Of a stretch of DNA of 64,000 nucleotides, positions 1-64,000 are shown piece after piece. The DNA lies in NCBI GenBank assembly GCA_947631255.1, contig CANRKT010000007.1, positions 19,347 to 83,346 on the forward strand, read 5' to 3'. Source of the DNA: an uncultured Enterobacteriaceae bacterium. GTDB taxonomy: Bacteria; Pseudomonadota; Gammaproteobacteria; Enterobacterales; Enterobacteriaceae. The notes beneath the pieces were generated by a model. That model saw only the letters and a list, made by a program, of their open reading frames with translations, did not search any database and was not told the DNA's origin. How positions within the stretch are numbered: position 1 is the stretch's first letter; each line of letters begins with the position of its first letter. Made by a program: the position numbers and the translations under genes.

Positions 1-66
1 ATATGTTTCACAGCCCCTAAAATACTCAGAGGGAAAACTCACGTTTTTCCCTCTACTGTCTGCCGT

Positions 67-828
67 CTACAGCAGGCGACGAGCCGCTTCGACGACAATT
101 TTTACTGCATGGCTTTCAGTTTTTTTCATCGTTTCAGCATTTGGGATCTCTTGCTGGGTACGGTTAACGATAACGCCGGCAACCATCCCCGCACGTAAGC
201 CTTGGCTTGCACACATGGTCAGCAGCGTTGCTGATTCCATTTCGTAGTTCATCACGCCCATTTGCTGCCACTCTTCCATAGAGTTTTTAAAGCGGCTCAC
301 AACACGGCCAGAGAAGGTGTCATAACGTTCCTGACCTGGGTAGAAGGTATCAGAAGAAGCGGTGACGCCGATATGTGTAGTGGCTCCCATTTCCTTCGCC
401 GCTTCTACCAGCGCGGTGGTACAAGCGAAGTCAGCAACGGCTGGGTATTCCATGGGTGCGAAGTGCAGGCTGGCACCGTCCAGACGAACAGATGCAGTAG
501 TGACCAGCACATCACCCACATTAATATTTGGCTGAATCGCACCGGTAGTGCCTATACGCAAGAAGGTACGAATACCTAATTGAGCCAGCTCTTCTACAGC
601 AATAGAGGTGGAAGGACCGCCAATTCCGGTTGAACACACGATAACCGCTTTGCCATCCAGTTCGGCACGCCAGGTAGTAAATTCACGGTGAGAGGCCAGT
701 TTGACTGGATTATCCATCAGAGCTGCGATTCTCTCCACTCGCTCCGGGTCTCCCGGAACAATGGCAACAGTAGCGCCCTGGAGATCGCTTTTAATCAGAC
801 CGAGATGGAAAACATCAGACTTAGACAT
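67..828 (-). CDS. udp: uridine phosphorylase
   Basis: 253-aa ORF ([35 protein letters not shown]...) matches Udp; syntenic next to ysgA/metE. Confidence 0.97.
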
Positions 829-899
829 AACAGACTCCTCTATAGAGTAAGCTTCAGGAGAAGCAAAGTAGTACTTTACCTAACCCCTGGTGATAATTA

Positions 900-915
900 C
901 GTGACAAGCGTCACT
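900..915. promoter_or_regulatory. putative CRP site upstream of udp (cGTGA-CAAGCG-TCACt)
   Basis: 8/10 match to TGTGA-N6-TCACA in the udp upstream region. Confidence 0.6.
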
Positions 916-951
916 CTGAATGAAACTAATTACATTACTCTCATTAAAAAT

Positions 952-967
952 AGCGATCTGGATCACA
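952..967. promoter_or_regulatory. putative second CRP site upstream of udp (AGCGA-TCTGGA-TCACA)
   Basis: Weaker match with a perfect TCACA half-site; centre 52 bp from the first site. Confidence 0.45.
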
Positions 968-1078
968 ACTCATGGTTATTCGGCTTACTAATTAGGCATC
1001 AACAGCGCTTTTTCTTCGTCAAATTTGTTACTAATCCAGATTCGGGTTTTTAAACGGCATCCAAGCTTTGGAGAAACC

Positions 1079-1900
1079 ATGGCACAAAAAAAAGCGACAC
1101 AGGAAATATTAGCAGCAGATCCACTTTCCCTGTCTTCAACTGTGGTACATACCAAGGAAGATGTCATCTTATCGGGTGAAAAAACTATCCCGACCCAAGG
1201 TGAGAATATGCCGGCTTATTATGCCAGGCCCAAAAATATGTCAGACGCACTGCCGATTGTGATAGTTATTCAGGAAATATTTGGCGTAAACGAGCATATC
1301 CGTAGCCTCTGCCATCGCCTTGCCCAGCAAGGATATCTGGCTATCGCGCCGGAACTCTATTTTCGCCAGGGAGACCCACAGAACTATTCTGATATAGAAA
1401 CGTTACTGAACGAAGTCGTCGTTAAGGTTCCTGATGCTCAGGTGATGGCTGACCTTGATCATGTTGCGAGCTGGGCGTCACGTCATGGAGGTGACCCACA
1501 TCGTCTGATGGTCACCGGGTTTGGTTGGGGTGGGCGAATTGCCTGGCTCTATGCTGCGCATAATCCACAGTTAAAAGTGGCAGCGGCCTGGTATGGAAAA
1601 TTGAACGCCAGCAAAACACTGAATTCTCCACATCAACCCGTGGATATTGCCAGCCATCTTAATGCTCCGGTATTAGGTCTCTATGGTGAACAAGACACCA
1701 GTATTCCTCTAGAAAGCATTGAGACCATGCGACATGCACTACGAGCAGCGAATGCGACAGCAGAAATCATTGTTTATCCTGACGCGGGCCATGCGTTTAA
1801 TGCTGATCACCGCGCAAGTTATCACGCGGAATCGGCGCAAGATGGCTGGCAACGAATGCTCGAATGGTTTGCCCGCTTCGGGGTGAGCAACAGAAATTAA
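1079..1900 (+). CDS. ysgA: dienelactone hydrolase family protein (YsgA-like)
   Basis: alpha/beta hydrolase with VIQEIFGVNEHIR and GFGWGGR motifs; start taken at MAQKKATQEIL rather than the longer ORF start at 1025. Confidence 0.88.
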   Translation: MAQKKATQEILAADPLSLSSTVVHTKEDVILSGEKTIPTQGENMPAYYARPKNMSDALPIVIVIQEIFGVNEHIRSLCHRLAQQGYLAIAPELYFRQGDPQNYSDIETLLNEVVVKVPDAQVMADLDHVASWASRHGGDPHRLMVTGFGWGGRIAWLYAAHNPQLKVAAAWYGKLNASKTLNSPHQPVDIASHLNAPVLGLYGEQDTSIPLESIETMRHALRAANATAEIIVYPDAGHAFNADHRASYHAESAQDGWQRMLEWFARFGVSNRN

Positions 1901-1955
1901 TGTTAAGAATGAGCGACCAGTAACGGGCAGAAAAACTTGCTGCCCGTTCATTCTC

Positions 1956-4220
1956 TTACTGTGAGTTACGTAAGTTTTGCGCAGCCTGAACCATATTGGC
2001 CAGAGCCTGACGCGTTTCTGGCCAGCCCCGGGTTTTCAGACCGCAGTCAGGGTTGACCCATAGCCGTTCAGTCGGAATACGATCAGCGGCTTTTTTCAAC
2101 AGCGCTTCGATCCACTCAATATCAGGCACATTAGGCGAGTGAATATCATAGACACCCGGTCCGATTTCGTTAGGGTATTCAAATGCTTCGAATGCTGCCA
2201 GCAATTCCATATCAGAGCGCGACGTTTCAATGGTAATCACATCCGCATCCAGCGCGGCAATCGACGACATAATATCGTTAAACTCGCTATAACACATATG
2301 CGTATGGATCTGCGTATCGTCCCGCACGACAGCTGCATTCAGACGGAAGGCTTCTACGCTCCAGTTCAGATAAGCCGGCCAGTCTGACTGACGTAACGGC
2401 AATCCTTCACGCAGGGCGGGTTCATCAATCTGAATAATACCAATTCCTGCTGCTTCTAAATCAGCGACTTCATCCCGCAGTGCGAGAGCGATTTGCTTCG
2501 CAATGGTCTCACGGGAAATATCTTCGCGCGGGAAGGACCAGCACAGAAGGGTGACCGGGCCTGTTAGCATGCCTTTTACGGGCTTATCCGTCAGAGACTG
2601 GGCATATTTAGCCCACTCTACTGTAATAGGCTCTGGACGGCTGATATCTCCGATAATTATCGGGGGTTTAACACAACGAGAGCCATAACTCTGAACCCAG
2701 CCATTCTGCGTAAACACAAAACCATCCAAATGTTCACCAAAATATTCCACCATATCGTTACGTTCAGCTTCACCGTGAACTAAGACATCAAGGCCAAGGC
2801 GTTCCTGCTCTGCAATAGCTTGCTTAATATGTTCAGCGATACCGGTACGATAACTATTGCTATCCAGCGTCCCTTTCTTAAAGTCCAGACGCAGGCCACG
2901 AATTTCAGTGGTTTGTGGAAAAGATCCGATGGTGGTGGTCGGCCATACAGGTAAATTAAAGCGCTGACGCTGAGCGGCAGCACGCAGGATATAGGCGCTT
3001 TCACGCTGGCTGTCTTTAGCGGTAATATCTGCCAGCCGCTGTGCAACCGCAGCGTTATGTACCCGATTCGAGTGACGCCGGGCCTGAATCGGTGCGCTCC
3101 ACTCAGCCACTTTCGTCGTTTCATTGCTGTTCAATGCCTGGGTCAGCAGTGCCAGCTCAGTGCATTTTTGCAGTGCAAAGGCAAACCAGCTCTTCACTTC
3201 GTTATCCAGCCGTGTTTCCACACTGAGATCAATCGGGCTGTGTAGTAGCGAGCAAGAAGAGGCAACCCATAACGGGCGTTTATCAACAATCTCTTTTAGC
3301 TGCTGATATTTTTCGCTCAGGTCAGTCCGCCAGACATTACGGCCGTTAATCACACCAGCAGAGAGTAACCAGTCCGCAGGCAGTTGCTGATGAATATGGT
3401 TGATATCATCGTTACCCTGCACAAAATCAATGTGTAGTCCCTGCACAGGTAACGCTGTGATGGTAGCAAGGTTTGGCGTCACACCTTCAAAGTAGGTGGT
3501 CAGCAGTACTTTCACCTGCCCTGCCAGAGCATCGTATGCTGGCTGATATGCCGCCAGCCACTCTGGTGGTAATTCGAGGACCAAGGCAGGTTCATCAATC
3601 TGTACCCACTCAATACCGCGATCGGCCAGTTCAGCCAGCACTTGCTGATAAACAGGCAGGATATCTTTCAGCAGACTCAGCCTTTCAAATTGCTCGCCTT
3701 TCACTTTCCCCAGCCACAAGTAAGTCATCGGGCCCAGTAATACTGGTTTGACGTTATGGCCCAGTGCCAGCGCTTCATCGACCTCATCCAGCAACTGAGT
3801 CCAGGTGAGTTTAAACGCCTGGCCCAGACTGAACTCCGGCACCATATAGTGATAGTTAGTGTTAAACCATTTGGTCATTTCAGCGGCAGCAGCAGGTTCA
3901 CCCGTGGGTGCGCGACCACGACCAATACGGAACAGAGTATCGATATCAACGCTGCCGTCCTGATTCTGATGACGAGCAGGAACATTGCCCAGTAACAGAC
4001 TGGTAGTCAGAACATGATCATACCAGGCAAAATCACCTACTGGCACTAATTCCACACCGGCTTGTTTTTGTTGTTCCCAGTGACGGCTACGAAGTTCACG
4101 GCCAGTGGCTAAAAGTTCAGCCTGAGAAAGCGTTCCCGCCCAATAGCTTTCTTGTGCTTTTTTGAGTTCGCGTCGCAGGCCGATGCGTGGGAATCCGAGA
4201 GTATGATTATGGATAGTCAT
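1956..4220 (-). CDS. metE: cobalamin-independent methionine synthase
   Basis: 754 aa, [27 protein letters not shown]...; divergent from metR. Confidence 0.98.
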
Positions 4221-4448
4221 GCTAATGCCTCATTTAAATTAGGTATCCGGCTGAATCTCTACTTCGGGCAAGGGCATGGACACTTGTTTTCCCAGAACTT
4301 ACACAAGTTAATAATCAGTCGGTGAATACAGGTTGTCGTTTTTTCTGTTCAAAAACATTTTAGCCATCCAGATGTTTACACATCCATAATCCGCAGGTAC
4401 TGTGTATTCCTCAAGCGCAATTTGCTCATGGCGAAATGAAGGATTCTC

Positions 4449-5402
4449 ATGATAGAAATAAAACATCTGCGAACTCTACAAGCTTTGCGAAGTAGCGGTT
4501 CCCTTGCGGCGGCGGCGGCGACCTTGCATCAGACCCAGTCAGCCCTTTCTCACCAGTTCAGTGACCTGGAACAGCGGCTTGGGTTTCGCTTATTTATTCG
4601 GAAAAGTCAGCCATTGCGCTTTACGCCACAAGGTGAAATTCTATTGCAGTTAGCACAGCAAGTACTGCCACAAATCGCTCATGCCCTGCAAAACTGTAAT
4701 GAGCCGCACCAGACTAGGTTGCGCATCGCTATCGAATGTCATAGCTGTATTCAGTGGCTTACGCCAGCACTGGAGAGCTTTCGTCAGGACTGGCCTCAGG
4801 TGGAAATGGACTTTAAATCTGGCGTGACTTTCGATCCGCAACCTGCGTTGCAGCAGGGGGAACTGGATATTGTTCTGACTTCCGAGATCCTGCCGCGCAG
4901 TGAGCTACACTATTCGCCGATGTTTGATTTTGAAGTACGCCTGGTACTGGCTCCCCAACATCCGCTAGCAGGTAAAGCGCGGATTGAGCCAGAAGATTTA
5001 AGCGATGAAACGGTACTGATTTATCCCGTTCAACGTCAGCGCCTTGATATATGGCGTAACTTCTTGCAACCCGCCGGCATCAGCCCGGCATTAAAAAGTG
5101 TCGATAATACTTTGCTACTGATTCAGATGGTGTCAGCCAATATGGGTATTGCTGCTCTACCACACTGGGTGGTGGAAAGCTTTGAACGTCAGGGATTACT
5201 CGTGACCAAACCACTGGGGAACGGATTATGGAGCCGACTGTACGCTGCGGTCCGTAATGGAGAACAGCGTCAGCCGATAACCGAGGCATTTATTCGTTCA
5301 ACGCGTCAGCACGCTTGTGAGCGTCTGCCTTTTGTTCGCAGCGCGGAACGACCCAACGCTGATTTACCCACAGCGAGGCCATTATCACTGAGCCACCAAT
5401 AA
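4449..5402 (+). CDS. metR: LysR-family regulator of methionine biosynthesis
   Basis: 317 aa, [46 protein letters not shown]; divergent to metE. Confidence 0.97.
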
Positions 5403-6195
5403 TAAAACTCGGCCAGTGAGGCTGTGTCTGCCAAATCGCGAGGTTGACCAGCAGTCCGGCAGGGATAAGGGCATTGTTCATAATCCCCAGGGTACCGGCA
5501 TCCACTTGGGTAGCACCGTAGTTCCAGAGGAAATACCCCAGTCCGGAAGCACCAATGCCCAGCCAGATAAGAATGCCCCACTGTAATGTGGTGGTGGGTA
5601 GTTTCTCGGAGCTTCCCAACATAAACCACGCAATCACAACAGTAATAAATGCCCCAAGGTAGAACCAGGAGAAAGCACTATGCTGTGGCATCGGATGGAT
5701 TTCCATCAACCGCTTATACCCCACCATACCGACAGCGAAACAGATATTCGCCCCCTGTATTAATAGCAATCCAGTCCAGAAATTGTCGCTCACCTGAGAG
5801 TAACGAATGATCGCCGCGCCTATAACCGCCAGCAGGGTACTAAAAGCATAGCCCCAGCGTAGTTTCGTCCCTCTTAGCAGGTCATAAGTCAGCGTGATAT
5901 ATAACGGCGTCATCACGGTAAACAGTAAAAATTCGGGAACGGTCAGATAGAGATAAGCCCGGAAACTGAATAAGTACATGGCTCCTAGCTGGAGAGCGCC
6001 GAGTAGCATATACAGCAGGAGCACTTTCAGGCTGTAGCCTTTGAAACGCAGAAATGGCAGAAATACGAGGGCAGCAAGTCCGACACGAACCAGCACAGAA
6101 AAGTAGCTGTCAACTTGTCCGGCAAGATACTCGCCGATCAGGCTAAACGAAAAAGCCCAGAGTAGGGTCGCAATAATAAGTAATGGCACAGTCAA
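5290..6195 (-). CDS. yigM: EamA-type inner-membrane transporter, biotin transporter YigM/BioP family
   Basis: 301 aa, multiple TM segments, close to E. coli YigM ([46 protein letters not shown]). Confidence 0.92.
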
Positions 6196-6293
6196 TTATC
6201 CGTCAGGAAAGAACTGTGCCATTGTAACCAGAATGAAAACCTGGGGTTTTATTATTTAGTTTACCAGTGGTTAAAATATAACCATATGTTTAA

Positions 6294-7103
6294 TTAATCT
6301 GCCTGTAAGTACAGTTTACGTAAGTAACGCGGAACCGCATTATCAGCATTGCTGCCAATCACTTCCAGATGTGGAAGCTTTTCTTTAAGGCGCTGATGAG
6401 CATTGCTCATAATACAGCCTTTCCCGGCCATACTGAGCATTTCTGCATCATTCATCCCATCACCAAAAGCAATGCAGTCAGATAGTTCATACCCCAGCGC
6501 TTTGGCGACGGCTTCAAGAGCATGTCCTTTTGAGACTCCCCCCTGCATAACTTCAAGGCAGGTCAGAGTAGAAAAACTCACGTTAACTTTGTCACCCCAG
6601 ATCGCATTGATTTCTTGTTCCAGTACCAGTAGTTCTTCATGAGTCGCACCCGTGAAGTACACTTTACTGACATTGTCGGCAGACAACGTGGCAGGATCGT
6701 CAAACAGGATATAGGTAAATTTACCCTCTTTAAAATACTCGAGATCTTCCGGGCTATGACGATTGGTAAACCAGTCATCACCGCAATAGACGTTAGTTAT
6801 CATCCTTGGATGATTAGCCACTATCTTGAACAGGCTACGGGCGATATCAGGAGCCAGATCATGAGAAAAAATCAGCTTGTTGTCGGGATCATGAACTCGG
6901 GCTCCGTTAGAGGTGATCATATAAGACTTGATCCCCAGATTGTCACGGATCTGTCCCACATCGATATAGTGGCGTCCTGTGGCAAAAACGAAGTGGATAT
7001 CTTCTGCAGTAAGCAATTTTAACGTTTCTTTTGCGTACGCAGAGAGAAAATGATCGGGTGACAGCAACGTGCCGTCTAAGTCAGAAGCAACTACATGATA
7101 CAT
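6294..7103 (-). CDS. yigL: HAD-family sugar/pyridoxal phosphate phosphatase YigL
   Basis: MYHVVASDLDGTLLSPDHFLSAYAKETL..., HAD Cof-type motifs. Confidence 0.94.
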   Translation of the reverse strand: MYHVVASDLDGTLLSPDHFLSAYAKETLKLLTAEDIHFVFATGRHYIDVGQIRDNLGIKSYMITSNGARVHDPDNKLIFSHDLAPDIARSLFKIVANHPRMITNVYCGDDWFTNRHSPEDLEYFKEGKFTYILFDDPATLSADNVSKVYFTGATHEELLVLEQEINAIWGDKVNVSFSTLTCLEVMQGGVSKGHALEAVAKALGYELSDCIAFGDGMNDAEMLSMAGKGCIMSNAHQRLKEKLPHLEVIGSNADNAVPRYLRKLYLQAD

Positions 7104-7135
7104 AGAATTCGTGAACCTCCGCCTGTAAACAGGAA

Positions 7136-8128
7136 TTAGTGATATTGCTCGAAGAAAGCGAGAATGGCATTCAATGCCCTGGCACGCATATCGTCCTTTT
7201 CAAACAGAATTTCATGATACGCCCCCTCTATGACGTAAGGTATTTCTCCCTCACAAGGGTAGCCCGCCGCAGCTCTAAGCTGGCAGAAACGAAGATGCGC
7301 CCGGTTATCCACCACACGTTCCTCTTCTGCTTGTAATAAAAAAATCGGCGTGGTGATAGCCGTTGCTCCAGCCAGCACTTTCTCCCCCGCGATTATCCCT
7401 TCACGTACCCAATGCAGAGTAGGTCCTCCTACTCTTAATGCTGGCTCGTCAGCATAAAACCGTAAATTTCGTCGATAGCGTGCTTCGCTATGCGTCAAGA
7501 CATTCATATGGAAGGGCAGTGCTCGCCAGCGTCCCGTCCCTAATGCGTATTTTTCCCGCACCTGAGGGTATCCTTCAGCCCAGTCAAGGATATGACGTAC
7601 GATCCATTCCGGCCAGCGCACAATAATACCAAACATGGGGGCACACAGGGCGACAGCATCAAAAGCATCAGCATTCTTTTCAAGCCAGAGAGCGGCAATG
7701 GCCCCGCCCATTGAATGGGCCAGTAAATAGCGTTTCTGCCATTTTCCAGGCACCAGCTCATGCTGGTAAAACAGATTAAAATCTTCAACATAATCGGTAA
7801 AGTTAACGACGTGACCACGATGTGAATCTGAAAGTAAGCGTCCTGAACGTCCCTGACCACGATGATCGATGATTAAAACATCATAACCACTATGGAATAG
7901 GTCATAGGCCAGTTCGGCATATTTTACATAACTCTCAATTCTGCCGGGACACACCACCACCACCCGCTGATGCTGCGGTGAACAAAACCGGACATAACGA
8001 ACACGAACCTGATCTACCCCAGTAAACTCGCACTCCTCCCGCATTCGCCAGAATTGGGTCAGTGGGCCGGTAGCAAAAGAGGCAAATTTTAACTCACGTT
8101 GTAACCATTCATTTTTCTGCGAAGACAT
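7136..8128 (-). CDS. pldB: lysophospholipase L2
   Basis: 330 aa alpha/beta hydrolase (DHRGQGRSGR, LAHSMGGAIAALW), synteny with yigL. Confidence 0.93.
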   Translation of the reverse strand: MSSQKNEWLQRELKFASFATGPLTQFWRMREECEFTGVDQVRVRYVRFCSPQHQRVVVVCPGRIESYVKYAELAYDLFHSGYDVLIIDHRGQGRSGRLLSDSHRGHVVNFTDYVEDFNLFYQHELVPGKWQKRYLLAHSMGGAIAALWLEKNADAFDAVALCAPMFGIIVRWPEWIVRHILDWAEGYPQVREKYALGTGRWRALPFHMNVLTHSEARYRRNLRFYADEPALRVGGPTLHWVREGIIAGEKVLAGATAITTPIFLLQAEEERVVDNRAHLRFCQLRAAAGYPCEGEIPYVIEGAYHEILFEKDDMRARALNAILAFFEQYH

Positions 8129-8226
8129 AAGAACTCACACCGCCTGGCAGCTGTTTTGAAGTAGATAGCGTCCATTTCTACAATAGCGTATTGTGGCATA
8201 AAAGTCCGTTTTCAGGGAACATCGGT

Positions 8227-8847
8227 ATGACGTTTGAGTGGTGGTTAACCTATCTTGTAACCACAATAATATTAAGCCTTTCGCCGGGATCGGGTGCTAT
8301 CAACACTATGACCACAGCGATTAACCACGGCTATCGTAAAACGTTTGCCTCTATTGTCGGGCTACAGGCCGGTCTGACCATCCATATCGTTTTAGTCGGT
8401 ATTGGACTAGGAACCCTGTTTTCTCGCTCAGTGCTGGCCTTCGAGGTTCTTAAATGGGCAGGTGCCGCCTACCTGATTTGGTTAGGTGTTCAACAATGGC
8501 GTGCCGCAGGTTCTATTGATCTGAAAACACAGAGCAACAGCCAGCCGCGTAGTAAGCTGTTTAAGCGTGCGATACTGGTGAATCTGACTAACCCTAAAAG
8601 TATCGTATTTCTTGCAGCACTGTTCCCACAGTTTATCGATCCTGCCCAACCCCAGGTGATGCAGTATCTGATTCTCGGCGCGACGACAGTGGTGGTCGAT
8701 ATTATCGTGATGATAGGCTATGCAACGCTCGCAACACGCATTGCTATCTGGATAAAAGAACCGCATCAAGTGAAGGCACTGAATCGGATATTTGGCTCAT
8801 TATTTGTGCTGGTTGCAGCGCTGCTGGCCAGTGCGCGTCATGCTTGA
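8227..8847 (+). CDS. rhtB: homoserine/homoserine lactone efflux protein (LysE/RhtB family)
   Basis: [39 protein letters not shown] closely resembles E. coli RhtB; start placed at 8227. Confidence 0.94.
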
Positions 8848-9021
8848 TGAGTAGGATGTCTGACACTTAAAAGCCTATGGGCGATGCGGTGCTGAATGAG
8901 CTATCCTCGCTCATGTGCTTACCCTTTCATGATCCTGCCCGCCTGTTTGGATAATCCATTGAAAAAGCTGGAGAGGTCACTTTCATCGCTATCCCCCAAG
9001 GGGGATAAACTTCAGTCCCTC

Positions 9022-10851
9022 TTAATCTTCTTCAACACCATCAAGGTGCCGGCGAATCAGCGCCATAAAGGGTTGCCCGAAACGTTCTAGTTTCCGACTT
9101 CCGATACCATTGATACCTAACATCGAAGAGGCTGAAATCGGCATCTGTTCCGCCATTTCAACCAAGGTAGCATCGTTGAAAACGACATAAGGTGGGATGT
9201 TCTCTTCATCGGCAATCGACTTGCGCAGTTTACGCAATTTAGCGAATAACTTACGGTCATAATTACCCCCCAAGGTCTTCTGACTGGATCGTGTTTTCAG
9301 AACAACCAAACGCGGTACCGCCAGCATCAGAGGCAGTTCTCCACGTAAATAGGGTCTGGCCGCTTCGGTCAGTTGCAGTGCCGAATGCTGGGCAATATTT
9401 TGTGTCACAACACCGAGATGAATCAATTGGCGGATCACGCTAACCCAGTGTTCGGTGGTTTGATTGCGCCCTTCGCCGTAGACTTTCAGTTTGTCATGGC
9501 CGAAATCGCGAATACGCTGGTTATTAGAACCACGCAGCACTTCAACGATATATCCCATACCAAAACGCTGACCAACACGATAAATACAGGACAAGGCTTT
9601 TTGTGCTTCTACCAGACCGTCATATCGCCTTGGCGGATCCAGGCAGATATCGCAGTTTCCGCAGGCTTGTTGCCGCCCTTCACCGAAATAATTCAGTAAC
9701 ACCAGACGGCGACAAGTTTGTGCTTCAGCGAAGGCTCCCATGGCATTGAGCTTATGACGCTCAATATCCTGTAACTGGCCTACGGGCTTCTCGTCGAGAC
9801 ATTTTCTGAGCCAGGCCATATCAGCCGGATCGTAAAACAGCATTGCTTCTGCTGGCAAACCATCACGGCCTGCTCGCCCGGTTTCCTGATAATAAGACTC
9901 GATATTACGCGGAATATCGAAGTGGGCGACAAAACGGACGTTAGGCTTATTTATGCCCATACCAAATGCTACTGTCGCCACAACAATTTGCAGATCGTCA
10001 CGCTGAAACTTTTCCTGCACTTCGCTACGAAGTTGATGTTCAAGTCCAGCATGATAGGCACCAGCACTAACGCCTTTACTTTGCAGACGTGCAGCAATGT
10101 CTTCTACTTTAGCCCGGCTGTTGCAGTAGATAATGCCCGGCTTGCCGCTTTGCTGCTGGATATAGCGCATCAACTGATCGAGAGGTTTAAATTTCTCCAT
10201 CAGCATGTAACGGATATTAGGTCGGTCAAAACTACTGATTTGAATTAATGGATCTTGCAGCCCCAGCAGACGCACAATATCAAGCCGAGTGGTTTCATCT
10301 GCGGTCGCGGTTAAGGCAATAAAAGGGACATCAGGAAGATGCTGGCGTAGCTGCCCCAGGGCCGCATATTCTGGGCGGAAATCATGCCCCCACTGAGAAA
10401 TACAATGGGCTTCATCAACGGCGACCATCGCGAGTTGCCAGTGACGAAGATGGTCGATGAAGTTGTCCATCATCAGACGTTCCGGGGCAATATACAGCAA
10501 GCGGATACTGCCGGTACGGCAGCCCGTCATCACCTCAAGCTGTTGCTCACGCGTTTGGGTCGAGTTCAGACAAGCCGCAGACACGCCATTCGCCAGTAGC
10601 TGGTCAACTTGATCTTTCATCAAGGAAATTAACGGCGAGACCACAACCGTTAAACCATTCCTAACCAGCGCCGGTATTTGGTAACACAGCGATTTACCGC
10701 CACCAGTAGGCATGACAACTAAGCAGTCGCGCCCTTCCAGCACCGTATCAATAATGGTTTCCTGGCCCGGGCGGAATTGCTGATAACCAAAGGTTTCCTG
10801 CAAAACCTGTTTTGCCAGCGACGCCTGATCGATTACATCCGCCTGTGTCAC
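9022..10851 (-). CDS. recQ: ATP-dependent DNA helicase RecQ
   Basis: 609 aa, DExH helicase (MPTGGGKSLCYQIPAL, DEAHC), Zn-binding cysteines and HRDC domain. Confidence 0.98.
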   Translation of the reverse strand: MTQADVIDQASLAKQVLQETFGYQQFRPGQETIIDTVLEGRDCLVVMPTGGGKSLCYQIPALVRNGLTVVVSPLISLMKDQVDQLLANGVSAACLNSTQTREQQLEVMTGCRTGSIRLLYIAPERLMMDNFIDHLRHWQLAMVAVDEAHCISQWGHDFRPEYAALGQLRQHLPDVPFIALTATADETTRLDIVRLLGLQDPLIQISSFDRPNIRYMLMEKFKPLDQLMRYIQQQSGKPGIIYCNSRAKVEDIAARLQSKGVSAGAYHAGLEHQLRSEVQEKFQRDDLQIVVATVAFGMGINKPNVRFVAHFDIPRNIESYYQETGRAGRDGLPAEAMLFYDPADMAWLRKCLDEKPVGQLQDIERHKLNAMGAFAEAQTCRRLVLLNYFGEGRQQACGNCDICLDPPRRYDGLVEAQKALSCIYRVGQRFGMGYIVEVLRGSNNQRIRDFGHDKLKVYGEGRNQTTEHWVSVIRQLIHLGVVTQNIAQHSALQLTEAARPYLRGELPLMLAVPRLVVLKTRSSQKTLGGNYDRKLFAKLRKLRKSIADEENIPPYVVFNDATLVEMAEQMPISASSMLGINGIGSRKLERFGQPFMALIRRHLDGVEED

Positions 10852-11139
10852 AATATCCTCATGTACAAAAAAGCTGGCACGGTTTTCAGCGGTGCTGATA
10901 AACGGCCATGCCTTAAAAAGGGGGTAAGCATAACGCCTACAGAGATCAGTGTCTGGTTAAAATTTTCATTGCCAGGCAATTCCTCGCAAATTGATAACTT
11001 TTTCTGCCCCACTGTGGCAAGCGTGACGGGCTTATGTTCTTACTATCAAAAGCAGATATAGCGACAAAATTGTCAGCAATAATTGACAAACCAAAAACAA
11101 ACAATTATTTAACAATAGTTTTTGTTAAAGGAATAAATC

Positions 11140-11610
11140 ATGTCGCAGATAATCTTAACCAACGAGGATGTCCTTAAGTTGGTAGGTGATATTTTTGTTT
11201 ACCAAATGCCATTTAACCGCGCTCTGGGTCTTGAACTCGAATGCTATGAAAAAGATTTTGCTCAGCTGGGTTTTAATAATCAACCCATGATGGTCGGAAA
11301 CTGGGCGCAAAGCATTTTACACGGTGGGGTTATTGCTTCCGCCCTTGATGTTGCCGCCGGATTAGTCTGCGTCGGCAGTACGCTCACCCGTCATGAAACC
11401 ATTACTGAAGACGAGCTGCGCCAGCGCCTGTCTAAAATGGGCACCATTGATTTACGCGTCGACTACTTACGCCCAGGGCGGGGACAACGCTTTACCGCAA
11501 CCAGCAGATTATTACGTGCTGGCAATAAAGTTGCGGTAGCCCGAGTCGAGCTCCATAACCAGGATCAGGTTTATATCGCCAGTGCCACGGCAACCTATAT
11601 GGTGGGTTAA
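11140..11610 (+). CDS. yigI: YigI-family acyl-CoA thioesterase
   Basis: 156 aa hotdog-fold thioesterase; syntenic between recQ and rarD. Confidence 0.9.
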
Positions 11611-11703
11611 CCGACCAGATATGTAGTAACGTGTTAATGCATTTCGCAGAGATAAAGCATGTTACTATTATCATCCTATTTTATAGTTCGTTAACGAGTT
11701 GCC

Positions 11704-12615
11704 ATGAATTCTACAGAGACCCGTAAGGGTGTATTACTGGCTCTTACGGCTTGTGTTATCTGGGGATTTGCCCCTGTTTATTTTAAATTTCTTCAGCATG
11801 TTCCAGCCATAGAGATCCTCACCCACCGCGTGGTCTGGTCGTTCTTTTTTATGGTCATACTCCTGAGCCTTTACCGTTTATGGCCAAAGGTAAAATTGGT
11901 TTGTCAGCACCCTAAAAAGATCCTCGCCCTGGCACTCACCGCAGTGTTAATTGGTTGTAACTGGTTACTCTATATCTGGGCGGTCAATAACAATCACTTA
12001 CTTGAAGCAAGCCTGGGATATTTTATTAACCCGCTGGTCAGCGTACTGCTGGGAATAATTTTTCTCGGTGAACGTTTCCGCGCCATGCAGTGGACTGCGC
12101 TATTACTGGCCATGACCGGAGTTCTGGTTCAACTCTGGACCTTTGGTTCACTGCCTGTAATTGCCCTCGGACTCGCATTCAGCTTTTCTTTTTACAGTCT
12201 GCTACGTAAAAAAATTGCCGTCGATGCCCAGGTCGGTATGCTGATAGAAACCTTATGGCTGCTTCCTGTCGCCGCTATTTATCTGTTTGCTATCGCTGAT
12301 AGTCCCACCAGCGATATGACTGAGAATAGCGGGTTGCTGAATCTGTTACTGATATTTGCAGGGATCATCACGACCGTACCACTACTCTGCTTCACTGCTG
12401 CGGCAAACCGCTTACGTCTCTCGACGCTCGGTTTCTTCCTCTATAGCGGCCCAATTCTGATATTTTTACTGGCAACGCTGCTCTATGGCGAAGTGGTTAC
12501 CGAAGATAAAATGATAACATTTGGGTTTATCTGGGCTGCACTGGTACTGTTTATTACTGATGCTATCTACACCCAGCACCGTGCTCACAATGCACTAAAA
12601 AATCACAAAATTTAA
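11704..12615 (+). CDS. rarD: RarD EamA-family permease
   Basis: 303 aa, RKGVLLALTACVIWGFAPVYFKFLQHVPAIEILTHRVVWS. Confidence 0.95.
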   Translation: MNSTETRKGVLLALTACVIWGFAPVYFKFLQHVPAIEILTHRVVWSFFFMVILLSLYRLWPKVKLVCQHPKKILALALTAVLIGCNWLLYIWAVNNNHLLEASLGYFINPLVSVLLGIIFLGERFRAMQWTALLLAMTGVLVQLWTFGSLPVIALGLAFSFSFYSLLRKKIAVDAQVGMLIETLWLLPVAAIYLFAIADSPTSDMTENSGLLNLLLIFAGIITTVPLLCFTAAANRLRLSTLGFFLYSGPILIFLLATLLYGEVVTEDKMITFGFIWAALVLFITDAIYTQHRAHNALKNHKI

Positions 12616-13431
12616 CCCAATTAGTAAGTAATAAGGCACCTCTGGCGCCTTATTACTGTGGGAAACACCCAAAGCAGGACGGCCAGAAACGTCGCGGTAT
12701 CGCTAACAGCCTCCATAGCGAGTAATGTACCCGCTTCAAACTGGCAAAGCATATCTGGTCATTTTGAACAGGATATTTTTCCGGGCCACTGAACCACCAA
12801 CCAGCCAGCCAGCCAGACACCAACCTGAAAAACAGATTGAGCGATATCAATACCAACCACTTACAGTGTGAGCAAAGAAAACCTGCTTCAGGCTGGGTCC
12901 ACTATTGACTATTGCAGGGCAAACTCAAAAATCAGGCTTAAATATCCACAATGGCTATTCGTCAAAAACCTTGCTGTATGATGATGAAATTGAACTGAGC
13001 ACACCGCACGACCGTGAAAACACCTTCGAGTTTCGCACTCCATTGACCTCGAAAAAATGGAATATATCTATCCAGAACTGGCGGCTGGCATGACTATTTG
13101 CTTAATTTCAGTAATCGTTTGAAAGAACAATTTTAATAATGAGGGAAATTGCTCAGAATTATTGACATATTATACCTAGCTATTAATTTTTATAAAAATA
13201 ACTTGTTAATTTATAATATGCAAACTGTTATGTAAGCATTAGCCATCAACGTTTATTGCTATAGATGTTTCATTATCAAAGGCTAGCCGTAATATATTAT
13301 ATACCTCCAGGAGCGGTCCCGGGCCATCTGAAACACTTCTACAGCAGTGCAGCGATGCGGAAGCTACGCTCAAGACGAGAACGGGAATATGCGAGGGAGG
13401 AGAGAGAGAAAAGATCGAAATACCCATTAAA

Positions 13432-13468
13432 AAACAATGCCGCCACCTTAAGTGACCGGCATTAGCCT
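13432..13468 (-). terminator. putative rho-independent terminator on the - strand downstream of the rpn pseudogene
   Basis: AATGCCG...CGGCATT stem followed on the - strand by GTTTTTT. Confidence 0.4.
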
Positions 13469-13782
13469 GATGGCTCCTTTTTAGCGATGATTAACCCTAC
13501 GGTTCTGAACTGAACTCTAAAATATATTTATCTTCCATATATATTCGTATGCATTATCTATCATACCGATTTATTAAATAGAGAGAACTACGCCAACAGG
13601 TAAGTTTTTAGAGGGTAACATGTCAATATTATAATAATATCCGGCACTGTTATATTTAATCATATCAATAACTGTTTATTATAACGAATGCATTTAAATG
13701 GGGTTCTATTAATCAATGTAATAATGGGTTCTAGTGATTTGATGATTTATAAAATTAATTCACTGAGTTCCAGAAAAGATGA

Positions 13783-13968
13783 CTAATAGCCAATCTGCGC
13801 CATATCATTTTCAGTCAAACCGGTCATTTTCATAACGGTATTGCGGTCAATACCATTCTGCAGCATGGTACGAACAATTTTAAGGGTAGCTTCACGCTCA
13901 CCTTTTCCAATGCCCTTCTCAATGCCCTTCTCGATCCCCTTCTGTTCAAGCTGTTGTGCAATGGTCAT
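13783..13968 (-). CDS. candidate internal 61-aa Rpn C-terminal short ORF (RpnS-like)
   Basis: In-frame ATG at 13968 (MTIAQQLEQKGIEKGIEKGIGKGERE...) preceded by GAGGA with a 7-nt spacer; the frame is open despite the upstream frameshift. Confidence 0.45.
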   Translation of the reverse strand: MTIAQQLEQKGIEKGIEKGIGKGEREATLKIVRTMLQNGIDRNTVMKMTGLTENDMAQIGY

Positions 13969-14723
13969 CAGTTTGTCCTCATGTTGTGGCACCCGCTGCG
14001 CCAGTTCACGTACAAAGGCCTCTGCATCTGTAGTTTCACCTGCCTGTATGAGGTAGTTTATCAGCGAAACTAGCTGCTGTCCTGTCATGTTTTCTGTCAG
14101 CAGCAGGGTGGTCAGGTTGTCCAACAAGTCTACCAGATCCCTGCGATGAATATGTTTCTGTAGCAGCGTCAGGGCCGCCATACGGCGGTGCCGCATAATC
14201 TCTTCGTCTGGTATGACCGTAACATCGACCAAGGGAAAATTACCGCTGTATAGCTTTTCAGCCAAACCGGGATCATTAAACTCATCCAGCCAGCGGGTTG
14301 AATACGGGTAGGGGCTGCGCCTTCCGGTGTCGGTATCACCAGCGGCAACTTTTTATGTCCTGCATCCAGGTGGCGCTGCATGGCGGCAACCGAGTAACGA
14401 AGAAGCCTGAACGCCATATGTTTGTCCGGGGTGGACTGGTGTTCGATGAGAACGTGAATATAACTATCATCACCGGTTGTGGTTCTTAGACTATAGAGGA
14501 CGTCGCTGAAGTAAGGACGCAGACTATCCTCGACAAAGCTTCCTGATTCTAGTCTGAGGGTACTGAAGTCACAGACAACCTGCAATTCTGCTGGCAGATG
14601 TAATTGCATGAAATCCCGTGCAGTTTCGGGATGTGTCAGGAACTGTTTAAATGCTAGGTCATGTGGAGTAGGCGTTCCCTTCGCTCTTCCCTTTGCTTTC
14701 CTTTCAACCATGTATTTCTCCAT
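13783..14723 (-). pseudogene. Rpn-family recombination-promoting nuclease/putative transposase (YhgA/RpnA-like), frameshifted
   Basis: ORFs 14169..14723 ([77 protein letters not shown]) and 13783..14265 ([36 protein letters not shown]...MTIAQQLEQKGIEKG) are the N- and C-parts of one Rpn protein in different frames. Confidence 0.88.
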
Positions 14724-15125
14724 TACCCCAGCAATGACCCGGATTGTATCGGAACGCTAACTTGTCAGCTCGGCAATTCTGGTGCCTATAAATAGTTTCA
14801 ATAAGATTGAATGAACAATATTATCACCAATACTTAAGGAATTTATTATGCCAAATAAATAGCACCAACAATTAATTCTCGTGCAATGTTTATTGCTATT
14901 CATAATTTAAACTGTAGTACAGCTTTCTCATGACAATATAATTTTATAGCACATAAGTAAATCGACAGAAATATTCGCATTAAGAAAATTCGGTGCTAAT
15001 ATACAAACCGTCTGAAAATGAAGTGTCGATGTTACATATATTTTTTGATTTTAATTATTAGAGAAAAGCTCTGACAGACAGGCCAGAACTTTGTCATTAT
15101 TCCGAGGAACCAGATGGCTCCTTTT

Positions 15126-16076
15126 TTATAACCAGTTACGTCGCTTAAAATAGAGATACGGCGCCAGCCCTGCCAGCATCATAAAGACGATAGCCGAAGG
15201 GTAACCAAAGCTCCAGGTCAGTTCTGGCATAAATTCAAAGTTCATACCATAGCTGGATGCGACCAGGGTCGGCGGCAGGAACACCACCGAAACGACGGAG
15301 AAAATCTTAATTATTCGGTTTTGCTCGATGCTGATAAAGCCCATTGCTGCCTGCATCAGGAAGTTCACTTTTTGAAACAGCGACTCGTTATGAGGAAGTA
15401 GGGACTCGATATCGCGTAAGATTTCTCGCGCCTGCTCTAGCTGGCCAGCCGGTAAGCGTGCTTTACGTAACAGAAAATTCAGCGCACGCTGGGTATCCAT
15501 CAGACATAAACGCACTTTCCAGCCGATATCTTCTTGTTCTGCCAGAGTTGAAAGTGCAGCATCATACTCAGCGCCCTGGCGCCCTTCCATGATAACGCGA
15601 CTCAGTTTTTCCAAATCGCTATAGATATTTTCTATTTCATCGGCCAGCTGTTCTATTTTGGTTTCAAACAGATCAAGCAGCAACTCAAAAGGATTTCCAT
15701 CCACCATCAACTGCTTACGGGCACGCATACGATAGAGACGAAAGGCAGGCAGCTCACGCTCACGTAAAGTGTACAGTCGACCTTCACGGATAGTAAAAGC
15801 GACAGTACTATTACCAGCATGGTCATCAGTGTCTTCAAAAAAGAAAAATGAGTGAATATGCAGGCCGTCTTCATCTTCAAAAAAACGGGCGGAGGATTCG
15901 ATATCTTCCAGTTCTGGTCGAGTCGCCAGGCTCTGTCCAAGCTCTAGCTGAACGCGATCTCGCTCGCTCTCTTCCGGTTCAACCAAATCAACCCATAATG
16001 AATCAGACAGGTTATCATTTTCGTCCAGTTCAATACGACACAGGCGATTATCTTCCAGTTGAAATGCACTTAGCAT
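15126..16076 (-). CDS. corA: magnesium/cobalt transporter CorA
   Basis: [19 protein letters not shown]...[11 protein letters not shown]...[10 protein letters not shown]; start placed at 16076 (E. coli-like), not at the upstream in-frame ATG 16160. Confidence 0.97.
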
Positions 16077-16210
16077 GACCGTGACTCCCAATACAAAAAA
16101 TATCAGGGACTGTTCACTTGGTACACAATAGAAGCCACAAATGTTCAGACCATTCAACAATCTGACTCAAATGGAAAAGACAACAATGATAACCACACAG
16201 GTTATCAGTA

Positions 16211-16300
16211 TCAGAGGATTGTCTTAGAAGTTGAACCTTGATGGCGGGTCATTGAGACAGTATCTACTGGGCGTGTCCAAGGCGAGTATCCCGTTAGCAT
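16211..16300 (-). CDS. candidate 29-aa leader peptide upstream of corA (CorL-like)
   Basis: Short ORF MLTGYSPWTRPVDTVSMTRHQGSTSKTIL in the ~270-nt corA leader, immediately upstream of a GATAACC/GGTTATC hairpin. Confidence 0.3.
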   Translation of the reverse strand: MLTGYSPWTRPVDTVSMTRHQGSTSKTIL

Positions 16301-16345
16301 AATAATTCCAGCATGTTACGCGAGCAAAAATAAAGCGTCAACATA

Positions 16346-16379
16346 CAGTATGATACCGCGCTTAAGCGGTATCATACTG
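16346..16379. repeat. 14-bp perfect inverted repeat CAGTATGATACCGC-N6-GCGGTATCATACTG
   Basis: Direct reading; no T-tract. Confidence 0.85.
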
Positions 16380-16428
16380 CTGTCACCCATATATGATACC
16401 AATAGAAATAGTATTATTTATCTGATGG

Positions 16429-18591
16429 TTAGACAGTTTCCAGTTTGGCGTAAGCCGCCACCAGCCACTTGATACCCTGCCCCTGAAAAGCAATTTGTAC
16501 GCGGCTATGTTCACCGCTACCTTCAAGATTCACCACCGTACCCTCACCAAACTTGGGGTGACGCACTCGCTGGCCAAGACTAAAACCAGAATCATTACTG
16601 GAAATCGGGGTCCCCATACGCTGATGGCTGACCGGACGGCTGACACTCGCCCGTAACCGTACTTCTTCAACGCAATTTTCTGGCAGTTCCCCCACAAAAC
16701 GTGAAGGTCGGTGATAGACTTCTTTGCCATATAAGCGCCGCGTTTCAGCATAGGTCAGGGTCAATTTTTGCATCGCCCGAGTCACCCCTACATAGGCCAA
16801 CCGCCGTTCTTCTTCCAGACGACCGCCTTCATCCAGCGACATCTGGCTCGGGAACATCCCCTCTTCCATACCGACGATAAAGACTTGTGGAAATTCGAGA
16901 CCTTTTGCTGAGTGCAGGGTCATCAGCTGGACTGCATCCTGCCAGGTATCGGCCTGACCTTCTCCGGCTTCCAGCGCCGCATGAGAAAGAAATGCCTGTA
17001 ATGGCATCAGGTCTTGATCTTCATCCTGATAACTGAATTGTCGGGTTGCAGTGACCAGTTCTTCTAAGTTTTCAACTCGCGTCTGGCCTTTTTCGCCTTT
17101 CTCCTGCTCATACATCATAAACAGGCCGGAATCTTTAATCACCCTGTCAGTCTGAACGTGCAAAGGCATTTCAGCAGTTTCATGGGCCAAGGCATCAATC
17201 AGTTCAATAAAACGCTGTAGTGCGGAGGCCGCACGACCCGCAAGGGCTTTTTCCTGAAGTAACACTCTTGAGGCTTGCCACATTGTGAGCTGACGGTCAC
17301 GGGCCACTTGCCGCACCACATCAAGCGTCCTTTCGCCGATACCACGAGCAGGTGTATTCACAACGCGCTCAAACCCGGCATCATCATTGCGGTTCGCCAT
17401 CAGACGCAGGTAAGAGAGCGCATCTTTGATTTCCTGACGCTCAAAGAAACGCATTCCACCATAAATTCGATAAGGCATGGCCGCCTGTAATAACGCTTCT
17501 TCAAGTACACGAGACTGGGCGTTACTGCGATAGAGAATGGCGCATTTTTCCAGCGCTCCACCTTGCTCTTGCCAGGTCTTAATGCGGTTAACAACAAAAC
17601 GCGCTTCATCCAGTTCATTAAAAGCACAGTACAATGAAATAGGCTCGCCTTCACCGCCTTCGGTCCAGAGTTCTTTACCCAGGCGACCGGCATTATTAGC
17701 AATCAGCGCGTTAGCAGCGCTCAAAATGGTATTGGTGGAGCGGTAGTTTTGTTCCAGTCGGATGGTCTGGGCACCTGGAAAATCATTCAGGAAACGCTGA
17801 ATATTTTCAACCTGCGCACCACGCCAGCCATAAATCGACTGATCATCATCGCCGACGATCATCACTTTACCGCTCTCACCCGCCAGCAGACGGATCCACG
17901 CATACTGAATATTGTTGGTATCCTGGAATTCATCCACCAGGATATTCGTAAAGCGTTCGCGGTAATGATTCAGAATATGCGGTTTATTGAGCCATAACTC
18001 ATGGGCGCGTAATAGCAGTTCGGCAAAATCCACCAGTCCGGCGCGATCGCAGGCTTCCTGATAACCCTGATAGATTTTCAGCCAGGTTTGCTCAACCGGA
18101 TTACCGTAACTTTCGATATGCTGAGGGCGTAGACCTTCATCTTTTTTACCGTTGATGTACCACATCGCCTGACGTGCAGGCCACTGTTTTTCATCAAGGT
18201 TCATGGCCTTAATGAGCCGTTTAAGCAAACGAAGCTGGTCTTCGCTGTCGAGGATCTGGAAGTCCTGCGGTAATCGCGCATCCATATGGTGAGCACGTAA
18301 CAGACGATGTGCCAGACCATGGAAGGTTCCAACCCACATTCCCCCCTGGCTGGTACCCATCAGCTGACTAATACGGTGACGCATCTCCGCTGCGGCTTTA
18401 TTGGTAAACGTCACTGCCATAATCGAATAAGGTGAGCACTGCTCAACCGTAATCAGCCAGGCGATACGATGCACCAGGACCCGTGTCTTACCACTGCCAG
18501 CCCCGGCCAGGACCAGCATATTGCTACGCGTCGCGGCAACGGCATCGCGCTGTTTATCATTGAGGCCATCAAGCAGGTAAGAAACGTCCAT
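16429..18591 (-). CDS. uvrD: DNA helicase II
   Basis: 720 aa from [46 protein letters not shown]. Confidence 0.98.
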   Translation of the reverse strand: MDVSYLLDGLNDKQRDAVAATRSNMLVLAGAGSGKTRVLVHRIAWLITVEQCSPYSIMAVTFTNKAAAEMRHRISQLMGTSQGGMWVGTFHGLAHRLLRAHHMDARLPQDFQILDSEDQLRLLKRLIKAMNLDEKQWPARQAMWYINGKKDEGLRPQHIESYGNPVEQTWLKIYQGYQEACDRAGLVDFAELLLRAHELWLNKPHILNHYRERFTNILVDEFQDTNNIQYAWIRLLAGESGKVMIVGDDDQSIYGWRGAQVENIQRFLNDFPGAQTIRLEQNYRSTNTILSAANALIANNAGRLGKELWTEGGEGEPISLYCAFNELDEARFVVNRIKTWQEQGGALEKCAILYRSNAQSRVLEEALLQAAMPYRIYGGMRFFERQEIKDALSYLRLMANRNDDAGFERVVNTPARGIGERTLDVVRQVARDRQLTMWQASRVLLQEKALAGRAASALQRFIELIDALAHETAEMPLHVQTDRVIKDSGLFMMYEQEKGEKGQTRVENLEELVTATRQFSYQDEDQDLMPLQAFLSHAALEAGEGQADTWQDAVQLMTLHSAKGLEFPQVFIVGMEEGMFPSQMSLDEGGRLEEERRLAYVGVTRAMQKLTLTYAETRRLYGKEVYHRPSRFVGELPENCVEEVRLRASVSRPVSHQRMGTPISSNDSGFSLGQRVRHPKFGEGTVVNLEGSGEHSRVQIAFQGQGIKWLVAAYAKLETV

Positions 18592-18692
18592 GGGCACCGC
18601 CATTAAAGGGATTGCAAAAAATTCAGCCGTGTCTGGCTGGTAAAGTGTCGACGACAGATTTACGTCAGCTCACTGCCGTCGAGTCTCAACCC

Positions 18693-18708
18693 CTGGTATT
18701 TTATACAG
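18693..18708. promoter_or_regulatory. LexA (SOS) box upstream of uvrD
   Basis: CTGgtattttataCAG = CTG-N10-CAG with an AT-rich core, ~100 bp upstream of uvrD. Confidence 0.75.
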
Positions 18709-18719
18709 AGTTACGGTGA

Positions 18720-19436
18720 TTATATCAGCGCACTCAAGGATGCCAACCGTGAAATTTCGAGATGAGGTAACAAACGGCTATCCTTTATCTGCATTAAGTC
18801 CCCATCAAGAAGATTAATCCAGCACGCCTGCATGCCGCTGGTTATCGCACCACCGACATCCGTCGTCAGATCGTCACCCACATGCAGGATCCTCTCTAAC
18901 GGAAGATCCAATTTTTCTGCCGCTAAGTGGTACATATCGGCCAAAGGTTTAGATCGTCCATCAGGACCCGCTCGCAGAATAAAAGTAAAATATTGATCCA
19001 GCCCAAACAGATGCGGTTCAGCATTACCATTGGTGATAACAGCCAGCGGCCATTTTTTAGCGAGTTTTGCCAGGGTGTCATGCGTTTCCTGACTAATATC
19101 TATACGGCTACGCCATTGCGCAAAGTGTGCCATCGCACCAGCAGCACCTTCACTGGCTTGTGACGCCGTTAGCCCAATATCCAGCATCGTCAGTTCAATT
19201 GAACGCCGCCGCCATTCAGTCACATCGTGATAAATCTCAGGGTCTTCTTGCAATAATGCCTGACGATAACGTTCAAAATCAGACAGGGTAAAATCATGCA
19301 GCCGAGGATGATAGCCCTGAACAAATGCCATCAGCTCTTCGGTCGTGCGTCTGATAACTGGACGGTTATCATAAAGGGTATCGTCCAGATCAAAAGTCAG
19401 AGCAGATATCTGCCCCAGTGGGCGGTAAAAATGCAT
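18720..19436 (-). CDS. yigB: HAD-family phosphatase YigB (FMN phosphatase)
   Basis: 238 aa, [18 protein letters not shown]; synteny with xerC/uvrD. Confidence 0.93.
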
Positions 19437-20344
19437 TATGATTTCCCCCGTTTAGCACGCGGATGTGCGGCATCATAGATGGATGCCAGGTGTTGAAAGT
19501 CGAGGTGAGTATAGATTTGTGTGGTCGAGAGATTGGCATGGCCAAGCAATTCCTGGACAGCACGCAAATCACCGCTGGACTCCAGCATATGGGTGGCAAA
19601 AGAGTGACGCAGTTTATGAGGATGCACATGGCTGTTTAGCCCCTGTTTAATTCCCCACTCGGCAAAACGTTTTTGGACATTACGGGTTGATATTCGCTTA
19701 CCGGTTTTTGCCAGAAATAAAGCGTCATCATCGGGTCCGAAGAGTTCACGCAACAATAACCAGTGTTCGACCCAACTCACCGCACTACGGCCAACAGGTA
19801 TACGACGCTCTTTACTCCCCTTACCCGTCACCCAGGCATCGCCAGTGGCAAGATCTAAATGATGACAATCCATATTCACCAGTTCTGACAAACGTAACCC
19901 GGCACCATACATGACTTCAAGCATCGCGCGATCGCGTACCGCCAGGGGATCGTTAATATCAATATTCAGTAACTGATTAATATCATCGACCTCAATGTTC
20001 TTCGGTAACAGGCGGCCGGTTTTCGGAGTAGAGATCCCTTTTGCCGGATTGGCCATTAATAGACCCTGGCCTATCTGCCAGTCGAAGAAACTACGCAAAG
20101 CAGACAAACGCAAAGCCAGGCTTGAAGCCTGTAAACCGGCTTTTCGGCTCCGCACTGCTATCGAACGTACCATCGCAGCATCACACTGTGTCCAGCTTTT
20201 GAGTTTCATCTCATCTGCCAGCTGTACAATGGCGGTCAACTGACGCTGATAATTCAGTCGGGTCAATGGACTGAGTTGTCGCTCCACCTTCAGGTAACGC
20301 AGAAAATCTTCGACACTCTGTAACAGCAGGGAAACGTCAGTCAT
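19436..20344 (-). CDS. xerC: tyrosine recombinase XerC
   Basis: 302 aa, [43 protein letters not shown]. Confidence 0.98.
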
Positions 20345-21045
20345 AGCCGTTCAACCCAGCGTTCAAGTAATTCAGGTAGCATCCGAGCCAGCTCATCCAG
20401 CAATCGGGTACCCTGCCCTTGATAATAATGCTGGGGGTCGCGGCTACTACAAATGATAACACCGGAGTCGCACGTCCCGCCCATCAGTGACAGAGCTACG
20501 GAACCGACAGCTTTTGCTTCTGGTAAGAGCAGCAGTAGTTCAGGGCCATTTAACGACCCAAGATAGTGCTGCTGTTCCCCTAATCTCTGAATACGTAAAT
20601 GCTCAAAGGACTGACGGCTGAGTCCTAAGTGAGTAAAACCGGAGGGAGCACCAATACGCCAGCTATCTGTAAACAGGCGGATACTGGCACCTGCGAGGCC
20701 CATTTTTCGTGCCCAGCGCTGTAATCTGTCCAGCATCTCTTGCAAGCTTGAAGCCGATGCCAGATTCCCTTGCAGTTGCAGCAAGCGACAAAATAGCGCT
20801 TCGTTTGTCTCTGCCTGACTCAACAGCTGGTCAATATTCTCTTCAAGCTTATTGATATGGTGGCGCTGACGTGCCAAATGCCATTCAACCAGCGACACTG
20901 TGCCACGGATCGGATGCGGCACTTGCAACATTTCAACCTGCTGAGCATTACGTATAAAGAAATCGGGGTTACGCTGTAGATAGTCAACGATAATACTGTC
21001 GTCTAATTCTGGCTGTACGCCTTGCTGTTCCCCAACCTGTTTCAT
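20341..21045 (-). CDS. yigA: DUF484 family protein YigA
   Basis: 234 aa; syntenic between dapF and xerC. Confidence 0.9.
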
Positions 21046-21866
21046 AGATGTATAAACCCGTCATAAACATGTGTTGCCGGACCGGTCATAAACAACGGTG
21101 ACCCAGGTCCTTTCCAGGAGATATCCAGTCGCCCACCTGGGAGTTCCACGTAGACATTTTCTCCCAAAATCCCCTGGAGAATACCGACAGCCACTGCACC
21201 ACATGCGCCGCTACCGCATGCCTGAGTTTCCCCAGCACCACGCTCGTAGACGCGTAAGCGAATATGCTCCCGCGTCATCACTTGCATAAAACCAATGTTG
21301 GCTCGTTCTGGGAAACGTTCATGGCTTTCCATCACTGGCCCCAGGGTTTCAACCTCAGCAGTCTCGGTGTCATCGACTTGAATCACACAGTGTGGATTGC
21401 CCATAGAAACCACGCCACACATAACGGTCTGTTCTGCCGCACGCATGATATAAGTCTTTTCAGCTTTAATCGCACGGAAGGGAACCTGGGAAGGTTCAAA
21501 ATTTGGCTCACCCATATTCACGCGCACCAGCTCGTCTTCAGTAACGCTCAGAACCATACGTCCGTTTGCGGTGCTGACATTGATTTCTCTTTTATTTGTC
21601 AGCCCTTTAAGACGAACAAAGCGGGCAAAACAACGGGCACCGTTGCCACACTGGGAGACTTCGCTGCCATCGGCATTAAAGATCCGATAGTGAAAATCAA
21701 GATCGGGATCGTAAGGGGGTTCAACAACCAGTAACTGATCAAATCCGACACCCAAATGACGATCCGCTAATCGTCGGATCAGTTCTGGTGAGAAATAGAT
21801 ATTCTGCGTTACCGCATCAACGACCATAAAGTCATTACCAAGGCCATGCATTTTAGAGAACTGCAT
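21042..21866 (-). CDS. dapF: diaminopimelate epimerase
   Basis: [21 protein letters not shown]...[13 protein letters not shown]...[14 protein letters not shown]; start set at 21866. Confidence 0.97.
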
Positions 21867-21956
21867 TTTTTGCTCCATTATCGCAGTTACAAAGCACGAT
21901 ACATCCTAAATCATTCAGGTTGCAGCCAACGAACCTGTAACTTTATGACAGGTATA

Positions 21957-22163
21957 TTAGAAAACAACCTGTGTCGGGCCGTCACCCGTCCCACGATCAT
22001 TACGCGAAGGTATCGTTTCAACCGTATCTTTCTTTGGTATGCTTTGAGTTGTTGGCTTCTGTTCTTTGTCCGCGGAAGGAAAATACAGGGGCCCTTTCAG
22101 GCCGCACCCCGTAAGAACAGCCAGTGTCGTTATGACAACCAGCGTGCAGAAAATCTTCTTCAT
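21957..22163 (-). CDS. lptM: small lipoprotein LptM (YifL)
   Basis: 68 aa with lipobox LTGC-GLKGPLYFP; upstream of dapF as in E. coli. Confidence 0.9.
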   Translation of the reverse strand: MKKIFCTLVVITTLAVLTGCGLKGPLYFPSADKEQKPTTQSIPKKDTVETIPSRNDRGTGDGPTQVVF

Positions 22164-22422
22164 TATAACGTTGCCTGTGCTTCAAGAATCTTCCGTCTAT
22201 CATCGCAGGTGAAGTCTGAAAAGCAATACTCTTCGTTATCTGCTGCTGTCAAAAAGCGGCCTCTTTTATCTAAAAAATGAAAAGGTTCTCTCTTCAAATC
22301 GCGGGGAAATAGCGGATACTGTACCCTGCTGAGGTAAAATAATGCATCCTCACGGTAGCAATACTTAAACAAGCTGAATATGACGAGTATATACAGCCTT
22401 AAAATCCAAACAGGAAGCAAAC

Positions 22423-22743
22423 ATGAATGACAGTGCATTTCATCAACTGGCTGATGGTCTCTGGTTGGCCATAGAAGAACGCCTTGATAACTGGGATGGC
22501 GAGAGTGATATTGACTGTGAAATCAACGGCGGTGTATTAACACTCAGTTTTGAAAATGGCAGCAAAATCATCATTAATCGCCAGGAGCCATTCCATCAGG
22601 TATGGCTGGCAACGAAAAGCGGTGGCTATCATTTTAATTTGCAAGGCGATGACTGGATTTGTGATCGTAGCGGCGGAGAGTTCTGGCAGCTGCTGGAACA
22701 AGCCAGCTCAGAACAAGCGGGTGAAACCGTCAGCTTTCGCTAA
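22423..22743 (+). CDS. cyaY: frataxin homologue CyaY
   Basis: 106 aa, [56 protein letters not shown]. Confidence 0.97.
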
Positions 22744-25305
22744 TTAAGACTCATACTGCTGCTGAAGCTGTGGCTGCGCTGTATTATCATTTTGAGAATT
22801 CTGCGCAGCCGACGTCGAAGTGATCGTCTGCTGACGGAAGGGGACTACCTGAACGCGCCCATCAACTTCCACTATCTGATAGAACTGCGGTAAGTTGAAA
22901 TTGATAAAACTTGAACCGTAGGTAAATCTGTCGTGGGAAGAAGAATAGAAACGGCTGACATCACGAATTAACTCCTCTTTACTTCCCTCACAATGGTGAT
23001 AAACCTCAGCGCGATTACTTTCATCAAGAATATAGATATTAAAGCCCTGTTCTTCCTGAGTATCTTCAAAGAAAAATTGAATAATCCCTTCACTGGCGTA
23101 ACCATCAACCACTGGCGGCAATGTCACCTGATTGGTTTCCACTTGTGCCGATAAACCATGCAGTTTGTTATGGGAGATAGCACCGTAAAACTCAACCGCA
23201 TTTTCGAGTTTTTGTACTGATACATTCACCCGTTCAAAGAACAGCCCCCAAGTCTGGCCAGCAACACGCAGAGCTTTAAAACGTCCAGGCTCTTGTCGAG
23301 TACTGGAAAGACGGAATTCGATACACTCTGAGACCAGTTGCTGAACCCGGGTACGGATCAGCCCACGCAGATGCTGACTGTAACAGAACACCTCAACACT
23401 GTCTGGCGGCGCAGCATCCTGATGCATTTTCCCAAGAATGGTCTTCAGGGCTTCGATCATGGCCTGCTCGCCGTTGAAATGCAGGGTTCTGACTTCATTC
23501 CATGAATTACGATACAGCAAATCAATGCTACCAATCAGACACTGCTGCTCTTCACCAAAACTGAACACATCCAGCTTGCGGAAATCAATATGAACCACTT
23601 TATCGCGGAATGCGGCCGTCGGGTCATATTCTAGGTTAACAATAATCGCCAAATGACGGATTTCACATGGGCTGTAGAGCGCTTTTGGGGTCGATGCGGG
23701 TAGTCTTAACGGGAAGCTATTGGCAACGTCAGAAACCATTTCCTGTAGCTTCGGTAAATCAATTATTTTATTTCCCTTAATAAACAGTTTCGTGCGTGAA
23801 GTCAGCAGACCATTAAAATAGGCCCAGGCAATCAGTTTATTAAGGTAACGGTTATATTCCAGCGGCTGATGGCTCACGATGGAGTCCATATTCGGTGCCC
23901 GGTTGTAAAGATACCAGCCAGAACGATTGGTACGGCCAGGTGGAACGTAGATAAACGTCAGGTTCGGCTCACTCAAATCAGGCGAGATTTGTGGATTCAC
24001 CAGAGTGACTTTACCCGGCAATGCTTCAAATGCAGCATAGAGTTTACGCGTCAGAACCCCGATATCCTGTGGGCTGGCAGAGACACTCAGGTTATTGCGA
24101 CGCGCAAAACGAATCAGATTGCGGTAACTTTGCATCATCGCATCAAGCAGTTCATTGTGTGCTTCACGGACTTGATCGATTTTCCAGTTAGCCCGGTTGT
24201 CCAGCATTACCAGACGCTCGTTATCCCAGCCCCAGCTTTTCACCAGCTGACCCAAGATTTCACGACGCCAGCCGACACAAGCCCGCTCGCGCGATAATTT
24301 CTCGCACACTTTCAGATAAAAACAGCGACGAACCAGGTCAAGACGCGTCATATCGTTAAGCTCAGTGAGATAATCCGTGACTCGCTCCAGCATCATGCAA
24401 TAAGGATCGAGACCAAAAGAGACTATTTCACCATCATGTAGACGCTGTTTAATGTCTTTAGCTAACAGTCTGCCATGAGGGTATTCCCAAGAATAGGCTT
24501 CCAGTAGCAGGGTTTTCATCACTGCTTTATAAGGGGAGTCGATACTTTTGTAGAGCTGCCATAAACTGGCACCAAAGTACTCTTCTGCCGACAGAGAGCT
24601 CAGCCCCCCCAAATCCAGCCATTCATTTGGCGTCAGTACACCCTGAGCATAGAGCGCCATGACATACTCATCGTAATGCTCTTCTTCGTTACAAGGCACC
24701 ATATTCCAAAGAATACGTTTCCCTGCCAGGCGTACTGCGGTGCGATAGAACTCATCGAGCAACAAAATATGCTGAGTCGAACCACAGTCTTCACCGTCGA
24801 GGCTACCACTGGCATTATGACGAAAACGGTTTTCATCAATCAGGAAGAAACTGACTTCTACGCCAAGTGAAGCAGCCCAGGCTTCGAGTAATCGGCATTT
24901 TCTTTGCAGTAACTGGCGCTCTTCATTGTCCAGCCATGACTGGTGACAGACCCAAATATCGAGGTCAGAAGAACAGCTCTGTCCGACGGAAGAAGTGCTG
25001 CCCATGGAGTACAGCCCGGTCAGTGGCAGCTCACCTGATGGTGTCTCTGGCAGTTGCAGACCGTACTGTAGTTCAAGACCGCTGAGATAGTGGCGCTGGG
25101 TTCCATCAGGCGTGTACAGGCAAATGCCGCGGGGAACATTACCTTCAAGGTAACCCGGCATCAGTGGGTGGTTATAATGTAACAATATTGGCAGTAAACT
25201 GTATACCTGCTGGAAAGCAGGTCCCATTGCAGCAATTGCACGATCTACGCGCAATTGGTTTATGGCATCCAGTCTCTGCTTTAGAGTCTCAATATAGAGG
25301 TACAA
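22744..25305 (-). CDS. cyaA: class I adenylate cyclase (TTG start)
   Basis: 853 aa [28 protein letters not shown]...; + strand 25303-25305 is caa, so the initiation codon is TTG. Confidence 0.97.
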
Positions 25306-25397
25306 GACGCATCGCCTGATAGTTTTAGTATCACGAAAAAAATCCGATTCCCGGTCGCTTTTCAGTACTATAAATTACCTGAAAAAAATGCTGGAAA

Positions 25398-25413
25398 CGT
25401 GATCAATCTAACA
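25398..25413. promoter_or_regulatory. CRP site in the cyaA upstream region (CGTGA-TCAATC-TAACA)
   Basis: 8/10 to consensus; on the - strand reads AAGGTGTTAGATTGATCACGTTT, nearly the known E. coli cyaA CRP operator. Confidence 0.75.
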
Positions 25414-25589
25414 CCTTGCTGGTTGACCGTAAAGCCAGATACGCTATTAGTGGAGTGATAGCCCATGCATATGCGTTTATTTTTCCTGATCCCATGTATA
25501 AACCTTCCCTGGTTACCAAACTACCAACACTAACAGCCTTCCGTTAACAATGATAGGATGGTCATTAGATGATAAATACGGTAACAGAC

Positions 25590-26531
25590 ATGCTAGACAA
25601 TATACTAAGAATTGCGACTCGCCAAAGCCCTCTTGCACTCTGGCAAGCACATTTTGTTAAGAAGCAACTGGAACTCTTTCATCCGCAGCTCACTGTAGAA
25701 TTAGTTCCTATGGTCACTCGCGGTGATATTCTGCTGGATACCCCACTGGCAAAAGTGGGTGGAAAAGGCTTATTTGTCAAAGAACTGGAACTTGCACTCC
25801 TTGATGGTCGCGCCGATATCGCAGTCCATTCTCTGAAAGATGTCCCGGTTGCTTTCCCAGAAGGTCTCGGCTTGGTCACTATTTGCGAACGTGATGATCC
25901 CAGAGATGCGTTTGTGTCCAATCATTATGAAAACCTCGAGGCTCTGCCAGCAGGAAGTATCATCGGTACCTCCAGTTTGCGTCGACAATGCCAGCTCGCC
26001 GAGCTGCGTCCGGATCTCACTATCCGTTCACTGCGGGGTAATCTGGGAACACGGTTAGGTAAACTGGATAACGGTGAATATGATGCGATTATTCTTGCTG
26101 TTGCCGGACTGAACCGTCTCGAGATGCAGGCGCGGATTCGTTATGCACTACCGCCAGAGGTGTCATTACCCGCGGTCGGTCAGGGTGCGGTGGGTATCGA
26201 ATGCCGTCTGGATGACGCTCATACTCAAGCCTTGCTGGCACCACTGAATCACGCTGAAACGGCTATCAGAGTCAGTGCTGAACGCGCGATGAATATACGT
26301 CTGGAAGGAGGATGTCAGGTTCCGATTGGTAGTTATGCTGAACTCAATAACGATGAACTCTGGTTACGCGCTCTGGTCGGCACACCTGATGGCCTGGTGA
26401 TGATCCGTGGGGAGCGTCGCGGAAAACCTGAAGATGCCCAGTCTATGGGCGTGTCTCTGGCTGAAGAGTTACTGGCGAAGGGTGCCCGGGAGATCCTCGC
26501 CGAAGTTTATAATGGAGAAGCACCTGCGTGA
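25590..26531 (+). CDS. hemC: hydroxymethylbilane synthase
   Basis: [32 protein letters not shown]...; start set at MLDN. Confidence 0.98.
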
Positions 26532-27274
26532 CCATCCTTGTCACTCGCCCTTCTCCTGCTGGAGAAGCGTTAGTCAGCCGCCTGCTCGCTCTTGGGAAAA
26601 TGGCATACAGTTTTCCTCTGATTGAGTTTTCACCAGGCCGACAATTAGCGCAGTTGCCTGCTCAACTGGCGGCATTACCGGCAGGCTCTCTGGTTTTTGC
26701 CCTGTCGCAGAACGTTATACATTTTGCCAATCCAGTGTTGCGCCAAAACGGTATCAACTGGCCAAAAGAACATACCTGGTTTGCTATTGGACGCACAACA
26801 GCGCTTGCTTTGCATGCTGTAAGCCACTTAACAATTCACTATCCCCAAGGCAGGGAAATCAGTGAAGTCTTGCTACAATTACCAGAGTTGCAACAAATTC
26901 ACGGCAAACAGGCACTGATTTTGCGTGGTAATGGTGGTCGTGAGTTATTAGGTGAGACATTGCAGGAGCGCGGTGCAAAAGTTACTTTTTGTGAATGTTA
27001 TCAACGTAATGAAATAAATTACAATCCACTGGAAGAGGCCTGCCGGTGGTATGAGCGCCAGATTTCAACCATTGTTGTCACCAGTGGTGAAATGCTGCAA
27101 CAACTCTATACGCTGATCCCCGTCTGGTATCGTGAAAACTGGCTACTTCAATGCCAGTTATTGGTGGTCAGTGAACGACTGGCAAGTCTTGCCAGACATC
27201 TGGGCTGGTATAATATTCTGGTCGCTGATAACGCGGATAATGATGCGCTATTGCGCGCGTTACAATTAACCTAA
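26528..27274 (+). CDS. hemD: uroporphyrinogen-III synthase
   Basis: 248 aa, [34 protein letters not shown]; overlaps hemC by 4 bp. Confidence 0.95.
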
Positions 27275-27291
27275 AAATACGGGACGCCACA

Positions 27292-28530
27292 ATGACGGAA
27301 CAACAGAACAACTCCGACACTGCTGCCGAAGAGAGCAAATCAGCGGTAGATGCCACATCATCGTCTGAGTCCACGGTAAAAAACAACCGGGCAGGTAGGG
27401 TAGGAATTGCTCTCGGGGCTATCGCGATTGCTATTGCTCTGGTGGTAGCCGGCGGGGTTTATCACTACAGCGGCGCTCATTTTTCTTCACAAACAGCAGC
27501 CAATACGACGCTGGCTAATCAATTACAGCTGCTGCAACAGCAGCAAACTGAACAGCAGAATGAATTTAGTGCACAGTTAGCGAAGCAAACCGCAGCCTTA
27601 CAACACTCATTAAAGCAACAAGCTATTTTGACTCAGCAACTTGAGGCTGTTCAGGAAAAAGTTGCCAGTTTTTCTGGTAGCGATGCTAAAGCCTGGCTGC
27701 TTGCTCAAGCCGATTTCCTGGTCAAACTGGCGGGTCGTAAGCTCTGGAGCGATCAGGATGTCACCACCGCCGCTGCACTACTGAAAACAGCAGATGCCAG
27801 CCTGAGCGATATGAACGATCCGAGTATCATCCCGGTTCGTCGTGCGCTGACCGATGATATTACTAGGCTGGCAAAAATCTCTCAGGTCGATTACGACGGT
27901 ATTATTCTCAAGCTAAACCAGCTATCTAATAATATAGATAATTTGCGACTGTCGGATAACTATAACGAGAGTTCTACGATGGATTCAGGTGACACTGAAC
28001 TCTCAGGCAGCCTGACAGAGTGGCGTCAGAATCTGGTTAAGAGCTGGGACAGCTTTATGGATAGCTTTATCACCATCCGCCGTCGTGATGAAACAGCTAT
28101 TCCGCTACTGGCACCTAACCAGGATATCTACTTACGGGAAAATGTCCGTTCCCAGCTCTTGGTTGCCGCCCAGGCAGTACCTCGTCACCAACAAGAGGTT
28201 TATAAACAGGCGCTGGAAACCGTTTCGACCTGGGTTCGTGCCTATTACGATACTGATGATGCATCGACCAAGACCTTCCTTGATGAGCTGGATAATTTAA
28301 TCGATCAGAATATCAATATGGATGTCCCTGAAGCGCTGCAAAGTCAGGCATTGCTAGAAAAATTAGTCCAAACCCGGATTCGTAGCTTATTTGCCCAATC
28401 CACCGCCGCGTCAGCAGATGAAGCGCCTCAGTCTGCTGCCACAGCGACAACATTGGAGCCTGACGCTAAACCTGAAACCGCTGCAGAGGCAAAACCAGAA
28501 TCTGCGCCAGCAACAAGTAATGGAGAATAA
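27292..28530 (+). CDS. hemX: HemX membrane protein (putative uroporphyrinogen-III C-methyltransferase)
   Basis: 412 aa, one TM, coiled-coil; operonic with hemCD. Confidence 0.94.
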
Positions 28531-28532
28531 TA

Positions 28533-29732
28533 ATGATTAAGGTCTTGTTATTATTCCTGGTACTGATTGCCGGAGTTATCCTCGGCCCCATGCTGGCAGG
28601 TCATCAGGGCTATGTTCTGATCCGAACAGATAACTATGATATCAACACCAGTGTTACTGGACTGGCGATTATCTATATTCTGTCGGTTATCGTGCTGTTT
28701 GTGATTGCCTCGATACTACGACGCATCTTCCGTACCGGATCGCATACTCGCGGCTGGTTTCTCGGACGCAAGCGTCGTCACGCCAGCAAACAGACTAAAG
28801 CTGCACTACTAAAATTGGCTGAGGGTGATCACCTTCAGGTTGAAAAACTAATGAGCCGTCATGCTGATCATGCTGAACAGCCGATGATCAACTACCTGAT
28901 GGCCGCCGAAGCAGCGCAACAACGCGGAGATGAAATACGTGCTAATCAGCATCTAGAACGTGCCGCAGAGCTCGCAGAAAGTGATGACCAGCTACCTGTT
29001 GAAATCACCCGAGTCCGTTTACAGCTGGCGCGTAATGAAAATCATGCTGCACGCCACGGTGTCGACAAGCTGCTAGAGATAGCCCCACGCCACCCTGAAG
29101 TACTGCGTCTGGCAGAACAAGCCTATCTGCGCACGAGTGCCTGGAGCTCTTTGCTGGAAATTTTGCCCGCAATGGAGAAAGTAAAAATTGCCGATGAAAC
29201 CCATATAACCGCACTCCAGCAGCAAGCCTGGATTGGCTTAATGGGTCAAGCGATGGCAGAACAGGGTAATGATGGCCTGAAAGCCTGGTGGCACAACCAG
29301 AGCCGTAAAACTCGTCAGCAAACGGCACTACAAGTGGCAATGGCTGAACATCTGATTGAATGTGATGACAGTGACGCCGCACAAAATATTGTCCTCGAAG
29401 GGCTTAAGCGTCAGTATGACGATAGTCTGGTAATGCTGATGCCTCGCCTCAAATCAGGCGAACCTGAAAAGTTGGAAAAAATACTGCGCCAGCTGTTAAA
29501 AACACACAGTGATAAACCGTTGATTCATAGCACACTCGGCCAGTTATTAATGCAACATGGTGAATGGCAGCAAGCCGCTGATGCTTTCCGTGAAGCACTG
29601 AAGCAACGTCCTGATGCCTTCGATTACGCCTGGCTTGCTGACTCACTGGATAGGTTACGCCAGCCCGAAGAAGCGGCATTAATGCGGAGAGAAGGGTTAC
29701 TTCTGACGCTGAAAAACAATCCAGGAGCCTGA
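28533..29732 (+). CDS. hemY: HemY TPR protein
   Basis: 399 aa, MIKVLLLFLVLIAGVILGPMLAGHQGYVLIRTDNY. Confidence 0.95.
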   Translation: MIKVLLLFLVLIAGVILGPMLAGHQGYVLIRTDNYDINTSVTGLAIIYILSVIVLFVIASILRRIFRTGSHTRGWFLGRKRRHASKQTKAALLKLAEGDHLQVEKLMSRHADHAEQPMINYLMAAEAAQQRGDEIRANQHLERAAELAESDDQLPVEITRVRLQLARNENHAARHGVDKLLEIAPRHPEVLRLAEQAYLRTSAWSSLLEILPAMEKVKIADETHITALQQQAWIGLMGQAMAEQGNDGLKAWWHNQSRKTRQQTALQVAMAEHLIECDDSDAAQNIVLEGLKRQYDDSLVMLMPRLKSGEPEKLEKILRQLLKTHSDKPLIHSTLGQLLMQHGEWQQAADAFREALKQRPDAFDYAWLADSLDRLRQPEEAALMRREGLLLTLKNNPGA

Positions 29733-29746
29733 TCCAGGCACTCTCT

Positions 29747-29776
29747 AAAAGGCGACAATTTGTCGCCTTTTCTTTT
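29747..29776 (+). terminator. rho-independent terminator of hemCDXY
   Basis: AAAAGGCGACAATTTGTCGCCTTTTCTTTTT. Confidence 0.85.
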
Positions 29777-29925
29777 TCTGAGCGTTTTGGATAAGTTTTA
29801 ACGTCTTAAATACTCACCGATATCATTCAGAAGATGCGCACTGAGGTTATCCCCCCTGTAGCGGCAATTATTTACCCTTGTGCATCATGAATCGACATCG
29901 AGTATCCCTGTCCTGAAGACGCACC

Positions 29926-30133
29926 AAAAAAAACGCCTGCCCAAAGGGGCAGGCGCTAAAACAGGTCAATTTGACAACTGATCGATGCTTCACTCAACGT
30001 TGTGCCCATGGTGTTGGATGAGACCCTTGAGGGCGACATCTACGGGTGGACAATAAGCATCATAATTTTGGCTCTGCGTCATTCCTGGATTTATGAGGCC
30101 GAAGCGAACATAAGAAGTGGAATGAGCATCTAC
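29926..30133 (-). ncRNA. glmZ: GlmZ small RNA
   Basis: Reverse complement GTAGATGCTCATTCCA..TCTTATGTTCGC..GGAATGACGCAGAGCC..CACAACGTTGAGTGAAGCA..GACCTGTTTTAGCGCCTGCCC..GGGCAGGCGTTTTTTTT closely follows E. coli GlmZ, at the syntenic hemY-adjacent locus. Confidence 0.93.
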
Positions 30134-30144
30134 GTTCCTATTAT

Positions 30145-30160
30145 TGCACAATACGTGCCA
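30145..30160 (-). promoter_or_regulatory. sigma-54 promoter of glmZ
   Basis: - strand TGGCACGTATTGTGCA: GG-N10-GC, with GC 12 nt before the GlmZ 5' end. Confidence 0.75.
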
Positions 30161-30268
30161 GAATTTTGGTTTGTTTGTTAATCATCGATAATCAATTATT
30201 GATCAATATGTTAAATAAGACCTGAGATTTCATATTTTGGCCTCCCCTCCTTCTGAATAACCAGCACC

Positions 30269-30286
30269 TGTCGCCTTATAGAGACA
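30269..30286. promoter_or_regulatory. GlrR activator site (TGTC-GCCTTATAGA-GACA)
   Basis: Perfect TGTC-N10-GACA upstream of glmZ. Confidence 0.7.
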
Positions 30287-30332
30287 TCAATTACGGGATG
30301 CTGTAAAAAGCTATTACTATCAACAGATTAAA

Positions 30333-30350
30333 AGTCTCCATATGACGACA
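30333..30350. promoter_or_regulatory. GlrR-like activator site (aGTC-TCCATATGAC-GACA)
   Basis: 7/8 match to TGTC-N10-GACA. Confidence 0.6.
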
Positions 30351-30365
30351 GTCTGCACTCTCATT

Positions 30366-30383
30366 TGTCTCATGCTGACGACA
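30366..30383. promoter_or_regulatory. GlrR activator site (TGTC-TCATGCTGAC-GACA)
   Basis: Perfect TGTC-N10-GACA upstream of glmZ. Confidence 0.7.
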
Positions 30384-30502
30384 GGGGCAAACAATACGAA
30401 TAATGCTTGCAGTATCAGTGATCTGATCCAGTCGACAATAATATAACCACAAATAATTGAAGGAAGAATAATGAGAGGATTTAGCATAGGGAATTAAATG
30501 CA

Positions 30503-30527
30503 AAAACCCCGCCGAAGCGGGGTTTTC
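30503..30527 (-). terminator. terminator downstream of the distal tRNA-Pro copy
   Basis: AAAAACCCCGCCGAAGCGGGGTTTT hairpin, with a T-run on the - strand. Confidence 0.75.
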
Positions 30528-30533
30528 TAAATG

Positions 30534-30610
30534 TGGTCGGCGAGAGAGGATTCGAACCTCCGACCCACTGGTCCCAAACCAGTTGCGCTACCAAGCTGCG
30601 CTACTCGCCG
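30534..30610 (-). tRNA. proM: tRNA-Pro (TGG), copy 2
   Basis: 77-nt cloverleaf with encoded CCA, anticodon TGG (CTGGTTTGGGACCAG). Confidence 0.97.
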
Positions 30611-30649
30611 ACATACTGCTTTTACTGCAAATGCTTTGTTTCAAAAGCG

Positions 30650-30674
30650 AAGCCTCGCCTAAGCGAGGCTTTCT
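30650..30674 (-). terminator. hairpin/terminator between the two tRNA-Pro copies
   Basis: GAAGCCTCGCCTAAGCGAGGCTTTC stem-loop. Confidence 0.55.
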
Positions 30675-30679
30675 GAAAG

Positions 30680-30756
30680 TGGTCGGCGAGAGAGGATTCG
30701 AACCTCCGACCCACTGGTCCCAAACCAGTTGCGCTACCAAGCTGCGCTACTCGCCG
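30680..30756 (-). tRNA. proM: tRNA-Pro (TGG), copy 1
   Basis: 77 nt, identical to 30534..30610. Confidence 0.97.
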
Positions 30757-30790
30757 ATGTGCTGCTTTTCCCTGCTATTTAACTTAGGAG

Positions 30791-30877
30791 TGGTGCGAAG
30801 AGAGGGACTTGAACCCTCACGTCCGTTAGAACACTAACACCTGAAGCTAGCGCGTCTACCAATTCCGCCACCTTCGC
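30791..30877 (-). tRNA. leuT: tRNA-Leu (CAG)
   Basis: 87-nt class II tRNA, anticodon CAG, encoded CCA. Confidence 0.96.
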
Positions 30878-30893
30878 AATACTTCTAAATTAA

Positions 30894-30969
30894 TGGGGTG
30901 GCTAATGGGGCTCGAACCCACGACAACTGGAATCACAATCCAGGGCTCTACCAACTGAGCTATAGCCAC
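30894..30969 (-). tRNA. hisR: tRNA-His (GTG)
   Basis: 76 nt, anticodon GTG, encoded CCA. Confidence 0.97.
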
Positions 30970-31025
30970 CACTGTAAACCTTTCACGCGGTATAAATACC
31001 ACCGCAGCTCTAGCACCCTAAATAA

Positions 31026-31102
<77 letters not shown>

Positions 31103-31205
31103 ATAGCGCCGTTGCGGGGTCGGATAATACGGACTTCGCACCCAGCTGTCTAGTGATAATTTAAAAGAAAATGCGCGTTTGGTTATGCTTTGCTCACCCA
31201 ACAGC

Positions 31206-32591
31206 TCATTCGCCTATTTTTTCACCGAAATGACGTGTTTTACGGGTGATCAGCTGATAGACAAAACTCACTGTGGCTAAAAATACCGCACCGACCACCA
31301 GTGACAAACGCGTTGCGTCATTCAACCCCATACCGACTAATACACAAACCAGGAAGGCCATCGTCAAATAGTTGACCCAGGGGAATAAAATGGAGCGGAA
31401 GGGATGGGTTTTCAGGGCCTCACTGTGTTCACGACGAAAACGCAGCTGACTGATTAAAATAACAAACCACGGCACCATACCAGGCAGCACGCTCGCACTA
31501 TAGACATAAACGAAGACGCGTTGCGGATTAGGGATAAGATAGTTCAGACAAGAACCCACTAATAAAATCACAATCGACACCAGAATACCGCTGACAGGTA
31601 CACCATTACGTGACACCTTCGCCATCAAAGCAGGTAGCTGACGGTTTTTGGCCAGGGCATATAACATACGGCCGCAGCTATACATACCACTGTTACAGCC
31701 CGACAACGCCGCGGTTAACACCACAAAGTTAATTATCCCAGCCGCAGCGGTAATGCCAATTTTCGCGAAGGTAAGGACAAAGGGACTACCATCACTGTCC
31801 ATTTGGTTCCACGGGAAGATAGTCACAATCACAAAAATGGCCCCGACATAAAAAATCAGGATACGCCACAGTACTTTGCCTACTGCGCTACGGAGCGTTA
31901 CCTGAGGGTTTTTCGCTTCGCCCGCGGTCATGCCTATCAGCTCAACACCCTGATAGGACGCCACAACAATACAAAGCGCCATCAAAAAGCCTTTCCAACC
32001 CCCGGCGAAAAATCCGCCATGCTCCGTCAGGTTACCAAACCCTGTCGGCTGTCCGTGATGACCAAAACCGAAGAAAATGATGCCCAGACCTACTACTATC
32101 ATGACAATAATAGTGGTCACTTTAATCATCGCAAACCAGAACTCTATTTCACCATACAGGCGTACCGCAGCGAGATTCGCCAGCGCCACCAGCCCGACGG
32201 CTATCAGAGCGGGTATCCATTGGGGTAACTCCGGGAACCAGAACTGCACATAGACCCCAATGGCGGTTATCTCTGAAATACCCACAGCCATCCACATAAA
32301 CCAATAGGACCAGGCAGTGAGATAACCAAAAAAGGGGTTCATATAGCGGTGGGCATAGACGGCGAATGAACCGGTTACCGGCTCAAGAAACAGCATCTCT
32401 CCCATCGATCGCATAATAAAAAAGACAAACAGGCCGGCGATAATATAAGCCAGTAATACCGAGGGACCTGCCCACTGTAATGTACTGGCTGAACCCATAA
32501 ACAGCCCCACCCCAATAGTGCCACCTAATGCAATCAGCTCGATGTGCCTGGCTTCGAGCCCTCTTTGCAATTCGGCTTTTTTTTCTGCCAT
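31206..32591 (-). CDS. yifK: APC-family amino acid transporter (YifK/ThrP, Thr/Ser uptake)
   Basis: 461 aa, [42 protein letters not shown]; syntenic between argX and wecG. Confidence 0.94.
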
Positions 32592-32787
32592 AAATCCTCT
32601 GTGTTGGTGTTGTATCCCGGTGACTACCGGGTGTTGTTATATTTTGAATATCTTGACAGGGAAGCTTAAAAAACCACCAGAAAGGTCAAAACAAGCCGGC
32701 AATAGTTTCTTATTTTTTAATAAATTACAAATAATCGCTTTGCCAGTGATGAAAAATGAAAATAAATATTCAGCGGGATCCCATACG

Positions 32788-32814
32788 CAAAAACGCGCCA
32801 ATTGGCGCGTTTTA
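32788..32814. terminator. terminator between yifK and the ECA operon
   Basis: AAAAACGCGCCAATTGGCGCGTTTTA. Confidence 0.8.
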
Positions 32815-32833
32815 TTGTTCCCCATAATGGGTA

Positions 32834-33574
32834 TCAGAGCTTACCGCTGTAATGCCATCCCAGATAGCGTAATAACTTGAACTGACGTTTAATCCGGCTG
32901 GGCTGAGATAACAGACGGTATAACCACTCCAGCCCCAAATTTTGCCAGACCTTAGGTGCACGTTTAACATGTCCCGTGAATACGTCATAAGTGCCGCCAA
33001 CCCCCATATACAAGGCATGGGGCTGTACCTCGCGACACTCACGCATAAAGACTTCCTGGCGTGGCGACCCCATAGCAACCGTCACTATCACCGCCCCACT
33101 GTCACGAATACGTTCAAACAGGTTTAGGCGTTGTTCTTCACTGAAGTAACCGTCTTGACTACCCACAATATTCACCTGCCAGAGCCGACGTAGTTTATCT
33201 TCCGTTTGTGCGAGAATTTCTGCCTTTCCTCCCACCAGAAATACCGGTGTCCCTTCAGCACCAGCCCGTTGCATTAGCGCTTCCCAGAGATCAGCTCCCG
33301 CAACACGACTGACGTCAGCGCCAGGATATTTTTTACGAATAGAACGCACGACGCTTATTCCGTCGGCATATTTATATTCAGCAGCAGCAATCAACTCACC
33401 CATTTCAGGCGTGCTCTCTGCGGTGAGAATTTTTTCAGCATTGATTGCCACAAGCGTGCCAGACCGCAGCTGGTTATCAGCATAGAGATAGTCCAGTGCG
33501 TGCTGCATATTGCGCCAGCCCAGCAAATTAAGCCCACGAATACTGTATTTTGGCGCATCAGTCAGGTTGTTCAT
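32834..33574 (-). CDS. wecG: UDP-ManNAcA transferase (ECA synthesis)
   Basis: [36 protein letters not shown]...[20 protein letters not shown]; start set at MNNLTDAPK. Confidence 0.96.
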
Positions 33575-34940
33575 ATTTATCCTTATCACGCGTTTTGATT
33601 CTCGCGAACCCTCCCGCTGTCCGGCGATGATAAATCAGCCCCGCCGAACTCAATAACCAGTAAAGTAGTTTTACCATCAGTAAACAGAGGCCAAATATCA
33701 CACTGAAAAACACTACACGCGAAACAAATGAATCCAGCCCCTCACGCGCCAGCACTATCATATTAAAAATAGCACCAAAGCAGAATGCATAGATCACCGC
33801 CGCTTGATAGCGATTAGTATCCTGATTCGCTCTCTCATACAGCCAGTCAAACCACTTGATAATCCAACCGACCACTATTGCGCCTAACGGAATAAAAGCA
33901 ATCCCACCCATCACGACCAGGGAGCCTATCAGCGTCGGTGAAATCGCCAGACCGGAATGATTGTTCAGCACTTCCCAGGTAAAATAATTGGCCGAATTTA
34001 ATACTGCATTCGGTCGGTCGGGCCACATCCAGCCCGGAATAAAGACATAGAAATCGCGCACAATGGGGGCCAGGCCCTGGAAGGCGATTTTGTCGTAGTT
34101 TTGAAACAGTAGCGCTAAATTTTCCCAGGGTGAGAACGTATCGCGCGTCAGATATAAAAAGGTATAAAACGCTTCATCACCACTGACATTCAGACCGTAG
34201 CGTTTCAACGCTAGCCAGAACATCCCCACAATGGCAAATACCCCTGCCGCCACCAGCATCCACAGAGAGATCCAGCCGCGAATCATGCCGATAAATAAGA
34301 AAATAGCGAAAGCGATAATAATATTGGCGCGCGTACCACCGACAATCATATAAGTCAGCAAACCAAAGGCGACAGTACTGACCAGAAAGAACAACCAGGC
34401 TCGCCCATCTTGCTTCAGGAAATAGACCACCAGCATGGCGGGAATAAAGAAGTAGAAGAAGCGTTTAAGGGCTACACCTGAGACCTGACTTGAAAATATT
34501 TGGCTGTATGAGTTGAGCTTAAACAGCAAGAAGCCATTATTCATGAAAAAGACGGAGGCACTGATCAGAGCCACCGCTGCCAGCAACACCCACAGTAAAT
34601 GGGTCTCTACTCGGCTCATGGTAAATAGCGGCCGCTGACTCAAGGTATCCCGCTTTCTGGTTAATCGCGTTTTATAGGCAACGTAGTAGATGCTATAGAA
34701 ACACGCCGCCGCTAATTGTGCCTGTAAGAGTACTTCCGCCGGAACCACCTCGACGCCAAAACGAAAAGCCAGTACGCAGGTAAACGGAAAGCCAAAGAAA
34801 AAAGTGAGCAGATACAGAAACGAGAAAAAAACATTAAAGTTAAATCGTACCCGGCGGAATTCCTGGTAGGTCAGCAAGCCGATAAACACCACACTGATCA
34901 GCCAGACGACAAACAACCCACTGAATTGCAGTAAGCTCAT
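33558..34940 (-). CDS. wzyE: ECA polymerase WzyE
   Basis: 460 aa polytopic membrane protein, synteny. Confidence 0.95.
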
Positions 34941-36019
34941 ACGTCCTCTCCTGCTGAAAGCGCAAGCGCTTTACGCCAACCATCCACATAACCGGGGTTG
35001 AAAAAGGTGATATGCTGTTTATCCACTGAACCTAATGCTTGCCGGGCTGCACGTACAACAGATTCGTCCAAGGGGTCATCGGCAAATAAGAACGGGATCA
35101 TCTGTTCCTGCAAATCCTGCCAGAACGGATTTTTACGACTCAGGACACAAGGAATACCCGCCTGAATCAGTAAGCAAAGCGTGCCAATCCCCTGCTGACG
35201 TTCAAAAATAAAATATCCCAGATCACATTGCTGCAATAGGGCGAGATAAGCAGAGAATTCCATATTCTCGGTTAACAGCTGGATATGTTCCGGGCTGAAT
35301 AACTGCTCAGCAACCTGGCGAACTTCGGCAATATAAGCGTCGTTATTATTCGGATAACCCATCGGAATGACGACTCGTACGGTATCGCCAAATTTGGTCG
35401 CAATGGCTCGTAAAGCTTCAATATGCTGATTACTCCTGTCACCGGAGTTACCTATCAACAATGTCAGCTTTTTATGTGGTGGATGGTTGCTGGCTGCCAG
35501 ACTGTTCAGCGTCGGATCCATTCGGGTCGGAAAATAGAGCAGTTCGCCAGGTACCCATGGGTTACGCTGATGAAAATAACTCAAGTCTCCCCGGGTTGCG
35601 AACACCTGTCCGACGCGCTTCTGTGCTCTTCTGCGCAGTAAGTAGAACAACCGAAATTTCCACGCGCGTGAGGCTTCATATAAATCCGCGCCCCAGATAT
35701 GCCAGTTCACCTGATTAGGCTTGAGCCCACCTGTGAGTAATGCCAGCCATAAGCGTGCATTAAACTGACCATGGAAAAAAAATCGCTGAGCCCTGTGGGT
35801 GCGTGCTTTTTCGAGCACCGCTGCCGTCATCGCCTGTTTTGAGGGATACAGCATAATGGTAAGTTCTGGGAAAGCAGACACCAATGTCTGATCCTGGGAG
35901 ACCACCCAAAATTCCCGGGTGTGCGGACTGATAGTGACGAGAACGTCATTAAAAAAACGCATTACCGTCTGATTATGATGCGGGAGATCTGCTCCCAAAA
36001 CGTGAATCAGTGTTGTCAT
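34937..36019 (-). CDS. wecF: TDP-Fuc4NAc:lipid II Fuc4NAc transferase
   Basis: 360 aa, [26 protein letters not shown]..., synteny. Confidence 0.95.
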
Positions 36020-37266
36020 TCTCGCCTACGATAAACAAAGAAAATGCCACAGCAGAGCATGAAATAGACGATATACGTTGCCATATATGCCTGAGCTGCG
36101 CCGGTTGCTCCATGGGCTGGGATCAACCAATGAGAAAAACCGGTTAATAAAATAAACTGGCTGACTTCTGCCAGAATATAAAAACGCAGTGCCGCTTTAG
36201 CGATAATCAAATAACCAAAAACATACGATCCGACTTTTAATACATCACCCACCAGCTGCCAGGCAAATAAGTCACGCATCGCAATAAACTGACTGGAGAA
36301 CAGTAACCAAATAGCAAAATCACGTAACAGCCAGACCAGGAGGCTGGCACAAGCTACTGCCGGCAGAACAAACTTAAGCGCCCGCGTCACTTCCTTGATC
36401 AGCTGCTGTTTTTCCTTCAAGCGCGCCAGTGTCGGTAACAGCCAGACGCTGAATGAAGCCGTGATAAACTGAAGATAAGCATCAGAGATACTGCTAACAC
36501 CTTGCCAGATTCCAACCTCATCCCAGCTGTAATATTTTGCCAGTAGGTTTCGCATCATCACATAGGCAACGGGTAAGGTAACCGCAGTTATCAAGGCCAT
36601 TAAGGTAAACTTAGCTAAGTGACTGGCCAGTACGCTATCCCAGCGTGGCCGCAGATAATACAGGGGGAAATAACCCCGTTTAATCAGAACGACCACCGCA
36701 GGTATCATTATCAGTGCCGGAACCAGTGCCAGTCCGAATAATGCCCCTGAATATCCCCCCAATCGATAACACAGATAGTAAGCCACGACCCCAATTGCGC
36801 TACCCGCAATCAATGCCAGAGCATTCCCAGCCGCATCACGAAACCCTTTGATAATCGCCAGTGACAAGTTTGCCCAGGCGATACCCATTTGGACCAGCGC
36901 GACTAAACGCACCAGTCCCTGGTAATCCGCGCTATCAAATAACGCTTCACTGACCGGTCGGGCTGCCACGACAAAAATAATCGCCAGTAACGATGAAAAG
37001 CCCAGCACCATCGCTGATGAAGTTCCGACAACACGTTCAAGCTGTTGTGGGTCGTCATGATGCTGAGCAATGTATTTAGTTACACCGTTAAAAATGCCTG
37101 CTCCCGCCAGTACGCCCAGTACCGTAACCAGTTGGCGAAAGTTTCCTGCCAGCCCGACGCCAGAAGGTCCGAAAGAGACCGCCAGCATCTTAATAATAAT
37201 CAGTCCCGCACCAATCTTGACCAGTGTCGAAGCCGCGGTCCATACCGACGCTTTAGCCAGAGACAT
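36016..37266 (-). CDS. wzxE: ECA lipid III flippase WzxE
   Basis: 416 aa, [46 protein letters not shown]. Confidence 0.96.
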
Positions 37267-37267
37267 A

Positions 37268-38398
37268 TCAGGCGAAGTAACTGAGCAGGGTATGGATAAC
37301 AGTGCGCTGATTCACCCGCGATAAGTTATAAAACAGCGGCAGTCGCAGCAGGCGTTCACTCTCTTGAGTCGTGAAACGGTCTTCACCGTGGAAAGAGGTA
37401 AACTTCTCGCCTGCCGGTGAGCTATGCAGCGGAATATAATGGAAAACCGCCATAATTTCGGCTTCACGCAGGTAAGCAATCAGCGCACTACGATCGTCCA
37501 TATCCCGTAGTTTGAGATAGAACATATGCGCATTTTGCACGCAACCTTCAGGAATGACAGGGAGCTCGATACGCCCAGTGTTAGCCAGTGGGGTCAGTGC
37601 CTGGTAGTAGTTATTCCACAGCGCCAGACGCTGCTCATTAATCAGGGTTGCAGCTTCCAGCTGTGCCCAAAGAAAAGCGGCCTGTAAGTCGGCCATCAGA
37701 TAGCTTGAGCCAATATCCCGCCACGTGTACTTATCTACCAGGCCGCGGAAAAACTGACTGCGATTCGTGCCCTTTTCACGAATCACTTCCGCTCTCTCGA
37801 CCAGAGCCGGGTCATTAATCAGCGTCGCGCCACCTTCACCACCTGCGGTGTAATTCTTGGTTTCATGGAAGCTAAAGCAGCCAATATGGCCGATAGTTCC
37901 CAGCGCTTGACCTTTATAGCTCGACATCACCCCTTGAGCTGCATCTTCGACAACAAACAGATTATGCTGTTTTGCAATCGCCATGATGGTGTCCATTTCA
38001 CAGGCAACACCGGCATAGTGCACAGGTACAATGGCGCGAGTTTTATCGGTGATCGCCGCAGTAATTTTAGTTTCATCAATATTCATGGTGTCCGGGCGAA
38101 TATCGACAAAAACAATATGTGCACCACGCAATACAAAAGCATTGGCGGTGGAAACAAAGGTGTAGCTTGGCATAATAACTTCATCGCCCGGCTGGATATC
38201 CAGCAGGATCGCAGCCATTTCCAGGGAGGCGGTACAAGACGGGGTCAGCAGTACTTTTTTGCTATGAAATCGCTGCTCCATCCATTGCTGACAGCGACGG
38301 GTAAATCCACCATCACCACAGAGCTTGCCACTGCTCATTGCTGACTGCATATATTCACTTTCAGTACCAACAACCGGAGGAGCATTAAATGGGATCAT
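37268..38398 (-). CDS. wecE: dTDP-4-amino-4,6-dideoxygalactose transaminase
   Basis: 376 aa, MIPFNAPPVVGTESEYMQSAMSSGKLCGDGGFTRRCQQWME, PLP aminotransferase. Confidence 0.96.
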   Translation of the reverse strand: MIPFNAPPVVGTESEYMQSAMSSGKLCGDGGFTRRCQQWMEQRFHSKKVLLTPSCTASLEMAAILLDIQPGDEVIMPSYTFVSTANAFVLRGAHIVFVDIRPDTMNIDETKITAAITDKTRAIVPVHYAGVACEMDTIMAIAKQHNLFVVEDAAQGVMSSYKGQALGTIGHIGCFSFHETKNYTAGGEGGATLINDPALVERAEVIREKGTNRSQFFRGLVDKYTWRDIGSSYLMADLQAAFLWAQLEAATLINEQRLALWNNYYQALTPLANTGRIELPVIPEGCVQNAHMFYLKLRDMDDRSALIAYLREAEIMAVFHYIPLHSSPAGEKFTSFHGEDRFTTQESERLLRLPLFYNLSRVNQRTVIHTLLSYFA

Positions 38399-38402
38399 CT
38401 TT

Positions 38403-39080
38403 TCACCTGTATAGCCAAAAAGCGGTACTGTCTATCATGGCACCACCTTGAATGTAGAGTCGCAAAGCCGCCCGGTTACTGACCTGAGTTGCGATACGTA
38501 GAGTATTCAAGCCACGCTGCTGGCACCAGCTCTGAGCCGCCGCCATAAGAGCACTGCCCATACCACGCCCTGCGAGTAAACCCACTCGCGCTTCTTGTGC
38601 ATTAAGCTGTCTGAGTGTCACAAACCCCTGGATAACATCGGCTTGTGTGAGTAATAAACATTGATTATCAAAGGTGCCATAGACAGCATTTTCCACCCAC
38701 TGAGCATAAAAGCGGCCACTGTCTTGGGGTTGATACCAAGGCGTGCGAAACCGGCTTTGCTGAAAAGCACGAGCGGCGTTTTCTCTCAGAACATCAATGT
38801 GTTCAACCTGCGCAACCTCAAAATGCGCAGCCGTCTGGTGCTGTTCCACTTGCAGGCAAAGGTCTACTTCCCCTTCTACAAACTGGAAACCTAACGCCTG
38901 CAAGCCATCCAGTAAGTCCGTGCGGTGTGCAGGGATTTTCGCCTGCACCCGTGACCAACTGTTCAGCTGCTTTTGCGTTAGCGGCTCAGCATCTTCACTG
39001 ATACACACCTGGCTGCTGTTCACACCAAAAAACTGGTTTTCCCAGCTCAGTGGCTCAAGTGTTGCGTGAATGGCCGGCAT
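38403..39080 (-). CDS. wecD: dTDP-fucosamine acetyltransferase
   Basis: GNAT protein (RVGLLAGRGMGSALMAAAQSWCQQRGLNTLRIATQVSNRAALRLYIQGGA); start set at [11 protein letters not shown]. Confidence 0.92.
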   Translation of the reverse strand: MPAIHATLEPLSWENQFFGVNSSQVCISEDAEPLTQKQLNSWSRVQAKIPAHRTDLLDGLQALGFQFVEGEVDLCLQVEQHQTAAHFEVAQVEHIDVLRENAARAFQQSRFRTPWYQPQDSGRFYAQWVENAVYGTFDNQCLLLTQADVIQGFVTLRQLNAQEARVGLLAGRGMGSALMAAAQSWCQQRGLNTLRIATQVSNRAALRLYIQGGAMIDSTAFWLYR

Positions 39081-40342
39081 TAACACCAGACTCCTTTGGT
39101 ATCAACAATCCAGGATTGTGTTATCTGCTCACTCTTGATGGCTTTAAATTCGTTATGGTCAACCAGCAACACTAAGACGTCCGCTTGCTGTAACGCCTGT
39201 TCTACCGAGACCAGCTCACTATTAGCCGCTAATTTTTTAGGAAGCACATGAATATTAGGTTCGACGGTCAGTGTTTTACCGCTATGCCAGTCGGCCAGGG
39301 TAACAGCAATATTCATTGCCGGACTTTCGCGTAAATCATCGATATTCGGCTTAAATGACAATCCAAAGCAGGCAAGGGTCACTTCACTCGCACGGCGATC
39401 GGTCTCAGACAGGCAATCGGCTATTGCCGCTTTTACCTGCTCAATCACCCACAGCGGTTTGCCGTCATTCACTTCGCGAGCCGTCTGAATAAGGCGCGCA
39501 TGTTCCGGACTTTGTGCCACGATAAACCAAGGATCGACCGCGATACAGTGCCCACCTACGCCAGGACCTGGCTGTAAAATATTCACTCTGGGATGACGAT
39601 TAGCAAGGCTAATCAGTTCCCAGACATTAATGCCATTGTTAGCACAGATAAGCGAAAGCTCATTGGCAAAGGCGATGTTCACATCACGAAAACTATTTTC
39701 GGTCAGCTTACACATTTCCGCAGTACGTGAGTTTGTTACAACGCACTCACCTTCGAGGAAAATATTGTATAGCTCACATGCCCTGGCAGAACAGGTCGCC
39801 GTCATACCACCAATGACGCGATCATTTTTAATCAGCTCAACCATCACCTGGCCGGGAAGAACGCGCTCCGGGCAGTAGGCAATATTGATATCTGCATGCT
39901 CTCCGGCCTGCTTCGGGAAACTGAGATCCGGACGTAACGCCGCCAGCCAGTCAGCCATCTGTTCCGTGGTACCCACCGGTGATGTCGACTCCAGAACCAC
40001 CAGCGCGCCTTTTTTTAAGACCGGCGCAATCGATTCAGCAGCGGCTTTGACATGAATCAGGTCTGGTTCATGAGAGCCTTTAAAAGGTGTTGGAACTGCA
40101 ATCAGGTAGGCATCAGCAGCGACCGGAGATGTGACAGCACGTAAAAAGCCATTGTCGACGGCTGTTTTCACAACGATATCTAAATCAGGTTCAACAATGT
40201 GGATCTCACCACGATTAATGGTGTCTACGGCATGCTGATTAACATCAACCCCGATAACCTGACACTGACGAGAAGCAAAGGCTGCCGCGGTCGGTAAACC
40301 GATATAGCCCAAGCCAATAACGGATATAGTTGTAAAACTCAT
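39080..40342 (-). CDS. wecC: UDP-N-acetyl-D-mannosamine dehydrogenase
   Basis: 420 aa UDP-sugar dehydrogenase, [46 protein letters not shown]. Confidence 0.97.
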
Positions 40343-41469
40343 GATACTACCTGACTTTGTTTCAATACATTCAAAATGCGGCGACAGGCTTGACCGTCAC
40401 CATAAGGGTTGTACGCCCGACTCATCATCTGATAACTCTGGTCATTGTGTAACAGCTCATTCACTGCCGTAATAATTGTCTCTTCATTCGTGCCGACTAG
40501 GCGTACGGTGCCAGCCTCAACCGCCTCTGGCCGTTCAGTGGCTTCTCTCATCACCAGCACAGGTTTACCTAAAGAGGGAGCCTCTTCCTGGATACCACCT
40601 GAATCAGTCAGAATCAGCCAGGCTTTATCCATCAGGTAAACAAAGGGGAGATACTCTTGTGGCTCAATCAGAATAACGTTATCAACATGCCCCAGAATAC
40701 GCCCGACAGGCTCTCTGACATTAGGATTCAGGTGGACCGGATAGACTATCTGCACATCGCTGTTTTGTGAGGCAATCGTCGCCAGTGCATGGCAGATATG
40801 CTCAAAGCCACTACCAAAGCTTTCTCGACGATGCCCGGTAACCAGAATCATTTTTTTGCTGCTATCAAGAAACGTATGGTGCTGTTCGAGGGTCTGACGC
40901 AAAGACTCCGTAGATAACATTCGGTCACGTACCGTAATCAGGGCATCAATAACCGTATTTCCGGTAACATGAATTTGCGTATCAGGCACATTTTCTCGTA
41001 ACAAATTTTGCCGAGAATTTTCTGTTGGCGCAAAGTGCCAGGTCGCGAGATGTCCTGCCAGAATGCGATTAGCCTCTTCAGGCCAAGGGGAATAAATGTC
41101 ACCCGTACGCAGCCCGGCCTCAACATGCCCGACATGAATACGCTGATAAAATGCGGCAAGACTTGCAGCAAAGGTTGTCGTGGTATCACCGTGCACCAGA
41201 ACGATATCAGGCTTAAATGACTCAAGGATTGGTTTCAGTCCTGCAAGGATCCGGCAGGTAATTTCTGTGAGCCCTTGCCCCGGCTGCATGATATCCAAAT
41301 CATAATCCGGTTGAATAGAGAACAAGCTTAATACCTGATCTAACATCTCCCTATGCTGTGCCGTCACACAGACTCTCGCGTCAAAAAATGCGTCACGCGA
41401 TAATGCATCAACCAAAGGTGCCATTTTTATGGCCTCAGGTCGTGTGCCAAAAACAGTTAACACTTTCAC
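40339..41469 (-). CDS. wecB: UDP-N-acetylglucosamine 2-epimerase
   Basis: 376 aa, [26 protein letters not shown]. Confidence 0.98.
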
Positions 41470-41535
41470 AATGATTCTCTTATGTTGGAAAGGTGGGGAA
41501 CAATCCGTAACTTCCTACCTGGGAAGGCATCTATC

Positions 41536-41652
41536 CCCGTCATACTTCAGGTTACAGGTACGTTGACTGCGTTTACTCACCGAATCACTTACCGGAGTAA
41601 GTGTCATCGGCTTTCTTTACGCGACGCTACCAGAAACTCACATTATTTTTGG
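41536..41652. repeat. palindromic intergenic repeat (degenerate member of an Enterobacterales repeat family)
   Basis: CCGTCATACTTCAGGTTACAGGTACGTTGACTGCGTTTACTCACCGAATCACTTACCGGAGTAAGTGTCATCGGC... with CACTTAC/GTAAGTG dyad; resembles dispersed CGTCATACTTCAAGTTGCA... repeats recalled from Serratia/Yersinia/Erwinia genomes. Confidence 0.6.
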
Positions 41653-41654
41653 AT

Positions 41655-42701
41655 CTAGAGTGTGTTTTTACGGCGGGCCAATGCTATGCCGGCACCAATA
41701 AGTGCCCCTACTGCCCCCCACATAATCATCAAGAATGCACGACGAGGACTATCACGCTTAACCGGCTCTTCGGGTGTGCGTAAATAGCGATAGGTTTGAA
41801 AATGATTATAGATAACTGGACCAATATTTAATGTGCTTAACAACGCTATATTTTGGTCATAATCGAGGCTGGAGGCTGGCCCCATTGCCTGAAGATTTTC
41901 CAGACGGGCTTGTAACATTGGACGTCCCAACATAAACATTTCTAAGTCGGGGATCTCATCAACCGGAGTGTCGGTAATGCTACGCGTGATATTCTGCTGC
42001 TGGGCAATTTTCAAAGCTTCTTCGATGCTTTTCAATTTGCGATCATAAATAGCTTTGGCGACAGCTTCCTCTCGCTTAACCAGGGCATTCAACTGTGTGG
42101 TTTTTGCCGCCCAGCGCCCTGAAAGTTCACTATTAAGATCTCCTGAGGCACGCTGACTAGCGAAAGCAACATACTGACGTAATAGATTATTAGCCTCAGG
42201 TGCTGTTTCCGCCACTAACCTGACACTATCATTGATACTCTTGGCAGAATCACCCGGAGTAAACTGGATATCATTAATCAGCTCATCCAGCAGTACCGCG
42301 TCAGGGCGACTGTCGCCTACCTGGCGTTGCTTGTAATAATCCGTCTGCAGCCAGAATTCACGCCGGGTATCATAGGCCGCAAGTTGTCGGATAAACTCTT
42401 TATAAGCACTCTCTAGTACCGACGGTTGATCGACCGGAACCATACTCGCCTGTAAGTCCTGAGTACGCAGAAACTGTTGTTGAGTGTAGTAAGGCCCCAG
42501 CATGCTTACCGTTGGGGTATCAGTAATTGCTGTCGCACTCCACTCTTGCCGGGCTAAAAAGGTATACAGCAACGCTATCAATGAAAAAATAACAGCAATA
42601 CCCACGACCCAAATTTTTCCTTGCCACAGTGAGCGAAACAGCCCTCGAATATCCAGTTCGTTGTCTATTATCACCTGCCTGCCTAATCTGTGTTCTTGCA
42701 T
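41655..42701 (-). CDS. wzzE: ECA chain-length regulator WzzE
   Basis: 348 aa, two TM segments flanking a coiled domain; Wzz family. Confidence 0.95.
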   Translation of the reverse strand: MQEHRLGRQVIIDNELDIRGLFRSLWQGKIWVVGIAVIFSLIALLYTFLARQEWSATAITDTPTVSMLGPYYTQQQFLRTQDLQASMVPVDQPSVLESAYKEFIRQLAAYDTRREFWLQTDYYKQRQVGDSRPDAVLLDELINDIQFTPGDSAKSINDSVRLVAETAPEANNLLRQYVAFASQRASGDLNSELSGRWAAKTTQLNALVKREEAVAKAIYDRKLKSIEEALKIAQQQNITRSITDTPVDEIPDLEMFMLGRPMLQARLENLQAMGPASSLDYDQNIALLSTLNIGPVIYNHFQTYRYLRTPEEPVKRDSPRRAFLMIMWGAVGALIGAGIALARRKNTL

Positions 42702-42720
42702 TACGTCCCCAGTTGTCAGG

Positions 42721-43818
42721 TTAAACTTTTACGCCATTAGACCCATTCTTACGAATACGACGTTTATGTCTTCTAATAAACCGTGCCACTTTCCAGGCAT
42801 GTTTAATACAGTAGTCGTACAGTACAAATGCAAGCAAGAACAATGCCAACATTACCCACTCAGGAACAAATTTCATCTGTTCACCGATTATACCAACAGC
42901 AGCCAGTAATATCGCCGCGAGGGTAATCAACACAAAAGCCTGACGAGAAGTAAAACCAGAACGCATAATTAAATGGTGTATATGCTGGCGATCAGGAGAG
43001 AAAGGGCTCATCCCTTTTCTTAAGCGACGATACATAATCGCCACCATATCCATCAGAGGAATCGCAATAATCCACAGTGCAGTAACAGGACTAATAGAAT
43101 GCGTATCACCTTGGGTCGCTTCCAACAAAATCCAGATGACGGTAAAACCAATCAAGGTGCTTCCAGCATCCCCCATAAAGACTTTAAAACGGCGTCCCAT
43201 AACTCCCAGATTTAATAAAATATAAGGCAGAATTGCTGCAATCATCGCAAAGCACAACATTGCCAAGCTATATTGCCCAGCCATTACTAAGATTATTCCT
43301 ATAGCGCCAAAGGATACTGATGATAACCCGCCCAGCAAACCATCAATACCATCCACCATATTAAAGGCATTGATTGCTGCCCATACTGCAAATAGCGTCA
43401 GAAAATAACCAAACGGCCCCAGGGCCATATCAAAGTTTCCAAAAATATAACCGAGGCTCGCGAGATGTAAGTCTGCAAAAACCATCATAATAATGCCGAC
43501 AATAGCCTGGATTGACGCACGAATTTTTACACTAATATCAAAACGATCGTCTAAAGCACCGATAAACACTAGTACACCGGCACAAAGGATATAAAGGGAG
43601 GCATGCGGGATATAATACTGTGCAATGAGGAGTGCAAAGCATATTCCTGCGTAAACAGAAATACCCCCGACTAATGGAATCAATCCTTGATGCCGTTTGC
43701 GAAAATTAGGTTTATCAACCAATCCGATTTTTTTAGCCACTCTTCTTGCGAAGAATATAAATACGCTAGTGAATAAAAAAACCAGGGTTAAATCAGTTGC
43801 AGCATTAATTAGATTCAC
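42721..43818 (-). CDS. wecA: undecaprenyl-phosphate GlcNAc-1-phosphate transferase
   Basis: 365 aa, polytopic, NMVDGIDGLLGG and DRQHIHHLIMR motifs. Confidence 0.97.
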   Translation of the reverse strand: MNLINAATDLTLVFLFTSVFIFFARRVAKKIGLVDKPNFRKRHQGLIPLVGGISVYAGICFALLIAQYYIPHASLYILCAGVLVFIGALDDRFDISVKIRASIQAIVGIIMMVFADLHLASLGYIFGNFDMALGPFGYFLTLFAVWAAINAFNMVDGIDGLLGGLSSVSFGAIGIILVMAGQYSLAMLCFAMIAAILPYILLNLGVMGRRFKVFMGDAGSTLIGFTVIWILLEATQGDTHSISPVTALWIIAIPLMDMVAIMYRRLRKGMSPFSPDRQHIHHLIMRSGFTSRQAFVLITLAAILLAAVGIIGEQMKFVPEWVMLALFLLAFVLYDYCIKHAWKVARFIRRHKRRIRKNGSNGVKV

Positions 43819-44008
43819 AATGCAGACTCTCTGAGAAATATGTTGTCATGGGGTGAATAAAACCAAAGATCACTCTGCCCTATGGGAGTATAGACTGACT
43901 CTCATTGAACAATGATATTTGATTACTCTTAATCAAATGATGAATGTATGTTTACAGTAGCTTCATCCGTTGAACGGAGCCGTCTGTATATCGTATCGGG
44001 GAAGAAAG

Positions 44009-44038
44009 AAAAACGCCACGACTAAGCGTGGCGTTTTT
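44009..44038. terminator. terminator downstream of rho
   Basis: AAAAACGCCACGACTAAGCGTGGCGTTTTT. Confidence 0.8.
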
Positions 44039-44176
44039 GAATATTTATACATAACTTAAATTATTTTGTTACAGAAGGGGGTAAAAATACCCCCATCCTG
44101 GAGAACGCATTAACAACTGGTAACCAAGATGGGTGAATCAAACGCACATTCCGTCACTAATAATATGACAGAGATA

Positions 44177-45436
44177 TTACGAACGCTTCATCATATCGAA
44201 GAAATCGTCATTCGTTTTCGTCATGGCTAATTTATTGATCAGGAACTCCATCGCATCAATCTCACCCATTGGATGAATAATTCTGCGTAGAATCCACATT
44301 TTCTGTAGCTCTTCTTGTGAAGTCAGCAACTCTTCTTTACGGGTACCAGAACGGTTATAGTCAATCGCCGGGAAAACGCGTTTTTCAGCAATCTTACGTG
44401 AGAGATGCAGTTCCATGTTGCCGGTACCTTTAAACTCTTCATAGATAACTTCATCCATTTTAGAGCCGGTATCAACAAGCGCAGTTGCGATGATAGTCAG
44501 GCTACCACCCTCTTCAACATTACGTGCAGCACCAAAGAAACGCTTAGGACGATGCAGGGCGTTAGCATCGACCCCCCCCGTCAGGACTTTACCTGAAGCA
44601 GGCACTACGGTGTTATAAGCACGAGCCAGACGGGTAATAGAATCAAGCAGGATGATAACGTCTTTTTTATGCTCAACCAGGCGCTTCGCTTTCTCGATAA
44701 CCATTTCAGCAACCTGAACGTGGCGAGAGGCTGGCTCATCAAAGGTAGAGGCAATCACTTCGCCTTTTACCAGACGTTGCATTTCGGTCACTTCTTCCGG
44801 ACGCTCATCGATAAGCAGAACCATCAACACACAGTCAGGGTGGTTGTAGGCGATGCTCTGTGCAATATTTTGCAGCAACATGGTTTTACCCGCTTTCGGC
44901 GGCGCAACAATCAAACCACGCTGACCACGACCAATCGGTGATGCCAGGTCAAGAACACGAGCGGTTAAATCTTCTGTTGAACCATTACCGCGCTCCATAC
45001 GCAAACGTGAATTTGCGTGCAGCGGCGTTAAGTTTTCAAACAGAATCTTATTACGGGCGTTTTCCGGTTTATCGTAGTTAACTTCGTTAACCTTCAACAG
45101 CGCAAAATAACGCTCGCCTTCTTTTGGCGGGCGAATCTTACCAGAAATGGTGTCTCCGGTGCGGAGGTTGAAACGACGGATTTGACTGGGAGAAACGTAG
45201 ATATCATCGGGGCCGGCGAGGTAGGAACTGTCTCCAGAGCGGAGGAAACCAAATCCATCCTGCAATATTTCCAGGACGCCATCACCAAAGATGTCTTCAC
45301 CACTCTTAGCATGTTGCTTCAGGATGGCAAAAATAATGTCCTGCTTACGCATACGAGCCAGGTTTTCTAGCCCCATATTTTCGCCGAGAGTAATCAGCTC
45401 AGAAACCGGCGTATTCTTTAATTCGGTAAGATTCAT
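44177..45436 (-). CDS. rho: transcription termination factor Rho
   Basis: 419 aa, [58 protein letters not shown]. Confidence 0.99.
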
Positions 45437-45510
45437 AATGGTGGGTTCTTAAACTCGGGGGAAATCTCAAACTTAGTTTCGTGTAAGGAATGGAGAATTG
45501 TCCATGCCTG

Positions 45511-45609
45511 TTAAGTGGTCACCACGCATGTCTGATCTCCGCCTGGTCGTAGGAAAAACACAGAACTGAAACGACGGAATGAGTGATAAACCCGGAATCG
45601 GTTATGCAT
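45511..45609 (-). CDS. possible rho leader peptide (RhoL-like), 32 aa
   Basis: ATG...TAA ORF MHNRFRVYHSFRRFSSVFFLRPGGDQTCVVTT; DNA contains TCACTCATTCCGTCGTTTCAGTTCTGTG, similar to E. coli rhoL. Confidence 0.4.
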   Translation of the reverse strand: MHNRFRVYHSFRRFSSVFFLRPGGDQTCVVTT

Positions 45610-45795
45610 CCTTTATTATTTGCTGACACAGAAAATATATTAAACAGCATATAGATAGGAGGCATTGGGTATTGCTAAAGATTTAAACTACAAGACAAGT
45701 TCAAAACGCAGTGAAGATAACTTAGCATGACTAAAGCCGGGCGTCCAGCGGCTGACAAAAAAAGTCAACCCTGTACGCACCGGAACAGAATTTCA

Positions 45796-46125
45796 TTACG
45801 CCAGGTTAGCGTCCAGAAACTCTTTTAACTGACCTTTAGATAGCGCACCGACTTTAGTCGCAGCGACTTCGCCATTTTTAAATAACAGCAACGTAGGAAT
45901 ACCACGAATACCGTATTTAGGCGCAGTACCTGGGTTCTGGTCGATGTTCAGCTTAGCCACGGTCAACTGCCCCTGGTATTCACTCGCTATTTCATCAAGG
46001 ATTGGGGCAATCATTTTACAAGGACCACACCACTCAGCCCAGAAGTCAACCAAGGTCACTCCATCAGCTTTTAGCACGTCTGTCTCGAAACTGTCATCTG
46101 TCAGGTGAATAATTTTATCGCTCAT
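45796..46125 (-). CDS. trxA: thioredoxin 1
   Basis: 109 aa, [19 protein letters not shown]. Confidence 0.99.
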
Positions 46126-46256
46126 GTTCTACTCCACAGGGTTATGTCTACCTTGTTGGTGTAGTATTAACCAACATAGGGTGACTTTATTTCACCCCGT
46201 TTATTTCAACGGATGTGCTTTCGTAAAGCAATAGTAAACTGATATTCTACCACACT

Positions 46257-47528
46257 ATGAGCAAAACACATTTGACCGACAAGAAGTTTTCCGACTTCGC
46301 CCTGCACCCTAAAGTAGTTGAAGCCCTTGAAACAAAAGGATTTCACAACTGCACTCCTATCCAGGCATTAGCACTCCCGCTAACGCTTGAGAATCGTGAC
46401 GTGGCAGGACAGGCGCAAACCGGTACAGGCAAAACAATGGCGTTTCTGACGTCAACGTTCCATTATTTACTTTCTCACCCGGCTCCTGAGAACCATCAGG
46501 TGAATCAGCCACGTGCTTTAATCATGGCGCCGACCCGTGAATTAGCGGTGCAGATTCACTCTGACGCGGAGCCTCTTGCTGACGCTACAGGCCTAAAATT
46601 AGGGCTCGCTTACGGCGGTGATGGCTACGATAAACAGCTTAAAGTGCTGGAAAGTGGCGTCGATATTCTGATTGGCACTACCGGTCGCTTAATCGACTAC
46701 GCCAAACAAAATCATATTAATCTGGGCGCCATTCAGGTTGTGGTTCTGGACGAAGCGGATCGGATGTACGATCTTGGTTTCATCAAAGATATTCGCTGGT
46801 TATTCCGCCGTATGCCTGCGGCTAATCAGCGCCTGAATATGTTGTTCTCTGCCACTCTCTCCTATCGTGTGCGTGAGCTGGCATTTGAACAAATGAACAA
46901 TGCGGAATATGTCGAAGTTGAACCGGAACAAAAAACGGGACACCGTATAAAAGAAGAGTTGTTCTATCCATCCAACGAAGAAAAAATGCGTTTATTACAA
47001 ACGCTCATCGAAGAAGAGTGGCCAGAACGCGCCATTATCTTTGCGAATACCAAACATCGTTGTGAAAGTATCTGGGGCCATTTGGCTGCAGATGGGCATC
47101 GTGTGGGCCTGCTGACCGGTGATGTCGCGCAGAAAAAACGTCTCCGTATTCTTGAATCCTTCACCCGTGGCGATTTAGATATTTTAGTCGCGACAGATGT
47201 CGCAGCACGCGGTTTACATATTCCAGCGGTAACACACGTGTTCAACTACGATCTGCCAGATGATTGTGAAGACTATGTGCATCGTATCGGCCGTACGGGT
47301 CGTGCCGGAGCCAGTGGTCACTCAATAAGTTTAGCATGTGAAGAATATGCGCTGAATGTTCCTGCGATTGAGGCCTATATTGGTCACTCAATTCCGGTCA
47401 GCAAATATAATCCCGATGCATTGTTAAATGAACTGCCAGCACCAAAACGTCTGTCTCGTAGCCGTCCTGGCAATACACAGCGTCGTGGTAGCTCAGCACC
47501 CCGTAGCCATCGTCGACGCGCAGGTTAA
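46257..47528 (+). CDS. rhlB: ATP-dependent RNA helicase RhlB
   Basis: 423 aa DEAD-box protein, [44 protein letters not shown]. Confidence 0.98.
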
Positions 47529-47533
47529 AAGTT

Positions 47534-49018
47534 ATGACAGGTTCGGCCTCACTGTATGCAGCAATCGATTTAGGTTCTAACAGTTTTCATATGCTCGTGG
47601 TACGTGAGGTTGCGGGAAGTATACAAACCCTCTCCCGCATTAAACGAAAAGTACGTCTTGCCGCAGGCTTGAATCGTAACAACGTACTTTCTCCTGAAGC
47701 AATGGAACGTGGCTGGCAATGTTTGCGCTTATTCGCAGAACGATTGCAGGATATACCTCAGGGTCAGATTCGGGTGGTGGCAACGGCGACATTGCGTCTT
47801 GCCGTTAATGCCGATGAGTTTCTGTCCAAGGCTGAAGAGATCCTTTCCTGCCCGGTGCAGGTTATTCGTGGCGAAGAAGAAGCTCGTCTGATTTACCAAG
47901 GTGTGGCCCATACTACTGGCGGAGCCGATCAACGACTGGTTGTCGATATTGGCGGGGCGAGTACTGAGCTGATTGCAGGTACCGGAGCTCAGGCAACATC
48001 ACTGTTTAGTTTGTCGATGGGTTGCGTCACTTGGCTTGATCGTTTCTTTAATGACCGAAATCTGACACAAGAAAACTTTGCCGCCGCTGAAACGGCTGCC
48101 AGTGATATTCTTGAGCCAATTCTGGCTGAGTTAAAACAGAACAGCTGGAAAGTGTGTGTCGGCGCTTCAGGCACCGTACAGGCACTGCAAGAGATAATGC
48201 TGGCTCAAGGCATGGATGAGCGAATCACGCTGCCAAAATTACAGCAACTCAAGCAACGAGCCATTCAGTGCGGTCGTCTTGAAGAACTGGAAATTGAAGG
48301 TCTGACGCTGGAGCGAGCCTTGGTTTTTCCTAGTGGGCTCGCGATTCTGATCGCTATCTTTAAACGCCTGGATATTGAGTGTATGACACTCGCCGGGGGG
48401 GCTTTACGTGAAGGTCTGGTGTATGGCATGTTTCACATGGCCGTCCGCCAGGAGATTTGCCAGAGAACCTTACAAACTATCCAGCGTCGCTTTATGGTCG
48501 ATATCCATCAAGCAAAACGGGTTGCCCAGCTGACGGAGAATTTCGCCACCCAGGTTGCGATACCATGGAAACTGGACACATTAAGCCAGCAATTACTCAC
48601 CAGCAGCGCGTTATTGCATGAAATCGGTTTGAGTGTCGATTTCAAACGAGCTCCACAGCATGCCGCTTATCTGGTCAGTAATCTGGACTTACCCGGTTAT
48701 ACACCCTCACAGAAAAAACTGCTGTCGACTCTGTTGCTAAACCAGACCAACGCCATCGATCTTTCATCCTTACATCAGCAAAATGCTGTGCCACCACATA
48801 TCGCAGAACGTCTTTGCCGTTTGCTGCGACTGGCGATTATTTTTGCCAGCCGCCGCCGGGACGACACTCTGCCGATCATCACGTTAGACGCAGAGGGCGA
48901 AGCATTACAACTCTCTTTGCCTGATGGCTGGCTTTCTCAACACCCTCTTGGAACAGAATTACTGGAACAAGAAACCTTGTGGCAGAGCTACGTACACTGG
49001 CCACTGATCGTTAACTGA
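47534..49018 (+). CDS. gppA: pppGpp 5'-phosphohydrolase / exopolyphosphatase
   Basis: 494 aa Ppx/GppA family, [39 protein letters not shown]. Confidence 0.96.
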
Positions 49019-49019
49019 G

Positions 49020-51041
49020 TTATTTTTTCTTCGCTTTTGCCAGCATTTCTCGAATGCTGGCAACATTGTTTTGCCCTTTTTGCATCCTCTCCTCCGGGGA
49101 CACCACTTTACGTTCGGTTTCCCACAACAGATCATCCTGAGGCAGTTCCAGCAAGAAGCGGCTCGGTTCCGGCCGTATCAGTTCACCATACTGGCGTCTT
49201 TCTTTGCACAGTGTAAAAGTGAGTTCTTTCTGAGCTCGGGTGATACCGACATAGGCTAGTCGACGCTCCTCATCGACATTATCTTCATCGATACTGCTTT
49301 GATGTGGCAGCAGCCCTTCTTCCATTCCGACCAGGAAAACATACGGGAACTCCAAACCTTTGGATGCATGTAAGGTCATCAGTTGGACTTGATCAACGTC
49401 TTCATCGCTCTCACCCCGCTCCATCATGTCCCGTAAGGTAAAACGCGTTACCACTTGGGTTAATGTCATCGGCTCATCAAGATCAGTACCCTCAAGCATT
49501 TCAGTCATCCAGCCAAACAGCTGATTAACATTTTTCATGCGCATTTCTGCCGCTTTCTGACTGGGGGAGGTTTCATATAACCAGCTTTCATAGTCAATAC
49601 CATGAATCAAGTCCCGTACAGCCGCTATCGGCTCCCGCTCAGAAAGACGTCTGATTTCCGCAATCCAATGGGTAAAACGCTGCAAAGCCTCCAGTCCTCG
49701 ACCACTCAATGTCTGACTCAAGCCAAGATCAAAGCTGGCATTGAATAAACTTTTATTCCGCCCCATTGCCCAGTCACCCAATTTTTGTAACGTGGCAGGG
49801 CCAATTTCACGCCGTGGCGTATTTACTATCCGCAAGAAAGCACTGTCGTCATCAGGATTGGTGAGCACTCGCAGATAAGCCAGCAGGTCTTTGATCTCCG
49901 GGCGCGAGAAAAAAGATGTTCCACCCGAGATACGGTATGGGATGCGGTTTTGCATTAACATCTTTTCAAACACCCGTGACTGGTGGTTACCACGATACAA
50001 AATGGCATAGTCGCCGTAGCTGGTCTTATTAATAAAGTGATGGGCAATCAGCTCCCCCGTCACTCTTTCTGCTTCGTGCTCTTCATGATTCGCACTGACG
50101 ACTTTCAGTTCACAACCATAGCCCAGCTCAGAAAAGAGACGTTTTTCGAACACATGGGGATTATTGGCAATCAGGATATTTGCCGCTTTTAAAATACGCC
50201 CGGAAGAGCGGTAGTTTTGCTCAAGTTTTATCACTTTAAGCGCGGGAAAATCCTGATTCAGTAGCACCAGATTTTGCGGACGTGCCCCACGCCAGGAATA
50301 GATAGACTGATCGTCATCCCCTACCACCGTAAAACGCGCCCGAGTCCCTGCCAGGAGTTTCACCAGCTCATACTGACTGGTATTAGTATCTTGATACTCA
50401 TCCACCAACAAATAGCGAATGCGGTTTTGCCAGCGCTCCCTGACCTCTTCATTACGTTGTAGCAGCAGAGTGGGTAGCAGGATCAAGTCATCAAAATCCA
50501 GCACATTACAGGATTTCAGATGGCTATCGTATAACCCATAACAATGCGCAAAAATACGATCTCGTTCGCCCTTCGCCTGGGCTGCTGCCCCGGCAGGTGT
50601 CAGTAAGTCGTTCTTCCAGTTCGAGATGGTCGAAATAAGCTGCTTCAATAAGACTTTATCGTCTTCAATTAATCCTTCCGTCAGCTCTTTAAGCAATGCC
50701 ATCTGATCAGTGTCATCAAACAGTGAGAAGTTTGCTTTGATGCCTAATGCCACATGCTCCCGTTTGATGATTTCTAACCCCAGAGTATGGAAGGTGGCAA
50801 TCATCAGCCCGCGCGCTTCTTTACGCCCCAGCGTTTTCGCCACACGCTCCTTCATCTCTCGTGCCGCTTTATTGGTAAAGGTCACCGCTGCAATATGGCG
50901 AGCCTGATAACCACAGTCATGGATCAGATGCGCGATTTTATTGGTAATAACACGCGTTTTACCTGAGCCTGCACCAGCTAAAACCAGGCATGGCCCGGTG
51001 ACAAATTCGACGGCTTGTTGTTGACCGGGGTTTAGGCGCAT
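49020..51041 (-). CDS. rep: ATP-dependent DNA helicase Rep
   Basis: [40 protein letters not shown]; start set at MRLNPG. Confidence 0.98.
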
Positions 51042-51124
51042 AAAATCACTCAATGAAAGTCAGGAGGGAAGAAAGTCAGCATGGTAGTATAGCGAGCGTA
51101 ATCCACATGACTCAAGGTAACATC

Positions 51125-51406
51125 ATGGCAAAAACTGCTGCAGCACTACATATTCTTGTTAAAGAAGAGAAACTGGCTCAAGAGATCCTCGCCCAGCTAC
51201 AAAATGGCGGTGACTTTGAAAAACTGGCTAAGAAACACTCTACCTGTCCGTCAGGCAAGAAAGGCGGCCATTTAGGTGAGTTTCGCCAGGGTCAGATGGT
51301 TCCGGCATTTGATAAAGTCGTCTTTTCCTGCCCGGTCCTGGAACCTTTCGGCCCTCTGCACACACAGTTTGGCTACCATATCATTAAGGTGTTATACCGT
51401 AACTAA
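51125..51406 (+). CDS. ppiC: peptidyl-prolyl isomerase PpiC (parvulin)
   Basis: 93 aa, [67 protein letters not shown]. Confidence 0.97.
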
Positions 51407-51472
51407 TAAAGCGTTCAGGTTCACCCTCGTCTATCCCTGTATTATCGAATGGACTTCGTTGAACTGGAACGC

Positions 51473-51504
51473 AAAAAAGGGAAAAACACGTTTTCCCTTT
51501 TTTG
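51473..51504. terminator. bidirectional terminator between ppiC and ilvC
   Basis: AAAAAAGGGAAAAACACGTTTTCCCTTTTTT. Confidence 0.85.
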
Positions 51505-51541
51505 ACATACCGCATGAAATCTTCAGGTTTACCCTAATGAA

Positions 51542-53017
51542 TTACTCTGCAACAGCGATACGTTTCATATCGGTCATATAGCCACGCAGCTTTTTACCCA
51601 CTTTTTCGATGTCATGGCTACGAATAGCTTCGTTCACATCACGCAGTTGCGCATTATCAACAGTCCCCGCAGGACCTTCTTGACCCAAGTCGCCTGCCTG
51701 TAATGTCGTCATGAACGTTTTCAGCAATGGTACCGCAGCGTAAGAGAACAGGTAGTTACCGTATTCAGCAGTATCAGAGATAACTACGTTCATTTCATAC
51801 AGACGCTTACGCGCGATGGTGTTAGCAATCAGTGGCAGCTCGTGCAGTGATTCATAGTAAGCAGACTCTTCGATGATACCTGCATCAACCATGGTTTCGA
51901 ATGCCAGTTCAACCCCTGCTTTCACCATGGCAATCATCACAACACCCTGATCAAAGTAAGCTTGCTCTGCGATTTTACCTTCAAACTGTGGCGCAGTTTC
52001 GAACGCCGTTTTGCCGGTCTCTTCACGCCAGGTCAGCAGCTTCTTATCGTCATTTGCCCAGTCTGCCATCATTCCCGAAGAGAACTCACCAGAGATGATG
52101 TCATCCATGTGTTTCTGGAACAGTGGAGCCATGATGGTTTTCAGTTGCTCAGACAGCGCATAAGCACGGATTTTCGCTGGGTTAGACAGACGATCCATCA
52201 TCAGCGTGATACCGCCTTGTTTCAGCGCTTCGGTAATGGTTTCCCAGCCAAACTGGATCAGTTTTTCTGCATAAGCTGGATCAGTACCTTCAGCCACCAG
52301 CTTGTCGAAGCACAACAGAGAACCCGCTTGCAGCATACCGCACAGGATAGTTTGCTCACCCATCAGGTCAGACTTAACTTCAGCAACGAAAGACGATTCC
52401 AGAACACCAGCACGATGACCGCCGGTTGCAGCAGCCCAGGCTTTCGCGATAGCCATGCCTTCACCTTTCGGGTCATTTTCTGGGTGAACGGCAATCAGAG
52501 TCGGTACACCGAAACCACGCTTGTATTCTTCACGCACTTCGGTACCCGGACACTTAGGCGCAACCATCACAACAGTGATATCTTTACGAACAGTTTCACC
52601 GACTTCAACGATGTTAAAACCATGGGAGTAGCCCAGTGCAGCACCCTCTTTCATCAGCGGCTGTACAGCCTGAACCACCGCTGAGTGTTGCTTGTCTGGC
52701 GTCAGGTTAACCACCAAGTCAGCCTGCGGGATCAACTCTTCATAGGTGCCAACGTTAAAACCATTTTCGGTTGCTTTGCGCCATGATGCACGTTTCTCAG
52801 CAATTGCTTCAGCACGCAGAGCATAAGAAACATCCAGACCAGAGTCACGCATGTTCAAACCCTGGTTAAGACCCTGAGCGCCACAGCCGACAATAACCAC
52901 TTTTTTGCCTTTGAGGTAGTTGGCTTCATCATTGAATTCGTCACGCCCCATAAAGCGACATTTACCCAACTGCGCTAACTGCTGACGCAAGTTCAAAGTA
53001 TTGAAATAATTAGCCAT
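51542..53017 (-). CDS. ilvC: ketol-acid reductoisomerase
   Basis: 491 aa, [28 protein letters not shown]. Confidence 0.99.
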
Positions 53018-53141
53018 TGTCGAACTCCGTGATTGTCGTGTTGTACTGCTTGTCTTGGTATATAGCGGATTTTCGCTACCTGAATAAGATTACTATATGT
53101 CAGGAAAAGCGTTGCTGAAATTGATATATTAACAACGTCAT

Positions 53142-53158
53142 ATTGCAATTTATGCAAT
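53142..53158. promoter_or_regulatory. putative IlvY operator in the ilvC-ilvY divergent region
   Basis: Perfect dyad ATTGCA-ATTTA-TGCAAT with LysR-type T-N11-A architecture. Confidence 0.5.
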
Positions 53159-53173
53159 GCCATAGAATGAGGA

Positions 53174-54073
53174 ATGACCGTGGACTTACGTGATCTGAAA
53201 ATGTTCCTGCATTTAGCTGACAGTCGTCATTTTGGACGTAGTGCGCGAGCCATGCATGTCAGCCCCTCAACGCTTTCCCGCCAGATCCAACGGCTGGAAG
53301 AACATCTGAATCAGCCACTATTTGTACGAGATAATCGTACCGTAACCTTAACCGAGGCAGGTGAGCAGTTACGCCAGTTTGCCCAGCAGACAATGCTACA
53401 ATATCAGCAAATGCGTCATACCCTCGGCCAGCAAGGTCCTTCTCTGAGTGGTGAACTGCATCTCTTCTGCTCCGTAACGGCGGCCTACAGTCATTTACCG
53501 CCTATTCTTGATCGTTTTCGCGCCGAACATCCTTCAGTAGAAATCAAACTCACTACCGGGGATGCCTCAGATGCGGTCGAAAAAGTGGATTCCAATGAAG
53601 CCGATATCGCTATCGCTGGTAAGCCCGAAACCCTGCCGCCAGGCGTCGCCTTCTCCATGTTAGAAGACCTGGCCGTAGTCTTAATTGCTCCCGCCTTACC
53701 TTGCCCGGTTCGCACTCAAGTACAGCAGCCAGAGCCTGACTGGACCAAAGTCCCTTTTATTTTGCCAGAGCAAGGGCCGGTACGGCGACGTATCGAACTG
53801 TGGTTCCGCAGTAAAAAAATCACTAATCCGTTTATCTATGCCACGGTTGCCGGACATGAAGCGATGGTATCAATGGTCGCACTGGGCTGCGGTATCGCCC
53901 TGATCCCCGAAGTCGTCCTGGAAAATAGTCCCGAACCAGTACGTAACAGGGTGCTGATTATGGACAGAAATGATGAAAACATGCCGTTCGAGCTGGGTGT
54001 TTGTGCACAAAAAAAGCGGCTCAATGAGCCGCTTATCAGTGCATTCTGGAAGTTGTTACCAGGTAACCATTAA
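53174..54073 (+). CDS. ilvY: LysR-family activator of ilvC
   Basis: 299 aa, VDLRDLKMFLHLADSRHFGRSARAMHVSPSTLSRQIQRLEE; divergent to ilvC. Confidence 0.97.
   Translation: MTVDLRDLKMFLHLADSRHFGRSARAMHVSPSTLSRQIQRLEEHLNQPLFVRDNRTVTLTEAGEQLRQFAQQTMLQYQQMRHTLGQQGPSLSGELHLFCSVTAAYSHLPPILDRFRAEHPSVEIKLTTGDASDAVEKVDSNEADIAIAGKPETLPPGVAFSMLEDLAVVLIAPALPCPVRTQVQQPEPDWTKVPFILPEQGPVRRRIELWFRSKKITNPFIYATVAGHEAMVSMVALGCGIALIPEVVLENSPEPVRNRVLIMDRNDENMPFELGVCAQKKRLNEPLISAFWKLLPGNH
54007..54034 (-). terminator. intrinsic terminator for ilvGMEDA, inside the ilvY 3' coding region
   Basis: - strand AAGCGGCTCATTGAGCCGCTTTTTTT: 9-bp stem, 3-nt loop, T-run, ~36-60 nt past the ilvA stop. Confidence 0.8.
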
Positions 54074-55617
54074 CCGGCAAGGAAGAAACGGAATGCCGGG
54101 TTCTGGGTTTCATCATGACATTCGTAACCCAGCTCATTAAGACGAATTTCAAAATCAGGCTCGTTCTCACCCAGCTCAAAAGCGGCGAGCACGCGGCCAT
54201 AATCGGTGCCATGGCTGCGATAATGGAACAGCGAAATATTCCATCGCGTTCCCAGGGTGGTTAAGAACTTCAGTAATGCGCCAGGTGACTCAGGAAACTC
54301 AAAGCTGTATAGCCGCTCATGCAGCGGTTTCAACGGCCGTCCCCCTACCATATAGCGGACATGTAGCTTCGCCATTTCATCATCAGACAAGTCGACAACG
54401 CCATACCCCCCCGCGTTGAGCTGCTCGATTATCTCGCTGCGCTCTTCAAGACCGCGGGTCAGACGAACACCGACAAAAATGCAGGCATTATCTGAACTGG
54501 CATAGCGATAGTTAAACTCTGTGACCGAGCGCCCACCCAGCAGATGACAGAACTGTAGAAAACTGCCCTTTTTTTCAGGAATGGTTACTGCGAGTAAAGC
54601 TTCTCGCTGTTCACCCAGTTCACAACGTTCAGAGACATAACGCAGGCCATGAAAATTAACATTCGCACCTGACAGGACGTGAGCCAGACGTTCACCACGT
54701 ATCTGATGCTGCTGAATATATTTTTTCATGCCTGCCAGCGCTAAGGCACCCGAAGGTTCAGCTACCGCACGAACATCTTCAAATAAGTCTTTCATTGCCG
54801 CACAAATAGAATCGCTGTCGACAGTAATGATGTCATCAAGATATTCCTGGCACAGACGGAAGGTTTCATTCCCGATGCGCTTCACAGCAACACCTTCAGC
54901 AAATAATCCTACTCGCGCCAGCTCTACCGGCTCACCCGCCTCCAGAGCTGCTTTCAGACAAGCAGAGTCTTCTGCCTCAACCGCAATCACTTTGATTTGC
55001 GGCATCAGTTGTTTAATGACGACTGCCACACCCGCTGCTAATCCACCGCCGCCGACCGGAACAAAAATTCGGTCAATATGCGCATCCTGCTGTAATAACT
55101 CCAGCGCCAGTGTACCTTGCCCGGCGATCACTGAGGGGTGATCAAAGGGAGGCACAAAGGTAAAGCCCTGGTGCTGTGACAGGGCAATAGCTTTCGCCTT
55201 CGCTTCGTCAAAATTAGCACCATGCAGTAATACCTCGCCCCCAAAAGCGCGAACAGCATCGACCTTAATCTCTGCAGTTGCGACAGGCATTACGATAAGT
55301 GACTTAATACCAAGGCGCGAGGCTGACAATGCCACACCCTGGGCATGATTACCGGCCGAAGCCGTAATCACGCCACTGGCTTTCTGTTCATGCGTCAACC
55401 CAGCCATCATGTTATAAGCGCCACGCAGCTTAAAACTGTGTACTGGATGCCTGTCTTCTCGCTTTACCAGAATCACGTTTTCTAGCCGTGAAGAGAGCTT
55501 ATCCATTTTTTGCAATGGCGTTATCTGAGTAACTTCATATACTGGCGCGCGCAAAACAGCACGCAGATACTCTGCCCCATCAGGGGCATCGGACAGCGGT
55601 TGTGACTCAGCCATCAT
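54070..55617 (-). CDS. ilvA: threonine deaminase, biosynthetic
   Basis: 515 aa PLP enzyme (HPVHSFKLRGAYNMMAGL) with two C-terminal ACT-like domains. Confidence 0.98.
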   Translation of the reverse strand: MMAESQPLSDAPDGAEYLRAVLRAPVYEVTQITPLQKMDKLSSRLENVILVKREDRHPVHSFKLRGAYNMMAGLTHEQKASGVITASAGNHAQGVALSASRLGIKSLIVMPVATAEIKVDAVRAFGGEVLLHGANFDEAKAKAIALSQHQGFTFVPPFDHPSVIAGQGTLALELLQQDAHIDRIFVPVGGGGLAAGVAVVIKQLMPQIKVIAVEAEDSACLKAALEAGEPVELARVGLFAEGVAVKRIGNETFRLCQEYLDDIITVDSDSICAAMKDLFEDVRAVAEPSGALALAGMKKYIQQHQIRGERLAHVLSGANVNFHGLRYVSERCELGEQREALLAVTIPEKKGSFLQFCHLLGGRSVTEFNYRYASSDNACIFVGVRLTRGLEERSEIIEQLNAGGYGVVDLSDDEMAKLHVRYMVGGRPLKPLHERLYSFEFPESPGALLKFLTTLGTRWNISLFHYRSHGTDYGRVLAAFELGENEPDFEIRLNELGYECHDETQNPAFRFFLAG

Positions 55618-57467
55618 TAACCCCCAAGTTTACTTTTATCTCTTACTGCGCCTTTATCCGCACTGGTGGCCAGCATTGCATAAGCGCGTAAAGCAAAGGA
55701 AACCTCACGCTCGCGTGCGCGTGGAGTCCAGGCAGCAGCACCGCGCGCATCTTGAGCAGCGCGACGTTCAGCCAGTAATACTTCAGAGGCTTCCAGATGA
55801 ATGCTACGTGACGGGATATCAATGGCAATCATATCGCCATCTTCAATCAGACCAATGTTACCGCCACTGGCCGCTTCCGGTGAAACGTGCCCAATGGACA
55901 GACCTGAAGTACCGCCGGAGAAACGACCATCGGTGATCAGGGCGCACTCTTTACCCAGACCCATAGATTTCAGATAGGTCGTTGGGTAGAGCATTTCCTG
56001 CATACCCGGCCCACCTTTTGGCCCTTCATAACGAATAACCACTACGTCTCCGGCCACGACTTTACCGCCAAGGATCGCAGAAACAGCATCATCCTGGCTT
56101 TCATATACTTTTGCCGGGCCACGGAAGACTAAGCTACCTTCATCAACACCCGCTGTTTTGACGATACAGCCATTTTCTGCAAAATTTCCGTACAGTACGG
56201 CAAGACCACCGTCCTGGCTATAGGCATGCTCTTTGGAGCGAATACAGCCCTCTTTACGGTCAACATCCAGGGTATCCCAGCGGCAGGATTGTGAAAATGC
56301 TTTGGTGGTACGGATACCTGCTGGGCCGGCTGAGAACATGCTCTTCACCGAATCATCAGAGGTCACCATCACGTCATACTGAGCGAGGGTTTCTGGCAGA
56401 GTCATGCCCAGCACGTTATTCACATTACGGTTAAGCAGACCGGCACGATCCAACTCCCCGAGAATACCGAGCACACCACCAGCACGATGCACATCTTCCA
56501 TATGGTATTTTGGCGTACTCGGTGCAACTTTACACAATTGAGGAACTTTACGGGATAACTTATCAATATCCGTCATCGTGAAGTCAATTTCAGCTTCCTG
56601 CGCCGCGGCCAGTAAGTGCAGTACGGTGTTAGTTGAACCTCCCATCGCCACATCAAGAGTCATGGCGTTTTCAAATGCTTCTTTGCAGGCAATATTGCGT
56701 GGCAGAGCCGTTTCGTCGTCTTTTTCGTAATAACGCTTAGTCAGCTCAACAATACGTTTACCGGCATTGAGGAACAACTCTTTGCGATCTGAGTGTGTCG
56801 CCAGCAGTGAGCCATTGCCTGGCTGTGATAATCCCAGCGCTTCGGTCAGACAGTTCATGGAGTTGGCGGTAAACATGCCGGAACAAGAACCACACGTCGG
56901 GCAAGCAGAACGTTCAATCTGCTCACTGTCTTCATCGCTGACATTCGGGTTAGCCCCCTGAATCATCGCATCGACCAAGTCCAGTTTGATTATCTGATCA
57001 GACAGTTTGGTTTTGCCGGCTTCCATCGGGCCGCCGGAGACAAAAATAACCGGAATATTCAGACGCAGAGATGCCATGAGCATCCCCGGAGTGATTTTGT
57101 CGCAGTTGGAGATACACACCATCGCATCAGCACAATGAGCATTGACCATATACTCAACTGAGTCAGCGATCAGTTCACGGGAAGGCAAGGAATAGAGCAT
57201 ACCGCCATGTCCCATGGCGATACCGTCATCCACCGCAATGGTATTAAATTCTTTTGCTACGCCACCAGAAGCTTCAATTTGTTCAGCGACCAGCTTACCC
57301 AAATCACGTAGATGCACGTGTCCTGGCACAAATTGGGTAAATGAGTTCACGACAGCAATGATAGGTTTACCAAAATCGGCGTCCGTCATTCCGGTTGCGC
57401 GCCACAGCGCACGGGCACCCGCCATATTACGGCCATGAGTTGTGGTAGCGGAACGATACTTAGGCAT
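55617..57467 (-). CDS. ilvD: dihydroxy-acid dehydratase
   Basis: 616 aa, [50 protein letters not shown]. Confidence 0.99.
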
Positions 57468-57527
57468 TCTTAGTTACTCCAGTCTGTCAAATAGCAGGCG
57501 GTTCATGCCGCCCATCTGGTGTTATAC

Positions 57528-58460
57528 TTATTTCGCGTTAATGGGGTCTAACCAGCCCCATTTATCTTCGGTTTCACCGGTGAACAGACCGAAGAACGCC
57601 TCTTGAATACGTTTGGTTACCGGACCACGACGGCCCTCCCCCACCTGGATACCATCTACGCTGCGTACAGGTGTGATTTCTGCGGCAGTGCCGGACATAA
57701 AGACTTCATCAGCAAGATAAAGGGATTCGCGTGATAACACCTGCTCACGCACTTCAATACCCAAATCTTGGGCCAGTTTAATGATGGCGTCACGGGTAAT
57801 ACCCGGTAGCGCGGAAGAGGTAAACGGTGGGGTAAAGACCACACCATCTTTAACTTCAAACAAGTTCTCACCTGCACCTTCAGAGATATAGCCATGAACA
57901 TCCAGGGCAATCCCTTCCTGATAACCATGGCGGCGTGCTTCACTGCCAACCAGTAATGAGGAGAGGTAGTTACCACCTGCTTTCGCTGCGGTTGGAATAG
58001 TATTCGGTGCTGCACGGTTCCAAGAAGACACCATGGCATCAATACCCTGTTCCAGCGCCTCGGCACCCAGATAAGCGCCCCACGGGAAGGCAGCAATAAT
58101 AACATCAGTGGTGTAATCGGCCGGAGGGTTAACGCCCATACCGACATCTCCCACAAACACCAGCGGGCGAATATAAGCGCTGGTCAGATTATTTTTACGC
58201 AGTACGGCACGACAAGCTTCCATCAGTTCATCAACGCTTTGTGATACCGGGAAACGATAGATTTTGGCTGAATCACGCAGACGCTGCATATGTTCGCGAT
58301 GACGGAAGACTACAGGTCCTTTATGGGAGTCGTAGCAACGAATACCCTCAAAAACGGATGTGCCGTAATGTAAGGCATGCGACATAACGTGGACTTTTGC
58401 GTTTTCCCACGGCGTCATTTCACCATTGAACCAGATGTAGTCAGCTTTTTTGGTTGTCAT
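57528..58460 (-). CDS. ilvE: branched-chain amino acid aminotransferase
   Basis: 310 aa, MTTKKADYIWFNGEMTPWENAKVHVMSHALHYGTSVFEGIRCYD. Confidence 0.99.
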   Translation of the reverse strand: MTTKKADYIWFNGEMTPWENAKVHVMSHALHYGTSVFEGIRCYDSHKGPVVFRHREHMQRLRDSAKIYRFPVSQSVDELMEACRAVLRKNNLTSAYIRPLVFVGDVGMGVNPPADYTTDVIIAAFPWGAYLGAEALEQGIDAMVSSWNRAAPNTIPTAAKAGGNYLSSLLVGSEARRHGYQEGIALDVHGYISEGAGENLFEVKDGVVFTPPFTSSALPGITRDAIIKLAQDLGIEVREQVLSRESLYLADEVFMSGTAAEITPVRSVDGIQVGEGRRGPVTKRIQEAFFGLFTGETEDKWGWLDPINAK

Positions 58461-58480
58461 GCTTATCTATCCTTTTACGC

Positions 58481-58738
58481 TCAGGCGCGAATTTGTTGTG
58501 ATGTAAGTTGCTGAACGTCGACACAGGCAACATCAACCAGTTTGCTTAACTGGCTGAACAGCAGATCTATCGAGCGCGGGCTGGCAACGGTGAGTTCAAT
58601 GTTGATGTTCTCAGGATTAATATCAGCCACCATATTCATGGAACAAACCTGAAAGCCACGGTGACGTACCACACGCAATACTCGTTCTAATGTTTCCGGG
58701 CGGAAGCGAGCCTGCAAAGCAAGTTGATGTTGCATCAT
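58481..58738 (-). CDS. ilvM: acetolactate synthase II small subunit
   Basis: 85 aa, [36 protein letters not shown]. Confidence 0.97.
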
Positions 58739-60381
58739 GATTCTTTCTCCAGCATTTGTGAGTTACTGGCGCCGGGTGGTACCAACGGCCAGACATTCTC
58801 GTCCTCATCAATTGAGACATGAAGTATGTACGGGCCGTCGCTATTGAGCAGAGTATCAAGCGCGGCTTCGACCTGGTCTTTACGAGTAATGCGCTGACCA
58901 GGAATATCAAAAGCGCTGGCCAGTGTGAGGAAGTCCGGGTTATCAGAGAGGTTAGTTTCACTGTAGCGTTCAGCGAAAAACAGCTGCTGCCACTGTCGAA
59001 CCATGCCTAAACGCTGGTTATCCAGTAACAGGATCTTCACTGGCAGCTTTTTACGTTTTACCGTTCCCAGCTCCTGAATATTCATCATGAATGAACCATC
59101 TCCGGAGACACAGATAACCGTATCATCGGGTCTGGCAACTTGAGCACCAACCGCTGCAGGTAAACCAAAGCCCATCGTGCCAAGGCCACTTGAAGTGATA
59201 AAGTTTTCCGGACGGGTAAAGGTCATATGTTGTGCGGTCCACATTTGATGCTGACCGACGTCGGTGGTGATAACACATTCCTGAGGTTTACGTTCGGAGA
59301 GTTGTTTGAGCAACAAAGGCGCATAGATAGGTTCACCGGGGTGATCATAACGCCATTCATGCTCTGCTTTCAGCGTCGCTACTTGTTGCTGCCAATCCGC
59401 AATCTGCAACGGTTGTTGCAGAGCCGGCAACAGCTGGTTTAGCGGGCCTTGTAGCGCCACATGAGCCTGACGTAACTTGCTCAGTTCGGCAGGGTCGATA
59501 TCCATATGGATAACTTTCGCATGAGGAGCAAAAGTATTTAATTTACCGGTGACACGGTCATCAAAGCGTGCGCCGACTGCTATCAGTAAATCACATTCCT
59601 GTACCGCCAGGTTTGCCACTTTGGTACCGTGCATACCTAACATACCGGTATAGAAAGGATGTTCAGATGGAACCGCTCCCAGCCCTTTGAGAGTCACAGT
59701 AGAAGGCATATTGGTAACAGCAATAAATTCACGCAGGGCCGGAACTGCCTGGGCCATACCGACGCCACCGCCGATATACAGCATCGGTTTTTGTGCCGCA
59801 GCCAACAGTTCACGCGCCTGCTGAATTTCTGCTTCCGGTAAATCATCATCATCAGAAACCGTGGATAACCAGGCTTCAAAATCACCGTTAGCCAGTTGAA
59901 TATCTTTAGGGATATCGATAAGAACGGGGCCTGGGCGACCACTACGGGCAATTTCAAAGGCGTCTGCGATAACGCGTGGCAGCTCCTCAATCGACTCAAC
60001 CAGGAAACTGTGTTTAGTGCAGGCTAAAGAGAGACCTAAAACATCCACTTCCTGAAAAGCATCGGTTCCTATCAGCGGTGCAGCGACCTGACCAGTCAGA
60101 GCAACCACGGGAACAGAGTCTAACATTGCATCAGCAAGGCCAGTTATCAGGTTAGTTGCACCAGGCCCGGAGGTCGCAATACACACCCCTGTTTTACCGG
60201 TTGCACGGGCATAACCGATAGCTGCGATAACTGCGCCTTGCTCATGGCGACACAGTAGATGTTCCACACCACCGTCATACAATGCATCGTATACCGGCAT
60301 GATTGCGCCGCCTGGATAACCGAAAACAGTTTCAACACCCTGCGCTCGCAACGCATGTACCACCCATTGCGCACCATTCAT
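58735..60381 (-). CDS. ilvG: acetolactate synthase II large subunit, intact
   Basis: 548 aa, [50 protein letters not shown], uninterrupted. Confidence 0.98.
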
Positions 60382-60464
60382 AGTTTGTTCCCCGCCTCAT
60401 TACCAGAGAAACAGTATTTTATGCTGCCACGCATAACCTGCTCTCATATTAAATTCTTTGTCCC

Positions 60465-60498
60465 AAAAAAAAACCCCGGACCTTTCGGTGCGGGGGTT
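60465..60498 (-). terminator. ilvGMEDA attenuator terminator
   Basis: - strand CCCCCGCACCGAAAGGTCCGGGGTTTTTTTTT directly after ilvL. Confidence 0.88.
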
Positions 60499-60520
60499 CT
60501 TTTCGATTAAGACTTGATTT

Positions 60521-60619
60521 TTAAGCCTTTCTTTCTCCAAGTGCAGCCCCGCACGGTGGGATAATAATCACCACAATGCTAATCACAACTAGGCTAATCA
60601 CTCGTAGTAGGGCTGTCAT
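60521..60619 (-). CDS. ilvL: ilvGMEDA operon leader peptide
   Basis: 32 aa MTALLRVISLVVISIVVIIIPPCGAALGERKA, rich in Ile/Val/Leu; nearly identical to E. coli IlvL; not in the ORF track (too short). Confidence 0.96.
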   Translation of the reverse strand: MTALLRVISLVVISIVVIIIPPCGAALGERKA

Positions 60620-60970
60620 TTTTTATACTTTCTATCATCTTGTTCGAAGTAATGCCTACAGAGTTATCACAGAATCAGTTATGAGCACAAGGACTTTTTA
60701 CAAACAACTGAGCAACAAAAAACAAATTTCCAAAAAAACATATTGAATTTAAAAACAAAAAAGAGAAATTAAGAAAATTAATCAGATCAATAAAAAAACA
60801 GTTTTTTTCTCAGCGTCAGATAAAAAAAGATGACTACTGAAGCTGACTCTCAAAAAAAAGAGGATGAAAAATCAGATCATAAAATTTACTGGCACTCCAT
60901 TCCGTTATATGAAATGTATGATTTTTAATCGCCAGGGAATGCGACATGATGACTTTTTCATGGAGGAGAT

Positions 60971-62491
60971 ATGTCTCTGTCAGTTATTCATACCCGGGCA
61001 GCATTAGGGGTCAGTGCACCTTTAGTCACAGTAGAAGTCCATATCAGCCGCGGATTACCTGGTCTGACGCTAGTAGGGCTACCAGAAACAACGGTCAGAG
61101 AGGCCCGCGACCGAGTACGTAGCGCCATTATCAACAGTGGATATACCTTCCCTGCCCGTAAGATAACGATCAACCTCGCCCCGGCGGATCTCCCAAAAGA
61201 AGGGGGACGTTACGATCTGCCGATTGCTATCGCGCTGCTAGCAGCCTCAGAACAGCTCAGTACGACAAAGTTGGCACAATATGAGTTCGTGGGTGAGTTG
61301 GCTTTAACAGGCGCGTTACGCGGCGTATCAGGAGCCATATCGGCAGCCCTCGAAGCCTTGAAGGCGGGACGAAATATTGTCGCAGCCGCAGAGAATGCGG
61401 CTGAATTAGGTTTGATAGAACAATCCGGTTGCTTAGTCGCACAGCATTTGACCGAAGTCTGTAGCTGGCTTGAAGAAAAAAGTCCGTTAACCCACCCGAT
61501 AGCACCTCACTATACATCTCCCCCTTCAGATACTGATCTGAACGAAATCATAGGTCAGAGCCAGGGAAAACGAGCGCTAGAGATAACCGCCAGTGGAGGA
61601 CACAATTTACTGCTAATAGGCCCCCCAGGAACAGGGAAAACCATGCTGGCCAGTCGACTTAATACTCTTCTTCCGCCATTAAGCAACACCGAAGCGCTGC
61701 AGAGCGCTGCGATCCTCAGCCTGGTACAACCTTCGCTTTCCTGGCATCAGTGGCGCCAGCGTCCATTCAGAGCCCCTCATCATAGCGCTTCATTAAACTC
61801 CATGGTTGGGGGTGGCAGTATTCCTCAACCTGGTGAAATTTCTTTAGCGCACAACGGTGTGCTGTTTCTCGATGAGTTGCCTGAATTTGAACGTCGTGTC
61901 CTGGACTCACTGCGAGAACCCATAGAGTCGGGGGAGATCCACATCTCTCGTACCCGGGCAAAGATAACTTACCCTGCCAGTTTTCAGCTGATTGCAGCGA
62001 TGAACCCAGGCCCCACCGGCCACTATGAAGGTCTCCACAATCGGGCAACACCACAACAGACATTGCGTTATCTGGGGCGTCTGTCAGGGCCATTTCTGGA
62101 CCGTTTTGATTTATCTGTTGAGGTTCCGCTACTGTCGGTCGGTACACTGAGTCAGTCTCAGCAGCGCAGTGAATCCAGTCATGAGATAAGAAGCAGGGTC
62201 ATTGCCTGTAGAGAACGTCAGCTAGCACGCCAGCATAAGCTTAATGCATTACTCAGTAATCATGAGGTCCGTGAATTCTGTCAACTTCAGCAGCAGGATG
62301 CTGTCTGGCTGGAAGAGGCGCTGGCAACGCTCGGTTTGTCAGTAAGAGCATGGCAACGGTTGTTGAAAGTGGCACGAACGATTGCGGATATGCAGCAGGA
62401 GCAAGATATTCTCAGGATGCATTTACAGGAGGCGCTTGGGTATCGGGCAATAGACCGATTACTCTTACACTTACAGCGCATGGCAGGATAA
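60971..62491 (+). CDS. yifB: YifB Mg-chelatase-like AAA+ / ComM family protein
   Basis: 506 aa, GPPGTGKTMLASRLNTLLPPL; MSLSVIHTRAALGVSAPLVTVEVHISRGLPGLTLVGLPETTVREARDRV. Confidence 0.96.
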   Translation: MSLSVIHTRAALGVSAPLVTVEVHISRGLPGLTLVGLPETTVREARDRVRSAIINSGYTFPARKITINLAPADLPKEGGRYDLPIAIALLAASEQLSTTKLAQYEFVGELALTGALRGVSGAISAALEALKAGRNIVAAAENAAELGLIEQSGCLVAQHLTEVCSWLEEKSPLTHPIAPHYTSPPSDTDLNEIIGQSQGKRALEITASGGHNLLLIGPPGTGKTMLASRLNTLLPPLSNTEALQSAAILSLVQPSLSWHQWRQRPFRAPHHSASLNSMVGGGSIPQPGEISLAHNGVLFLDELPEFERRVLDSLREPIESGEIHISRTRAKITYPASFQLIAAMNPGPTGHYEGLHNRATPQQTLRYLGRLSGPFLDRFDLSVEVPLLSVGTLSQSQQRSESSHEIRSRVIACRERQLARQHKLNALLSNHEVREFCQLQQQDAVWLEEALATLGLSVRAWQRLLKVARTIADMQQEQDILRMHLQEALGYRAIDRLLLHLQRMAG

Positions 62492-62558
62492 AGCGTCGGT
62501 GCGATTTTTCGCTGAGAGGAAGCCACTACGATAAAGGGGGCTTATAGCCCCCTGGTAT

Positions 62559-62897
62559 TCAGTCGTCGCTGTCGGTATAGTCTTCAGCAGCATCCATCTG
62601 TGGCTTACCGCCAGAAAGAGTGTGAAAACGTTTTGGACGTTTGATACGCGACATGTATTTGCTCCAGACGCGCTCTGCTTCTGTCACAGGTTCGCGCTGA
62701 CCGCGACACACTGCAACAAACAGAGTTTCCTCTTCTGTTCCTGGCTCACGTTTACCAAGATCCAGCTCATTAAACGCAACACCATAGCGCTCTAATAACT
62801 GAGCCTCTTTGATGGTGAAATCGCCATGTCGGGAGAATCCACGCGGATAATGTTTATTGTCGAAAAACCGATTAGTTGTCGTAAAGCTCTCCGCCAT
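62559..62897 (-). CDS. maoP: macrodomain Ori protein MaoP (YifE)
   Basis: 112 aa, [57 protein letters not shown]. Confidence 0.95.
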
Positions 62898-63015
62898 CCT
62901 GCACGCTCCTAATTCTTTTGGTCAGGCTGTTTATGGCGCGGAGTATTAGTTACGCTTGACAGAGTGTAAAACAAAATATTTAAATCATAACGACAAATTT
63001 TTTTTGGAGAGAGTC

Positions 63016-63840
63016 GTGGATAGCGAACTACTGAAAACATTCCTTGAAGTGAGCAGAACACGACATTTTGGTCGTGCCGCTGAAACACTGTATTTGACGC
63101 AGTCTGCCGTTAGTTTTCGTATCAGACAGCTCGAAAATCAGCTCGGTGTAAATCTGTTTACGCGCCATCGTAATAATATACGTCTGACAACTGCTGGGGA
63201 GCGGTTATTACCCTATGCCGAAAATTTGATGGATACCTGGCTTGCTGCGAAAAGAGAAGTCTCACTGACTTCTCAGCATAATCAGCTGAGTATTGGGGCT
63301 AGCGCCTCACTATGGGAGTGCATGTTAACTCCATGGATTTCTTCACTTTATCAACAGCATAAAGACTTTCAATTTGAGACCCGTATCGCATCACGTCAGT
63401 CATTAGTTAAGCAGCTTCATGACCGCAGGCTTGATTTATTATTGACCACTGAAGCACCAAAAATGGATGAATTTACCAGTCAGTTACTGGGGAATTTTAA
63501 TCTGGCACTTTATGCCGGAAGCACAAAATATGACCGAGATCTCCTGGCCTATGTGCGTATTGAATGGGGAGCTGACTTTCAACAATATGAGTCGGAATTT
63601 ATTCAAAACGATGAAATTCCCATCTTAACGACCAGTTCCGCAAGTCAGGCATGCCAGTTAATTCCGGCGTTGAACGGTTATGCTTTCCTTCCTGTTGAGT
63701 GGGCACAGCAGCAAGAAGCTATTTATCCGTTGGCTGATTCGGGTCTGATTTCCAGGCCTTTGTACGCTATCTGGCTGCAAAATACTGATAAACAAAACAT
63801 CATCAACTCGTTACTGAAGACACCATTATTGGCGCAGTAA
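63016..63840 (+). CDS. hdfR: LysR-family regulator HdfR (GTG start)
   Basis: (V)[60 protein letters not shown] at 63016 preceded by GGAGA. Confidence 0.95.
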
Positions 63841-63886
63841 TGAGCTTTTCCAGTAAATTATTAACAGTAGGAAATTTATGACAGAC

Positions 63887-63920
63887 GAAAAAAAACCTTT
63901 GCTTTCGCAAAGGTTTTTTT
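63887..63920. terminator. terminator between hdfR and trpT
   Basis: AAAAAAAACCTTTGCTTTCGCAAAGGTTTTTTT. Confidence 0.85.
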
Positions 63921-63924
63921 AATC

Positions 63925-64000
63925 TGGCAGGGGCGGAGAGACTCGAACTCCCAACACCCGGTTTTGGAGACCGGTGCTCTACCAATTGAACTACGCCCCT
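63925..64000 (-). tRNA. trpT: tRNA-Trp (CCA)
   Basis: 76 nt AGGGGCGTAGTTCAATTGGTAGAGCACCGGTCTCCAAAACCGGGTGTTGGGAGTTCGAGTCTCTCCGCCCCTGCCA on the - strand. Confidence 0.97.

Follow-up and report, generated by a model that had tools for sequence, protein, structure and literature searches.

A frameshifted rpn gene of an uncultured Enterobacteriaceae bacterium with an intact and probably expressible RpnS cassette

Within the window, by which we mean the whole 64,000-nt stretch of DNA analysed here, we found an rpn gene that is split over two reading frames of the minus strand (Table 1). PF04754 positions 1–113 are encoded in the frame-1 ORF, while positions of about 119–201 follow in the other frame. 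Alignment with the intact syntenic orthologue and with paralogues places a 10-nt deletion between the two parts, and because of this frameshift no frame at the locus encodes an intact RpnL with its nuclease domain that could pair with RpnS. The frame-1 ORF stops at 14169, which is about 200 nt upstream of the RpnS ATG at 13968. That full-length RpnL was lost through the deletion in the nuclease domain is a fair reading of these alignments. The gene is adjoined by what we take to be corA, with presumably rarD beyond it, both names being read from the translations. At the corresponding corA-side locus, an intact rpn gene (L157/L028, G001:C15) stands in the genus relative G001 and only a 41-residue rpn remnant (L158, G003:C28) in another, G003, so that rpn decays repeatedly at this place.

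Table 1. Features of the split rpn gene and of its RpnS cassette in the window.
Feature	Position	Strand	Description and basis
Split rpn gene with two PF04754 matches	14169..14723 (frame 1); 13783..14265 (frame 2)	-	
Frame-1 rpnL remnant	14169..14723	-	131 native PD-(D/E)XK nuclease-domain residues and 53 out-of-frame residues, then stop (184 aa)
10-nt deletion junction, shifts the frame	about 14333/14332	-	alignment against intact syntenic orthologue L157/L028 and paralogues
Remaining nuclease domain and linker, now frame 2	13969..14332	-	open, conserved; window-lineage pN/pS 0.16
Promoter-like element (TGATAAACT element), extended -10 type	14055..14083	-	scan and silent-site conservation
Shine-Dalgarno GAGGA, 7-nt spacer to ATG	13976..13980	-	duplex energy -6.0 kcal/mol
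RpnS-type small protein, 61 aa and stop TAG	13783..13968	-	TIGR01784 C-terminus, predicted three-helix bundle, start aligned with RpnA Met244
Four-residue repeat block KGIE-KGIE-KGIG-KGER	13894..13941	-	sets the length of helix 1

The preliminary description of this DNA had read, in the second frame, a 61-aa ORF with its ATG at 13968 and a GAGGA motif seven nucleotides before it, and our re-reading reproduced all of this exactly. In the alignment the ORF starts at the residue equivalent to E. coli RpnA Met244, the start of RpnA-S that has been proven by mutation (PMC10327210). An ATG is present at the RpnS position in 101 of the 101 Enterobacterales rpn genes scanned, the window included. All 101 sites have a Shine-Dalgarno (SD) duplex energy of -5 kcal/mol or below; among 1005 other in-frame Met codons, 10% reach this value and only 5% the strength of the window site (-6.0). 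Since 21.5% of synonymous versions of the window sequence alone yield an equal SD, it is the family, and not the window site, that carries the statistical weight.

The protein itself matches TIGR01784 at positions 217–273 (E 2e-13, slightly below the curated cut-off), showing that it corresponds to the C-terminal part of an rpn gene (PF04754/TIGR01784) as RpnS should. Its four-residue repeats begin at residue 10, inside the range of 8–20 residues past the start that we looked for; across the family, 96 of 98 genes have helix lengths spaced by multiples of four. The AF2 model (pLDDT 79.7) has helices at 3–37, 42–49 and 53–59, and its best Foldseek match in the PDB is E. coli RpnA-S (7TH0, probability 1.00, E 0.023), which is also the sole PDB entry matched by sequence in a single stretch (E 0.0012). 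DARPin and ankyrin entries came up in the PDB sequence search as well and were dropped, because there, unlike with 7TH0, no single stretch passes alone. The earlier identification as RpnS is thus borne out by the homologous start, the invariant ATG and SD, the repeats and the fold, and the window ORF is a genuine RpnS unit. It resembles RpnA-S of the RpnL–RpnS systems (PMC10327210; 7TH0) in being encoded within the C-terminal part of an rpn gene, in the homologous placement of its ATG and SD, in the four-residue repeats after the start and in the predicted three-helix bundle. It differs in its length (61 aa compared with 49 aa) and, the toxin frame being broken, in lacking a cognate RpnL at the locus.

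RpnS units without an overlapping full-length toxin frame also exist as stand-alone genes (E. coli ypaA, the RpnE-S copy, and DUF4351 proteins; PMC10327210). These are separate genes beside an intact rpn, in contrast to the window RpnS, which lies inside a frameshifted rpn in a genome whose only intact rpn is on another contig and has a longer helix. In other genomes (L166, L172, L181) we also saw free-standing RpnS copies, single or as tandem pairs, beside rpn genes. The copy at L166 is one four-residue unit shorter than the upstream gene.

Between the deletion and the RpnS start, 87 nt upstream of the ATG, lies a promoter-like element composed of AGGACA (14083–14078), a 17-nt spacer ending in TGA and TAAACT (14060–14055), with a predicted RNA start at about 14048. 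In a weighted scan the best promoter-like site fell at the place of this element in 73 of 100 rpn genes, with a mean score of 8.4 there and of 5.5 in control stretches. E. coli rpnA and rpnB carry a similar element (ATGACA-17-TTTAAT), whose distance to the RpnS start is one nucleotide off that in the window. Additionally, in 77 full-length genes the roughly 40 codons that precede the RpnS start, among which the element lies, are unusually conserved at silent sites (0.14–0.33 per 7-codon block, mostly at least 0.2; background mean 0.085); the genes in this survey and in the promoter survey are related, so that neither set of counts is independent. A strict sigma-70 scan found no promoter near the RpnS start on the minus strand, a terminator scan gave no terminators, and an Rfam scan of 12600–15200 returned no matches at E ≤ 1. 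It is consensus, as seen by the weighted scan with the strict one silent, and conservation that suggest a promoter. Finally, RNA starts have been found inside all five E. coli rpn genes (Zhong et al., PMC10327210).

The whole RpnS cassette, that is the element, the SD, the ATG and the coding region, lies 3' of the deletion, and transcription and translation of RpnS therefore probably continue in this organism. The claim in the preliminary description that RpnL was removed while RpnS stayed expressible is a fair reading in its first half, the frame being broken by the 10 nt, and becomes a probable statement in its second half, as judged from the sequence of an intact cassette. A plain dead pseudogene from which no RpnS is made, either since the element is not a promoter here or since transcription ends early after ribosomes stop at 14169, seems unlikely to us. 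The position of that stop well upstream of 13968 and the empty result of the strict scan would fit such a situation; the conserved element, still in place, and the internal RNA starts of all five E. coli genes speak against it.

Could the cell have shed the toxin and kept RpnS as a functional antitoxin against plasmid-borne Rpn toxins (anti-addiction) or against a paralogue? A full expression cassette by sequence is there, and the stand-alone RpnS copies in other genomes and in E. coli are in favour of this idea, as are the anti-addiction roles that are discussed for orphan antitoxins of other TA families (PMC7354431). Rpn relatives are also common on plasmids: 3397 of 72556 PLSDB records encode a relative of RpnS, mainly in Klebsiella and Salmonella and most often on conjugative plasmids. 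Against it speaks the number of repeat units. In E. coli, neutralisation was lost when either RpnC-S or RpnC-L was given one extra unit and was kept only with the unit in both, and RpnA-S and RpnB-S gave no cross-protection (Zhong et al., PMC10327210). This specificity was established for RpnC and is carried over to the window proteins by analogy.

The preliminary description had proposed to look for intact paralogues, and the genome indeed holds one other rpn, which is intact and lies on contig C50. The distance from Met to TGL is 48 residues in the window RpnS and 56 in this paralogue, so that the repeat helix of the resident toxin is two units (8 aa) longer and the unit numbers do not match. 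The incoming toxins look no better. The best 40 plasmid matches are all four residues longer than the window RpnS, and in a spread plasmid sample the 36 matches aligned from Met1 are all four to twelve residues longer, i.e. one to three units; no listed plasmid match with an alignment starting at Met1 equals the window RpnS in length. The 61-aa query gave no match in a collection of 50,697 phage records at E ≤ 0.01, and thus we saw no phage-borne cognate. Among chromosomal homologues only 8 of 98 share the length of the window RpnS; the RpnL of the intact syntenic relative has a helix as long as that of the window. Given this mismatch in helix length with the paralogue and with the sampled plasmid Rpns, and given that a single unit abolishes neutralisation of RpnC, protection against the C50 paralogue or against typical incoming Rpns is unlikely by analogy, and the suggestion that RpnS neutralises a paralogous or an incoming toxin finds no support for either of them. 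A length-matched toxin could exist.

The second question is whether RpnS was retained for a purpose. On the window lineage we determined pN/pS values of 0.11 for the N part, 0.16 for the middle and 0.21 for RpnS, and on the lineage of the intact orthologue values of 0.11, 0.23 and 0.30. By this measure no part of the gene is relaxed on the window lineage, and no sign of RpnS-specific selection was detected there. Conservation is no lower in the portion that is cut off from the RpnL start than elsewhere in the gene, which indicates that the deletion is recent; the open RpnS frame then says little about function. In a neutral simulation, the 61 codons of RpnS stayed free of stops with 75–94% probability at 1–5% divergence. 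Of 31 broken rpn genes, 18 have an intact RpnS, and the corresponding counts for four nuclease-domain segments of comparable length are 15, 18, 18 and 18; these genes are not independent, and their discovery via the nuclease domain disfavours the RpnS end. Examples in which RpnS is broken or absent are L158, L169, L195, L197 and L198. As there is no preferential survival, we rejected RpnS retention as a signal of selection, and the young break and the survey give no support to the view that RpnS was retained for a purpose.

Compared with the orphan or anti-addiction antitoxins of other TA families (e.g. PMC7354431), the window RpnS is alike in being an antitoxin without its toxin, and unlike in that it gives no sign of cross-neutralisation or selective keeping. 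Considering the helix two units shorter than that of the resident paralogue, the lack of a plasmid partner of equal length and the broken-gene survey, we regard a functional orphan antitoxin as quite improbable. There is an even slimmer chance that the broken gene works as an orphan antitoxin against Rpn toxins of the same helix length on mobile DNA; if this were true, one 10-nt deletion would have created an anti-addiction immunity module. Function of RpnS could be compatible with the absence of selective retention.

Several other rpn genes (L173, L182, L184 and L192) have large internal deletions that kept the gene start and left RpnS intact with its ATG and SD. The state seen in the window is a common one: among the RpnS family matches listed, about a quarter (counted by eye) are in short frames, which include split genes, genes at contig ends or divided by introns, and stand-alone copies. 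In genome G061 of the same family, every rpn copy found (L200–L203) carries an insert at exactly the same site, CAG|GCAGGCGAAAC, in phase 0 and about 90 nt before the RpnS start. The insert is a complete group II intron, about 2.4 kb long, which encodes a 561-aa maturase/reverse transcriptase (Rfam RF02012, RF00029). Since the nuclease exon, which we read separately from the RpnS exon, stands apart from the latter, the unspliced RNA would give RpnS only and RpnL would need splicing. We found no paper linking rpn genes with group II introns in the papers covered by our literature search.

The conservation of all three gene regions as if the gene were intact, together with a draft genome of 119 contigs, also raises the question of an assembly or sequencing error, with the gene being intact in the organism. 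We consider this improbable, because a 10-nt gap is atypical of short-read or homopolymer error and the two bases beside the gap are, in the alignment, also unlike all relatives. Finally, the 184-aa frame-1 product retains the residues that match the mapped active site of RpnA (D11, D63, E82, Q84 and R94; PMC5350276), all of which lie before the deletion, and might in principle be a nuclease unrestrained for want of the C-terminal domain through which RpnS acts; with the last core strand (LPLVIP-LFY) gone, together with the 80 conserved residues beyond, it is probably inactive, and since a cell would hardly tolerate a free nuclease we give this idea next to no credit.

In summary, we favour, with a probability of roughly 0.78, a recent and ordinary rpn pseudogene that carries an intact RpnS cassette of the known kind. 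The 10-nt deletion in the nuclease domain would have removed full-length RpnL and, with the internal element, the SD, the ATG and the repeat-bearing three-helix coding region all downstream of it, some RpnS is probably made, which would form dimers. This RpnS would persist because the break is recent, as the substitution rates and the broken-gene survey suggest, and not because it is selected. Going by the published specificity, it would block neither the resident Rpn nor most incoming Rpns and would thus have no target in the cell. For the family, this means that a broken rpn gene frequently keeps its antitoxin cassette complete, about as often as one would expect for any segment of similar size, and finding RpnS open in such a gene is therefore not evidence of retained function. 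Beyond this, the silent-site constraint and the promoter-like element at a fixed distance, seen in rpn genes across the Enterobacterales, extend the finding of internal RNA starts in E. coli and open a direct way to test whether antitoxin and toxin are controlled separately.
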